Below, in pieces: positions 1-42,609 of a DNA stretch of 42,609 bases. Below the pieces are notes generated by a model. The model did not search any database, had not been told where the DNA came from, and worked only from the letters and a program-made list of their open reading frames with translations. Position 1 is the stretch's first letter; the number at the start of each line of letters is the position of its first letter. The stretch lies in NCBI GenBank assembly GCA_947457095.1, contig CANGUK010000008.1, positions 1 to 42,609 of the forward strand. Direction: 5' to 3'. The position numbers and the translations under genes are program-made. The DNA is from Cyclobacteriaceae bacterium (GTDB lineage: Bacteria; Bacteroidota; Bacteroidia; Cytophagales; Cyclobacteriaceae).

Positions 1-2
1 AC

Positions 3-1283
3 ACCCACAACTCCATCATGAATTTTGCCGAGCACGACGTGGTCATCCCGATCACCGTCCTTGAGGAGTTGGACCAATTCAAAAAAGGCAATGACACCAA
101 AAATTTTGAGGCCCGGGAATTTATCCGATTGCTGGATAACCTGTCTCGAGATCACATGATACACGAGTGGACTCCTCTGAATGGAAAAACTAAAGGGAAC
201 TTCAAGGTCTTGATGAACCCCGACAACAACCTGAATGCCAACGTGATTTTTGGGGAGGAAAAGAACGATCACAAAATCCTGAATGCTGCCCTCTACCTCA
301 AGCAGCATGAAAAGGATCGAAAAGTCATCCTCGTTTCCAAGGACATCAACCTTCGCCTCAAGGCAAAATCCCTAGATATCCTCGCAGAGGATTATGAGAC
401 GGGAAAAATCAAAAATATCGTCGAGCTAGAGAATACGGGAAAGTACCTCTTGGAAGACTTGGATCCCCAGGCAATCAATACGCTGTACGAACGTGGATCC
501 ATTGAGGCCAAGGTGATTCTGGGCAATCGGAAACGAAAAGCGAATGCCTTCTACATCTTAAAGAGTCAAAAGCATTCGGTCCTCGCCTATTACAACTCCG
601 ATGAAAATGTGTTGACTCGGGTAGACAAACAGTTGGCCTACAATGTCAAGCCTCGCAATGCGGAGCAGACCTTTGCACTACATGCCATCCTAAATCCTCG
701 CATCAAATTGGTCTCTATACAAGGGGTAGCCGGAACAGGAAAGACCCTTCTTGCACTCGCAGGAGCACTAGAGCAACGACGTGAGTACAAACAAATTTTT
801 CTCGCTCGACCCATCGTTCCTCTGTCCAACAAGGACATCGGTTACCTTCCTGGCGACATCAAGTCCAAGCTCAATCCCTACATGGAGCCACTTTGGGACA
901 ACTTGAAGTTTATCCAAAATCAATACAAGGAAACGGATAAGGAATACCAAAAAATCACCGAGCTAGTCAACCAGGAAAAGTTGGTCATCCAGCCGCTCGC
1001 CTACATTCGGGGCAGGTCGCTGTCCAATATTTTCTTTATCGTGGATGAGGCCCAAAACCTCACCCCCCACGAAATCAAAACTATCATTTCTAGGGCTGGA
1101 GAAAATACCAAAATCATCTTTACGGGAGATGTGTTTCAAATTGACACTCCTTACCTCGATGCACAATCCAATGGGCTATCCTACCTCATCGATCGGGTCA
1201 AGGATCATCCACTCTATGCACACGTGAAATTGGAAAAAGGGGAGCGCTCCGAATTGGCCAATCTGGCAAACGACCTGCTATAA
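3..1283 (+). CDS. PhoH-like ATPase with N-terminal PIN domain (5' truncated)
   Basis: This is a PhoH-family cytoplasmic ATPase fused to a PIN nuclease-like domain, as in the PhoH2/YlaK group thought to act on RNA. The reading frame is open to the window edge. The residues before the first ATG (THNSI, then MNF) match the family's usual DTNVLLHDPxxIxNF stretch, so the ATG at 18 is internal and the true start lies upstream of the window. The PIN part covers about the first 140 residues (VVIPITVLEELD, then LVSKDINLRLKA). The PhoH ATPase half follows, with Walker A GVAGTGKT near residue 240 and Walker B FIVDEAQN near residue 345. It is followed convergently by a minus-strand gene after 41 bases, with no terminator visible. 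Family assignment is secure; the cellular role is not shown by the sequence. Confidence 0.93.
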   Translation, partial: THNSIMNFAEHDVVIPITVLEELDQFKKGNDTKNFEAREFIRLLDNLSRDHMIHEWTPLNGKTKGNFKVLMNPDNNLNANVIFGEEKNDHKILNAALYLKQHEKDRKVILVSKDINLRLKAKSLDILAEDYETGKIKNIVELENTGKYLLEDLDPQAINTLYERGSIEAKVILGNRKRKANAFYILKSQKHSVLAYYNSDENVLTRVDKQLAYNVKPRNAEQTFALHAILNPRIKLVSIQGVAGTGKTLLALAGALEQRREYKQIFLARPIVPLSNKDIGYLPGDIKSKLNPYMEPLWDNLKFIQNQYKETDKEYQKITELVNQEKLVIQPLAYIRGRSLSNIFFIVDEAQNLTPHEIKTIISRAGENTKIIFTGDVFQIDTPYLDAQSNGLSYLIDRVKDHPLYAHVKLEKGERSELANLANDLL

Positions 1284-1324
1284 ATAGGGCGTTGCAGTAG
1301 CGGGATCTCCTTGAAGGAACGTAC

Positions 1325-1741
1325 TTAACTCTTCTCCGTATGGGATTTGTAGTTAGTCAAAATGGCTTGCCATCCAGATTGCTGCAGTTCTAAGCTATTC
1401 TCGTTTTCAGCATCAAAGACAATTTGGACCAAGGTTCCATCAGGTAGATCATTAAAGGTGATTTCAGCTTCTCGTTGATCCATGAAAACATACTTGATTT
1501 TTTGGAGCGGAACTATCTCGGTAAATTCTCCTTCAAAGTCAAAACCAAAACTTCCATCCTTCGCTTCCATCCGCCAAGAAAACTTCCCTCCAACAACCAA
1601 CTCATTGCTGGCTGTCGGGCAGCACCAATCTTCGGAAGCAAAATTCCATTGGGTAATGTGGTGGGGTTCTGTGTAATGGCTCCAGGCTTTATTTCGGTCT
1701 GCCAGTACCTCCGCTTGGATGGTAATTTTGTTAAAAGGCAT
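1325..1741 (-). CDS. AHSA1/SRPBCC-family protein
   Basis: A 138-residue protein of the START/SRPBCC fold, AHSA1-like (YndB/YciB-type) subgroup. The N-terminal pattern ITIQAEVLADRNKAWSHYTEPHHITQWNFASEDWCCP is typical: a beta strand, then a helix with W, then the HITQWNFA turn that introduces the ligand-binding cavity. The central GGKFSWRMEAKDGSFGFDFEGEF strands and a C-terminal helix (LQQSGWQAILTNYKSH) complete the fold. Members bind hydrophobic ligands or act as co-chaperone-like modules, and no substrate can be named here. It lies 70 bases downstream of the LytTR response-regulator gene on the same strand and could be read through from it. Length is normal for the family. Confidence 0.85.
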   Translation of the reverse strand: MPFNKITIQAEVLADRNKAWSHYTEPHHITQWNFASEDWCCPTASNELVVGGKFSWRMEAKDGSFGFDFEGEFTEIVPLQKIKYVFMDQREAEITFNDLPDGTLVQIVFDAENENSLELQQSGWQAILTNYKSHTEKS

Positions 1742-1811
1742 GTTTCCTTTTTTGAGATTAGAATAAAGTTAACGCAGAGAAAACGCTGTCTTGGAACTGA
1801 ACTCGGCCTTC

Positions 1812-2546
1812 TTACAAACTCATCATTTCTTTGAAGCGTGCTGCCTGTCGCCGGCTAACTTCGATGCGATCTCCTCCCTTAAGCGTGACCACGAGGCCGC
1901 CATTAAACCAAGGCTCAATGGCCTCCACCCAGCCCAGGTTGATGATGTGCTTGCGGCTGGCTCTAAAGAATGATTTCTCGTCCAATCGCTCATCCAAAGC
2001 ATTCAAAGACTTATGGATCATCGGCTTGAAGTTGTCAAAATAGACTTTGATGTAATTGCCATCCGACTCAAATAGGCGCACATTGGAAAGTCGCACAAAC
2101 CAGCAGCGGTCTCCATCTTTGACAAATACCTGGTCCTCTAGGGTCAATTTCTTTTGATTGCCAAGTCCTTCCTGCTCTTCTCGTTTGGCAATGCCTTCCA
2201 TTTTTCCCTGAAGCTTCAAGACAGCATCTTCCAGTCGCTTTGGCTCAATAGGTTTGAGGAGATAGTCGAGTGCATTGACTTGAAATGCCTTCAGCGCATA
2301 CTCGTCGTAGGCAGTAGTGAAGATGACATGGGGCAAATTGTCCAGTTCTTCCAAGAGGTCAAATCCTGTTTTCTCCGGCATCTGAATGTCTAGAAATATG
2401 ACATCCGGCTGAAGCTGATCAATCTTTTCTTTGGCGTCTTCCACATTCACGGCCTCACCTACCACCTCCACTGTTTCCAGCTGATTCAATAAATTGATTA
2501 GCTCCTTGCGGGCTAGGCGTTCGTCATCAATTACCAGGGCTCTCAT
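1812..2546 (-). CDS. LytTR-type response regulator
   Basis: A 244-residue DNA-binding response regulator of the LytR/AlgR class. The receiver domain (residues 1-120) has the acidic pair D7-D8, the phospho-acceptor D53 in FLDIQMP, T/Y switch residues in FTTAYDEYALKAF, and K at LLKPIEP. A linker is followed by a LytTR DNA-binding domain (about residues 135-242) with the RHIINLGWVEAIEPWFNGG and EVSRRQAARFKE signatures. The gene starts 14 bases after the stop of the sensor kinase gene, so the two form a two-component operon. No target is visible; such pairs in Bacteroidota usually regulate envelope or carbohydrate-related genes, which is only background here. Confidence 0.93.
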   Translation of the reverse strand: MRALVIDDERLARKELINLLNQLETVEVVGEAVNVEDAKEKIDQLQPDVIFLDIQMPEKTGFDLLEELDNLPHVIFTTAYDEYALKAFQVNALDYLLKPIEPKRLEDAVLKLQGKMEGIAKREEQEGLGNQKKLTLEDQVFVKDGDRCWFVRLSNVRLFESDGNYIKVYFDNFKPMIHKSLNALDERLDEKSFFRASRKHIINLGWVEAIEPWFNGGLVVTLKGGDRIEVSRRQAARFKEMMSL

Positions 2547-2560
2547 ATCAATTCGGTTAA

Positions 2561-3613
2561 TTAGTCTAAAGTAAGTCTTTGTTTCGGAATTTTAATTTCA
2601 GTGGTCACATATTGGCTTCCAGAATTGAAGATTCGGAAGCTTGCCTTATCGCCATATAGGAGGGTCAGACGTTGTTGGGTATTGTCAATCCCATGCCCTT
2701 CCTCATCTTTGCGCCTGCTAGCAGACTGAGGTTCGTAATGTCCACTATTTTTGACTTGGATGTACAATTCGTCTTCTAATCCTTCTCGGCATTTAATTTC
2801 AATCAGTCCTCCTTTCACCAAGTTGGAGATTCCATGCTTGATGGCGTTTTCCACGATGGTCTGCAGCATCATCGGGGGGATCTTATAGGAATACGCCGCT
2901 TCCTCAATTTGGTATTCCACCTGCAAGCGTTCCTCAAATCGGATGGATTCCAGCGCCAAATAATCCTTTACTGTAGCCAACTCATCGGCCAAGTCAATCA
3001 CCTGCTTTTTGTCCAGCATCAACGAGAATCGTAGCATGTTGGATATTTGGGTGATGGCCGATTTTGCCTTGGCGGGATCCTCATCGACTAGGGCGCGAAC
3101 AGAATTCAGGGCATTGAAAATAAAGTGGGGGTTGAGTTGGCTTTTCAAATGGTTGAGCCGGATCTCGTTGATTTTTGCTTCGTACCGAAGTGTGGTGTTG
3201 TAGTTGTCCAAAAAGTGAAATACAAAGTACAGCAAGATCCAAAATCCATAGTAGAGCGTGCTCACAAAGAGATTGACAGAGATCACCAGGGCACGGAAAT
3301 CAGCTCCTGGATTGAGCGTGCCAAAAGCCAAATTGATCAATACCTGAGCAAGGACATTGCTTATTGCCAAGACGGCAACCGCTAGGATAACCTGTGCCAG
3401 CAAGCGAAATACCCCCAACTTAAACCAGCCGAATGCTTTGACTAGTAACCTGAATGCATGCGTGGAAGCCAAATAATAGGCAGAAAGGGCCACAAAGGCC
3501 CAAGCTTGAAGGGGAGTAATCCCTTCAGATAAGGAAGCAAAAAACACATTGACAAAAGCAAAGCTTCCCCAACCCAGGACCTGCAATAGCCAATAGAGTG
3601 TGCTTCTGTTCAT
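2561..3613 (-). CDS. LytS/YpdA-type sensor histidine kinase
   Basis: A 350-residue membrane sensor kinase. Four hydrophobic segments lie at about residues 8-25, 35-55, 68-97 and 108-133, with no sizeable extracytoplasmic sensor domain. A short coiled stretch (LRYEAKINEIRLNHLKSQ) leads into the His_kinase domain with phospho-acceptor H163 in LNPHFIFNALN. The ATPase domain follows, with the N-box at about 251-261 (QTIVENAIKHG) and a GHGIDNTQQRL loop. This arrangement is typical of the LytS/YpdA group common in Bacteroidota. The partner regulator gene follows by 14 bases. The signal sensed is unknown. Confidence 0.93.
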   Translation of the reverse strand: MNRSTLYWLLQVLGWGSFAFVNVFFASLSEGITPLQAWAFVALSAYYLASTHAFRLLVKAFGWFKLGVFRLLAQVILAVAVLAISNVLAQVLINLAFGTLNPGADFRALVISVNLFVSTLYYGFWILLYFVFHFLDNYNTTLRYEAKINEIRLNHLKSQLNPHFIFNALNSVRALVDEDPAKAKSAITQISNMLRFSLMLDKKQVIDLADELATVKDYLALESIRFEERLQVEYQIEEAAYSYKIPPMMLQTIVENAIKHGISNLVKGGLIEIKCREGLEDELYIQVKNSGHYEPQSASRRKDEEGHGIDNTQQRLTLLYGDKASFRIFNSGSQYVTTEIKIPKQRLTLD

Positions 3614-3692
3614 GTGTGAAAGTTAATGAAGGAAGTCTAGGTTGACCTCCTATTTTGATAAGAGGGTGATTGGCTTGATTTTAAGCCTATTT

Positions 3693-6524
3693 TCAACGAT
3701 GTAATTCCTGCTTCAAGAATCTACCGGTATGACTTTGCGGATGTGCAGCCACCTGTTCGGGGCTTCCCTGCACCACCACTGTACCCCCTTTATTACCGCC
3801 TTCTGGCCCCATGTCGATCAAGTAATCGGCCACCTTGATTACATCCAAGTTGTGCTCAATCACCAAGACGGTATTGCCTTTATCTACCAATTTCTGGAGT
3901 ACATTCATCAACAAGTCAATGTCCTGAAAGTGCAAGCCGGTGGTCGGCTCATCCAAGATGTAGAAAGTTTTGCCTGTATCCTTTTTGGACAATTCGGTAG
4001 CCAACTTCACCCGCTGGGCCTCCCCTCCGGAAAGGGTGGTGGCATGCTGTCCAAGGGTAATGTAACCCAAGCCCACCTCGCTTAGGGTAATGACTTTTCG
4101 AAGGATCTTAGGTTGGAATTCAAAGAATTCCACTGCCTGCTCGACTGTCATATCCAAGACATCGGAGATCGACTTTCCTTTAAATCGTACCTCTAAAGTT
4201 TCTCGGTTGTAGCGCTTCCCTTTGCAAGTCTCGCATGGGATATGCACGTCAGGAAGGAAATCCATCTCCACCAACTTCATGCCTGCACCTTCGCAATCTT
4301 CGCAGCGACCACCTTTCACGTTGAAGGAGAACCTTCCCGGTTTGTAGCCCCTTATTTTTGATTCAGGAAGCTCGGTAAATAGGGTACGAATATCCGCAAA
4401 CATGCCCGTATACGTCGCAGGATTGGATCTAGGGGTTCGGCCAATAGGGCTTTGATCCACTTCAATCACCTTGTCCAACTGCTTCAACCCTTCAATGCGG
4501 TCAAAGGGCATAGGTTCCTTTTTGGAATTGTAAAATTCTCGATTCAGCAGAGGAAACAAGGTTTCGTGGATCAGTGTACTTTTACCACTACCAGACACCC
4601 CTGTCACTACGATCAAGGTGCCCAGGGGAAAGGATACCGTTACATTTTTCAGGTTATTGCCATGAGCGCCTTTCAAGACCAACTGCTCTCCAGTCCCTGC
4701 TCTTCGGGTACTTGGTATATCCAATCCCAATTTTCCTTGGAGGTATCGTGCCGTAACCGAGTCAGACTGCAGCAGTTCGGCAGGAGGTCCTGCGGCTACC
4801 ACATGACCTCCATGTCTTCCTGCTCCAGGCCCCATGTCCACAATGTAGTCCGACTCAAGCATCATGTCCTTGTCGTGCTCGACCACGAGGACGGAGTTGC
4901 CCAAGTCCCGAAGGCGCTTCAGCGCCTGAATCAATTTCACATTGTCTCGCTGGTGGAGTCCAATGCTGGGTTCATCCAAAATATAGAGCACCCCGACCAG
5001 CTGCGTGCCGATCTGCGTAGCCAAACGAATACGCTGTGCTTCTCCCCCTGAGAGCGTACGAAGGGGTCTATTTAAGGAAAGGTAATCCAAGCCGATGTCG
5101 AGCAGAAAACCGATTCGCTTTCTGATTTCCTTGAGTACCTCGGCACCGATCCGCTGCTGCTTCTCAGAAAGGCGCGATTCTAGTCCTTCAAACCAGCTCG
5201 CTAGCCCTTGGATGTCCATCATAGCCAACTCTCCAATATGGGTGCCGTCCAACTTAAAATGGAGCGCCTCCTTTTTGAGACGATAGCCCTGGCATTCTGG
5301 GCAGGTTTTGGAAATCGTAAACTCCGCTACCCATTCCTGGATTTTGTCGGAACTTCCCTCCTGGTATTTCTGGAGAAAATTGATGATCCCCTCAAAGGTG
5401 GTATTCCACTGGGTACCCGGATACTTTACCGAATCCACGGCCACCTCTATCTTGTCCCCATACAAAAGCACCTCAATCACTGCTTCGGGTAGGTCCTTGA
5501 TCGGGGTACTCAGGCTGCATTTGTAATGCTTGAGTAGGGCTTCAATTTTTTTGAAAATCCAAATGTCTCGGTACTCCCCAAGTGGAGCAATCCCTCCTCG
5601 GGTGATGCTCAAGCTGGGGTCAGGAAAGATACTTTCTCGGGTGATTTCTTCCATAATCCCTAGGCCATTGCAGCTAGGGCAGGCTCCGTAGGGAGAGTTG
5701 AACGAAAAGCTATTGGGTGCCGGCTCCTCGTAGGAAAGGCCCGTTTCAGGGTCCATCAGGTACTTGGAAAAATAGTGAATCTCCCCATTTTCCTCCCGAA
5801 TCATTAGCACCCCCTTGCCATGTTGCAAGGCCGACTTTAGGGATTGGGTGATTCGGAATCGGTCGCTCTCCTCCGCTACGATGCGATCGATGACGATCTC
5901 AATGTCATGGATTTTGTAGCGGTCCAACTGCATTTTGGGAGCCACTTCCAGTACTACTCCATCCACCCGCACTTTGGAGAATCCCAACTTGCGCACCTGT
6001 TCAAAAAGCTCTCGGTAGTGCCCCTTACGTCCTTTGACCACGGGGGCTAGGAGGTAGAGTTTTTTTCCAGCAAACTTGGTGAAAAGCTGTTCTAAAATTT
6101 GATCCTCCGTCTGTCGGATCATCGGCTTGCCACTGTGGTAGGAAAAGGCGTCTGCTGCTCGGGCATAGAGGAGACGCATAAAATCATAAATTTCGGTGAC
6201 CGTACCTACCGTAGATCGTGGGTTTTTGGAGGTAGTCTTTTGCTCAATCGCGATGACAGGAGAAAGTCCATTGATTTTGTCCACATCGGGTCGCTCCATC
6301 CCCCCCAAAAAGGAGCGGGCATAGGCTGAAAAACTCTCCATGTACCTGCGCTGTCCTTCTGCATAGATGGTGTCAAATGCCAAGGAGCTTTTACCACTGC
6401 CACTCAACCCAGTGACTACCACCACCTTGTTGCGGGGAATCTTCAGGTCAATGTTTTTGAGGTTGTGCTCTCTAGCTCCAAATATTTCTAGGAATTCTTC
6501 CTGTACCGCAGGGGATTTGGTCAT
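3693..6524 (-). CDS. uvrA: excinuclease ABC subunit A
   Basis: UvrA is the damage-recognition ATPase of nucleotide excision repair and loads UvrB at lesions. The 943-residue length matches the family. Two ABC modules are visible: Walker A 1 at residues 39-47 (GLSGSGKSS), Walker A 2 (GVSGSGKST) in the second half, and two signature motifs reading LSGGEAQR. Zinc-binding cysteine pairs occur at CPSCNGLG, at CPECQGYRL and in the C-terminal module at CEDCEGAG plus CETCKGKRYN. The start ATG is followed directly by the family-typical EIFGAREHNLKNIDL. It lies 82 bases after the nitric oxide synthase gene on the same strand. mfd, whose product recruits UvrA to stalled polymerase, is also in this window at 19409. 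Confidence 0.98.
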   Translation of the reverse strand: MTKSPAVQEEFLEIFGAREHNLKNIDLKIPRNKVVVVTGLSGSGKSSLAFDTIYAEGQRRYMESFSAYARSFLGGMERPDVDKINGLSPVIAIEQKTTSKNPRSTVGTVTEIYDFMRLLYARAADAFSYHSGKPMIRQTEDQILEQLFTKFAGKKLYLLAPVVKGRKGHYRELFEQVRKLGFSKVRVDGVVLEVAPKMQLDRYKIHDIEIVIDRIVAEESDRFRITQSLKSALQHGKGVLMIREENGEIHYFSKYLMDPETGLSYEEPAPNSFSFNSPYGACPSCNGLGIMEEITRESIFPDPSLSITRGGIAPLGEYRDIWIFKKIEALLKHYKCSLSTPIKDLPEAVIEVLLYGDKIEVAVDSVKYPGTQWNTTFEGIINFLQKYQEGSSDKIQEWVAEFTISKTCPECQGYRLKKEALHFKLDGTHIGELAMMDIQGLASWFEGLESRLSEKQQRIGAEVLKEIRKRIGFLLDIGLDYLSLNRPLRTLSGGEAQRIRLATQIGTQLVGVLYILDEPSIGLHQRDNVKLIQALKRLRDLGNSVLVVEHDKDMMLESDYIVDMGPGAGRHGGHVVAAGPPAELLQSDSVTARYLQGKLGLDIPSTRRAGTGEQLVLKGAHGNNLKNVTVSFPLGTLIVVTGVSGSGKSTLIHETLFPLLNREFYNSKKEPMPFDRIEGLKQLDKVIEVDQSPIGRTPRSNPATYTGMFADIRTLFTELPESKIRGYKPGRFSFNVKGGRCEDCEGAGMKLVEMDFLPDVHIPCETCKGKRYNRETLEVRFKGKSISDVLDMTVEQAVEFFEFQPKILRKVITLSEVGLGYITLGQHATTLSGGEAQRVKLATELSKKDTGKTFYILDEPTTGLHFQDIDLLMNVLQKLVDKGNTVLVIEHNLDVIKVADYLIDMGPEGGNKGGTVVVQGSPEQVAAHPQSHTGRFLKQELHR

Positions 6525-6606
6525 GATTTTGCGAAAATTAGGAATCGGTGAAAGTACATTATTTTTACCGAAAGGAAAAGGTCAGGCAGAAGACTTTACC
6601 CTAAGC

Positions 6607-7752
6607 TTAGTTGCCCGAAAAAGGGCACTTGCCAGCAGCAAAACTTGGGGTTTTTGGAGCTTCATCTTCCTTCCAAGCAGCAGGTTGGTAATAAAAATTC
6701 GGAGACAGAATTTGATTCTCCCAATCTTTATGAAATACCCCAAGTGTCGAGCCAGCGGCTGGGGGCACAATCCAGGCCCAATCTGCTTGTACCGATCTAC
6801 CCTTTGCCTCTTCTTGCTTGCAAAATTCTAAAAACTGCTCGGAGGCAGTATGGTGATCCACCAAAGTCACGCCTTGGGATTGAAAGGAATGTAGCACTGC
6901 CTCCTGAAGGACTAGCATCGCTTTATCTTTCCATAGTGTTTTCACTTGGCGCGTGTCTAACTTCATTTTTTTGGCAAGGACTGGGAGCAAATTGTACCGC
7001 TGCTCATCCCCAAGATTTCTGGCCGCGATTTCAGTGAGCATGTACCAGCCATTGAAGGGGGCACAGGGAAAGGATATCCCCCCAATTTCCAACCGCATAT
7101 CGGAGATCACCGGTACGGCATACCATTGGAGATTTAGTTCTTGAAACCAGGAGTATTCTGGATGGAATAAATTCACGCGAAGCACCTGCTCTTCAGGAAT
7201 ACCAAACCATTGCGCATGCTCTCCCTCCCGTTGAATGACTAGTGGCAGAAGATCAAAGGCCGTTTTCTTTCCCTCCCAACCCAAAGAAGTACAGTATCGG
7301 GTAAATGAAACCGAATCAGGGTCCCCTAGAATCTCTCCATTAGGAAGGGAATACCCTGCAAATCGGATTAGCTGCTTGTTTAAAATACGAAATCCTGAAC
7401 CCCCCTCATCAGCCGTGGCGTAGACGGATAGCGTAGACCGAATTTTTCCTCCATGGGTAGCCGATTTGAGGTGGGCCATAGCATCGGCAAATACCTCTTC
7501 AGCGCTACTTAAACTCCTCCGATCTCTAACTTTTAAGGTTTTCCAAAAAAGTCTCCCCATGCAGCGGTTGCTATTCCGCCAGGCTAGCTTCGCCCCAAAG
7601 CTCAGCTCCTTTTCCGTCAAGCGATAGGTACCGGTCTGCAAAATTTCAACCTGCACCTGATCTAGCCTTTTTTCCACTCCCGAAAGGTTGGATTCGGAAT
7701 AGTATTGCTGAAGAAATTCTTGGGCTTGTTCAAATAAGGAAGAAGTACGCAT
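6607..7752 (-). CDS. nos: bacterial nitric oxide synthase oxygenase
   Basis: A 381-residue stand-alone oxygenase domain that should oxidise L-arginine to citrulline and NO, using borrowed reductases. The proximal haem ligand is C64 in the signature WRNSNRCMGRLFW. The substrate-binding glutamate is E241 in NGWYMLTEIAARNLGD. I216 (PVISDM) occupies the gate position where bacterial enzymes carry Ile and mammalian ones Val. The pterin-site and dimer region DHHTASEQF and WIVPPAAGSTLGVFH are intact. There is no N-terminal zinc hook and no fused reductase, as in Bacillus enzymes. A short tail after about residue 362 ends AAGKCPFSGN and is not part of the catalytic core I know. It lies between the GH3-like gene and uvrA, with a 173-base gap upstream. 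Family assignment is very secure. Confidence 0.96.
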   Translation of the reverse strand: MRTSSLFEQAQEFLQQYYSESNLSGVEKRLDQVQVEILQTGTYRLTEKELSFGAKLAWRNSNRCMGRLFWKTLKVRDRRSLSSAEEVFADAMAHLKSATHGGKIRSTLSVYATADEGGSGFRILNKQLIRFAGYSLPNGEILGDPDSVSFTRYCTSLGWEGKKTAFDLLPLVIQREGEHAQWFGIPEEQVLRVNLFHPEYSWFQELNLQWYAVPVISDMRLEIGGISFPCAPFNGWYMLTEIAARNLGDEQRYNLLPVLAKKMKLDTRQVKTLWKDKAMLVLQEAVLHSFQSQGVTLVDHHTASEQFLEFCKQEEAKGRSVQADWAWIVPPAAGSTLGVFHKDWENQILSPNFYYQPAAWKEDEAPKTPSFAAGKCPFSGN

Positions 7753-7925
7753 GAGAGAAGTAATGCTTGGGTAGGGATTTAGGCAAGGTTTGTCGAATTG
7801 GGTTACCCTTTTTTGAATAGGTAATAGGCAGCGGCAACTTTTTTGTGAACCTAAAAACCTATGGATAACACCAAACCCAATAAAGTAGTTTTGATTTTTT
7901 GGGGTTGATACAAAAAATAGATGGA

Positions 7926-9452
7926 TTACTTTGTTGCCATCATCCCCAGGATTTCTTCCATAAATTCTCGGGAATTCGAAAGTCGAGGGACCTTATGCTG
8001 GCCTCCGAGCTTACCCTTTTTGGCCAGCCAGGCTTCAAAAAGCCCTGCAGGAGCGGCATGGAGCTGTAGGCGTTGGAGGGCTAGATCCTTGTGCCTCTTG
8101 GCATCGTAGTCGGAATTGACCTCCCGCAAGTGATCGTCCAACTTCTGCGCAAAATCTTCCAAATCCGCAGGTGGATTTTTAAATTCTACCACCCATTCAT
8201 GGGCTCCTTTGGATTGGCTGTCTTCAAAATAAATGGGAGCAGCAGTAAAATTGGCGATAGTAGCCCCCGTTTGCGTACAGGCATGGGTAATCGCCGCCTC
8301 CGCATTTTCCACAATCACTTCCTCACCAAAGGCATTGATAAAGTGCTTGGTTCTTCCTGAGATACGGAAACGATAGGGTAGTAATGAGGTAAATTTGATG
8401 GTGTCGCCAATCAAGTAGCGCCACAATCCTCCATTGGTAGAGATTACTAGGGCATAATTTTTTCCTAGTTCCACACCTTCCAAAGAAAATATATTTGGAT
8501 TTTCCTTTCCAAGTTCCTCCATCGGAATAAACTCATAAAAAATACCATAATCCAAGAGCAACAAGAGTTCATCCGAATCCGGCTGGTCCTGCATGCCAAA
8601 AAACCCCTCGGAGGCATTGTAGGTTTCCATGTACCGCATCGTATCGGATGGAATCAGCTGCTTGAATAAATTGCGATATGGTCCAAATGCGACCGCCCCA
8701 TGGAAAAACACTTCCAGGTTGGGCCAAACCTCTAGGATATGGGATGCCTTTTTAAGTTCTAAAATCCGTTGGAGCAACACAATAGTCCAGGTAGGGACGC
8801 CTGCGATGGAGGTCACATTTTCGTCCATGGTCTCCCGCGCCATACGCTCAATCTTCGCCTCCCAATCCGACATCAAGGCTGTCTCCAGGGAAGGGGTACG
8901 CACAAACTGAACCCATATCGGCAAGTTATGCATGATCACTGCTGACACATCTCCCGCACGGGCAATGCCTTTGGGATGAAGTGGTTCCTTTTCAAGAGCC
9001 CCTCCTACGGACAGGCTTTTGCCTGTAAATAACTTGGTGTCGGGGTTATTATTGACATAAAGAGACACCATGTCTTTGCCCCCTTTGTAATGGCATTCCT
9101 CCAAGCTTTCGTCGGAGACGGGAATATATTTGCTTCGGCCAGCCGTGGTACCCGAAGATTTGGCAAACCATTGAATGTTGGAAGGCCAAAACACCTGCTG
9201 CCTCCCTTTGATGTTTTTCTCTAAAAAGGGAGAGAAGGATTCGTAATCGAAAAGGGGTACTCGTGCGGCAAAGTCTGCGTAGGATTTAATTTTTCCAAAA
9301 TGATAGGTCTTGCCAAATTCTGTGTGCTTTGCAGCTTCCACTAGGTCAAAAAGTGTAGACTCCTGCACCGAGTGCGGGTCCTGCTTAAACTTATCAATCT
9401 GACCCAATCGGCTTTTGAAGATCCAGGTCATGAAGCTGTTGAGCACTTCCAT
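7926..9452 (-). CDS. GH3-family acyl-adenylating enzyme
   Basis: A 508-residue member of the GH3 family, named after plant enzymes that conjugate auxin or jasmonate to amino acids through an acyl-adenylate. The adenylation motifs are present: SSGTTAGRSKYIPVS near residue 94, YNASEGFFGMQ near residue 275, and LWRYLIGDTIKF followed by RISGRTKHFINAFGEEV near residues 340-370. The C-terminal lid domain carries the DDHLREVNSDYDAKR helix. The start codon follows the lptB stop codon with no gap (TAAATG), so it is the third gene of a recJ-lptB-GH3 operon. Bacterial GH3 substrates are mostly unknown. The link to lptB hints at an envelope-lipid role, but that is inference. Confidence 0.9.
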   Translation of the reverse strand: MEVLNSFMTWIFKSRLGQIDKFKQDPHSVQESTLFDLVEAAKHTEFGKTYHFGKIKSYADFAARVPLFDYESFSPFLEKNIKGRQQVFWPSNIQWFAKSSGTTAGRSKYIPVSDESLEECHYKGGKDMVSLYVNNNPDTKLFTGKSLSVGGALEKEPLHPKGIARAGDVSAVIMHNLPIWVQFVRTPSLETALMSDWEAKIERMARETMDENVTSIAGVPTWTIVLLQRILELKKASHILEVWPNLEVFFHGAVAFGPYRNLFKQLIPSDTMRYMETYNASEGFFGMQDQPDSDELLLLLDYGIFYEFIPMEELGKENPNIFSLEGVELGKNYALVISTNGGLWRYLIGDTIKFTSLLPYRFRISGRTKHFINAFGEEVIVENAEAAITHACTQTGATIANFTAAPIYFEDSQSKGAHEWVVEFKNPPADLEDFAQKLDDHLREVNSDYDAKRHKDLALQRLQLHAAPAGLFEAWLAKKGKLGGQHKVPRLSNSREFMEEILGMMATK

Positions 9453-10199
9453 TTAGGAAAAAGTTTTGCGCTTGAGTTCAAACTGGCTTCCCAAATACAC
9501 CTTACGCACCTGCTCATCAGCTGCCAGCTCCTCAGCAGTTCCTGCTTTCAACAAGCGCCCTTCAAACATCAAGTAGGCTCGGTCGGTGATAGAAAGTGTT
9601 TCGTTCACGTTGTGGTCGGTGATGAGAATTCCAATATTCTTCGTCTTCAGCTTCGCTACTATCGTTTGGATTTCCTCCACCGCTATAGGATCTACACCCG
9701 CAAAAGGTTCGTCCAAGAGGACAAATTTAGGGTCTACGGCCAAGGCTCTGGCAATTTCAGTACGTCGGCGCTCACCGCCAGAAAGCACCATGCCGAGGTT
9801 CTTCCGTACATGGGTCAAACTAAATTCTTCGAGCAAGCTCTCCATTTTTTCCTTTTGCTGGGCCTTGGTCAGTGTGGTCATCTCCAGCACGGCCAAGATA
9901 TTTTCCTCCACAGAAAGCTTTCGAAATACCGAAGCCTCCTGGGCTAGGTAGCCAATTCCCAACTTGGCCCGTTTGTACATGGGTAATCCTGTGATGTCTT
10001 GATCTTCCAAAAAAATCTTTCCCGAATTGGGTTGGATCAGGCCTACAATCATGTAAAAAGAGGTGGTTTTCCCAGCACCATTAGGGCCCAACAAGCCCAC
10101 AATTTCGCCTTGGGATACCTGTACCGAAATGTCATTGACCACGGATCGGCCTTTGTATATTTTTAGAAGGTGCTCGGCTCGAAGAATCATATCAGTCAA
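9453..10199 (-). CDS. lptB: LPS export ABC transporter ATP-binding protein
   Basis: LptB is the cytoplasmic ATPase that powers LptFG extraction of lipopolysaccharide and its transport to the outer membrane. The 248-residue length is usual. Motifs are Walker [13 protein letters not shown]-loop [10 protein letters not shown], the LptB-typical signature [16 protein letters not shown], Walker [12 protein letters not shown] and the H-loop ITDHNV. The N-terminus [22 protein letters not shown] is normal for the family. Its start overlaps the 3' end of recJ by 8 bases and its stop abuts the GH3 start, so translation is probably coupled. No lptA/lptC gene is adjacent. Confidence 0.96.
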
Positions 10200-11916
10200 A
10201 TTTGATGTCTTTCACGTAGAGTTGCAAACTACTTTTGTCACGGAAGAAATTTTCCCGCATCTCAGCCACAATATCGAAACGCATTTTTCCGCGAAGCATA
10301 TTGATGGTAGTGAGGTCAGGATCTTTGGTTCGGTCGGCCATGCCAAAGCCCAGGCATACCGGCGTGGTCACTTGCCCATCTTGCATAATTTTGAAGCGCA
10401 AGTGCTTGTCTTTGAGTACAGTGACCTCTTCTGCATATACATTTTGAATACGGAAAACAGGCTCGGTATTGCCCGGTCCGAAAGGGGCCATTTGCTTGAG
10501 AATGTTGTAAAACTTATAGTTGATCTGATCCAAAAGCAAGATATCGTCGACTTCAATGACTGGCTTGAGGTGCACTTCCTCGATTCGAGCACTAACTACC
10601 TCCTCAAACTTTTCCTTAAAGGCAGGCACGTTTTTGACGTCCAGGGTAAGCCCTGCGGCGTATTTATGTCCGCCAAACTGGTCCAATAAGTCTGCGCATT
10701 CGGCAATGGCTTCGTAAATATCAAAGTCAACCACCGAACGAGCACTTCCCGTAGCCTTGTTGTTGGACTCTGTCAAGATAATCGTGGGGCGGTAATACTT
10801 TTCAATGCAGCGGCTAGCAACAATGCCAATCACTCCCTTGTGCCAATCCTCTTTAAACAATACGGTAGAATTCCATTGCCCATCGGCTTCTTGGAGCGCT
10901 AGCATTTCAAAGGCTTCTTTGGTGATGTGCTCGTCAAAATTGCGGCGGGTGGCATTCACTTCATCGACGAGCTTGGCGCGATCGATGGCCTCGTCTAGGT
11001 TGGTTGCCAACAACAGTTCCACGGAAGCCTTTGCATGCTCCAGTCGACCTGAAGCATTGATACGAGGGCCAATCTTAAATACGATTTCAGAAATTTGAAT
11101 CTCCTTCTCAAGCTTAGATAGCAGCATCAAGGCTTTCAGCCCTGGTCTGGGTGTATTATTGATCCGATCTAAGCCATAGTAGGCCAAAATTCGATTTTCC
11201 CCCGAAATGGGAACGATGTCAGCAGCGATACTCACGACCACCAAATCCAAATAGGCATACAAGCTAGACTCCTCCAATTGGTGTGCTTTGGCATAGGCCT
11301 GAATAAGCTTAAAACCTACCCCACAGCCACTCAGTTCCTTATATGGATAGTGACAATCCAGCCGCTTCGGGTCCAAAACAGCTACGGCCTTGGGAAGCTC
11401 CTCTCCAGGAGTGTGGTGGTCACATATAATAAAATCTACCCCAAGCTGAGACGCAAGTTCCACCTTATCCATGGCCTTGATTCCACAGTCTAGGGCAATT
11501 ACTAGGGAAAACCCATTTTCAGCTGCGAAGCGAACCCCCCGTTCGGAAATTCCATAACCTTCCTTGTATCTGTCAGGAATGTAAAAGTCTACATGGGGGT
11601 AAAACTCACTTAAAAATTCATAGACTAAGGCCACTGCAGTGGTCCCATCTACGTCGTAATCCCCGTACACCAAGATATGCTCCTGGTTTTTTACCGCCTG
11701 GGTGATTCGCAGCACAGCGGCTTCCATGTCCTTCATTAAAAATGGATCATGCAAGAGACTCAAGCTTGGACGGAAGTAATCTTTGGCCTGGTCAAAATTC
11801 TCCACCCCTCGATTGATCAGCATATTGGCCAAGGTGGCATTGACATTGATGTCCTTGCTTAACTTGTCAATTGCGGCTTGGGCCGTTTTCGGTTTTTGTT
11901 TCCAGACGTACTCCAT
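10192..11916 (-). CDS. recJ: single-stranded-DNA-specific exonuclease RecJ
   Basis: RecJ is the 5'-3' single-strand exonuclease used in recombination and repair. The 574-residue protein carries the DHH-family metal motifs: DYDVDGTTA (motif I), ALDCGIK (motif II) and ICDHHTPG (motif III). The DHHA1 half has [10 protein letters not shown] and GGHKYAAGL, and a C-terminal OB-like region (residues about 455-574) follows. Length fits the family. It heads the operon recJ-lptB-GH3 on the minus strand. The region upstream carries a strong hairpin (11944-11967) and a 14-base direct repeat. Confidence 0.97.
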
Positions 11917-11943
11917 AAGGTAAAAGTAGGGGTTATTCGAATG

Positions 11944-11967
11944 TCAAATCCAATACCTTGGATTTGA
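11944..11967. other. perfect hairpin upstream of recJ
   Basis: Arms TCAAATCCAA and TTGGATTTGA are perfectly complementary over 10 bases with a 4-base loop TACC. No T-run follows on either strand, so it is not a standard terminator. Beside it, TTCGAACAAAA occurs twice (11987-11997 and 12001-12011) with a 14-base period. Both lie between the small ORF at 12012 and recJ and could act on recJ leader RNA. Function unknown. Confidence 0.6.
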
Positions 11968-12011
11968 ACCTATCTTTTAAGCGTGCTTCGAACAAAAAGG
12001 TTCGAACAAAA

Positions 12012-12203
12012 TCATTTCTCCCGACTCTTACGAGCCGACCACCAGAGACCTAAGGGGAAAACCAAGGCTTTCATTTTCAAGGCATTCTTTTGGCCAAAAG
12101 TAAGCTGAGGGTGCTGGTGAATTTTTTTATACCAGCGTGCTGCAGCCCATCCATGACCAAGGACGGCTACCAGCAATACAGAATAGACAATTAGTTCTAC
12201 CAT
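12012..12203 (-). CDS. small membrane protein of unknown function
   Basis: A 63-residue ORF beginning 1 base after the prmA stop codon on the same strand, so it is probably co-transcribed with prmA. One clear membrane segment lies at about residues 3-22 (LIVYSVLLVAVLGHGWAA). A basic amphipathic loop and a second short hydrophobic stretch (LVFPLGLWWSA, about 48-58) follow, and the C-terminus is charged (RKSREK). I do not recognise a family. Support for it being real comes from the tight spacing and protein-like composition. It could still be a chance ORF. Confidence 0.55.
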   Translation of the reverse strand: MVELIVYSVLLVAVLGHGWAAARWYKKIHQHPQLTFGQKNALKMKALVFPLGLWWSARKSREK

Positions 12204-12204
12204 G

Positions 12205-13032
12205 TTACTTTTTTTGAAGACACAAGGCCGCCCAGTTGTCTTTGGTAGTTTGCATCGTTAAGAAAAGTCCCTGCACCCATGCAGCTTGCACCAAGTCATC
12301 GATATCTTCTGAATAAAACCCACTCAAAAGCAAAAGCCCTTGGGAGCTGAGCAAACTAGAATAAATCGCCAGCTCATCCAGCAGCACATTTTTGTTGATG
12401 TTAGCCAAAATAAGTTCGTACGGCCCCTGTGGCTTTACCTCACGGATGGTACCCAAGCCCATGCGGGTGGTCACTCCATTCAAATCAAAGTTTTCGTTGC
12501 CATTATCCACACACCAGGAATCAATATCGAAGGCTTCTACCTGCTTTGCTCCGAGCAGATGGGCCATGATCGCCAAGATGCCCGTGCCTGATCCTACATC
12601 CAAGACTCGCTTGCCTTGGTGATCGATTTTGCCTTGCATGGATAGCAGCTGAAAGGTGGTGGCATGGTGTCCAGTGCCAAAGGACATTTTGGGATTGATC
12701 ACAATCTCGTATTGGAAGCCTGACTTCGGAGCATGAAAGGAAGCGCGTACATACACCAGCCGATCTACTTCGATTGGGTCGTAGTTTTTTTCCCATTCCT
12801 CGTTCCAATTGACCTTAGGTACAATGCTTTCAGCCACGGTGAGCGACGCAGGTTCGCGGTAGGTGGCGATGACTTCGTCAAAAGAATCTCTGTCAAACAG
12901 GTCTTGCGGCACATAGGCCTCCAGCCCGCTGTCTGTTTCCAAAAAGGAATCAAAGCCAATCGCTGCCAGTTCGGCAATGAGAATTTCCCGGTACTCCTCC
13001 AGGCAGGTGATGCTCACTTGTACGTAGTCCAT
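12205..13032 (-). CDS. prmA: ribosomal protein L11 methyltransferase
   Basis: PrmA trimethylates ribosomal protein L11 using S-adenosylmethionine. The N-terminal substrate-recognition domain (about residues 1-115) is followed by the class I methyltransferase domain. This has the FGTGHHATTFQLL entry, motif I DVGSGTGILAIMA and the LILANINKNVL motif. I chose the ATG at 13032, giving 275 residues beginning MDYVQVSITC, which resembles family N-termini. An in-frame ATG at 13047 adds only MYKSP and cannot be excluded. It lies downstream of tpiA but behind a terminator (13083-13106), so it probably has its own promoter. The small ORF at 12012 follows by 1 base. Confidence 0.94.
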   Translation of the reverse strand: MDYVQVSITCLEEYREILIAELAAIGFDSFLETDSGLEAYVPQDLFDRDSFDEVIATYREPASLTVAESIVPKVNWNEEWEKNYDPIEVDRLVYVRASFHAPKSGFQYEIVINPKMSFGTGHHATTFQLLSMQGKIDHQGKRVLDVGSGTGILAIMAHLLGAKQVEAFDIDSWCVDNGNENFDLNGVTTRMGLGTIREVKPQGPYELILANINKNVLLDELAIYSSLLSSQGLLLLSGFYSEDIDDLVQAAWVQGLFLTMQTTKDNWAALCLQKK

Positions 13033-13082
13033 TGGTGATTTATACATGGAAATGCGCCCTCCTCACAGGAAGGAAAAGCCTG

Positions 13083-13106
13083 AAAAAAGCCCCGCTTTTG
13101 CGGAGC
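13083..13106 (-). terminator. intrinsic terminator of tpiA
   Basis: Read on the minus strand, GCTCCGC pairs with GCGGGGC (one G-U pair) around the loop AAAA and is followed by six T. It begins 5 bases past the tpiA stop codon. Confidence 0.85.
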
Positions 13107-13111
13107 CTTCC

Positions 13112-13873
13112 TTAAAATGATTTTACTATTTCAATGAAGTCACGAGATTTGAGGGAAGCTCCTCCAATCAATCCTCCGTCCACATCGGGCTTGCCAAAGA
13201 GTTCTTTCGCATTCCCTGGATTGGCGGATCCTCCGTACAAAATAGAAGTTTGTGCAGCAACAGCCTGCCCATACTTGCTCGCCAAGTGTCCGCGAAGTGC
13301 GGCATGCATTTCTTGCGCTTGATCGGCAGTGGCTGTCTTGCCAGTGCCTATTGCCCAGATGGGTTCGTAGGCAATCACCACCTTGGAAAACTCTTCTGGA
13401 CTAAGGTGAAATAAACTTGCAGTCAGCTGTGCTTTTACCGTCTCTTCATGGGTGCCTGCCTCACGGATTTCCAAGGATTCTCCACAACAAAAAATTGGGG
13501 TCAGTCCATGGGCCAAGACCTGGTTGACCTTGGCGGCGAGGAGGGTATTGTCCTCCTTGAAATATTCTCGGCGCTCTGAATGGCCCAAGATGACATAGGA
13601 TACGCCGAAGGAAGCGAGGATTTTGGTCGAAACCTCACCAGTGAAGGCTCCGCTTTCTTTGTCCGAACAGTTTTGCGCACCTACAGCCACTCCTGGGGTA
13701 TCTCCCACCAATTTCTTGACAGGATATAGATGGGGAAAAGGCGGGTTCAGGACGACGATTACCTCCTGGATGGCCTCATCTTTATACATTTGCACGATCT
13801 CGCTGGTGAGCTGCTGCCCCTCTTCAAAGGTGAGGTTCATCTTCCAGTTGCCGGCTACGATTTTCTTTCTCAT
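13112..13873 (-). CDS. tpiA: triosephosphate isomerase
   Basis: TpiA interconverts dihydroxyacetone phosphate and glyceraldehyde 3-phosphate in glycolysis. Starting at the ATG at 13873 the protein is 253 residues and begins MRKKIVAGNWKMN, exactly where the family begins, with catalytic K11. The electrophile histidine lies in LGHSERR, the catalytic glutamate in AYEPIWAIGTGK, and the phosphate-binding loop in LYGGSANPGN and GGLIGGASL. The frame stays open 36 codons further upstream, to 13981. That longer start would overlap recX and would place the likely promoter (13928-13935) inside the coding region, so I reject it. Confidence 0.97.
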   Translation of the reverse strand: MRKKIVAGNWKMNLTFEEGQQLTSEIVQMYKDEAIQEVIVVLNPPFPHLYPVKKLVGDTPGVAVGAQNCSDKESGAFTGEVSTKILASFGVSYVILGHSERREYFKEDNTLLAAKVNQVLAHGLTPIFCCGESLEIREAGTHEETVKAQLTASLFHLSPEEFSKVVIAYEPIWAIGTGKTATADQAQEMHAALRGHLASKYGQAVAAQTSILYGGSANPGNAKELFGKPDVDGGLIGGASLKSRDFIEIVKSF

Positions 13874-13927
13874 GGGTAGAATAGGGAAATAAGGTTTGAA
13901 AAAACTTGAGCGAAAGGTAATTTGCTT

Positions 13928-13935
13928 CAAAATTA
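13928..13935 (-). promoter_or_regulatory. -7 promoter box for tpiA
   Basis: On the minus strand the site reads TAATTTTG, a perfect match to the Bacteroidota -7 consensus TAnnTTTG. Transcription would start near 13921, about 48 bases before the tpiA ATG. No clear -33 TTG is seen at the right distance. The divergent recX gene starts 6 bases away. Confidence 0.5.
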
Positions 13936-13941
13936 CCAAAA

Positions 13942-14457
13942 ATGTCCACTTGGGGAAGAAATAACGAAGAGCAGTCGCCAAAAAAGAATTGGAGCCTGGA
14001 AGAAGCGCGAGGCAAATTGGAAACCTTCTGTTCCTACCAAGAGCGCTGTGCCTGGGAGCTGAGGCGCAAACTTTTTGAAAAAGGGATCTCAGGACCCGCC
14101 GCAGAAAAGATTCTTGCCGAATTGGAAGCCAGTGGTTTTGTGGATGATGAACGCTTTGCCCGCTCCTATGCCCGAGGCAAATTTCGCATCAAAAAATGGG
14201 GTAGGGCTCGAATCCGACAGGAACTAAAACTCCGAGAAATCAGTGCTTCGACTATTCAAAAAGGGCTTTCCGAAATTGATGGAGAGGAGTATTTTGCTAC
14301 CCTGGAACGAGAGGCAGAGAAAAAGTGGGAGAAAACCAAGGAAACAGATGCCTACAAAAAAAGGTACCTCGTGACGAAGTACCTGATGAGTAAGGGCTTT
14401 GAACAAGACCTCATTCAAGAGGCCTTGTCTGCCTTAATTTCTAAAGAAAATACCTAA
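13942..14457 (+). CDS. recX: regulatory protein RecX
   Basis: RecX binds RecA filaments and modulates their extension. The 171-residue protein is built of three-helix RecX repeats, visible as AWELRRKLFEKGIS, then LEASGFVDDERFARSYARGKFRIKKWG and RIRQELKLREIS, then YLVTKYLMSKGFEQDLIQEAL. The conserved GFVDDERFA block is the clearest signature. The N-terminal 25 residues are variable and charged. It is divergent from tpiA and convergent with the TPM-domain gene, whose stop lies 3 bases away. No terminator separates them. Confidence 0.93.
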   Translation: MSTWGRNNEEQSPKKNWSLEEARGKLETFCSYQERCAWELRRKLFEKGISGPAAEKILAELEASGFVDDERFARSYARGKFRIKKWGRARIRQELKLREISASTIQKGLSEIDGEEYFATLEREAEKKWEKTKETDAYKKRYLVTKYLMSKGFEQDLIQEALSALISKENT

Positions 14458-14460
14458 CAT

Positions 14461-15261
14461 TTACCAACTTCCTCCTGCGCCGCCGCCGCCAAAGGAGCCG
14501 CCGCCGAAGCCACCAAAGGAGCCTCCACCTGAAGAAAAATCTCCAAAGGAACCGCCTCCGCTACTTCCTCTTCCGCCACCACCAAGCAAATTTGCCAAAA
14601 AGAGAGTCGTCCAAAAATCGATTCCTCCACCGCGTCCGCCCATGTGGTTATTGTTGTCCTTCCGGTTTTTGATGATTGGCAATACAATAAAAATAAGTAT
14701 GAAGAAGAGGACGAAAAGAATTCCCAAAACAGGGCTCTCTTCCGACATCACTTCATCTGCTGTGTACTCCCCGGAAGCCAACTTGAAGATCATGTCTGTG
14801 GCCTGATCCAGTCCCTGGTAGTAGGCTTCCATCTTGAAGTTGGGAAGTATCATGTCGGTCACAATCCGCTTGGCAAGCGCATCTGGGATAGCTCCTTCCA
14901 TTCCTCGACCGGTTGCAATGAAGATTTTACGGTCCTCCATTGCGCCTAAGATGAGGATACCATTGTCCTTGCCTTTACCTCCAATGCCCCATTGTTCACC
15001 CAATTGAAAGGCATAGTCCGCTATATCGTAAGGTCCTACCGAACCTAAAAGAACGATGGACACCTGGGTGGAGGTACTATCCGAATAGGCAAGTAGCTTT
15101 TTTTCAAGTTGGGCTACTTCCTCTGCACTTAATGTGCCCGTAAAATCATTGACCAAGCGAGGAGGATTGGGAGCAGGAGGAAAGTCCTGTGCCATTCCGC
15201 AGACCGCTTGAAGCAAGAAAATTAGGAAAAGTAAGGGCTTAACTGCCGAAGGATACCTCAT
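14461..15261 (-). CDS. TPM-domain membrane protein with glycine-rich tail (YgcG-like)
   Basis: A 266-residue protein with signal peptide (residues 1-24, LLFLIFLLQAVCGMAQ). A TPM domain covers about 35-165, with the characteristic VNDFTGTLSAEEVAQLEKKL opening and the KDNGILILGAMEDRKIFIATGRGMEGAIPD core. A transmembrane helix lies at about 180-197 (LGILFVLFFILIFIVLPI), and a glycine/serine-rich cytoplasmic tail ends in GGGGAGGSW. This architecture is shared by YgcG and by proteins often encoded next to LemA. The gene is third in a lemA-TPM-TPM operon; its first 23 bases overlap the preceding gene. Role unknown, probably envelope-associated. Confidence 0.9.
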   Translation of the reverse strand: MRYPSAVKPLLFLIFLLQAVCGMAQDFPPAPNPPRLVNDFTGTLSAEEVAQLEKKLLAYSDSTSTQVSIVLLGSVGPYDIADYAFQLGEQWGIGGKGKDNGILILGAMEDRKIFIATGRGMEGAIPDALAKRIVTDMILPNFKMEAYYQGLDQATDMIFKLASGEYTADEVMSEESPVLGILFVLFFILIFIVLPIIKNRKDNNNHMGGRGGGIDFWTTLFLANLLGGGGRGSSGGGSFGDFSSGGGSFGGFGGGSFGGGGAGGSW

Positions 15262-15676
15262 CAGATAGTTCGTTTTGGTCGGCCCGGTGATCGTAAGGAA
15301 AATGAGTTTTCAACTGATCCCCGGCATGGTGGATGCCTTCAATAAGGCCTTCGGTGAATTTGCCTTGGCGAAAAAGATTCGCCATCAGGTCTTTGGTGCT
15401 TTCCCAGAAGTTTGCAGGCACCACTGCATTGATGCCTGCATCTCCTAGAATAGCAAATTTGTGATCTTCTGCAGCCAAGTATACCAAAACACCATTTCTG
15501 TCTTTGGTTTGGTACATCTTTAGTACCTCAAAAACCTGAGCAGCACGGTCCAGAACAGACCCTTTGCAACGGCTTTCAATGTGTACTTGGATCTCTCCAG
15601 AGGTTTGGGTTTCTGCCTCTTTTATTGCGGCTACGATTTGGGCCTTTTGCTCTGGAGAAAATAGGTTGGATGCCAT
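15239..15676 (-). CDS. TPM-domain protein, soluble
   Basis: A 145-residue protein containing essentially one TPM domain and no signal peptide or membrane segment. The opening helix LFSPEQKAQIVAAIKEAETQTSGEIQVHIESRC and the core RNGVLVYLAAEDHKFAILGDAGINAVVP are diagnostic of the TPM phosphatase-like fold. It starts 4 bases after the lemA stop and overlaps the next gene by 23 bases, so the three genes are tightly coupled. It probably works on the cytoplasmic side with the membrane-bound TPM protein, which is inference from gene order. Confidence 0.88.
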   Translation of the reverse strand: MASNLFSPEQKAQIVAAIKEAETQTSGEIQVHIESRCKGSVLDRAAQVFEVLKMYQTKDRNGVLVYLAAEDHKFAILGDAGINAVVPANFWESTKDLMANLFRQGKFTEGLIEGIHHAGDQLKTHFPYDHRADQNELSDEVSFGS

Positions 15677-15680
15677 GCGC

Positions 15681-16271
15681 TTAGAATTCTACCTTAGGGG
15701 CATTTTCTGCACCTGCAGCCGCTTCAAAATAGCCCTTGGCTGCAAATCCATACCAACCCGCAAAGAGATTGTTCGGGAACACTCTCAAGGTAGCATTGTA
15801 GCCTTTGATGGACTCATTGAAGTTTCTCCGTGCCACAGCAATTCTGTTTTCTGTACCTTCCAATTGAGCCTGAAGCTCCAAGAAGTTCTGATTGGCCTTC
15901 AAGTCCGGATATTTTTCAACAGTCACGAGCAAGCGGCTCAAAGCGCCTGAAAGTTGATCCTGTGCCTGCTGAAATTCGGCAAGCTTTTCTGGAGTCAAGT
16001 TTGTGGGATCGATTTGCACGGAAGTTGCCTTGGAACGAGCTTCTACCACGCCAGTTAGGGTTTCCTGCTCAAAGTCAGCATAGCCCTTTACGGTATTGAC
16101 TAGGTTTGGAATCAGGTCTACACGGCGTTGGTATTGAGTCTGCACCTCAGCCCATTCGCCATTGATGCCTTCTTCTAATTGCACAAATTGGTTGTAGGTA
16201 CCTACTGCTTTCGAGTAGATTAAAATACCTAGGACAAGAAGGATGCCTACTGGAATTAAGATTTTTTTCAT
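15681..16271 (-). CDS. lemA: LemA family protein
   Basis: A 196-residue LemA-family protein with one N-terminal membrane helix (residues 4-20, ILIPVGILLVLGILIYS) and an antiparallel helical body. Family signatures are the YNQFVQLEEGINGEWAEVQTQYQRRVDLIPNLVNTVKGYADFE opening and the YPDLKANQNFLELQAQLEGTENRIAVARRNFNESIKGYNATLRVFPNNLFA block. It is first in the lemA-TPM-TPM operon. A -7 box lies at 16335-16342. The molecular function of LemA is not established; the pairing with TPM proteins is widespread in bacteria. Confidence 0.95.
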   Translation of the reverse strand: MKKILIPVGILLVLGILIYSKAVGTYNQFVQLEEGINGEWAEVQTQYQRRVDLIPNLVNTVKGYADFEQETLTGVVEARSKATSVQIDPTNLTPEKLAEFQQAQDQLSGALSRLLVTVEKYPDLKANQNFLELQAQLEGTENRIAVARRNFNESIKGYNATLRVFPNNLFAGWYGFAAKGYFEAAAGAENAPKVEF

Positions 16272-16334
16272 TGTTGATGTTGGTTAAATCGAAGAGTTAC
16301 ACGGAATTCATCTCCAAGATGTTGTCTTCTGCCT

Positions 16335-16342
16335 CAAAGTTA
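16335..16342 (-). promoter_or_regulatory. -7 promoter box for the lemA operon
   Basis: The minus-strand octamer TAACTTTG fits TAnnTTTG. It predicts a leader of roughly 57 bases before the lemA ATG at 16271. A -33 TTG at normal spacing is not evident. Confidence 0.45.
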
Positions 16343-16369
16343 CCCAAATTTTCTTTTCCCCTTGAAAAA

Positions 16370-17629
16370 TCAAATCTGCTTTTTCAGGAGGAAACGGAAG
16401 CGAAGGTCTTCAAAAGAGGCAGACCCAGGCTGAGAATAGCGCCGCACCTCTAACTGGACCTCTTTTCCCTCTTCGGAGCGCAGCAATTTCACCAGCAGGT
16501 CCATCTCCCAAAGGACGATAGGGATGCTGTTGATGGTCAATATTTCGTCAAATGGCAAAATACCTGCTAGCTGTGCTGGGGAGCCCTGACGAACATCTCC
16601 CACATACCAGCGCTTTTGAGGGGTCAGCAGCTTTTTCACCACCAAGCCGCTCATATCAAATTCGAAGGGTTGGTAAAAACCTTGATTTCTCCTCACAAAA
16701 ATTTCTTTTCTCGGGTAGTCCAAAATCACCGTCATTCGCCCCAATACCTCTGCTCCCAAGCTCCCCATCCGACCACTTTCCTTGATTCGGGCACTGGCAA
16801 AACTTTCCTCAGGAAAGGAGGTCAGAACCTGTGCAAACTGCAAACCTCGGATGGATAGCCCCGCCACACGCCCAATAGAGCCATACAGTACGCCGCCCAA
16901 GGACTGCCCCAGCTGAGTTTCTAAGTGCTTTTCTGGAAGTTGAATTTCAGGGAATGTCTCCCGATTCAATAGCAACCCATGGTTGGCACCGGTATCCACG
17001 AGCACCTTTCCCCCAAGCCTAGGTCCCGTATGCTGCCTGACTTTCACATCAAGGTAGGCCTTCCCCTCCTCGAATGTCAGGGCACCTTTTCGATAAAATG
17101 GTGACTTGAAGGCCAATGCCTCCGGGGCATAAAAGGTCAAAACAGCCTGTTCGTAATCTATTTTTACCGCGTTGTGATTGAAAAACTCGTAGCCCAAAAT
17201 TCCATAGACCGGAATACCGATCACCGATTCCAGCTCCAGAAAATCTTCCTCCAACACCAACAAGCTTTGAAGTCTGCCCTCCACTTCCCCCAGACCCAAC
17301 GTGTTTATCGGGGACACTTGCGCCCAAACGGTCGTGCTGCCATCTGCACCTACCATCCCTACCCTTCGGGTGTAGGACAGACCCAAGGAGTCTCCCATGG
17401 ATTTACTAAACAGGAGGTTGGCTCGCACTCCAGTGTCCAATAAGAAATAAAGCGGTGCGCTTCCATTGATGGAGACCGGTAGCAAAATCAGGCTATTGGA
17501 CGCCAAAAAAGGCAACTTCACCTTTTTCTGATCGCCGACAATAAAAAATCCAGGAACCTGCGCCCGAAGGCTGAGCCCCAAAAGAAAAAAAACAAACAAT
17601 AGGAGGGCTCTAAGCATCATCCACTTCAC
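16370..17629 (-). CDS. retropepsin-like aspartic protease with PDZ domain
   Basis: A 419-residue secreted or periplasmic protein. A signal peptide occupies residues 1-24 (LLLFVFFLLGLSLRAQ). Two retropepsin-like lobes follow in one chain, each with its own DTG: DTG at 65-67 (FLLDTGVRANLLF) and DTG at 212-214 (VLVDTGANHGLLL). A hydrophobic-hydrophobic-Gly element is seen near GILGYEFF (about 143-150) and LGAEVLGRM. A PDZ domain covers about 330-405 (GDVRQGSPAQLAGILPFDEILTINSIPI). Aspartyl-protease/PDZ proteins are frequent in Bacteroidota; substrates are unknown. It lies upstream of lemA with 98 bases between and faces divergently from the Fur-family gene. Confidence 0.88.
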   Translation of the reverse strand: MKWMMLRALLLFVFFLLGLSLRAQVPGFFIVGDQKKVKLPFLASNSLILLPVSINGSAPLYFLLDTGVRANLLFSKSMGDSLGLSYTRRVGMVGADGSTTVWAQVSPINTLGLGEVEGRLQSLLVLEEDFLELESVIGIPVYGILGYEFFNHNAVKIDYEQAVLTFYAPEALAFKSPFYRKGALTFEEGKAYLDVKVRQHTGPRLGGKVLVDTGANHGLLLNRETFPEIQLPEKHLETQLGQSLGGVLYGSIGRVAGLSIRGLQFAQVLTSFPEESFASARIKESGRMGSLGAEVLGRMTVILDYPRKEIFVRRNQGFYQPFEFDMSGLVVKKLLTPQKRWYVGDVRQGSPAQLAGILPFDEILTINSIPIVLWEMDLLVKLLRSEEGKEVQLEVRRYSQPGSASFEDLRFRFLLKKQI

Positions 17630-17767
17630 ATTTCAATTCCTTTAAATTACGGAGTTTTTGACCCGTGGTTCAAATAAATTCTCAAGAATCCTCTCTGGAA
17701 GAACTCTTCACTTTCCTTGTCAAAACCTGAAGAAAAGTGGATCTTTAGCATTCAACCCCTCAAAAAG

Positions 17768-18247
17768 ATGGCCGATACCGCCTTAATTGAAAAAGCGAAG
17801 AAAATTTTTGAAAACTTTCTCCTTCGGCAAGGAAGCAGAAAAACCCCTGAGCGGTATTCCGTACTGGATGAACTCTACCTCCTCCCCGAAGATGAGCACA
17901 TCGATGTGGAGGGGCTTTTTCTGAAAATGAGAAACAAGGGCTACACCATCAGCAGAGCCACGATTTACAATACCCTTGACTTGCTTGTCGAAAGCGGATT
18001 AGCGGTCAAGCACCAGTTTAAAGACAAAGTGGCACTCTACGAACAAGCGCTAACCTATACCCATCACGATCACCACGTATGCAATCAGTGTAGAAAGATT
18101 CGCGAGTTTTCGGATCCTAGGCTAACCGAAATCAAGGATAGCATGAGTAAGGAATTTAGTTCCACCATGAGCAGCCACTCCTTGGTGCTCTATGGAGACT
18201 GTCAAATCAAAAATTGCGAGCACCTCTTGACGGCTACTACTTTCTAA
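17768..18247 (+). CDS. Fur-family transcriptional regulator
   Basis: A 159-residue metalloregulator with the winged-helix DNA-binding half (residues 10-85: RKTPERYSVLDELY, then ISRATIYNTLDLLVESGLAV) and a dimerisation half. Metal-site residues visible are the H99-H100-D101-H102-H103 cluster, C105 and C108 in VCNQC, and C145 and C150 in YGDCQIKNC. The second cysteine pair is C-x4-C rather than the usual C-x2-C. I chose the ATG at 17768. The frame is open to a TTG at 17717, but that extension has no family likeness. Whether it senses iron, zinc or peroxide cannot be told. It ends overlapping the convergent SRPBCC gene by 11 bases. Confidence 0.92.
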   Translation: MADTALIEKAKKIFENFLLRQGSRKTPERYSVLDELYLLPEDEHIDVEGLFLKMRNKGYTISRATIYNTLDLLVESGLAVKHQFKDKVALYEQALTYTHHDHHVCNQCRKIREFSDPRLTEIKDSMSKEFSSTMSSHSLVLYGDCQIKNCEHLLTATTF

Positions 18248-18674
18248 AAATCCGGCGGTAGATCGGCTTCCGATACCAAAATTGAAGCCAAAGGACTGGG
18301 TATAAGAGCGGAGTCATCCAAGAGAAGGCTCCCTCAAACTCGATTTCATCTGAAATGATACTTCCTGTTGGCTGCGCCAAAATGCGGTGACAATGCCTCC
18401 ACTTCCCTAGAAAAAAAGGAAGTACGATGCCCTCATCCACAAAGCTAAACTCCGCTGCATCACAGTGATCTTCGGTGATTTTACTCGTCCATTTTTGCTT
18501 GAAGAAAATAAAGTTAAGCTCCAAGTCAACGGTATCTCCAGCCTTACAACCATCAAAACGCAGCACCTTCACGGGAGGAAAGGGTGGGGCCAACTTGGCA
18601 AATAAGGATTCGGTAAAACCGGCCTTCACTTCCAAGTAGGAACTAGCAACGGCAGTTTGTAGGTGAAGGCGCAT
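18237..18674 (-). CDS. SRPBCC-family ligand-binding-like protein
   Basis: A 145-residue protein beginning MRLHLQTAVASSYLEV. It resembles the SRPBCC/COG4276 group, with beta strands GDTVDLELNFIFFKQKWTSKI and HCHRILAQPTGSIISDEIEFEG and a C-terminal helical LLYPVLWLQFWYRKPIYRRIF that is typical of the group. The start at 18674 shares its A with the stop of the upstream oxidase gene (TGATG), strongly suggesting translational coupling. An upstream in-frame ATG at 18713 lies inside the oxidase gene and is less likely. Function unknown; its tie to the oxidase-like gene is the only clue. Confidence 0.75.
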   Translation of the reverse strand: MRLHLQTAVASSYLEVKAGFTESLFAKLAPPFPPVKVLRFDGCKAGDTVDLELNFIFFKQKWTSKITEDHCDAAEFSFVDEGIVLPFFLGKWRHCHRILAQPTGSIISDEIEFEGAFSWMTPLLYPVLWLQFWYRKPIYRRIFRK

Positions 18675-19288
18675 CAGAAACTTAGGACAAAAAGAAGAAA
18701 TAAAATCAGCCATACCGCATCCATAAATTGCCAGTACACGGTAAACAGGCGAATGCGTAGTTTTTCGTAAGGATTAGTCATCCATACGAGTTTGCGGACC
18801 ATATCCTGCTCTATTTTTCGAAGTTGCAGGAGCAGAATCACCGCAAAAGACATGGCTCCTAACAAGTGGACCACGTGAATTCCTGAAAGCACGTAGAGAA
18901 AAGAACCACTTGGGACGCCCGTAAAGTTGATCCCCTTCTCGGTCAACTCCATCCATCCCAAGATCTGAAACACCGTAAAAAGTATCCCCAAAATAAAAGT
19001 GGCTTTCAATGAACGATGCAGCTTGACACTATTTTCTTCCTGGTAATGGATTCGCATTTTCACGGAAGTATAGCCAGAAAGCACCAAGAGAAAGGTAGAC
19101 ACCAAGAAAGCCAGTGGCATTTGCTCATTGAGCCCTTGCAGGTACTCCCTCCCAGAAGATAGAAATGCCAGCGCTAGAAACAAAAAGATAATCCCACTCC
19201 CAAGCATCCCGAGATACAGCAGTGTCTCGTAGGGATGGAGTTTCTCTATCTTTTGCAACCAAGTTTTTGGAGGGGCTGATCGTCTCAT
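18674..19288 (-). CDS. cytochrome c oxidase subunit III-like protein
   Basis: A 204-residue integral membrane protein with five hydrophobic segments: YLGMLGSGIIFLFLALAFL, AFLVSTFLLVLSGY, ATFILGILFTVFQILGW, FLYVLSGIHVVHLLGAMSFAVILLL and VYWQFMDAVWLILFLLFVLSF. The LSGIHVVHLLGA and VYWQFMDAVWLILF motifs are characteristic of haem-copper oxidase subunit III. The start at 19288 (MRRSAPPKTW) gives normal length; an in-frame ATG at 19363 would add 25 residues. No subunit I or II gene is in the window, so it is a stand-alone copy or a partner of an oxidase encoded elsewhere. It is coupled to the SRPBCC gene by a TGATG overlap. Confidence 0.85.
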   Translation of the reverse strand: MRRSAPPKTWLQKIEKLHPYETLLYLGMLGSGIIFLFLALAFLSSGREYLQGLNEQMPLAFLVSTFLLVLSGYTSVKMRIHYQEENSVKLHRSLKATFILGILFTVFQILGWMELTEKGINFTGVPSGSFLYVLSGIHVVHLLGAMSFAVILLLQLRKIEQDMVRKLVWMTNPYEKLRIRLFTVYWQFMDAVWLILFLLFVLSF

Positions 19289-19370
19289 CGTTTCGAAAAC
19301 ATTTTGTACGGCTCTTAGTTCAAAAAATGTCAATTTCGGTTTCAATTCCTCGAGATAGGCCAAAAAAACC

Positions 19371-19378
19371 TAGATTTG
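19371..19378 (+). promoter_or_regulatory. -7 promoter box for mfd
   Basis: TAGATTTG matches TAnnTTTG exactly. Predicted start of transcription is near 19385, about 24 bases before the GTG start of mfd, which supports that unusual start codon. Confidence 0.5.
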
Positions 19379-19408
19379 CAGCCTCCCATCTCCTAAACCA
19401 AGCCCTTT

Positions 19409-22400
19409 GTGGATAGACCTTCTTTTCTCTCCATTTACCAGTCGGATCCCATTTTTCAAACCCTCGCCCACCAATTAAGTGAGGGGTCTCCTTTCCGGCT
19501 CCAGGTAAAAGGCCTTTCGGGTAGTTTGGACATGGTCCTCCTTGCAGCCTATTTTGAAAAACAAGGTGGGGTTCACCTCATCATCGCCCAAGACAAAGAG
19601 GAGGCAGCATATCTCAATTCTGACCTTCAAAACTTGTTGGGCACTCAGGAGCATGGGATTTTTCCAAGCAGCTACAAGCGTCCCTACCAGTACGAAGAAA
19701 TTGACAATGCGAATGTCCTGCAACGCGCGGAGCTCCTCAACCAGCTTATAGAAACCAAGGGCAGCCCCCGTATCGTCATCACCTATCCCGAAGCATTGTA
19801 TGAAAAAGTAGTCAACAAGCGTGCGCTCATAGAAAACACCTTTATTGCTCGGGTAGGTGAGGCAGTAGACCTGGAGTTTGTTACTGAAATTCTCACCTCC
19901 TATGACTTTGAGCGAACCGACTTCGTCTACGAACCAGGGCAATTTGCCATTCGAGGAGGAATTTTGGATGTCTTTTCATTTAGTAATGAATTCCCTTATC
20001 GACTAGAATTGTTTGGAAAAGAAATTGAAAGCATCCGCACCTTCGATCCGGAATCACAGCTATCCCTACAGCCCGTAGAATTCATTTCCCTGATTCCCAA
20101 TGTACAAACACGCCTCCTACAAGAGGTGCGTCAGTCCTTTTTGACTTTCTTGCCCGAAAACACCCTCCTCTGGATCAAAGACTTCCAGCTCACCCTCGAT
20201 GTGATGGACGAGTGCTATCAGAAGGCGGTGCAAGCATTTGCACAGCTGTCGGGAGGAAGTAAATCGGGTGCACTAGTCCTACAGCCTGAACAGGTTTTTG
20301 AACAGGGAACCCAGTTTAGCGAGGCAGCAAAAAAGTTTTCGGTAGTAGAGTTTGGCAGGCAATTTTACTTGAAGAATGCCACCAAGGTCAGTTGGGAAAG
20401 TCAGCCACAGCCTTCATTCAATAAAAATTTTGACTTGCTCGTGGCCAACTTGGGGGACAATGAAAAGGCGGGTTACCTCAACCTGATCACCGCCGAAAAC
20501 GAAAAGCAGATCGACCGATTGCAGGGGATTTTCCAGGAATTGGACCCCACTTTACAGGTTCAAAGCATGCTGCTCAGCCTTCGAGAGGGCTTTGTGGACA
20601 AGCAGGCCAAACTCGTCTGCTACACCGATCACCAGCTATTTGAGCGCTTTCACCGCTACAAATCCAAGAGTAAATCCACCGCATCCAAAGCGCTAACCCT
20701 CAAAGAAATCAAGGCGCTCCATCCAGGAGACTATGTCGTCCATGTGGACTATGGGGTGGGCAGATTTGCAGGGCTTGAAAAGGTGGATGTCAGCGGCAAA
20801 ATGCAGGAAGCCGTACGCCTGATATTTCGGGACGACGACCTCCTTTACGTCAATATTCACTCGCTACACAAGATTTCAAAGTATTCCGGGCAAGAGGGAC
20901 AGGCACCTTCCATGTCCAAGTTGGGCTCCCCAGACTGGGAAAACAAAAAAGCGCGGGTCAAAAAGCAAGTCAAAGACATTGCCAAGGACCTGATTGCACT
21001 GTATGCCAAACGCAGGTCTGCTCCTGGATTTGCCTTTTCACGAGATTCTGTCCTTCAAGTGGAACTAGAATCCTCCTTCCTGTACGAGGACACTCCTGAC
21101 CAAGCGGCTGCCACTGCCGATGTGAAGGCGGATATGGAAAAATCGTATCCCATGGACCGACTCGTGTGTGGGGATGTGGGTTTTGGAAAAACAGAAGTAG
21201 CCATCCGCGCTGCCTTCAAAGCCGTCAACGACAGAAAGCAGGTAGCCATCTTGGTCCCTACGACCATTTTGGCGATGCAGCATTACCAAACTTTATCTGA
21301 GCGTCTTGAAAATTTTCCCGTCAAGGTGGATTACTTGAACCGATTCCGATCGGCCAAGGACATCAAAGCCATCAAGGAACAAGTTGCCTCAGGGGAAATT
21401 GACATCCTCATTGGTACCCATAAAATCGTCGGCAAAGACATCGAGTTCAAGGACCTAGGATTGCTGATCATCGACGAGGAACAAAAATTTGGGGTCAAGG
21501 TAAAAGACCAATTGAAAAACCTTCGGGTCAATGTGGATGTACTCACGCTGACGGCAACTCCGATTCCACGTACGCTCCATTTTTCTTTGATGGGAGCGCG
21601 CGACTTGTCGGTCATTGCGACTCCTCCGCCCAACAGGCAGCCAGTGACTACGGAGGTACAGACCTTCGAAGAGGAAGTGATCCGAGATGCCGTGTCCTAC
21701 GAGCTCCGACGTGGGGGGCAGGTGTTTTTTGTGCACAATCGGGTAGGAGAAATCGACAGCATTGCCAACCTCATCTTAAAGTTGGTTCCAGATGCCCGCG
21801 TCATCGGTGCGCATGGGCAGATGGATGGGGATAAATTGGAAAAAATCATGGTGGACTTCATCAACCACCAATACGATGTTCTAGTCTCCACCAACATCAT
21901 TGAATCGGGTTTGGACATTCCGAATGCAAACACCATTTTGATCAACCGGGCTCACATGTTTGGCCTTTCCGACCTCCACCAGATGCGTGGCCGAGTAGGG
22001 CGGAGCAATAAAAAAGCCTTTTGCTACCTGCTCACCAGCCCCCTTTCTGGCCTTACCGCCGAAGCGCGAAAACGTCTTCAAACCTTGGAGGAATTTTCCG
22101 ACTTGGGTGATGGATTCAAGGTGGCCATGAAAGATCTAGACATCCGTGGGGCAGGCAACCTGTTGGGCGCGGAGCAAAGCGGGTTCATCACTGACCTCGG
22201 ATTTGAGATGTACCACAAAATCTTGGACGAGGCTGTGCAAGAACTGAAAGAAAATGAATTTGCAGCACTGTTTGAAGAGGATCTCAAGGAAAAGGTAGCC
22301 GTACTCGTGCAGGATTGCACGATAGAAACTGACCTAGAACTCCTCATACCGGAGAGCTATGTCAGCAACATCAGTGAGCGTTTGGGACTTTATTCCAAAC

Positions 22401-22762
22401 TGGACGGACTCGAAAAAGAAGAGGAGCTGGATCAGTTTGGGCAAATGTTGCAGGATCGATTTGGCCCACTTCCAAAGGCAGTTCAAGACTTGATGGAAAC
22501 AGTGCGATTACGCTGGCAGGCGGAAGAATTGGGGATCGAAAAATTGGTTTTGAAGAGCTCTCAAATGAAATGTTACCTCCTACCTGCAAGCAAAGAATCG
22601 TACTACAGCTCGGCAGTTTTTGGCAACATGATGAAATTTGTTCAAATCCATCCCAAGTCTTGTAAAATAAAAGAACATAAAAATCGTTTGATTCTCAGTG
22701 TCGATCAGGTCCTCAGCATACAAAAGGCACAGCATTTGCTTAAAGAAATGAAAACTTCCTAA
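19409..22762 (+). CDS. mfd: transcription-repair coupling factor
   Basis: Mfd removes RNA polymerase stalled at DNA lesions and recruits UvrA. The protein has 1117 residues. A UvrB-like interaction region spans about 20-330 (YKRPYQYEEIDNANVLQRAELL, FAIRGGILDVFSF). The CarD-like polymerase-binding domain lies near 440-500 (LHPGDYVVHVDYGVGRFAGL). The helicase core has Walker A GDVGFGKTEVAIRAAF, Walker B IIDEEQKFG, LTATPIPRTL, and STNIIESGLDIPNANT with HQMRGRVGRS. A TRCF C-terminal domain ends the protein. The start is GTG: an in-frame stop at 19394-19396 closes the frame just upstream and the next Met is about 33 codons in. It is divergent from the oxidase-like gene. Confidence 0.97.
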   Translation: MDRPSFLSIYQSDPIFQTLAHQLSEGSPFRLQVKGLSGSLDMVLLAAYFEKQGGVHLIIAQDKEEAAYLNSDLQNLLGTQEHGIFPSSYKRPYQYEEIDNANVLQRAELLNQLIETKGSPRIVITYPEALYEKVVNKRALIENTFIARVGEAVDLEFVTEILTSYDFERTDFVYEPGQFAIRGGILDVFSFSNEFPYRLELFGKEIESIRTFDPESQLSLQPVEFISLIPNVQTRLLQEVRQSFLTFLPENTLLWIKDFQLTLDVMDECYQKAVQAFAQLSGGSKSGALVLQPEQVFEQGTQFSEAAKKFSVVEFGRQFYLKNATKVSWESQPQPSFNKNFDLLVANLGDNEKAGYLNLITAENEKQIDRLQGIFQELDPTLQVQSMLLSLREGFVDKQAKLVCYTDHQLFERFHRYKSKSKSTASKALTLKEIKALHPGDYVVHVDYGVGRFAGLEKVDVSGKMQEAVRLIFRDDDLLYVNIHSLHKISKYSGQEGQAPSMSKLGSPDWENKKARVKKQVKDIAKDLIALYAKRRSAPGFAFSRDSVLQVELESSFLYEDTPDQAAATADVKADMEKSYPMDRLVCGDVGFGKTEVAIRAAFKAVNDRKQVAILVPTTILAMQHYQTLSERLENFPVKVDYLNRFRSAKDIKAIKEQVASGEIDILIGTHKIVGKDIEFKDLGLLIIDEEQKFGVKVKDQLKNLRVNVDVLTLTATPIPRTLHFSLMGARDLSVIATPPPNRQPVTTEVQTFEEEVIRDAVSYELRRGGQVFFVHNRVGEIDSIANLILKLVPDARVIGAHGQMDGDKLEKIMVDFINHQYDVLVSTNIIESGLDIPNANTILINRAHMFGLSDLHQMRGRVGRSNKKAFCYLLTSPLSGLTAEARKRLQTLEEFSDLGDGFKVAMKDLDIRGAGNLLGAEQSGFITDLGFEMYHKILDEAVQELKENEFAALFEEDLKEKVAVLVQDCTIETDLELLIPESYVSNISERLGLYSKLDGLEKEEELDQFGQMLQDRFGPLPKAVQDLMETVRLRWQAEELGIEKLVLKSSQMKCYLLPASKESYYSSAVFGNMMKFVQIHPKSCKIKEHKNRLILSVDQVLSIQKAQHLLKEMKTS

Positions 22763-22967
22763 AATGCGGGCTCTGGAGCAAAAAAATGGGTTTGGAAGGA
22801 ATAAAACCCACAAGTGCCTAAGAGTAGCGGTGGAGGATTTGGAAGTACACTGGCGTAAAGGGAGTTCCCTTCAGTAAATTATCCTACTTTTGTGGGCGCT
22901 TCTATAAAAATTTGGAGCTTACTCCTTCTTTACTAGAGGCCTACACTAGATAACAAAGTTTAAACCA

Positions 22968-23002
22968 GCTTTGGTGCGATCACCGAAGCCCTTGTATATT
23001 AG
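22968..23002 (+). promoter_or_regulatory. probable gldJ promoter with hairpin, in a 270-base gap
   Basis: In the gap between mfd and the gldJ-like gene, TTTG (22970-22973) is followed after 21 bases by TATATTAG (22995-23002), a near match to the Bacteroidota -33/-7 pair. A hairpin GCTTTGGTG / CACCGAAGC with loop CGAT (22968-22989, one G-U pair) overlaps the -33 side. A second, perfect -7-like box TACTTTTG lies further up at 22885-22892. No small ORF or RNA gene is evident in the rest of the gap. Confidence 0.4.
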
Positions 23003-23032
23003 CAACAGAAATAGACCAAACACATTTTACCT

Positions 23033-24259
23033 ATGCGTCTACCCAATACTTGGAGGAGCTGGGCTATTGCCCTGACACTTGTGACAGCCACCGTTTTGTC
23101 CTCTTGCCAAAAAAATAACACCTACGGAAGAAGAACTGCGGGTGCTCCAGGAAAACGTAGTGCCACTACCGGTGCTGGATTTTCCTTTGATGCGGACGAT
23201 TCCACCCAGTTTTTTGTAGCCAAAAAAGCAGAGCAGATCCCAGGACCAAACTTAAAATTGATCCAAGGCGGCCGTGCGGTTCTCGGTTCCCAGGAAGAAG
23301 ATGTAATGGCTTTCCGTGACAATTTGGAGCGTACCGTTTCCATCTCCACCTTTTGGATGGATGAAACGGAGATGACCAACAACGATTACAAGGAATTTTT
23401 ATACGCCATGAAAAAGAAGGTGAGTTTGGATTCCATGAAAAAACTAGAGCCTTCTGAGAAGGTCTGGAGAGGGGCCATGACCTTCAACGACGTCTACGAG
23501 TCCTACTACTTTAGATTCCCAGGATTTAATTTTTATCCTGTGGCTGGGGTGTCTTGGTCTCAAGCCAATGCCTATGCAAAGTGGAGAACCGAGTACGTTC
23601 AAAAAATTGAGGTTGAGCGACAAGGCTTGGACTCTGCCCTTACCCGCTCCCAGTTGATCGAACGAGGAATTGTGATTGCTGAATTTAGACTTCCTACTGA
23701 ATCCGAATGGGAATATGCAGCCAAAGCCATGATTGGAACCCAGTACTTGGATGAAAATCAGGAGTATGGTCGAATTTATCCTTGGGATGGTAGAGGGGTA
23801 AGAAATCCCTACGATGGTCGTGGCAAAAAAGCTGGCAAGCAAGGTGATTTCTTGGCCAACTTCAAACGAGGCAGAGGGGATTATGCAGGGATTGCAGGGG
23901 ATGAAACTAACGATGGAGAAATTATCCCAGCAAATGTGTACGACATGGCCCCAAATGATTTTGGCTTGTATAATATGGCTGGAAACATGAATGAGTGGGT
24001 ATATGATGTGTACCGTCCACTTTCCTTCCAGGATACAGATGACCTCAACCCTTTGCGTAAGGATGGAGTCTACGATGAAAAAAATACCTATGGAACATCC
24101 CTATTGAATGACTCCATTCGAGTATACAAAGGGGGTTCTTGGAGAGATGTCACCTATTGGTTGGCCCCAGGAACACGCAGATTCATGCACCAAGATTCTT
24201 CCACCAATCACATTGGTTTCCGTTGCGCAATGGTTTCCATCGGCGCAAGAGGTAAGTAA
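23033..24259 (+). CDS. gldJ: GldJ/GldK-like gliding-motility or T9SS lipoprotein
   Basis: A 408-residue lipoprotein: signal peptide 1-24 with lipobox LSSC and lipidated C25. The rest is a formylglycine-generating-enzyme-like (FGE-sulfatase) domain, seen in LIQGGRAVLGS, FWMDETEMTNNDYKEFL, VSWSQANAYAKWR, FRLPTESEWEYAAKA, GLYNMAGNMNEWVYDVYRP and YKGGSWRDVTYWLAPGTRRF ending GFRCAM. GldJ and GldK of the type IX secretion and gliding machinery share this fold. The C-terminal YWLAPGTRRFMHQDSSTNHIGFRCAM looks closer to GldJ than to GldK as I recall them. gldL/M/N are not adjacent, which also argues against GldK. A strong terminator follows. Confidence 0.8.
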   Translation: MRLPNTWRSWAIALTLVTATVLSSCQKNNTYGRRTAGAPGKRSATTGAGFSFDADDSTQFFVAKKAEQIPGPNLKLIQGGRAVLGSQEEDVMAFRDNLERTVSISTFWMDETEMTNNDYKEFLYAMKKKVSLDSMKKLEPSEKVWRGAMTFNDVYESYYFRFPGFNFYPVAGVSWSQANAYAKWRTEYVQKIEVERQGLDSALTRSQLIERGIVIAEFRLPTESEWEYAAKAMIGTQYLDENQEYGRIYPWDGRGVRNPYDGRGKKAGKQGDFLANFKRGRGDYAGIAGDETNDGEIIPANVYDMAPNDFGLYNMAGNMNEWVYDVYRPLSFQDTDDLNPLRKDGVYDEKNTYGTSLLNDSIRVYKGGSWRDVTYWLAPGTRRFMHQDSSTNHIGFRCAMVSIGARGK

Positions 24260-24277
24260 GCACTACCGATCTGACTC

Positions 24278-24310
24278 AAAAAGGCTCAACGAATGTTGAG
24301 CCTTTTTTTT
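24278..24310 (+). terminator. intrinsic terminator of the gldJ-like gene
   Basis: GGCTCAAC pairs with GTTGAGCC around the loop GAAT; the stem extends through five A-T pairs and is followed by eight T. It may also act on the opposite strand for uppP, since an A-run precedes it. Confidence 0.93.
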
Positions 24311-24393
24311 GTAATCTATTCTTGAAATGAAGTGAGTTCCAATTTTCAAAAACAGTCCAATTTTCAGCAATCGAACTATGCGAAATATGATCC

Positions 24394-25173
24394 TTACAAG
24401 TCTGCTCCCCACATAAAGATTAAGAACAATATCCCGAGGGCAATTCGGTACCATCCAAAGGCCGTGAAGCCATGGGTAGAGACGTAAGTCAAAAATAGTT
24501 TCACCGCTCCCCAAGCCGAAGCAAAGGCTACTACAAAGCCAATTCCCAATAACATCAACTGCTCGCTGCTAAAAGCGAGATCGGCTTTAAGAAGGTCATA
24601 ACCCCCTGCTGCGAGCATGGTAGGTACGGCAAGCAAGAAGGAAAATTCGGTAGCCTGCCGTTTGTCCAAGCCATTAAATACCCCTCCAATAATTGTGGCT
24701 GCCGCTCGAGAAGTGCCCGGCACCATGGAGAGACACTGGCAGAGGCCGATGAAGAAGGCGTTTTTGTAGGAAATATCTTCCACCTCCGCCACGGTGCTGC
24801 CTTGAGCGGCTACTTTTTTATCGATAAAAATCAAAATTATCCCACCTAAAATCAGAGAAACCGACACCACTATGGGGTTAAATAGGCAGGCCTTGATATA
24901 GTCGTAGGCCAAAAACCCAACTACCGCCGTAGGTAGAAATGCCGTAATCAACTTGAAATAAATGGTCAAGTTTCGGAAAAACCGCTTGATGTACATCAAG
25001 GCAATGGCCAAGATGGCTCCCAACTGAATGAATACTTCGAAGGTCTTTACAAATTCATCCTCGTGAATGCCCATGGCAGTAGATGCCAAAATCATGTGTC
25101 CCGTGGAGGAAATGGGAAGAAATTCAGTAAGTCCTTCGACTATGGCAATCAGGATGCTTTGAAAAAGAGTCAT
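24394..25173 (-). CDS. uppP: undecaprenyl-diphosphate phosphatase
   Basis: UppP (BacA) recycles the C55 lipid carrier used for peptidoglycan and O-antigen assembly, and overproduction confers bacitracin resistance. The 259-residue protein has about eight membrane segments. Both catalytic motifs are intact: E13 and E17 with EGLTEFLPISSTGHMIL (H26), and the PGTSR motif with R156 in SMVPGTSRAAATIIGG. Length and start are standard (MTLFQSILIAIVEG). It is transcribed away from the DinB-like gene, and its promoter is at 25193-25221. Confidence 0.97.
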   Translation of the reverse strand: MTLFQSILIAIVEGLTEFLPISSTGHMILASTAMGIHEDEFVKTFEVFIQLGAILAIALMYIKRFFRNLTIYFKLITAFLPTAVVGFLAYDYIKACLFNPIVVSVSLILGGIILIFIDKKVAAQGSTVAEVEDISYKNAFFIGLCQCLSMVPGTSRAAATIIGGVFNGLDKRQATEFSFLLAVPTMLAAGGYDLLKADLAFSSEQLMLLGIGFVVAFASAWGAVKLFLTYVSTHGFTAFGWYRIALGILFLIFMWGADL

Positions 25174-25192
25174 GCAGTGCGGGTTTCCAACA

Positions 25193-25221
25193 CAAAACTA
25201 ATCATCATGGGCAAACCTCAA
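25193..25221 (-). promoter_or_regulatory. promoter for uppP
   Basis: On the minus strand TTG (25219-25221) is followed after 18 bases by TAGTTTTG (25193-25200), a perfect TAnnTTTG at the normal Bacteroidota spacing. Transcription would start near 25186, giving a short leader of about 13 bases. Confidence 0.6.
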
Positions 25222-25392
25222 GAAAATTTTAGGCTTATTCAATTAATTCAATCATCTAAGTGGGCCAAAAGACCTAAAATCCTAGGTGACAACTTTAGCA
25301 TGATTTTGCGGATGAAGCGTATGAAATCCTAGTTTAGGCGCCCTAAAAATTTCCAAACGTTTAGCTAAATTTACCTTCCAACTAATCTCTCC

Positions 25393-25845
25393 ATGAAAAA
25401 TGTATTTGACCCAGCGGTAACCGCTGAATTGATCCATCGAATCGAAGAACTAAGCCCTGAAAGTCCTGCCCTCTGGGGCAAAATGTCCGTAGACCAAATG
25501 CTGGCACACTGCTGTGTAGCCTACGAAATGGCCTTTACTAATAAGCATCCCAAGGCAAATCCGGTGATGCGTTTTCTCTTGAAAACCTTCGTCAAGGCAG
25601 GGGTGGTAAATGAAGTTCCTTACAAAAAAAATCTGCCTACATCACCCGCCTTCCGCATCAAAAATGAAAAGAACTTTGAAGAAGAAAAGACACGGCTCAT
25701 CGCTTTTCTGGAGCAAACTCTTGCAGCAGGCGAAGCAGCATTCGAAGGAAAGGAATCACCATCCTTTGGCCCCATGACTGCCAAGGAATGGAACAACCTA
25801 CTCTACAAGCACCTGGATCACCACCTCACCCAGTTTGGAGTATAA
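25393..25845 (+). CDS. DinB-like / DUF1569 protein
   Basis: A 150-residue protein of the DinB/YfiT-like four-helix metalloenzyme superfamily, DUF1569 subgroup. Evidence is the helix LWGKMSVDQMLAHCCVAYEMAF with a histidine at the expected metal position, and the C-terminal MTAKEWNNLLYKHLDHHLTQFGV with two more. Members are typically thiol-dependent transferases or uncharacterised; no substrate is implied here. It is divergent from uppP and lies 11 bases upstream of the NlpE-like gene, so the two may share a transcript. Confidence 0.8.
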   Translation: MKNVFDPAVTAELIHRIEELSPESPALWGKMSVDQMLAHCCVAYEMAFTNKHPKANPVMRFLLKTFVKAGVVNEVPYKKNLPTSPAFRIKNEKNFEEEKTRLIAFLEQTLAAGEAAFEGKESPSFGPMTAKEWNNLLYKHLDHHLTQFGV

Positions 25846-25856
25846 GTCAACAGCCC

Positions 25857-26348
25857 ATGGCTAAAGGAATACCCATTGAAGGACTAGGCAGCTGGAGAAT
25901 CGGATTTTCTATTGGATTCGCCAGCTGCCTGCTTTCCTGTTGTAATCCAAAATCTTCCCAGGAATCGACTCCGATCGGAGAAAGTTCCCTTGCGCAAAAA
26001 ACATCCCCTGCCATAGCCAGCGCCAATTCTTCCTGGGTAGGTGCCTACGAAGGCGTCTTGCCTTGCGGGCACTGCGAAGGCATAGAAATCTGGCTGACCC
26101 TAGCCGAAGGTGCTACCTTTGAACTTAAAACCAACTACCTCGGGCTGAATGACGCACGCGAGGAACAGTTTACCGGAAAAATCTCCTGGGGGTCTACTGA
26201 CAGCTCCCAACTCCTCCTGCGAGGCATGATCGGCGATATGCCTGGACGCTACCTCCTTCAAGAAAACGGGCTCCTCCACCTGGATGCTGATGGCCAAAAA
26301 ATAACAGGCCCCCAAGCAGCGCGCTACCTCCTGAAACGCATCAAGTGA
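25857..26348 (+). CDS. NlpE-like lipoprotein
   Basis: A 163-residue lipoprotein related to the N-terminal domain of NlpE (copper resistance / surface-sensing lipoprotein). The signal sequence IGFSIGFASCLLSCC has two adjacent cysteines (C28, C29) at the lipobox. The NlpE-type motif is VLPCGHCEGIEIWLTL with C70 and C73 (C-x2-C), followed by the expected beta-rich stretch FELKTNYLG and YLLQENGLLHLDADGQKI. I chose the ATG at 25857, since the open frame back to 25788 lies inside the preceding gene. It ends overlapping the convergent oxyR stop by 8 bases. No terminator separates them. Confidence 0.8.
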   Translation: MAKGIPIEGLGSWRIGFSIGFASCLLSCCNPKSSQESTPIGESSLAQKTSPAIASANSSWVGAYEGVLPCGHCEGIEIWLTLAEGATFELKTNYLGLNDAREEQFTGKISWGSTDSSQLLLRGMIGDMPGRYLLQENGLLHLDADGQKITGPQAARYLLKRIK

Positions 26349-27273
26349 ATCGAACCACCTTCCCTTTGGCCTTGGAAGTCATCTCGAAAGGAATGGCCTC
26401 AGTGATCGCTTTGAATAGCAACTCCACCAATTTTTGCTTTAGAAAACTCCGGTTCAAGATGATGCTCACCTCCCGAGTGGGCGAGGCACCAACAAAGGGC
26501 CGGAGTCGGGATTTTTCCTCCTTGGAGAGCTCCCAGGTAGCGAGTTCAGGCAAAAGCGTCAGCCCCTTGTAGCGGTTGACCATGTTGCGAAGTCCCTCCA
26601 GGGAGCCACTCTCGTAGTGAAAGTTTTTGTGGCCCGACAGGCCTTGATCACAGAAGTTGAGCACCTGGTCTCGGAAGCAATGTCCCTGCTGCAAAACCCA
26701 GAGCTCCTCCGTTTTGATCTGCTCGGGACGAATCTCTTGCTGACCCAGCAACTCGTGTCCACTCGAAAAATAAGCATAGAATTTTTCGTAAAACATGGGC
26801 TTCTCCAACATTCCTGCCTCCCCCAAAGGGGTCACCACAATTCCTAAATCCAACTCGTCGTTCTTTAATTTGCGGACAATCTCCTCGGTCACCATTTCAT
26901 GCACCTCCAACTTGACCAAGGGGTATTTCTCCAAAAACTTTCGGATAAATAAGTGCAAGAGGTACGGGGCTAGGGTGGGTAGGATTCCCAATTTCAGCAC
27001 TCCGGAGACATCGCCCTTCAGCTGGGAAACCAATTCAAAAATCCCCTTGCTTTCAGACAGCACCTTCTTGGCTTGGGCAATTACCTGTACCCCAGACTCG
27101 GTGGGGATAACGGGCATTTTGCTTCGGTCAAAAAGAATCACGCCTAGATCCTTCTCCAACTTGCTCAGTTGGGCACTGAGCGTAGGCTGAGTCACAAAAC
27201 AAGCCGCTGCTGCTTGACCAAAATGCCGGTACTTGTCGACGGCTATCAGATATTCCAACTGTTGAATGGTCAT
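26341..27273 (-). CDS. oxyR: hydrogen peroxide-inducible LysR-type activator OxyR
   Basis: A 310-residue LysR-family regulator. The N-terminal helix-turn-helix (residues 3-62) reads QQLEYLIAVDKYRHFGQAAAACFVTQPTLSAQLSKLEKDLG. The effector domain carries GHCFRDQVLNFC, with the two cysteines falling at residues 199 and 208, the same numbers as the redox switch cysteines of E. coli OxyR. It should therefore form a disulphide with peroxide and activate antioxidant genes. It is divergent from the Gfo/Idh/MocA gene. ohr is about 1.6 kb away and could be a target, which is inference. Confidence 0.93.
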   Translation of the reverse strand: MTIQQLEYLIAVDKYRHFGQAAAACFVTQPTLSAQLSKLEKDLGVILFDRSKMPVIPTESGVQVIAQAKKVLSESKGIFELVSQLKGDVSGVLKLGILPTLAPYLLHLFIRKFLEKYPLVKLEVHEMVTEEIVRKLKNDELDLGIVVTPLGEAGMLEKPMFYEKFYAYFSSGHELLGQQEIRPEQIKTEELWVLQQGHCFRDQVLNFCDQGLSGHKNFHYESGSLEGLRNMVNRYKGLTLLPELATWELSKEEKSRLRPFVGASPTREVSIILNRSFLKQKLVELLFKAITEAIPFEMTSKAKGKVVRFT

Positions 27274-27302
27274 TTCGATTGATTTTATCTATGAAAAGCT
27301 CG

Positions 27303-27310
27303 CAAAACTA
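27303..27310 (-). promoter_or_regulatory. -7 promoter box for oxyR
   Basis: Minus-strand TAGTTTTG matches TAnnTTTG perfectly and predicts a leader of about 23 bases before the oxyR ATG. No clear -33 TTG is seen. The rest of the divergent gap to 27467 holds no gene I can support. Confidence 0.45.
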
Positions 27311-27467
27311 GGAAAAAATCGAGTAGCTGATGCTGAAAAAAGACACCGCCACTCAGGGGGCTATTGACTCCTTTTATCACAATCCCCCCAGAAATTGGGA
27401 AAAGAAAAAGATTTTCTACTACCTTAAAGTAGTTTTTATCCGACGACACCTTAACCTAAAATTCCCT

Positions 27468-28775
27468 ATGTCTGCTTCTTTTTCACGTAGAAAATTCCTG
27501 GGCGCCAGCCTCTTGACCTCCGCAGGAATAAGTATGCTCCCTGGTCTTTCCTTTGCCTCGGCTGCTCCAACACCTCTTTTCCAAGCTGCTCACGAGCGCG
27601 TTCGCCTTGGATTTATTGGCGTGGGTCGTCAAGCCATGGGCTTGCTCAACAATTTTATGCGCATCCCTGGCGTAGAAGTAGTTGCCGGGGCGGATGTCTA
27701 CGCCATCAAGCGGGAGCGATTTGCGCTTCGCGTTCAAAAAGGTCTCACTGACGCAGGCAAGACCGTCACCGCACCCAAACTCTACGAGGACTACCGAGAG
27801 CTACTCCAAGATCCAAACGTAGATGCGGTAGTCATTGCCTCTCCTGACCATTGGCATGCGCTCATGGCCATTGATGCCTGCAAAGCCAAGAAGGACATTT
27901 ACCTCGAAAAACCACTCACCTTCACCATCAAGGAGGGTCAACTTCTCGTACAAGCTGTGCGTGAAAACGGCGTAGTTCTAGCCGTGGGATCCATGCAGCG
28001 CGCAGCGGTCAACTTCCAAACTGCAGCGATGCACGTGCAGCGCGGTCAACTGGGAAAAATCTCACAGGTGCTCGTTCACGTAGGAGACAATCCCCACCCC
28101 AAGCCCTACGACTTGGCTGCCCAGCCTATTCCTGCAGGCCTAAACTGGGAAAAATGGCTAGGCCCAATTCCGAGCCTAGCATTCAATGACCTACTCAATC
28201 CAGGCATTAGCCTGAATCCTGATAAGAACGAAACTGCCTGGGGAGCTTGGCGCTGGTACAAGGAAACCGGAGGCGGATTGATGACCGACTGGGGTGCGCA
28301 CATGATCGACATCGCCCAGTGGGGTCTAAGCAAGGATAGAAATGGTCCAACCACCATCATCCCTGGATCCGGGACCCAGCCACTCACATACCGCTATGCC
28401 GATGGGGTAGAGATGATGATTACCAAGTTTGACGAAGGGAGACAAGGAGTGAAGTTTATCGGAGAAAAAGGCTGGATCAAGGTTTCCCGAGGCAATTACG
28501 ACAGCTCAATCCCTGAGCTACAGCTCGGCAAAGAGCCTGAGAATTTTAACTTTAACGCCCACCACATCGACTTTATCGACTGCATCCGCAAGCGAAAAGA
28601 CCCTATCGTACCCGTGGAAATCGGTCACAGCACCTGCACGGCCTGCACCCTTGGCAACATTGCCCACGAACTCGGCCGTACCATCACCTGGAATCCACAG
28701 ACCCAATTGTCCACAGACGCTGCGGTGAATGCCAAGCTTCACTATGCCTATGAAAGAGGCTATAAACTGACCTAA
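27468..28775 (+). CDS. Tat-exported Gfo/Idh/MocA-family oxidoreductase
   Basis: A 435-residue NAD(P)-dependent dehydrogenase-like protein with a twin-arginine signal: S6-R7-R8-K9-F10-L11, then a hydrophobic stretch to about residue 32. The Rossmann domain starts at VRLGFIGVGRQAMGLLNNF; the EKPLTFTIKEG motif holds the conserved lysine, and the C-terminal domain has GGGLMTDWGAHMIDIAQWGL with the expected Asp/His. Bacteroidota carry many exported members, usually tied to sugar or glycan processing. I chose the ATG at 27468 because the Tat motif follows at once; the open frame to 27330 adds 46 unrelated residues. It stands alone, divergent from oxyR. Confidence 0.92.
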   Translation: MSASFSRRKFLGASLLTSAGISMLPGLSFASAAPTPLFQAAHERVRLGFIGVGRQAMGLLNNFMRIPGVEVVAGADVYAIKRERFALRVQKGLTDAGKTVTAPKLYEDYRELLQDPNVDAVVIASPDHWHALMAIDACKAKKDIYLEKPLTFTIKEGQLLVQAVRENGVVLAVGSMQRAAVNFQTAAMHVQRGQLGKISQVLVHVGDNPHPKPYDLAAQPIPAGLNWEKWLGPIPSLAFNDLLNPGISLNPDKNETAWGAWRWYKETGGGLMTDWGAHMIDIAQWGLSKDRNGPTTIIPGSGTQPLTYRYADGVEMMITKFDEGRQGVKFIGEKGWIKVSRGNYDSSIPELQLGKEPENFNFNAHHIDFIDCIRKRKDPIVPVEIGHSTCTACTLGNIAHELGRTITWNPQTQLSTDAAVNAKLHYAYERGYKLT

Positions 28776-28848
28776 ATCACTCGGCCGTGAAGAAATTTTC
28801 TTGCACCCAAAACCTTGAAGACCCTTCTCAAGTTTGAAGAGTAGTTCC

Positions 28849-28872
28849 TAATTTTGGGGCCCAGCCCCAAAA
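28849..28872 (+). promoter_or_regulatory. ohr promoter box with overlapping inverted repeat
   Basis: TAATTTTG at 28849-28856 is a perfect TAnnTTTG, predicting transcription from about 28863 and a 48-base leader to the ohr ATG. A perfect inverted repeat, TTTTGGGGC / GCCCCAAAA with spacer CCA (28852-28872), overlaps both the box and the predicted start. It could be an operator or a 5' RNA hairpin. Confidence 0.5.
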
Positions 28873-28910
28873 ACGACTCTAAAAAATCAAACAGTAAATC
28901 ATACGAAACC

Positions 28911-29333
28911 ATGGAAAAACTAATTGTAGACTACACCGCAGTAGCGGTAAACACCGGAGGCAGAAAAGGGCACGTGCGCACCGAAGACGGCATGCTTGAC
29001 TTCGATGTGGCCATGCCAAAAGAAATCGGAGGCGAGGGTGGAAAAACCAACCCAGAGCAACTTTTCGCAGCGGGCTACGCGGCTTGCTTTGGCGGCGCCT
29101 TGGCAGCAGTAGCTGGTACCACCAGCTTGAAAGATTCCGAAATCAAAGTGAAAGCACACCTCGGACACTACGGTCCTGGAAGCTTCGGATTGGGCGTAGA
29201 CATTGAAGTGAAAATCCCTCAGGCTGCCTCCCTAGCAGAAGCACAAAAGCTTGTAGACGCAGCACATCAGGTATGCCCTTATTCCAAGGCTACCCGAGGC
29301 AATATTGAGGTAACTGCCACTGCAGTAGCCTAA
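28911..29333 (+). CDS. ohr: organic hydroperoxide resistance protein (Ohr)
   Basis: A 140-residue OsmC-superfamily thiol peroxidase of the Ohr subgroup, which reduces organic hydroperoxides. Catalytic C59 lies in AAGYAACFGGAL and resolving C122 in VCPYSKATRGN, both at family positions. The VNTGGRKGHVRTEDGMLDFDVAMP and TNPEQLFAAGYAACF blocks are diagnostic. I chose the ATG at 28911; upstream in-frame residues from 28854 do not fit the family. A terminator follows. No OhrR gene is adjacent, so control by OxyR or by a distant OhrR is open. Confidence 0.96.
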   Translation: MEKLIVDYTAVAVNTGGRKGHVRTEDGMLDFDVAMPKEIGGEGGKTNPEQLFAAGYAACFGGALAAVAGTTSLKDSEIKVKAHLGHYGPGSFGLGVDIEVKIPQAASLAEAQKLVDAAHQVCPYSKATRGNIEVTATAVA

Positions 29334-29354
29334 GTATTTACTTAATTTACTTCT

Positions 29355-29386
29355 AAGGCAGGCTCCAAAAAGGTCTGCCTTTTTTT
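29355..29386 (+). terminator. intrinsic terminator of ohr
   Basis: AAGGCAG pairs with CTGCCTT; the 13-base loop can form a small inner CC/GG pairing, and a run of T follows. Confidence 0.85.
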
Positions 29387-29504
29387 GTGGCTTAACTTGC
29401 ACATAGGTTAATAACCGTCCCTTTCCACTCGTCACTTTTCCAGCATCCGGTGGCACTACAATGAACAAAAGCGGTTAACTTTCTCGTCGAAACCCATTTT
29501 CCAA

Positions 29505-32039
29505 ATGAAAAAATTATTCTTTTCGCTCGTATTCGCAATGCTTTCTGTGGGAAGCGTACTAGCCCAACTCAAGACTCCAGAACAGTTTCTCGGTTACAAA
29601 CCGGGCGACCGATTTACTCCTCACCACCGCATGGTGGACTATTTTGAGTACGTCGCTGCTCAAAATCCAAACATCAAATTGATTTATTATGGGGAAACCA
29701 ATGAAAAGCGACCCCTTATTCTCGCAATCCTAGCGAGTCCAGAAAACATGGCTCGACTCGAGCAAATCCGTACAGACAACTTGAAGCGAACAGGCATTCT
29801 TTCCGGAACTCCAAGCACCCAGGTTCCAATCAATTGGATGTCTTTCAATGTCCATGGTAACGAATCCGTGGGGATGGAAGCTGCCATTTCTACTTTCCAC
29901 ACCCTAGCAGATCCCAACAATGCCAAGGTACAAGGCTGGTTGAAAAATCAAGTGGTCATCCTCGATCCCGCCATCAACCCCGACGGAAGAGATCGCTATT
30001 CCAACTGGTACAACCAGAAAATGCATACCCAATTGCAGCCCGACATCCAGTCCATGGAACACAACGAGCCTTGGCCAGGTGGGCGTGCCAATCACTACCT
30101 ATTTGACCTGAACCGTGACTGGGCTTGGCAAGTACAAGTTGAATCTCAGCAGCGTCTCAAAATGTACCAGCAATGGATGCCACAGCTTCACTTAGACTTC
30201 CACGAGCAGGGCATCGACAACCCTTTTTACATGGCTCCTGCCGCAGAACCCCTGCACGAACAGCTGACCCCATTTCAGCATGAGTTCCAAGATATTTTTG
30301 GAAAAAATACCGCGAAGTACTTCGACCAAATGGGTCGCTTCTACTTTACCAAAGAGCGCTTTGATCTGCTGTATCCCTCTTATGGAGATACATACCCGAT
30401 GTATAATGGGGCCATCGGCATGACCATCGAGCAAGGTGGTGGTGGACGTGCCGGCATCGGTGGCTACAATGCAATCGGAGATACGGTCACTTTGAGTAGC
30501 CGAATTGCTGGTCACTACACCGCTGCACTTTCTGCAGTGGAGATGACCAGCCAGCATTCGGCTCGCCTGGTAAGCGAGTTTGAGCGCTACTTCAAAACCA
30601 ACTCCACCGCTCCCAAAGGCACCTACAAAAGCTTTGTGATTAAGGGGGAAAGCAATCCTGCCCAGGTGGCCAAATTGCTGGAACTACTCGACAAAAACGG
30701 AATCCAGTACGGGAAAGGCATAGCCAAAACAGGCTTGAAAGGCTACGAGTACCAAAGTGGAAAGACGGGCGTCCCTTTTGCCACGAGCGACAAGGACATT
30801 GTCATTTCTGCCTACCAGCCAAAATCTGTCCTGACCCAGGTGCTCTTTGAGCCAAATCCTGCGCTTCACGATTCGATTACCTACGACATCACGAGCTGGG
30901 CTATGCCTTATGCTTATGGATTAAAGGCCTTTGCGCTGGATACCCGATTGGATCCAAGCGGAAGTTACGAGAAGCCTACGGCTGCCCCGACGAAAGTCAA
31001 TGGTACACCAGTAGCCTACTTGGCTCCTTGGCAGGGTACGCGAGATGCGGCCTTCCTTGCAGGCCTGCTCAACAAAAAAATCCGCGTTCGCTATGCCGAA
31101 TACCCCTTTACCGTGGAAGGAAAGTCCTACCCTGCCGGAACGATGATGATCACCAAGGGAGGCAATGAATGGGTAGCTAATTTTGATCAGACGGTACAGG
31201 AAACTGCCGCAGCACTGGGCATTACTTTGAGCACTACCCAAACAGGCTACGTGGAGCAGGGCAAGGACTTTGGGTCCCCTACCGTGCGCGTGATTGAAGC
31301 GCCAAAGGTAGCCCTTGTAGGCGGAACTGGCACCTCCTCCTTGAATTTTGGAGAGGTATGGCACTTCTTCGAAAAAGACCTGAAGTATCCGCTCAGCAGC
31401 TTAGATGCTGCTTCGATGGGCAATGCTGATTTGAGCAAATACGATGTGATCATTCTTCCATCCGTATTTGGTTCTGCCTTGTCTGCTTCCGCCCAAACCA
31501 AGTTGAACGACTGGGTGAAGGCAGGAGGAAAGGTAATTGCCATCGATGGCTCAGTAAACCTGTTTGCCAACAAGGAAGGCTTCAAGTTGAAGACCTTCGA
31601 CACGGAAGATGAGAAAAAGGCCGCCGAGAAAGCTGGCCAGGAGCTCGCCAAGAAAGAGCGTTTGGAGCCATACACTGAGGGAGAGCGCTTGGAAATCGCA
31701 GGTGGTACTGCCGGAGCCATCTATGAAATCAAGATGGACGAAACGCATCCGCTAGGCTATGGCACAGGCGGGAAATACTACACCCTCAAGAATAACTCCA
31801 GCCGATTTGCCTTCCTCAGCGGAGGTGCCAATGCGGGGATTATTGCTTCCAACGATGCCTACAGAACAGGGTATATTGGCTACAAAATCAAGTCTCAAAT
31901 GGGTCAATCCCTCGTGATTGGCGCGGAGTCTCAGGGAAGAGGACAAATCGTCTATTTTGTGGATAACCCAATCTTCAGAGGCTTTTGGGAGAGTGGAAAA
32001 CTTGTGCTAAGCAACGCCATCTTCTTGGTAGGGCAGTAA
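29505..32039 (+). CDS. secreted M14-family zinc carboxypeptidase
   Basis: An 844-residue secreted protein with signal peptide 1-20 (LFFSLVFAMLSVGSVLA). The M14 peptidase domain (about 35-345) has zinc ligands H117 and E120 in NVHGNESVG and H233 in LHLDFHEQG. The substrate-binding NPDGRDR is at about 158-164 and a candidate catalytic E309 in MTIEQGGGG. After about residue 375 comes a large C-terminal region. It includes a flavodoxin/GATase1-like segment (VALVGGTGTSSLN, then YDVIILPSVFGSALSASAQTKLNDWVKAGGKVIAIDG) where no catalytic cysteine is obvious. Bacteroidota carry related long M14 proteins; substrates are unknown. Strong terminator directly after. Confidence 0.93.
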   Translation: MKKLFFSLVFAMLSVGSVLAQLKTPEQFLGYKPGDRFTPHHRMVDYFEYVAAQNPNIKLIYYGETNEKRPLILAILASPENMARLEQIRTDNLKRTGILSGTPSTQVPINWMSFNVHGNESVGMEAAISTFHTLADPNNAKVQGWLKNQVVILDPAINPDGRDRYSNWYNQKMHTQLQPDIQSMEHNEPWPGGRANHYLFDLNRDWAWQVQVESQQRLKMYQQWMPQLHLDFHEQGIDNPFYMAPAAEPLHEQLTPFQHEFQDIFGKNTAKYFDQMGRFYFTKERFDLLYPSYGDTYPMYNGAIGMTIEQGGGGRAGIGGYNAIGDTVTLSSRIAGHYTAALSAVEMTSQHSARLVSEFERYFKTNSTAPKGTYKSFVIKGESNPAQVAKLLELLDKNGIQYGKGIAKTGLKGYEYQSGKTGVPFATSDKDIVISAYQPKSVLTQVLFEPNPALHDSITYDITSWAMPYAYGLKAFALDTRLDPSGSYEKPTAAPTKVNGTPVAYLAPWQGTRDAAFLAGLLNKKIRVRYAEYPFTVEGKSYPAGTMMITKGGNEWVANFDQTVQETAAALGITLSTTQTGYVEQGKDFGSPTVRVIEAPKVALVGGTGTSSLNFGEVWHFFEKDLKYPLSSLDAASMGNADLSKYDVIILPSVFGSALSASAQTKLNDWVKAGGKVIAIDGSVNLFANKEGFKLKTFDTEDEKKAAEKAGQELAKKERLEPYTEGERLEIAGGTAGAIYEIKMDETHPLGYGTGGKYYTLKNNSSRFAFLSGGANAGIIASNDAYRTGYIGYKIKSQMGQSLVIGAESQGRGQIVYFVDNPIFRGFWESGKLVLSNAIFLVGQ

Positions 32040-32057
32040 GCGCACTATAAGACAGCG

Positions 32058-32100
32058 AAAGGGCCCTGAACTAGTACAAGTTCAGGGCCCTTTTGATTTT
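32058..32100 (+). terminator. intrinsic terminator of the M14 peptidase gene
   Basis: A 15-base perfect stem (AAAGGGCCCTGAACT with its complement) closes a 6-base loop and runs into TTTTGATTTTTG. This is the longest terminator stem in the window. Confidence 0.92.
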
Positions 32101-32138
32101 TGCGAGTGTAGGTAACTTAGAGAACTCCGCTCATACTA

Positions 32139-32159
32139 GAAAACCCCGCTAAGAGGGGT
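32139..32159 (-). terminator. weak terminator of the FISUMP lipoprotein gene
   Basis: On the minus strand ACCCC pairs with GGGGT around a 7-base loop and leads into TTTTC. It lies 29 bases past the stop codon. The stem is short, so confidence is limited. Confidence 0.45.
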
Positions 32160-32187
32160 AAGTCAAACAAGGAAGAATTTCCATTGG

Positions 32188-33405
32188 TTAGTTCCGGATA
32201 CAGCGAACAGATTTACCATCTCCTCTGACTGAGGTACTTACAAATGCTTGAGTAGCATTGATAACAATTACACGTGATCTGGTTCCGTCTATCGTACTCG
32301 TCCAATAATAGCCCCCAGTCCCCTCCAAAGAAATATCACTAGTACTGGCAGATCGGCTGCCTGCTAGGGGTAATTTCAACGAAGAGACGAGTGCTCCAAC
32401 GTTATTGTTGCTATTCCAACTGGCGATTTCTAGGTTCCATTCTGCTACAGTAGGTAATCGGAATCCTGTTGGACAAGGGTTATTGCTACCCCCCACCCCT
32501 TGCCATAAGGTTGAATTCTGGGGATTACGCCAGTCTTGAGTCCCTGTCTTAATCGTGATAAAATCACTTGTTGCAGGCTTGTCAACACTAGCCAAGGTAG
32601 GCGTAGTGGCAGAAGTTCTTAGCTGATGGCCATCTTTAGCTCTTCCCCACTGGTAAAGATCGCCGAAGCCAACAGAATCCGTACTAGAGGTAGCAACTCG
32701 GGACGCCCCTAAATTCCGGTCCATCCAAACCTTCCCGTTTGCACCAACTACGGTATTCTCAGGTAAGGTGGTAAACACTTTGTCTTCTCCATAAGAGGTT
32801 TCTGAGCTGGTAGTAGCATAGGCTCTGACATAGTATTTGGTATTGCCGGCAAGACCTGTAACTGTGCTTTGGAAGGTTCCAGTACCAGTTCCATCACTTG
32901 TTTTGGTTGCTAAAGCAACAGTCGGCGCAGTTTCGGTACTCCAAACCACTCCTCTAGCGGTAATCGGAGCCCCGCCATCTGAGGTAATGTTCCCTCCAGA
33001 TTTTGCGCCAACCGCCGAAACTTCGCTGACTGAGGTAGTGGATAGTTTGGGCCCACTAACCGTCTTCATCGTTACTTCATTGGAATACAGGGTGGATTTT
33101 CCAACTTGATTGGAACTATAGACCCTGTAGGTGTAGGTGGTGTTCAACGTTACAGTTTGATCAGAAAAAATAGTCACGTCTTTGGAAGTCGCCCCTATCT
33201 CACTAAAGTTGCCTGAGTCCGTCTTTCGTTCAATTTTATAAGCTGTTTCATTGGTGGAATTATCCTTCCAAGACAACTCCACTTGATTCGTAGAAGCCAC
33301 CGTTGCTTTCAATTCTGTGGGCGGAAGCGGTATTTCTTCTTCGCTTGACGTTTCACAACCTATGCACAAAAGAAAAAACAACGGCAGTCGTATAAATTTT
33401 TTCAT
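32188..33405 (-). CDS. fibronectin type III / FISUMP-domain lipoprotein
   Basis: A 405-residue surface-type lipoprotein. Signal peptide with lipobox LCIGC, lipidated C17, followed by an acidic SSEEE stretch that may mark export to the cell surface in this phylum. A fibronectin type III domain covers about 28-115 (PPTELKATVASTNQVELSW, then YTYRVYSSNQVGKS). A second beta-sandwich repeat covers about 118-215 (ITARGVVWSTETAPT, YYVRAYATTSSE). A C-terminal FISUMP domain covers about 220-405 (GKVWMDRNLGAS, DLYQWGRAKDGHQ, CPTGFRLPTVAEWN, ending GKSVRCIRN). I chose the ATG at 33405 because the lipoprotein signal starts there; the frame is open to 33513. Function unknown, possibly adhesion. Confidence 0.87.
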   Translation of the reverse strand: MKKFIRLPLFFLLCIGCETSSEEEIPLPPTELKATVASTNQVELSWKDNSTNETAYKIERKTDSGNFSEIGATSKDVTIFSDQTVTLNTTYTYRVYSSNQVGKSTLYSNEVTMKTVSGPKLSTTSVSEVSAVGAKSGGNITSDGGAPITARGVVWSTETAPTVALATKTSDGTGTGTFQSTVTGLAGNTKYYVRAYATTSSETSYGEDKVFTTLPENTVVGANGKVWMDRNLGASRVATSSTDSVGFGDLYQWGRAKDGHQLRTSATTPTLASVDKPATSDFITIKTGTQDWRNPQNSTLWQGVGGSNNPCPTGFRLPTVAEWNLEIASWNSNNNVGALVSSLKLPLAGSRSASTSDISLEGTGGYYWTSTIDGTRSRVIVINATQAFVSTSVRGDGKSVRCIRN

Positions 33406-33560
33406 TGCAATTGGGTTTATAGGGTCATTCCTGCTAATTGAGTAATAAGGAAGTTTAATTCCCCTTAAGTTGCCCGGGGAGTCCCGATAAAAATCTATAC
33501 CCTTTAAAAACAACTGTTACTCATCGGACTATCCGGGTAATGCAAGCAAGAAACATTGAT

Positions 33561-33577
33561 TTTGGCTAAATGCCAAA
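33561..33577. other. small inverted repeat in a 292-base divergent gap
   Basis: TTTGGC and GCCAAA flank TAAAT in the gap between the divergent FISUMP lipoprotein and amidohydrolase genes (33406-33697). The gap is AT-rich, holds no supported ORF or RNA gene, and must carry both promoters. I could not place a convincing TAnnTTTG for either gene. The repeat is a possible operator only. Confidence 0.3.
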
Positions 33578-33697
33578 CCAGTTACCTTTTTAAAAGTGCA
33601 AAAGTTTGTTTTGGTTCACTAGATATCGGAAGCAAAACCTGTATTTTTTTCGAAAATCAAATCTTCGCCGTAGATTACTTGCTTGAATCTTAGCCAC

Positions 33698-36600
33698 ATG
33701 AAAAAAATAACCCATCCCGCCTTACTCCTTGCCTTGGGGGCAACGGTAAGCATGGCTGCTTGGATGCCTAAAACAACGGAATATCTTTTCCCCAACCTAG
33801 GTACCGAGTCCGTTCAGTCGGATAGCACCAAAAAAGACTCACTGAAGAATTATCCAAAATTCAAAGACCTTCCCCTCAAGCCTGAGCGGGAAGTAAGTTT
33901 CACCACTGCAGAAGGTACTTGGATGAGCTTGGACGTAAGTCCAGATGGCAAAACCATCGCCTTTGACCTCATGGGAGACATTTATACCATGCCAGTAGAA
34001 GGGGGTAAAGCCACTCCATTCACTTCGGGCATGGCCTATGAAACCCACCCACGGTATTCCCCAGATGGCAACAAACTCTTGTTTACCTCTGACCGTGCAG
34101 GAAATGACAACCTCTGGTACATCGATTTAGTCAAGAAAGACACCGTACAGGTGACCAAAGACAAGACGGGAGACGTGCCAGGAGCCCATTGGACTCCAGA
34201 TGGTGAGTACATCATCGTTTCCAAAGGAAGACGAGTATCCAAACTATGGATGTACCACAAAGATGGGGGTGGAGGAATCCAACTCAACGATGCCCCTGCA
34301 ACGATGAAGACCATCGACCCCTTTGTAAGTCCTGACGGAAAGAAAGTGTATTTCTCATGGAGAACCGGTTCTTGGAATTACAATGCCACGCTCCCTCAGT
34401 ACCAAATCGGTTTCTACGATTTTGATAAAGGAAAAATCACCAGCATCACCTCTCGCTACGGCTCTGCCTTCACCCCTACCTTGAGTAAGGATGGCAACTG
34501 GATGGTCTATGGTACCAGATGGCAAGACAAAACAGGATTAGTTATCCGAAATCTCAAGACTGGCGACGAAAAATGGCTAGCCTACCCTGTACAGCGGGAT
34601 GAGCAAGAGTCCATCGCTCCACAAGGAGTCCTTCCAGCCATGGCATTCACTCCAGACAGCAAGCATGTGATTGCTTCCTATGGGGGAAAATTCTGGAAAC
34701 TTCCAGTGGATGGAAGTGCTGCCACAGAGATCCCATTCCAGGCGGATGTAAATGTAGCCATGGGTCCTCGCTTGTATTTCAATTACGAAATTCCAGATAC
34801 TACGCACAAGATGGCCAACCAGATCCGTGATGCAGTTCCTTCACCAGATGGCAAAAAATTGGCGTTCACCGCGCTCAACCGCCTGTATGTGATGGACTAT
34901 CCAAACGGTACGCCCAAGCGTGTAACCAAACATGAGTTTACCGAAGCCATGCCTGCCTGGAGTCCAGATGGCAGTCAATTGACTTTCGTGACCTGGGAAG
35001 AAAAAAATGGAGGAAGCCTCTACAAAGCTAGCCTTGGAGACAAAGGTGTAGTAACCAAGGTCACTACGGAATCTGCATTTTATTCTGGTCCAGTATGGGG
35101 ACCTAAAAACCGAATTCTAGTATTCAAAGGTCCAAAAAGAGCCTTGATTGAAGCAGAAGGTCCATTTGTGGATGGTGCTGAAGGAGAGTTGGTGTGGATT
35201 CCTGCTGCAGGAGGTACCTTCCGCAAAGTCATGGACGCAGGCAATTATGGCAATGCGCACTTTACCCAAGATACGAGCAGAATCTTCCTCAATGGAGGAG
35301 GAGGAGCGCTCCTAAGTGTCAAGTGGGATGGTACAGACGAGAAAATTCATGCACGCATCACAGGGATCACTCCTTTTGGTTCGGCCGCTGACCCAGAGCA
35401 TGCAGGACACGATCATGGCAGCGATGTGCGATACGTGATGGGCAAGGCATTTTCGAATGCCGATGCAGTCAACTACTGCATGCTTCCTGAAGGATCAAAC
35501 TCTCGCGAGCCCAACATGATGCCTGCTAGTGCGAGCACGATCTACATGGCTCCAGTAGGAAATAAGGCCTTGGCTCAAATCAACAACAACGTCTACGTGG
35601 TCACCATCCCTACAGCGGGTAAAGTTCCAACCATCAACGTAGCCGAGCCTAGCGCAAGTAACTTCCCATCTAGACAATTGACCGAGATCGGTGGAGAATG
35701 GCCTTACTGGGAAGCCAATGGCAAAAAAGTACACTGGTCCCTAGGAAATGGACACTGGGTGTATGATATAAATAGAGCAGAGTTTGTAGAAGACTCCGTC
35801 AAAACAGCCAAGAAAGATAAAGTTCGCTTTGATGCAGATAGCGTAAGCACCTTGAAAGCAAAAGGAGAAGCTGCCGTTAAAATGGCGGATTCCTTGGCTA
35901 AAGCAGACAAGAAGCGAATCGATTCCCTATTCAAAGCCGATAAAGGACTATTCAAGGCAGACAGCCTCCACAAGGCGGACCTCAAAAAGAAAGAAAGCTA
36001 CAGCCCTAGCGAGCATCAGGTAAAGGTATTCTTTGCCAAGGATACTCCTAAAGGAAGCATCTTACTTCAAAATGCACGGATTGTCACCATGAAGGGAGAT
36101 GAGGTCATCGAACAAGGAGATATTCTCATTGAAAATAACCGAATCAAAGCGGTAGGGAAAACAGGTACCCTGGATGCTGCAGGCGCGAAAGTGATCGATG
36201 CCTCTGGCAAAACCATCACCCCTGGATTTATCGATACCCACGCGCACATGTGGCCTACATGGGGATTGCATAAAAACTCGGTGTGGATCTATTCTGCCAA
36301 CTTGGCTTATGGTGTGACTACTACTCGTGATCCACAAACAGCCACCACAGACGTACTTACCTACGGTGACATGGTGGAAGCAGGTATGATCCCTGGACCA
36401 CGCGTGTATTCTACAGGTCCAGGTGTGGGCTACTGGATGTACAACCTGAAGTCTTTGGAGCAAACCAAGAGCGTCCTCAAGCAATACAGCAAGTACTACA
36501 ATACGCAATACATCAAAATGTACTTGGTGGGCAACAGACAGCACCGACAGTGGGTAATCATGGCTTCGAAAGAGCAGAAATTGATGCCTACGACCGAAGG

Positions 36601-37318
36601 TGGATTGGACTACAAACTCAACATGACCCAGCTTTTTGATGGTTATCCAGGTCACGAACACTCCATTCCAGTGTTCCCACTGTATAAGGACGTGACACAG
36701 ACCGTAGCAAAAAGTAAGATGGCTTACACGCCTACACTCTTAGTGGCTTACGGAGGTCCATGGGCAGAAAACTTCTATTACACCACGGAAAGCCCACTTC
36801 ACGATCCAAAGCTCAACCACTTTACCCCTTACAACGAACTCAATGAGAAGGCGCGTAGAAGAGTAGGTGGACTTGGGGGCTGGTTTGCTCCAGAAGACCA
36901 TGTCTTCCAAAAGCATGCGCAAGGAGTAAATTCAATCATCACGCAAGGAGGTATTGCCGGCGTAGGATCGCATGGACAGCTTCAAGGACTAGGCTACCAC
37001 TGGGAGCTTTGGTCCATCGCAAGTGGAGATATGAAGAACATCGATGCCTTGAAGGTTGCAACCATCTTGGGTGCTGAGGCACTTGGATTGGATAAGGAAT
37101 TGGGAAGTATTGAGGCGGGCAAATTGGCCGACTTGGTGATCCTAGACAAAAATCCATTGGATAACATCAGAAATACAAACACCATCACCCACGTAGTGAA
37201 AGATGGTCGCGTATACGATGGAGGAACCTTAGACGAAATTCTTCCAACACCACGTAAACTGGATGCCAGTCAGTGGACTAAGGAAGCACCTAAGGTGACC
37301 ACTTCAGTAAAAGAGTAA
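33698..37318 (+). CDS. exported TolB-propeller amidohydrolase
   Basis: A 1206-residue secreted protein. A signal peptide (about 1-21) precedes a TolB/WD40-like beta-propeller (about 40-690) with repeated blades such as LDVSPDGKTIAFDLMGDIY, YSPDGNKLLFTSDRAG, HWTPDGEYIIVSKG and VSPDGKKVYFSWR. A highly charged linker (about 728-770) repeats KADSL-like units. An amidohydrolase domain (about 785-1195) follows with the metal motif DTHAHMW near residue 847, GHEHSIP and GVGSHGQLQGLGYHWEL, ending EAGKLADLVILDKNPL. Such fused proteins are common in Bacteroidota and are thought to hydrolyse peptide-like or cyclic amide bonds; the substrate is unknown. I chose the ATG at 33698; a TTG at 33683 is the alternative. 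Terminator follows. Confidence 0.92.
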   Translation: MKKITHPALLLALGATVSMAAWMPKTTEYLFPNLGTESVQSDSTKKDSLKNYPKFKDLPLKPEREVSFTTAEGTWMSLDVSPDGKTIAFDLMGDIYTMPVEGGKATPFTSGMAYETHPRYSPDGNKLLFTSDRAGNDNLWYIDLVKKDTVQVTKDKTGDVPGAHWTPDGEYIIVSKGRRVSKLWMYHKDGGGGIQLNDAPATMKTIDPFVSPDGKKVYFSWRTGSWNYNATLPQYQIGFYDFDKGKITSITSRYGSAFTPTLSKDGNWMVYGTRWQDKTGLVIRNLKTGDEKWLAYPVQRDEQESIAPQGVLPAMAFTPDSKHVIASYGGKFWKLPVDGSAATEIPFQADVNVAMGPRLYFNYEIPDTTHKMANQIRDAVPSPDGKKLAFTALNRLYVMDYPNGTPKRVTKHEFTEAMPAWSPDGSQLTFVTWEEKNGGSLYKASLGDKGVVTKVTTESAFYSGPVWGPKNRILVFKGPKRALIEAEGPFVDGAEGELVWIPAAGGTFRKVMDAGNYGNAHFTQDTSRIFLNGGGGALLSVKWDGTDEKIHARITGITPFGSAADPEHAGHDHGSDVRYVMGKAFSNADAVNYCMLPEGSNSREPNMMPASASTIYMAPVGNKALAQINNNVYVVTIPTAGKVPTINVAEPSASNFPSRQLTEIGGEWPYWEANGKKVHWSLGNGHWVYDINRAEFVEDSVKTAKKDKVRFDADSVSTLKAKGEAAVKMADSLAKADKKRIDSLFKADKGLFKADSLHKADLKKKESYSPSEHQVKVFFAKDTPKGSILLQNARIVTMKGDEVIEQGDILIENNRIKAVGKTGTLDAAGAKVIDASGKTITPGFIDTHAHMWPTWGLHKNSVWIYSANLAYGVTTTRDPQTATTDVLTYGDMVEAGMIPGPRVYSTGPGVGYWMYNLKSLEQTKSVLKQYSKYYNTQYIKMYLVGNRQHRQWVIMASKEQKLMPTTEGGLDYKLNMTQLFDGYPGHEHSIPVFPLYKDVTQTVAKSKMAYTPTLLVAYGGPWAENFYYTTESPLHDPKLNHFTPYNELNEKARRRVGGLGGWFAPEDHVFQKHAQGVNSIITQGGIAGVGSHGQLQGLGYHWELWSIASGDMKNIDALKVATILGAEALGLDKELGSIEAGKLADLVILDKNPLDNIRNTNTITHVVKDGRVYDGGTLDEILPTPRKLDASQWTKEAPKVTTSVKE

Positions 37319-37336
37319 AAAGAGGAATTCTCAATT

Positions 37337-37368
37337 AAGCCAGTCAGCTATGCTGACTGGCTTTTTTT
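37337..37368 (+). terminator. intrinsic terminator of the amidohydrolase gene
   Basis: A 12-base perfect stem AAGCCAGTCAGC with its complement, loop TAT, then seven T. It overlaps the last bases of the convergent tspO gene. Confidence 0.92.
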
Positions 37369-37834
37369 ATGGGTTAAGGGACCAGATGGTCGCGTTCAGT
37401 ACCGTTGCGAAACTTACCCAAAGCAGGTAAGGAATCAACAAGGCGGCAGCCCAAGAATTGATTTGGCGAAACTTTAAGATGCAGACAAGAATTGAAACCC
37501 ACATCGGGAGAATCACTACAAGACCTAGGAGGGGGTTTTGGGCACCAAAAAATGCAGGTGACCAGAGAAAGTTAAGGAAGAGCTGCACAAAGTAAATGAT
37601 CAGGGCCTGCTTTTTGAGGGGGTGGTTGCTTTTCCAGATCAGAAAACAAGCAATTCCCATCAGCACATAGAGCGTGGTCCATACCGGACCAAAAAGCCAG
37701 CTGGGTGGATTCCAGGAAGGTTTGTTGAGCGTCAGGTACCAAGTTTGAACGGAGCTCAGAGTAAAGAAAGCTCCTAAACCTCCGGCAATTTGGGGGAGGA
37801 GCAGGCTGACGAAGAGTTTGATGGCGTTGGACAT
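37367..37834 (-). CDS. tspO: TspO/MBR-family tryptophan-rich membrane protein
   Basis: A 155-residue membrane protein with five hydrophobic helices, as in the TspO/peripheral benzodiazepine receptor family, which binds porphyrins and cholesterol-like ligands. Signatures are LNKPSWNPPSWLFGPVWTTLYVLMGIA, LFLNFLWSPAFFG and PYLLWVSFATVLNATIWSLN. It starts 3 bases after the stop of the DUF4286 gene on the same strand. Its position next to a carotenoid cluster with a B12-type regulator is notable, because TspO affects pigment genes in Rhodobacter. Any link here is inference. Confidence 0.95.
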   Translation of the reverse strand: MSNAIKLFVSLLLPQIAGGLGAFFTLSSVQTWYLTLNKPSWNPPSWLFGPVWTTLYVLMGIACFLIWKSNHPLKKQALIIYFVQLFLNFLWSPAFFGAQNPLLGLVVILPMWVSILVCILKFRQINSWAAALLIPYLLWVSFATVLNATIWSLNP

Positions 37835-37837
37835 GGC

Positions 37838-38140
37838 TTAGATCGTTTCCAACAAGGTACGAAAAGCAATCGCTTGATCCTGATAGCGCTCCTGAGTTTT
37901 GCTGCGCAAGGCTGGGGCATGGATTCGTTCGTACTGCAGCATGCGATCCATGGATTCCGTAAAGTATTGAATGCAATAGTTGACCGAGCCATCTTCAGAA
38001 TGGTGGATCAATCGATAGAAGACATGGTGATGGAAAATCCCTGTGGCCAAGACCTCTGGTATGTGGGTAGATTTCATCCAGGAGATAAAGTCTTCCTCGA
38101 TGGTTGGGCTCAGGGTAAAGGTAATATTGTAGAGAATCAT
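37838..38140 (-). CDS. DUF4286-family small protein
   Basis: A 100-residue protein beginning MILYNITFTLSPTIEEDFISWMKSTHIPEVLATG, the usual opening of the DUF4286 family (a small ferredoxin-like fold of unknown role, common in Bacteroidota). The C-terminal HAPALRSKTQERYQDQAIAFRTLLETI also fits. The ATG at 38140 is preferred over an in-frame one at 38179. It is divergent from the carotenoid genes and followed by tspO after 3 bases. Confidence 0.85.
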   Translation of the reverse strand: MILYNITFTLSPTIEEDFISWMKSTHIPEVLATGIFHHHVFYRLIHHSEDGSVNYCIQYFTESMDRMLQYERIHAPALRSKTQERYQDQAIAFRTLLETI

Positions 38141-38161
38141 GGCTCTGGTCTTGGGTTTTAT

Positions 38162-38169
38162 TACTTTTG
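38162..38169 (+). promoter_or_regulatory. -7 promoter box for the cruF-crtZ-carH operon
   Basis: TACTTTTG is a perfect TAnnTTTG, placed so that transcription would begin near 38176, about 33 bases before the ATG at 38209. No good -33 TTG lies at the usual distance, as expected if an alternative sigma factor or activator helps. Confidence 0.45.
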
Positions 38170-38208
38170 CATAGAACAATTTCTAGCCCACAAAGTTAGG
38201 AATCCCAA

Positions 38209-38901
38209 ATGGAATCCCCCCAAGGCCTCCGAACTATGCATAAAATCGATTCTTCTGAAGTAAACAATAGGTGGTCACGCGTGGGGATAGGCAAAATTAT
38301 TTTGGTTGCCTTCCATGTAGTCGGAGCCATTGGACTCAGCCTGCCCGAGTATCGAGACCTATTTTTAGCTTTGACTCCCTTTCATTTGTTGGCCACGATG
38401 GGGCTTATTCTGGTCTATCACCGAGGTTGGACGGATTCATTTCCCATTTTTGGAGCGGCAGCATTTTGGATTGGATTTGGGTCCGAATTGATTGGGATCC
38501 ACACCGGCTATTTGTATGGGGATTACGTGTATGGCCCTACACTTGGTGTGATGCTGTGGGAAGTCCCTTTGGTGATTGGGGTCAACTGGTTTGTGCTCAG
38601 TTACTTGACTGGCTCAGTATTCCACAAGACTCCCAACGATTGGTACGCGGCCTTTTTGGGTGCCTCTGCCATGACTGCACTTGATTACATCTTAGAGCCT
38701 GTGGCCGTATCGCTCAATTTTTGGGCTTGGAAGTTGGACATCATTCCTGTCAGCAATTACCTCGGCTGGTTTGGAGTATCCTTCCTGATTCAGCTCATCT
38801 GGCGGAAAGCCAAATTTGAAAAATACAATCCATTGGCCACTTGGCTTTTGATTACTTGGATCCTCTTTTTTACACTCTTAAATTTTACAGTACTGCCTTA
38901 A
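38209..38901 (+). CDS. cruF: CruF-like carotenoid biosynthesis membrane protein
   Basis: A 230-residue membrane protein with about seven hydrophobic segments of the Caroten_synth/DUF422 family, which includes CruF (carotenoid 1',2'-hydratase) and archaeal bisanhydrobacterioruberin hydratase. Diagnostic is WIGFGSELIGIHTGYLYGDYVYGPTLGVMLWEVPLVIGVNWFVLSYLTG, then ALDYILEPVAVSLNFWAWKLDIIPVSNYLGWFGVSFL. It should hydrate the psi-end of a monocyclic carotenoid on the way to saproxanthin, myxol or flexixanthin-type pigments. The start could instead be the ATG at 38236. It is first in the cluster, 58 bases before crtZ. Confidence 0.87.
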   Translation: MESPQGLRTMHKIDSSEVNNRWSRVGIGKIILVAFHVVGAIGLSLPEYRDLFLALTPFHLLATMGLILVYHRGWTDSFPIFGAAAFWIGFGSELIGIHTGYLYGDYVYGPTLGVMLWEVPLVIGVNWFVLSYLTGSVFHKTPNDWYAAFLGASAMTALDYILEPVAVSLNFWAWKLDIIPVSNYLGWFGVSFLIQLIWRKAKFEKYNPLATWLLITWILFFTLLNFTVLP

Positions 38902-38959
38902 ATCTTTTTTAAACCAGACTAACTATAACAATTTAGCCTGCAAACAAGTTTCTACTTAA

Positions 38960-39406
38960 ATGTTGTTGTCTATCGTCTATATCGCTCTTGGATTTGCCGC
39001 CATGGAACTCTCTGGCTGGTTTATTCATAAGTATTTGATGCATGGCCCACTTTGGATGATTCACAAGACCCATCACCAGCCTTCCCATTCTTTTTTTGAA
39101 TGGAATGACCTGTTTTCCTTGTTGTTTGGAAGTATTGCGATGGTGTTGATCTTTTTCGGAGTGGAGCAATTGGATTACCGCTTTTGGATGGGAGTAGGGA
39201 TAAGTTTGTACGGCATGCTCTATTTTGTATTGCATGACGTCTTGGTTCACCGCCGCTTGCGGTGGTTTAGCAAACCCAAGCATCCTGTATTGAAGGGAAT
39301 CTACAAGGCGCATCAGGCACATCACAAAACCAACCAAAAGGAGGATGCGGTTTCTTTTGGCTTATTTCTAGTACCCAAACAATTCTTTAATAAGGAGGAG
39401 CAGTGA
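38960..39406 (+). CDS. crtZ: beta-carotene hydroxylase
   Basis: CrtZ is a di-iron membrane hydroxylase that adds the 3-OH to beta-ionone rings. The 148-residue protein shows the full histidine set: HKYLMH at about 23-28, HKTHH at 35-39, HDVLVH at about 93-98 and HQAHH at about 118-122, among four membrane segments. Length is slightly short but normal for bacterial CrtZ. Its stop overlaps the start of the MerR regulator gene by 4 bases (GTGA), so pigment enzyme and regulator are translated together. Confidence 0.94.
   Translation: MLLSIVYIALGFAAMELSGWFIHKYLMHGPLWMIHKTHHQPSHSFFEWNDLFSLLFGSIAMVLIFFGVEQLDYRFWMGVGISLYGMLYFVLHDVLVHRRLRWFSKPKHPVLKGIYKAHQAHHKTNQKEDAVSFGLFLVPKQFFNKEEQ
39392..39398 (+). 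promoter_or_regulatory. strong Shine-Dalgarno for the MerR-type regulator
   Basis: AAGGAGG lies 4 bases before the GTG start at 39403, inside the last codons of crtZ. Most genes of this window show no Shine-Dalgarno, as is usual in Bacteroidota. Here it supports the GTG start, though the site also encodes Lys-Glu-Glu of CrtZ. Confidence 0.6.
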
Positions 39407-40299
39407 GCACGTATTCAATAAAAGATCTCGAACAATTGTCAGGCATCAAGGCCCATACGCTACGGATATGGGAGCAGCGGTACAACTTGCTGCAGCCCAA
39501 ACGTACGGATACCAACATTCGGTATTACGATGACGATGACTTAAAGTTGATCTTGAATGTGGCTTTGCTCAATGACAATGGGGTAAAAATCAGCAAAATT
39601 GCCTCCATGTCACCAAACGAGTTGCGTGAAGAGGTAATGAAACTCACCGAACGTTCCTTGACTCACGACGACCAGATCCATGCATTGACCATCTGCATGA
39701 TCGAAATGGATGAGGAGCGTTTTGATAAAATATTAAGCACAAACATCATTAAACTAGGTTTTGAGCAAACGATGCTCAATATCATTTATCCCTTCATGTC
39801 CAAGATTGGCGTACTCTGGCAGACGGGAGCCATCAATCCAGCACAGGAGCATTTTATTTCCAACCTGGTACGACAAAAATTAATTGTAGCTATCGATGGG
39901 CAGATTCCACAGCGCGGAGGCAAAAAATTTCTGCTCTTCTTGCCTGAAGGAGAACTTCATGAAATTTCCATTCTTTTTGCTAGCTATTTGATCAAATCCA
40001 AAGGCCATAAGGTGATCTATTTGGGACAAAGCACACCGAATGATGACTTGCTTGCCGTGTACAAGTTGCACCAGCCAGAGTACCTATTGACAGTGATCAC
40101 TACCTCTCCTTCCTCGGAATATGTGCAGGAATACATCAATGCGCTATCCGATCGATTTGGCAACGCACAAATCTTAGTTACGGGATACCAAGTGCTGGGG
40201 CAGGATCTCAACTTTCCTGGCAATGTCAGCCAGATGAGTTACATCAGAGACATCAAGGACCTACTTGAGGAGATTGAACCTGTGTTTCAAGAGAAATAG
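39403..40299 (+). CDS. CarH/LitR-like MerR regulator with cobalamin-binding half
   Basis: A 298-residue regulator. The N-terminal MerR winged helix (residues 3-75) reads YSIKDLEQLSGIKAHTLRIWEQRY. A helical bundle (about 85-165) contains the Wx9EH motif: W139, then nine residues, then E149-H150. A B12-binding Rossmann domain (about 174-290) has E184-x-H186 in GELHEISIL and YLGQSTP. In Thermus CarH, an adenosylcobalamin photoreceptor, W131, E141-H142 and H177 are the equivalents. Here the glycine ending the ExHxxG motif is Ser189, and the residue after W139 is Gln where CarH has His132. It starts with GTG overlapping crtZ. It probably represses carotenoid genes in the dark, by analogy. A terminator follows at 40348. 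Confidence 0.88.
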   Translation: MSTYSIKDLEQLSGIKAHTLRIWEQRYNLLQPKRTDTNIRYYDDDDLKLILNVALLNDNGVKISKIASMSPNELREEVMKLTERSLTHDDQIHALTICMIEMDEERFDKILSTNIIKLGFEQTMLNIIYPFMSKIGVLWQTGAINPAQEHFISNLVRQKLIVAIDGQIPQRGGKKFLLFLPEGELHEISILFASYLIKSKGHKVIYLGQSTPNDDLLAVYKLHQPEYLLTVITTSPSSEYVQEYINALSDRFGNAQILVTGYQVLGQDLNFPGNVSQMSYIRDIKDLLEEIEPVFQEK

Positions 40300-40338
40300 T
40301 TAAACAAAATTGTTTAAGTCTTAAACAAACCTGTTTTT
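40300..40338. repeat. two tandem 18-base palindromes, 21-base period
   Basis: Directly after the regulator stop codon, TTAAACAAAATTGTTTAA (40300-40317) is a palindrome with perfect 8-base arms. A degenerate copy starting TTAAACAAACC (40321-40338) follows with a 21-base period, two helical turns. Single TGTTTAATC motifs recur at 40405 and 40449. They look like regulator binding sites related to the operator at 40446-40481. Confidence 0.65.
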
Positions 40339-40347
40339 GAAAAAACG

Positions 40348-40377
40348 GCCTTAATTCATCATTAAGGCTATTTTTTT
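40348..40377 (+). terminator. intrinsic terminator of the cruF-crtZ-regulator operon
   Basis: GCCTTAAT pairs perfectly with ATTAAGGC around the loop TCATC, followed by TATTTTTTT. It separates the regulator transcript from the sigma-crtI-crtB transcript. Confidence 0.85.
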
Positions 40378-40440
40378 GCCTTTCTCATCCCATTTCAGTT
40401 TTTCTGTTTAATCTTTTTTATTTTTTATTCCACAAAATAG

Positions 40441-40470
40441 TTGGATTTTGTTTAATCGTTCTTAGATTTG
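40441..40470 (+). promoter_or_regulatory. promoter for the sigma-crtI-crtB operon
   Basis: TTG (40441-40443), a 19-base spacer and TAGATTTG (40463-40470) match the Bacteroidota -33/-7 pattern at normal spacing. Transcription would start near 40477, 15 bases before the ATG at 40492. Confidence 0.6.
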
Positions 40471-40481
40471 ATTAAACAAAA
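40446..40481. promoter_or_regulatory. 12-12-12 inverted repeat, probable CarH-like operator
   Basis: TTTTGTTTAATC (40446-40457) and GATTAAACAAAA (40470-40481) are perfect reverse complements separated by 12 bases. The repeat starts just inside the -33 element, includes the -7 box in its spacer and ends at the predicted transcription start. MerR-family regulators characteristically bind dyads on the promoter, so this is the best operator candidate for the upstream regulator. Confidence 0.75.
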
Positions 40482-40491
40482 CGCCATCAGC

Positions 40492-41004
40492 ATGACTACT
40501 CTAGAATTTAGCTACTCCTTACAAAAGCTTTCTAGCTCCTTGAAGCCATTTGCCATGAAGCTTACCCGTGATGTAGACGATGCCAACGACCTCTTGCAGG
40601 ACACGATGGTAAAGGCATTCACCAACAAGGATAAATTCACAGAGGGAACCAATCTGAAGGCTTGGTTATACACCATCATGAAAAACACCTTCATTACCAA
40701 CTACCAACGGATGGTAAGAAGAGGTACCTTTGTAGATACCACAGACAATTTGCATTACATCAATTCAAGTGATGCGTTGATTGACAATGGCGTTTTTGGC
40801 AATTTCACAATGGATGACATTCAGGAAGCCATCCAAAAGTTGGACGAAGTGTACCGGACTCCCTTCCTGATGCACTTCCGAGGATTCAAGTACCATGAAA
40901 TTGCAGACAAGCTTGAAATTCCTATTGGTACTGTGAAAAATAGAATCCATATTGCTCGCAAGCTATTGAAAGAAGACCTGATGGTCTACAAGCACAAAAA
41001 TTAA
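40492..41004 (+). CDS. ECF-family RNA polymerase sigma factor
   Basis: A 170-residue extracytoplasmic-function sigma factor. Region 2 (about 10-75) reads LKPFAMKLTRDVDDANDLLQDTMVKAFTNKDKFTEGTNLKAWLYTIMKNTFITNYQR. Region 4 (about 108-165) reads IQEAIQKLDEVYRTPFLMHFRGFKYHEIADKLEIPIGTVKNRIHIARKLLKEDL. The ATG at 40492 is preferred; a TTG at 40468 would put the -7 box and operator half inside the coding region. No anti-sigma gene is adjacent. It is followed by crtI after 4 bases, so it is the first gene of the pigment operon and may control crt promoters, as LitS does in Streptomyces. Confidence 0.93.
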   Translation: MTTLEFSYSLQKLSSSLKPFAMKLTRDVDDANDLLQDTMVKAFTNKDKFTEGTNLKAWLYTIMKNTFITNYQRMVRRGTFVDTTDNLHYINSSDALIDNGVFGNFTMDDIQEAIQKLDEVYRTPFLMHFRGFKYHEIADKLEIPIGTVKNRIHIARKLLKEDLMVYKHKN

Positions 41005-41008
41005 TTCT

Positions 41009-42493
41009 ATGTCAAAAAAACATGTGGTAGTCATCGGATCCGGATTTGCCGGGCTTTCCGCAGCTACCCACCTGGCAGATAAGGGCAACTGCAAAGTGAC
41101 CCTACTTGAAAAAAATAATTCCCCTGGTGGAAGAGCTAGAAAGTTCGAGCACCAGGGGTTTGTTTTTGATATGGGGCCCAGCTGGTACTGGATGCCCGAT
41201 GTATTCGAAACTTATTTTGCCCACTTCGGGAAAAAACCAGCCGACTATTACGACTTGATCCGTTTGGATCCTTCCTATGCTGTCATCTATGGGGAGCAAG
41301 ATGTCCTGGATATCCCTGCCAACTTGGACGAATTTAAAGCCATGCTGGAAGGCATCGAGCCAGGAGCAGCCGCCAATCTGGACAAATTCCTTGCTCAGGC
41401 CAAGTACAAATACGAAGTCGGCATTCACGACTTAGTTCACCGCCCAAGTAGATCACTATTCGAGTTTGCCTCTCCTCGCCTACTCCTGGATATGATGCGG
41501 ATGGACATCTTCCAGTCCATGTCCAAGCACGTGCGCAGCTTCTTTAGACACGACAAGATCGTGCGACTTATGGAATTTCCCGTTCTTTTCCTTGGGGAAA
41601 CAGCCAATAACATCCCTGCACTTTACAGCTTGATGAACTATGCTGACATTGCCCTAGGAACCTGGTATCCCAAAAAAGGCATGCATGAAATCATCAAAGG
41701 CATGGTGGCTTTGGCAGAAGAAAAAGGAGTGACATTCAAGTACGATGCAGAAGTTGAGAAAATCGAGGTGACCCATGGCACTGCCAAAAGTCTCCTCCTC
41801 CGTTCCGGTGAGCGCATTGAGGCAGACATTATTGTAGCAGGAGCGGATTACCACCATGTGGACAAGCATTTGCTGGAACCGGCCTACAGCAACTACTCGG
41901 AAGAATATTGGAACAAGCGTGTAATGGCTCCTTCGAGCTTGCTCTTTTACCTCGGAGTAAACAAGCGATTGAAAAACCTACGCCACCACAACCTGTTTTT
42001 TGATGAGCCGCTTGGGCCACATGCCGATGCGATCTACACCAATCCAAGGTGGCCAGAAAAGCCGCTTTTTTATGCATCTGTACCTTCGATTACGGACCCT
42101 ACAGTAGCTCCGGAGGGGATGGAAAACCTCTTCTTGCTCGTACCACTTGCGCCAGATTTGGAGGATACGGAAGCAATGCGCGAAAAGTACTTCCACATGA
42201 TCCTAGACCGATTGGAAAAAATCACCGGCCAAGAAATCCGTTCGCACATCGTCTTCAAACGATCCTATGCACACAACGACTTTAAGTCGGACTACCACGC
42301 CTTCAAGGGCAATGCCTATGGGTTGGCAAATACCCTGATGCAGACGGCCATTTTGAAGCCTAGTCTCAAAAGCAAAAAAGTGAGAAACCTTTATTACACA
42401 GGGCAATTGACCGTCCCTGGACCGGGTGTACCTCCTTCCCTGATTTCAGGGCATGTAGTAGCAAAAGAGGTGATGAAAGAAAACAATTTGTAA
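41009..42493 (+). CDS. crtI: phytoene desaturase
   Basis: CrtI is the FAD-dependent desaturase that converts phytoene to lycopene. The 494-residue protein starts with the dinucleotide-binding motif VVVIGSGFAGLSAATHLADKG and continues with LEKNNSPGGRARKFEHQGFVFDMGPSWYWMP. It ends with the carotenoid-desaturase signature LYYTGQLTVPGPGVPPSLISG. Length is typical. It lies 4 bases after the sigma-factor gene and 21 bases before crtB, forming an operon. A paralogous desaturase (CrtD type) is possible, but the position before crtB and overall likeness favour CrtI. Confidence 0.94.
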   Translation: MSKKHVVVIGSGFAGLSAATHLADKGNCKVTLLEKNNSPGGRARKFEHQGFVFDMGPSWYWMPDVFETYFAHFGKKPADYYDLIRLDPSYAVIYGEQDVLDIPANLDEFKAMLEGIEPGAAANLDKFLAQAKYKYEVGIHDLVHRPSRSLFEFASPRLLLDMMRMDIFQSMSKHVRSFFRHDKIVRLMEFPVLFLGETANNIPALYSLMNYADIALGTWYPKKGMHEIIKGMVALAEEKGVTFKYDAEVEKIEVTHGTAKSLLLRSGERIEADIIVAGADYHHVDKHLLEPAYSNYSEEYWNKRVMAPSSLLFYLGVNKRLKNLRHHNLFFDEPLGPHADAIYTNPRWPEKPLFYASVPSITDPTVAPEGMENLFLLVPLAPDLEDTEAMREKYFHMILDRLEKITGQEIRSHIVFKRSYAHNDFKSDYHAFKGNAYGLANTLMQTAILKPSLKSKKVRNLYYTGQLTVPGPGVPPSLISGHVVAKEVMKENNL

Positions 42494-42514
42494 ACAAAAA
42501 GGTATATTACGTAC

Positions 42515-42609
42515 ATGGATGCCATTTCCCTATATGACCAAACTACCTTAGAGTGCAGCAAGCTGATCACCCAGCGCTACAGTACTAGTTTTACTTTGGG
42601 CATCAAAAC
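42515..42609 (+). CDS. crtB: phytoene synthase (3' end outside window)
   Basis: Only the first 31 codons are present. The reading MDAISLYDQTTLECSKLITQ followed by RYSTSFTLGIK matches the N-terminus of bacterial CrtB, where the SxLIT-xxYSTSFxLGI block is strongly conserved. CrtB joins two geranylgeranyl diphosphates into phytoene, the first carotenoid-specific step. It starts 21 bases after crtI. Further carotenoid genes (cyclase, ketolase) may follow beyond the window. Confidence 0.9.
   Translation, partial: MDAISLYDQTTLECSKLITQRYSTSFTLGIK

Follow-up and report, generated by a model that had tools for sequence, protein, structure and literature searches.

A putative tandem operator for a CarH/LitR-like regulator at a sigma factor and carotenoid gene promoter in Cyclobacteriaceae, and its recurrence across Bacteroidia

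The stretch of DNA analysed here, referred to as the window, covers positions 1 to 42,609 of contig CANGUK010000008.1 of a Cyclobacteriaceae bacterium (genome of 2.47 Mb, 84% complete). Towards its downstream end, on the plus strand, a Caroten_synth family gene (38236..38901; PF04240 over cut-off; CruF-like, with the CruF models below their cut-offs) is followed by an FA_hydroxylase family gene (38960..39406; PF04116; crtZ-like by context), the regulator gene whose start it overlaps (39403..40299), a pair of dyads designated O1 and O2, a sigma factor gene and crtI. The first gene after the dyads encodes an ECF sigma factor (40492..41004, ATG at 40492; Sigma70_r2 and Sigma70_r4_2, with TIGR02937 over cut-off), and a crtI-type phytoene desaturase gene (41009..42493; NF058655 CrtID, 749 bits, cut-off 640) starts 4 bp beyond it, at 41009. 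The next ORF (42515..42609, plus strand), truncated at the window end, looks like a crtB-type phytoene synthase gene by eye, from its sequence. The regulator, of 298 aa with a GTG start, was identified from Pfam and from PDB sequence and fold matches as a CarH/LitR-like MerR protein with a B12-binding-type C-terminus, as the original prediction had proposed for a gene just upstream of the promoter. Between the regulator and O1 lies an intrinsic terminator-like hairpin with a T run (40347..40376, plus strand); the terminator scan found two such hairpins in the region, one per strand, where 0.1 was expected. Elsewhere in the window, the minus strand carries a nitric oxide synthase oxygenase domain gene (6607-7752; PF02898, 516.7 bits).

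O2 (40446..40481) has the form TTTTGTTTAATC-N12-GATTAAACAAAA, with two perfect 12-base arms around a 12-base centre, and the full sequence TTTTGTTTAATCGTTCTTAGATTTGATTAAACAAAA. Its core is TGTTTA (40449-40454), N18 and TAAACA (40473-40478). No second match to TTTTGTTTAATCGTTCTTAGATTTGATTAAACAAAA with up to three mismatches occurs in the window, and none is expected by chance, as judged from 0 matches in 100 dinucleotide shuffles. These shuffles and the reversed-motif controls described below rule out a chance origin of the dyad. The perfect 12-12-12 inverted repeat of the original prediction was therefore borne out, and so was its promoter framing. A TTG -33 element (40441..40443, plus strand) lies 19 bases upstream of TAGATTTG (40463..40470, plus strand), which sits between the O2 arms and which we take, from a consensus of the TAnnTTTG type, to be the -7 box. 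O2 extends from beside the -33 element to just beyond the predicted start.

A motif scan and comparison with relatives revealed a second dyad, O1 (40403..40436; TCTGTTTAAT-N14-ATTCCACAAA), 44 bp before O2. The two form a putative tandem operator, O1/O2, in which O2 is the half lying within the promoter; O1 had been overlooked. Conservation was assessed in the best 80 of 526 loci from a scan of genome contigs, mostly from Algoriphagus and other Cyclobacteriaceae. In 67 of the 80, no more than 600 bp separate the regulator stop codon from the sigma start, and all 67 carry O2 with 0-3 of 20 mismatches, its end 10-17 bp from the sigma ATG. Of these 67 relatives, 47 have TTG and 65 have TAnnTTTG in register with O2. 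An O1 equivalent with up to five mismatches lies at an offset of 43-45 in 64 of the 67, and of exactly 44 in 56 (offsets 36-55 scanned). Among the remaining 13 loci, one (L136) has its dyad 11 bp before the sigma gene, after an insertion, and the sequence of another (L065) ends early; the other 11 lack a sigma gene in reach, by text patterns, as well as any dyad near the regulator. The outcome that the original prediction had named as counting against it was loss of the dyad where the gene order is kept. Such loss was not seen: with L136 included, the dyad precedes the sigma gene in all 68 named loci, among these 80, that have one in reach. Across the 0.99 Mb of the 80 loci, gap 14 separates 123 arm pairs (up to three mismatches), and no other gap from 0 to 30 separates more than 11.

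The dyad scan also detected a weak third dyad, O0 (40296..40329), over the regulator stop codon, with 5 of 20 mismatches and uncertain membership. At this position 21 of 79 relatives have a gap-14 dyad with up to four mismatches, and none of the other gaps between 8 and 21 is found in more than eight. O0 could be a roadblock or an autoregulatory site.

Sampling was extended to 20 loci at the order level and 30 regulator loci at the class level. A gap-14 dyad with up to three mismatches lies within 200 bp after the regulator in six order-level loci and elsewhere in the fetched stretch in two, and is missing from the fetched stretches of the other 12. At the class level, 18 of the 30 loci carry such a dyad; the 12 others lack it. 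Some of the loci without it, at either level, have looser dyads. Sorted by gap, the class-level loci hold 28 dyads at gap 14 and, at each of the remaining gaps between 4 and 25, no more than two. The relaxed form TGTnnA-N-TnnACA occurs in all 50 loci 57 times at N18 and 2-15 times at other spacers. At their sigma promoters, L058/L295 and L286 have nothing closer than four-mismatch versions, that of L058/L295 being one spacer base longer. The putative tandem operator is conserved in geometry, with a looser fit outside the named Cyclobacteriaceae loci.

The dyad was then compared with the regulator over 295 Bacteroidia genomes. The exact core, in its N16 form, occurs in 112 of them (71 of 155 genera; reversed control, 4 of 295), and the regulator profile, at E 1e-20 or better, matches 184. 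Both are found in 109 genomes, the dyad only in three, the regulator only in 75 and neither in 108 (Fisher p 3e-26, a value that ignores the kinship of the genomes). Put differently, the regulator accompanies 109 of 112 dyad genomes against 75 of 183 dyad-negative ones. In one of the three dyad-only genomes (G160), the dyad lies inside a gene. The absence of the exact dyad from 75 of the 184 regulator-bearing genomes counts against the reading preferred here, in which the dyad is the operator of a class-wide CarH-like repressor. So do the order-level and class-level loci that lack a gap-14 dyad at up to three mismatches, and the 11 named loci with neither a sigma gene nor a dyad by the regulator. 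In a further search, 18 of 148 genomes matched the exact core, all inside the class, and the 111 from elsewhere in the phylum gave no match; base composition may contribute to this zero.

These counts bear on whether the dyad might instead serve a different transcription factor, one active in the light or oxidative response and without a link to the neighbouring MerR gene. The 12 of 20 order-level regulator loci without a gap-14 dyad at up to three mismatches in the fetched stretch, together with the 3 of 112 dyad genomes without a regulator match, would fit such a factor. The 109 dyad genomes that do have the regulator argue otherwise, as do a half-site of the CarH type and several dyads placed ahead of the regulator gene itself, for example directly at 3 bp (L244) and 30 bp (L316). 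We consider an unrelated factor improbable.

Genes other than the sigma gene lie behind the dyad. In the window's own genome, TTTGTTTAAT-N14-ATTAAACAAA with up to three mismatches matches in three places, namely O2, O1 and a site upstream of a rhodopsin gene (reversed control, one match), and a copy with one extra spacer base lies ahead of a PTPS-folE-SDR gene set. Within the genus, TTGTTTAA-N10-24-TTAAACAA was found in 53 of 59 genomes, and its reversed control in 5 of 59. Forty genus dyads were picked among the matches listed, chosen as not being at a sigma promoter. Their nearest genes encode PTPS (22), rhodopsin (8), aldehyde dehydrogenase (5), Blh (1), peroxiredoxin (1) and a fasciclin-like protein (1); two are unassigned, one at a contig end (L186) and one terminator-like by eye (L210). 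Two of the forty (L176 and L199) fall inside a longer mechanical ORF.

Class-wide, the 28 new loci behind the exact-core matches were read, including the window itself (L266). Behind their dyads were genes for sigma factors (13, one of them, L261, a fragment only), DUF4397 (4), rhodopsin (2), the regulator (2), crtZ (2), and crtI, PTPS, folE and an SRPBCC-like protein (1 each), with one dyad inside a gene. The sigma gene is followed by a photolyase gene in L248 and by a phytoene synthase gene in L254. A further 20 picked dyads, from eight genomes, added fasciclin (4), SRPBCC-like (2), SDR (2), crtI (2) and regulator (2) genes. One of the 20 lies 204 bp from a photolyase gene and nearer, at 86 bp, to another gene, and six lie beside genes without a clear light role, which counts against the preferred reading. 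Gene names in the genus, 28-locus and 20-dyad sets are readings of the translations unless Pfam-tested. Pfam confirmed the tested examples of PTPS, GTP cyclohydrolase I, SDR, rhodopsin, Blh, DUF4397, fasciclin, photolyase, aldehyde dehydrogenase, sigma factor and phytoene synthase; the SRPBCC-like example L300 had no Pfam match at 1e-6. The genes behind the dyads are largely light-related. The genus and class-wide matches at other genes rule out a lone palindrome private to sigma/crtI. The original placement of the dyad on the sigma/crtI promoter was correct, and its picture of a single element was not: the dyad is paired with O1 and shared with other genes.

Several further features of these loci were noted. 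In several families, genes for secreted DUF4397-type proteins follow exact dyads (L242, L246, L247 and L255; L242 Pfam-tested); these are possible further members of the same regulon. Secreted proteins with fasciclin domains recur behind the dyad as well (L301, L303, L307, L309 and L179; L301 Pfam-tested). At PTPS genes, N19 replaces N18 in the window's genome (L010, G000:C87) and in L196, L203 and L206. One extra spacer base seems to be tolerated, given N19 at these and at 11 of 70 rhodopsin loci. The PTPS upstream regions (L174-L208) share conserved blocks besides the dyad, TGA....CAgg..tTT.a upstream and CtGTT downstream, that match no familiar promoter box and may be a target of the ECF sigma factor.

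The placement of the dyads also speaks to a role in RNA, as a hairpin, attenuator or terminator, rather than as a protein site. Inverted repeats can fold, and L210, one of the 40 genus dyads, resembles a terminator. At the sigma gene, however, the left arm adjoins the -33 element and precedes the predicted start; the spacer varies in sequence but hardly in length; and the L313 dyad, among the 20 picked, has rhodopsin and Blh genes diverging from its two sides. On these three grounds the RNA reading was rejected, and we give it almost no credence.

Rhodopsin genes were examined separately. Rhodopsin is present in 34 of the 59 genus genomes, 30 of which gave loci; in 23 of these the best upstream dyad has gap 14 with up to three mismatches, and in seven it has another gap. 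PF01036 scored over cut-off in 86 of 395 genomes, and the regulator is present in 61 of the 62 rhodopsin genomes within the 295-genome sample. For a class-wide set of 70 of the 93 matches listed, up to 350 bp before the estimated start were scanned. TGTnnA-N18/19-TnnACA lies upstream of 35 of the 70 genes, against a mean of 1.7 and a maximum of 6 in 200 rounds of shuffling. By spacer, N18 occurs in 26 loci, N19 in 11 and any other spacer from 8 to 29 in at most four. The other 35 upstream regions have no N18 or N19 dyad, and this again counts against the preferred reading. All 70 rhodopsins have the helix-C triplet DTE, which we take to be the mark of proton-pumping proteorhodopsins. The rhodopsin of Dokdonia PRO95 is reported to be constitutively expressed (PMC3587595). 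Constitutive expression in that strain counts against light-relieved repression. Light-induced transcripts in Dokdonia were reportedly described by Kimura et al. in 2011, and prior light-response data for dyad-linked genes may already exist.

The arrangement at these promoters can be set against that of a classic MerR activator, which would bind between -33 and -7, untwist the promoter and switch the sigma-crt genes on. The original prediction had read MerR-style action from the position of the dyad between -33 and the start. Since a spacing of 19 bp is ordinary for Bacteroidota primary-sigma promoters, and since CarH acts by occlusion, placement alone is no proof of such activation. O2 does bracket the -7 box within the core promoter, as an activator site might. 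Its arms, however, are 24 bp apart start to start, and usual MerR dyads are narrower; O1 lies upstream; and the distance from dyad to start codon varies from 10-17 bp at sigma genes to about 30 bp at PTPS and about 62 bp at rhodopsin genes. The characterised CarH and CarA proteins are, moreover, repressors (PMC8156234, PMC9304148). Activation by untwisting is therefore unlikely.

The regulator itself has an N-terminal MerR winged-helix DNA-binding domain (MerR_1, PF13411, 58.9 bits, cut-off 21.6), in which W23, E24, R26 and R34 are present in 40 of 40 homologues. B12-binding_2 scored 44.1 bits against a cut-off of 23, and the Rossmann B12 domain PF02310 scored 21.4 bits, below its Pfam cut-off of 32.1. 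Chains of TtCarH/LitR are the best PDB matches by sequence (E 3e-20). The best fold match to an AlphaFold2 model (pLDDT 87) is full-length TtCarH (E 1e-14, TM about 0.6); the whole chain superposes at an rmsd of 9 Å or more, and the B12 domain alone at TM about 0.8 and rmsd about 3 Å. The four-helix bundle and the Rossmann fold are both recognisable, the latter with a weak sequence signature. The NCBIfam CarH equivalog NF052513 gave 94.4 bits where 400 are required, and the regulator was therefore not filed as a CarH equivalog.

Residue conservation was read in 79 Cyclobacteriaceae regulators and in a class-wide set of 40 of the 54 sought, those passing a text pattern and length filter. Residues are numbered as in TtCarH, in which His132 belongs to the bis-His light adduct. 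Equivalents of TtCarH W131, E141, E175 and H177 are present in 40 of 40 class-wide regulators, and of H142 in 39. Within Cyclobacteriaceae the W-x9-EH adenosyl-contact motif occurs in 79 of 79, as does the ExH of the E/D-x-H-x-x-G cobalamin ligand motif, whose last position is Ser in 76, Ala in 2 and Gly in 1. Class-wide, that position (Gly180) is Ser in 23, Gly in 12, Ala in 4 and Asn in 1, and the second Gly of the GG-type region is mostly Tyr. The position of His132 is His in none of the 40 (Gln, Leu, Met, Thr, Val, Gly or Ile instead), and is Gln in 78 and Leu in 1 of the 79 Cyclobacteriaceae proteins. The absence of His132 and the degenerate B12 signature count against the step that invokes AdoCbl and light. 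The low NF052513 score and the loose whole-chain superposition on CarH likewise count against the preferred reading. Judged by sequence and model, the regulator is a protein of predicted CarH fold that keeps most cobalamin contacts, with a weakened Rossmann B12 signature.

The same operator and regulator might accordingly operate with a protein that is no longer an AdoCbl photoreceptor, being B12-independent like CarA or answering to a partner or redox signal. The missing His132, the changes at Gly180 and the GG-type region and the sub-threshold PF02310 score would suit such a protein. So would two precedents, CarA, which can bind B12 without needing it (PMC8156234), and class II LitR, which works with a LOV partner (PMC9758184). 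Conservation of W-x9-EH and ExH in all 79 Cyclobacteriaceae regulators and in nearly all of the 40 class-wide ones suggests instead that selection keeps the cobalamin and adenosyl contacts. Loss of the photoreceptor function is a real but doubtful possibility, the most serious of those weighed here.

Comparison with known systems began with CarH, an AdoCbl photoreceptor repressor in Thermus thermophilus, Bacillus megaterium and myxobacteria. CarH half-sites are described as nnnnTnnACAn in tandem 11-bp direct repeats (PMC9304148) and also as nAnnTnnACAn (PMC8156234). All four window arms fit TnnACA (TGTTTA, TCCACA, TGTTTA and TAAACA). Tandem 11-bp direct repeats are not present at O1/O2; the half-sites there form inverted pairs with an N18 spacer, which is N19 at some other targets. 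The motif had been held to differ from CarH/LitR operators, and this applies to the inverted N18 arrangement but not to the half-site. The present system further shares with CarH the MerR domain, four-helix bundle and Rossmann-type domain (best PDB match), W-x9-EH, His177 and an operator that overlaps a carotenoid-gene promoter (PMC8156234, PMC9304148). Unlike CarH, it has two inverted pairs offset by 44 bp, with 24 bp from one half-site start to the other within a pair, a TTG/TAnnTTTG promoter, no His132, mostly Ser for Gly180, and rhodopsin and pterin genes among the targets.

In Myxococcus xanthus, CarA has an operator of about 55 bp with two dimers bound over the -35 region (PMC8156234), and some Myxococcus operators hold inverted repeats (PMC9304148). 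The likeness of CarA to O1/O2 is one of operator description. CarA functions without B12, and the antirepressor CarS releases it. In Streptomyces, of another phylum, the light regulator LitR lies beside the ECF sigma factor LitS, and the pair controls carotenoid genes. The class II LitR proteins PplR and PmlR of Pseudomonas have the consensus T(G/A)TACA-N12-TGTA(C/T)A (PMC9758184), which the window core TGTTTA-N18-TAAACA does not match. Their light-induced set includes photolyase, folE and SDR, overlapping the dyad gene list; of the B12 domains they retain the four-helix bundle alone, a LOV protein drives them, and the part of that report drawn on here mentions no rhodopsin or sigma target (PMC9758184). 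MliR (PMC9478572), considered as a candidate for this regulator, was rejected, being described as a MerR-like protein without an effector domain. The main text of a Flavobacterium psychrophilum transcriptome report (PMC9723704), in the part covered, held no match to MerR, carotenoid or TTGTTTA. An exact-motif search of open-licence PMC text returned nothing relevant among the matches listed, and the operator was not found in print in the open-licence PMC literature. As judged from sequence comparison, this is a CarH-like system with an operator architecture of its own, apart from the published CarH and LitR operators.

Taken as a whole, the dyad is most likely the putative operator of the adjacent CarH/LitR-like regulator. 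The proposal that it serves this regulator very probably holds, with two corrections, the tandem pair and the class-wide, light-related gene set. The fixed geometry, promoter placement, neighbouring genes, co-occurrence with the regulator, and CarH fold and contacts all favour O1/O2 as the sites of a class-wide CarH-like dark repressor acting on carotenoid, pterin and rhodopsin genes, to which we assign a probability of about 0.7. Direct binding, repression and dependence on AdoCbl and light are what we infer from these observations. In the dark, the regulator at O1 and O2 would repress the sigma-crt operon, its DNA-binding domains sitting on the TnnACA half-sites. The oligomer on O2 would lie over the start site as well as both promoter elements, -33 and -7, and so exclude RNA polymerase; that on O1 would cover the region just upstream, so that the primary-sigma promoter would be occluded. 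By analogy with CarH, light would release the regulator, most likely through photolysis of AdoCbl, and the sigma factor and CrtI, and probably CrtB, could then be produced. PTPS-folE and rhodopsin would be coordinated through the same operator, joined in other lineages by Blh, SDR, fasciclin, sigma-linked photolyase and the regulator gene. The broader proposal is that of one CarH-like regulon across Bacteroidia, in which carotenoid, retinal and pterin genes and proteorhodopsin are joined through TGTnnA-N18/19-TnnACA under a photoreceptor without the His132 adduct; we hold it at slightly better than even odds.

If true, this would be the transcriptional control of proteorhodopsin that has been missing for Bacteroidota. 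It would add a new operator architecture to the CarH family and extend the CarH regulon to phototrophy, through a cobalamin-type regulator to which His132 photochemistry cannot apply. With operator and regulator both named, the proposal is testable.
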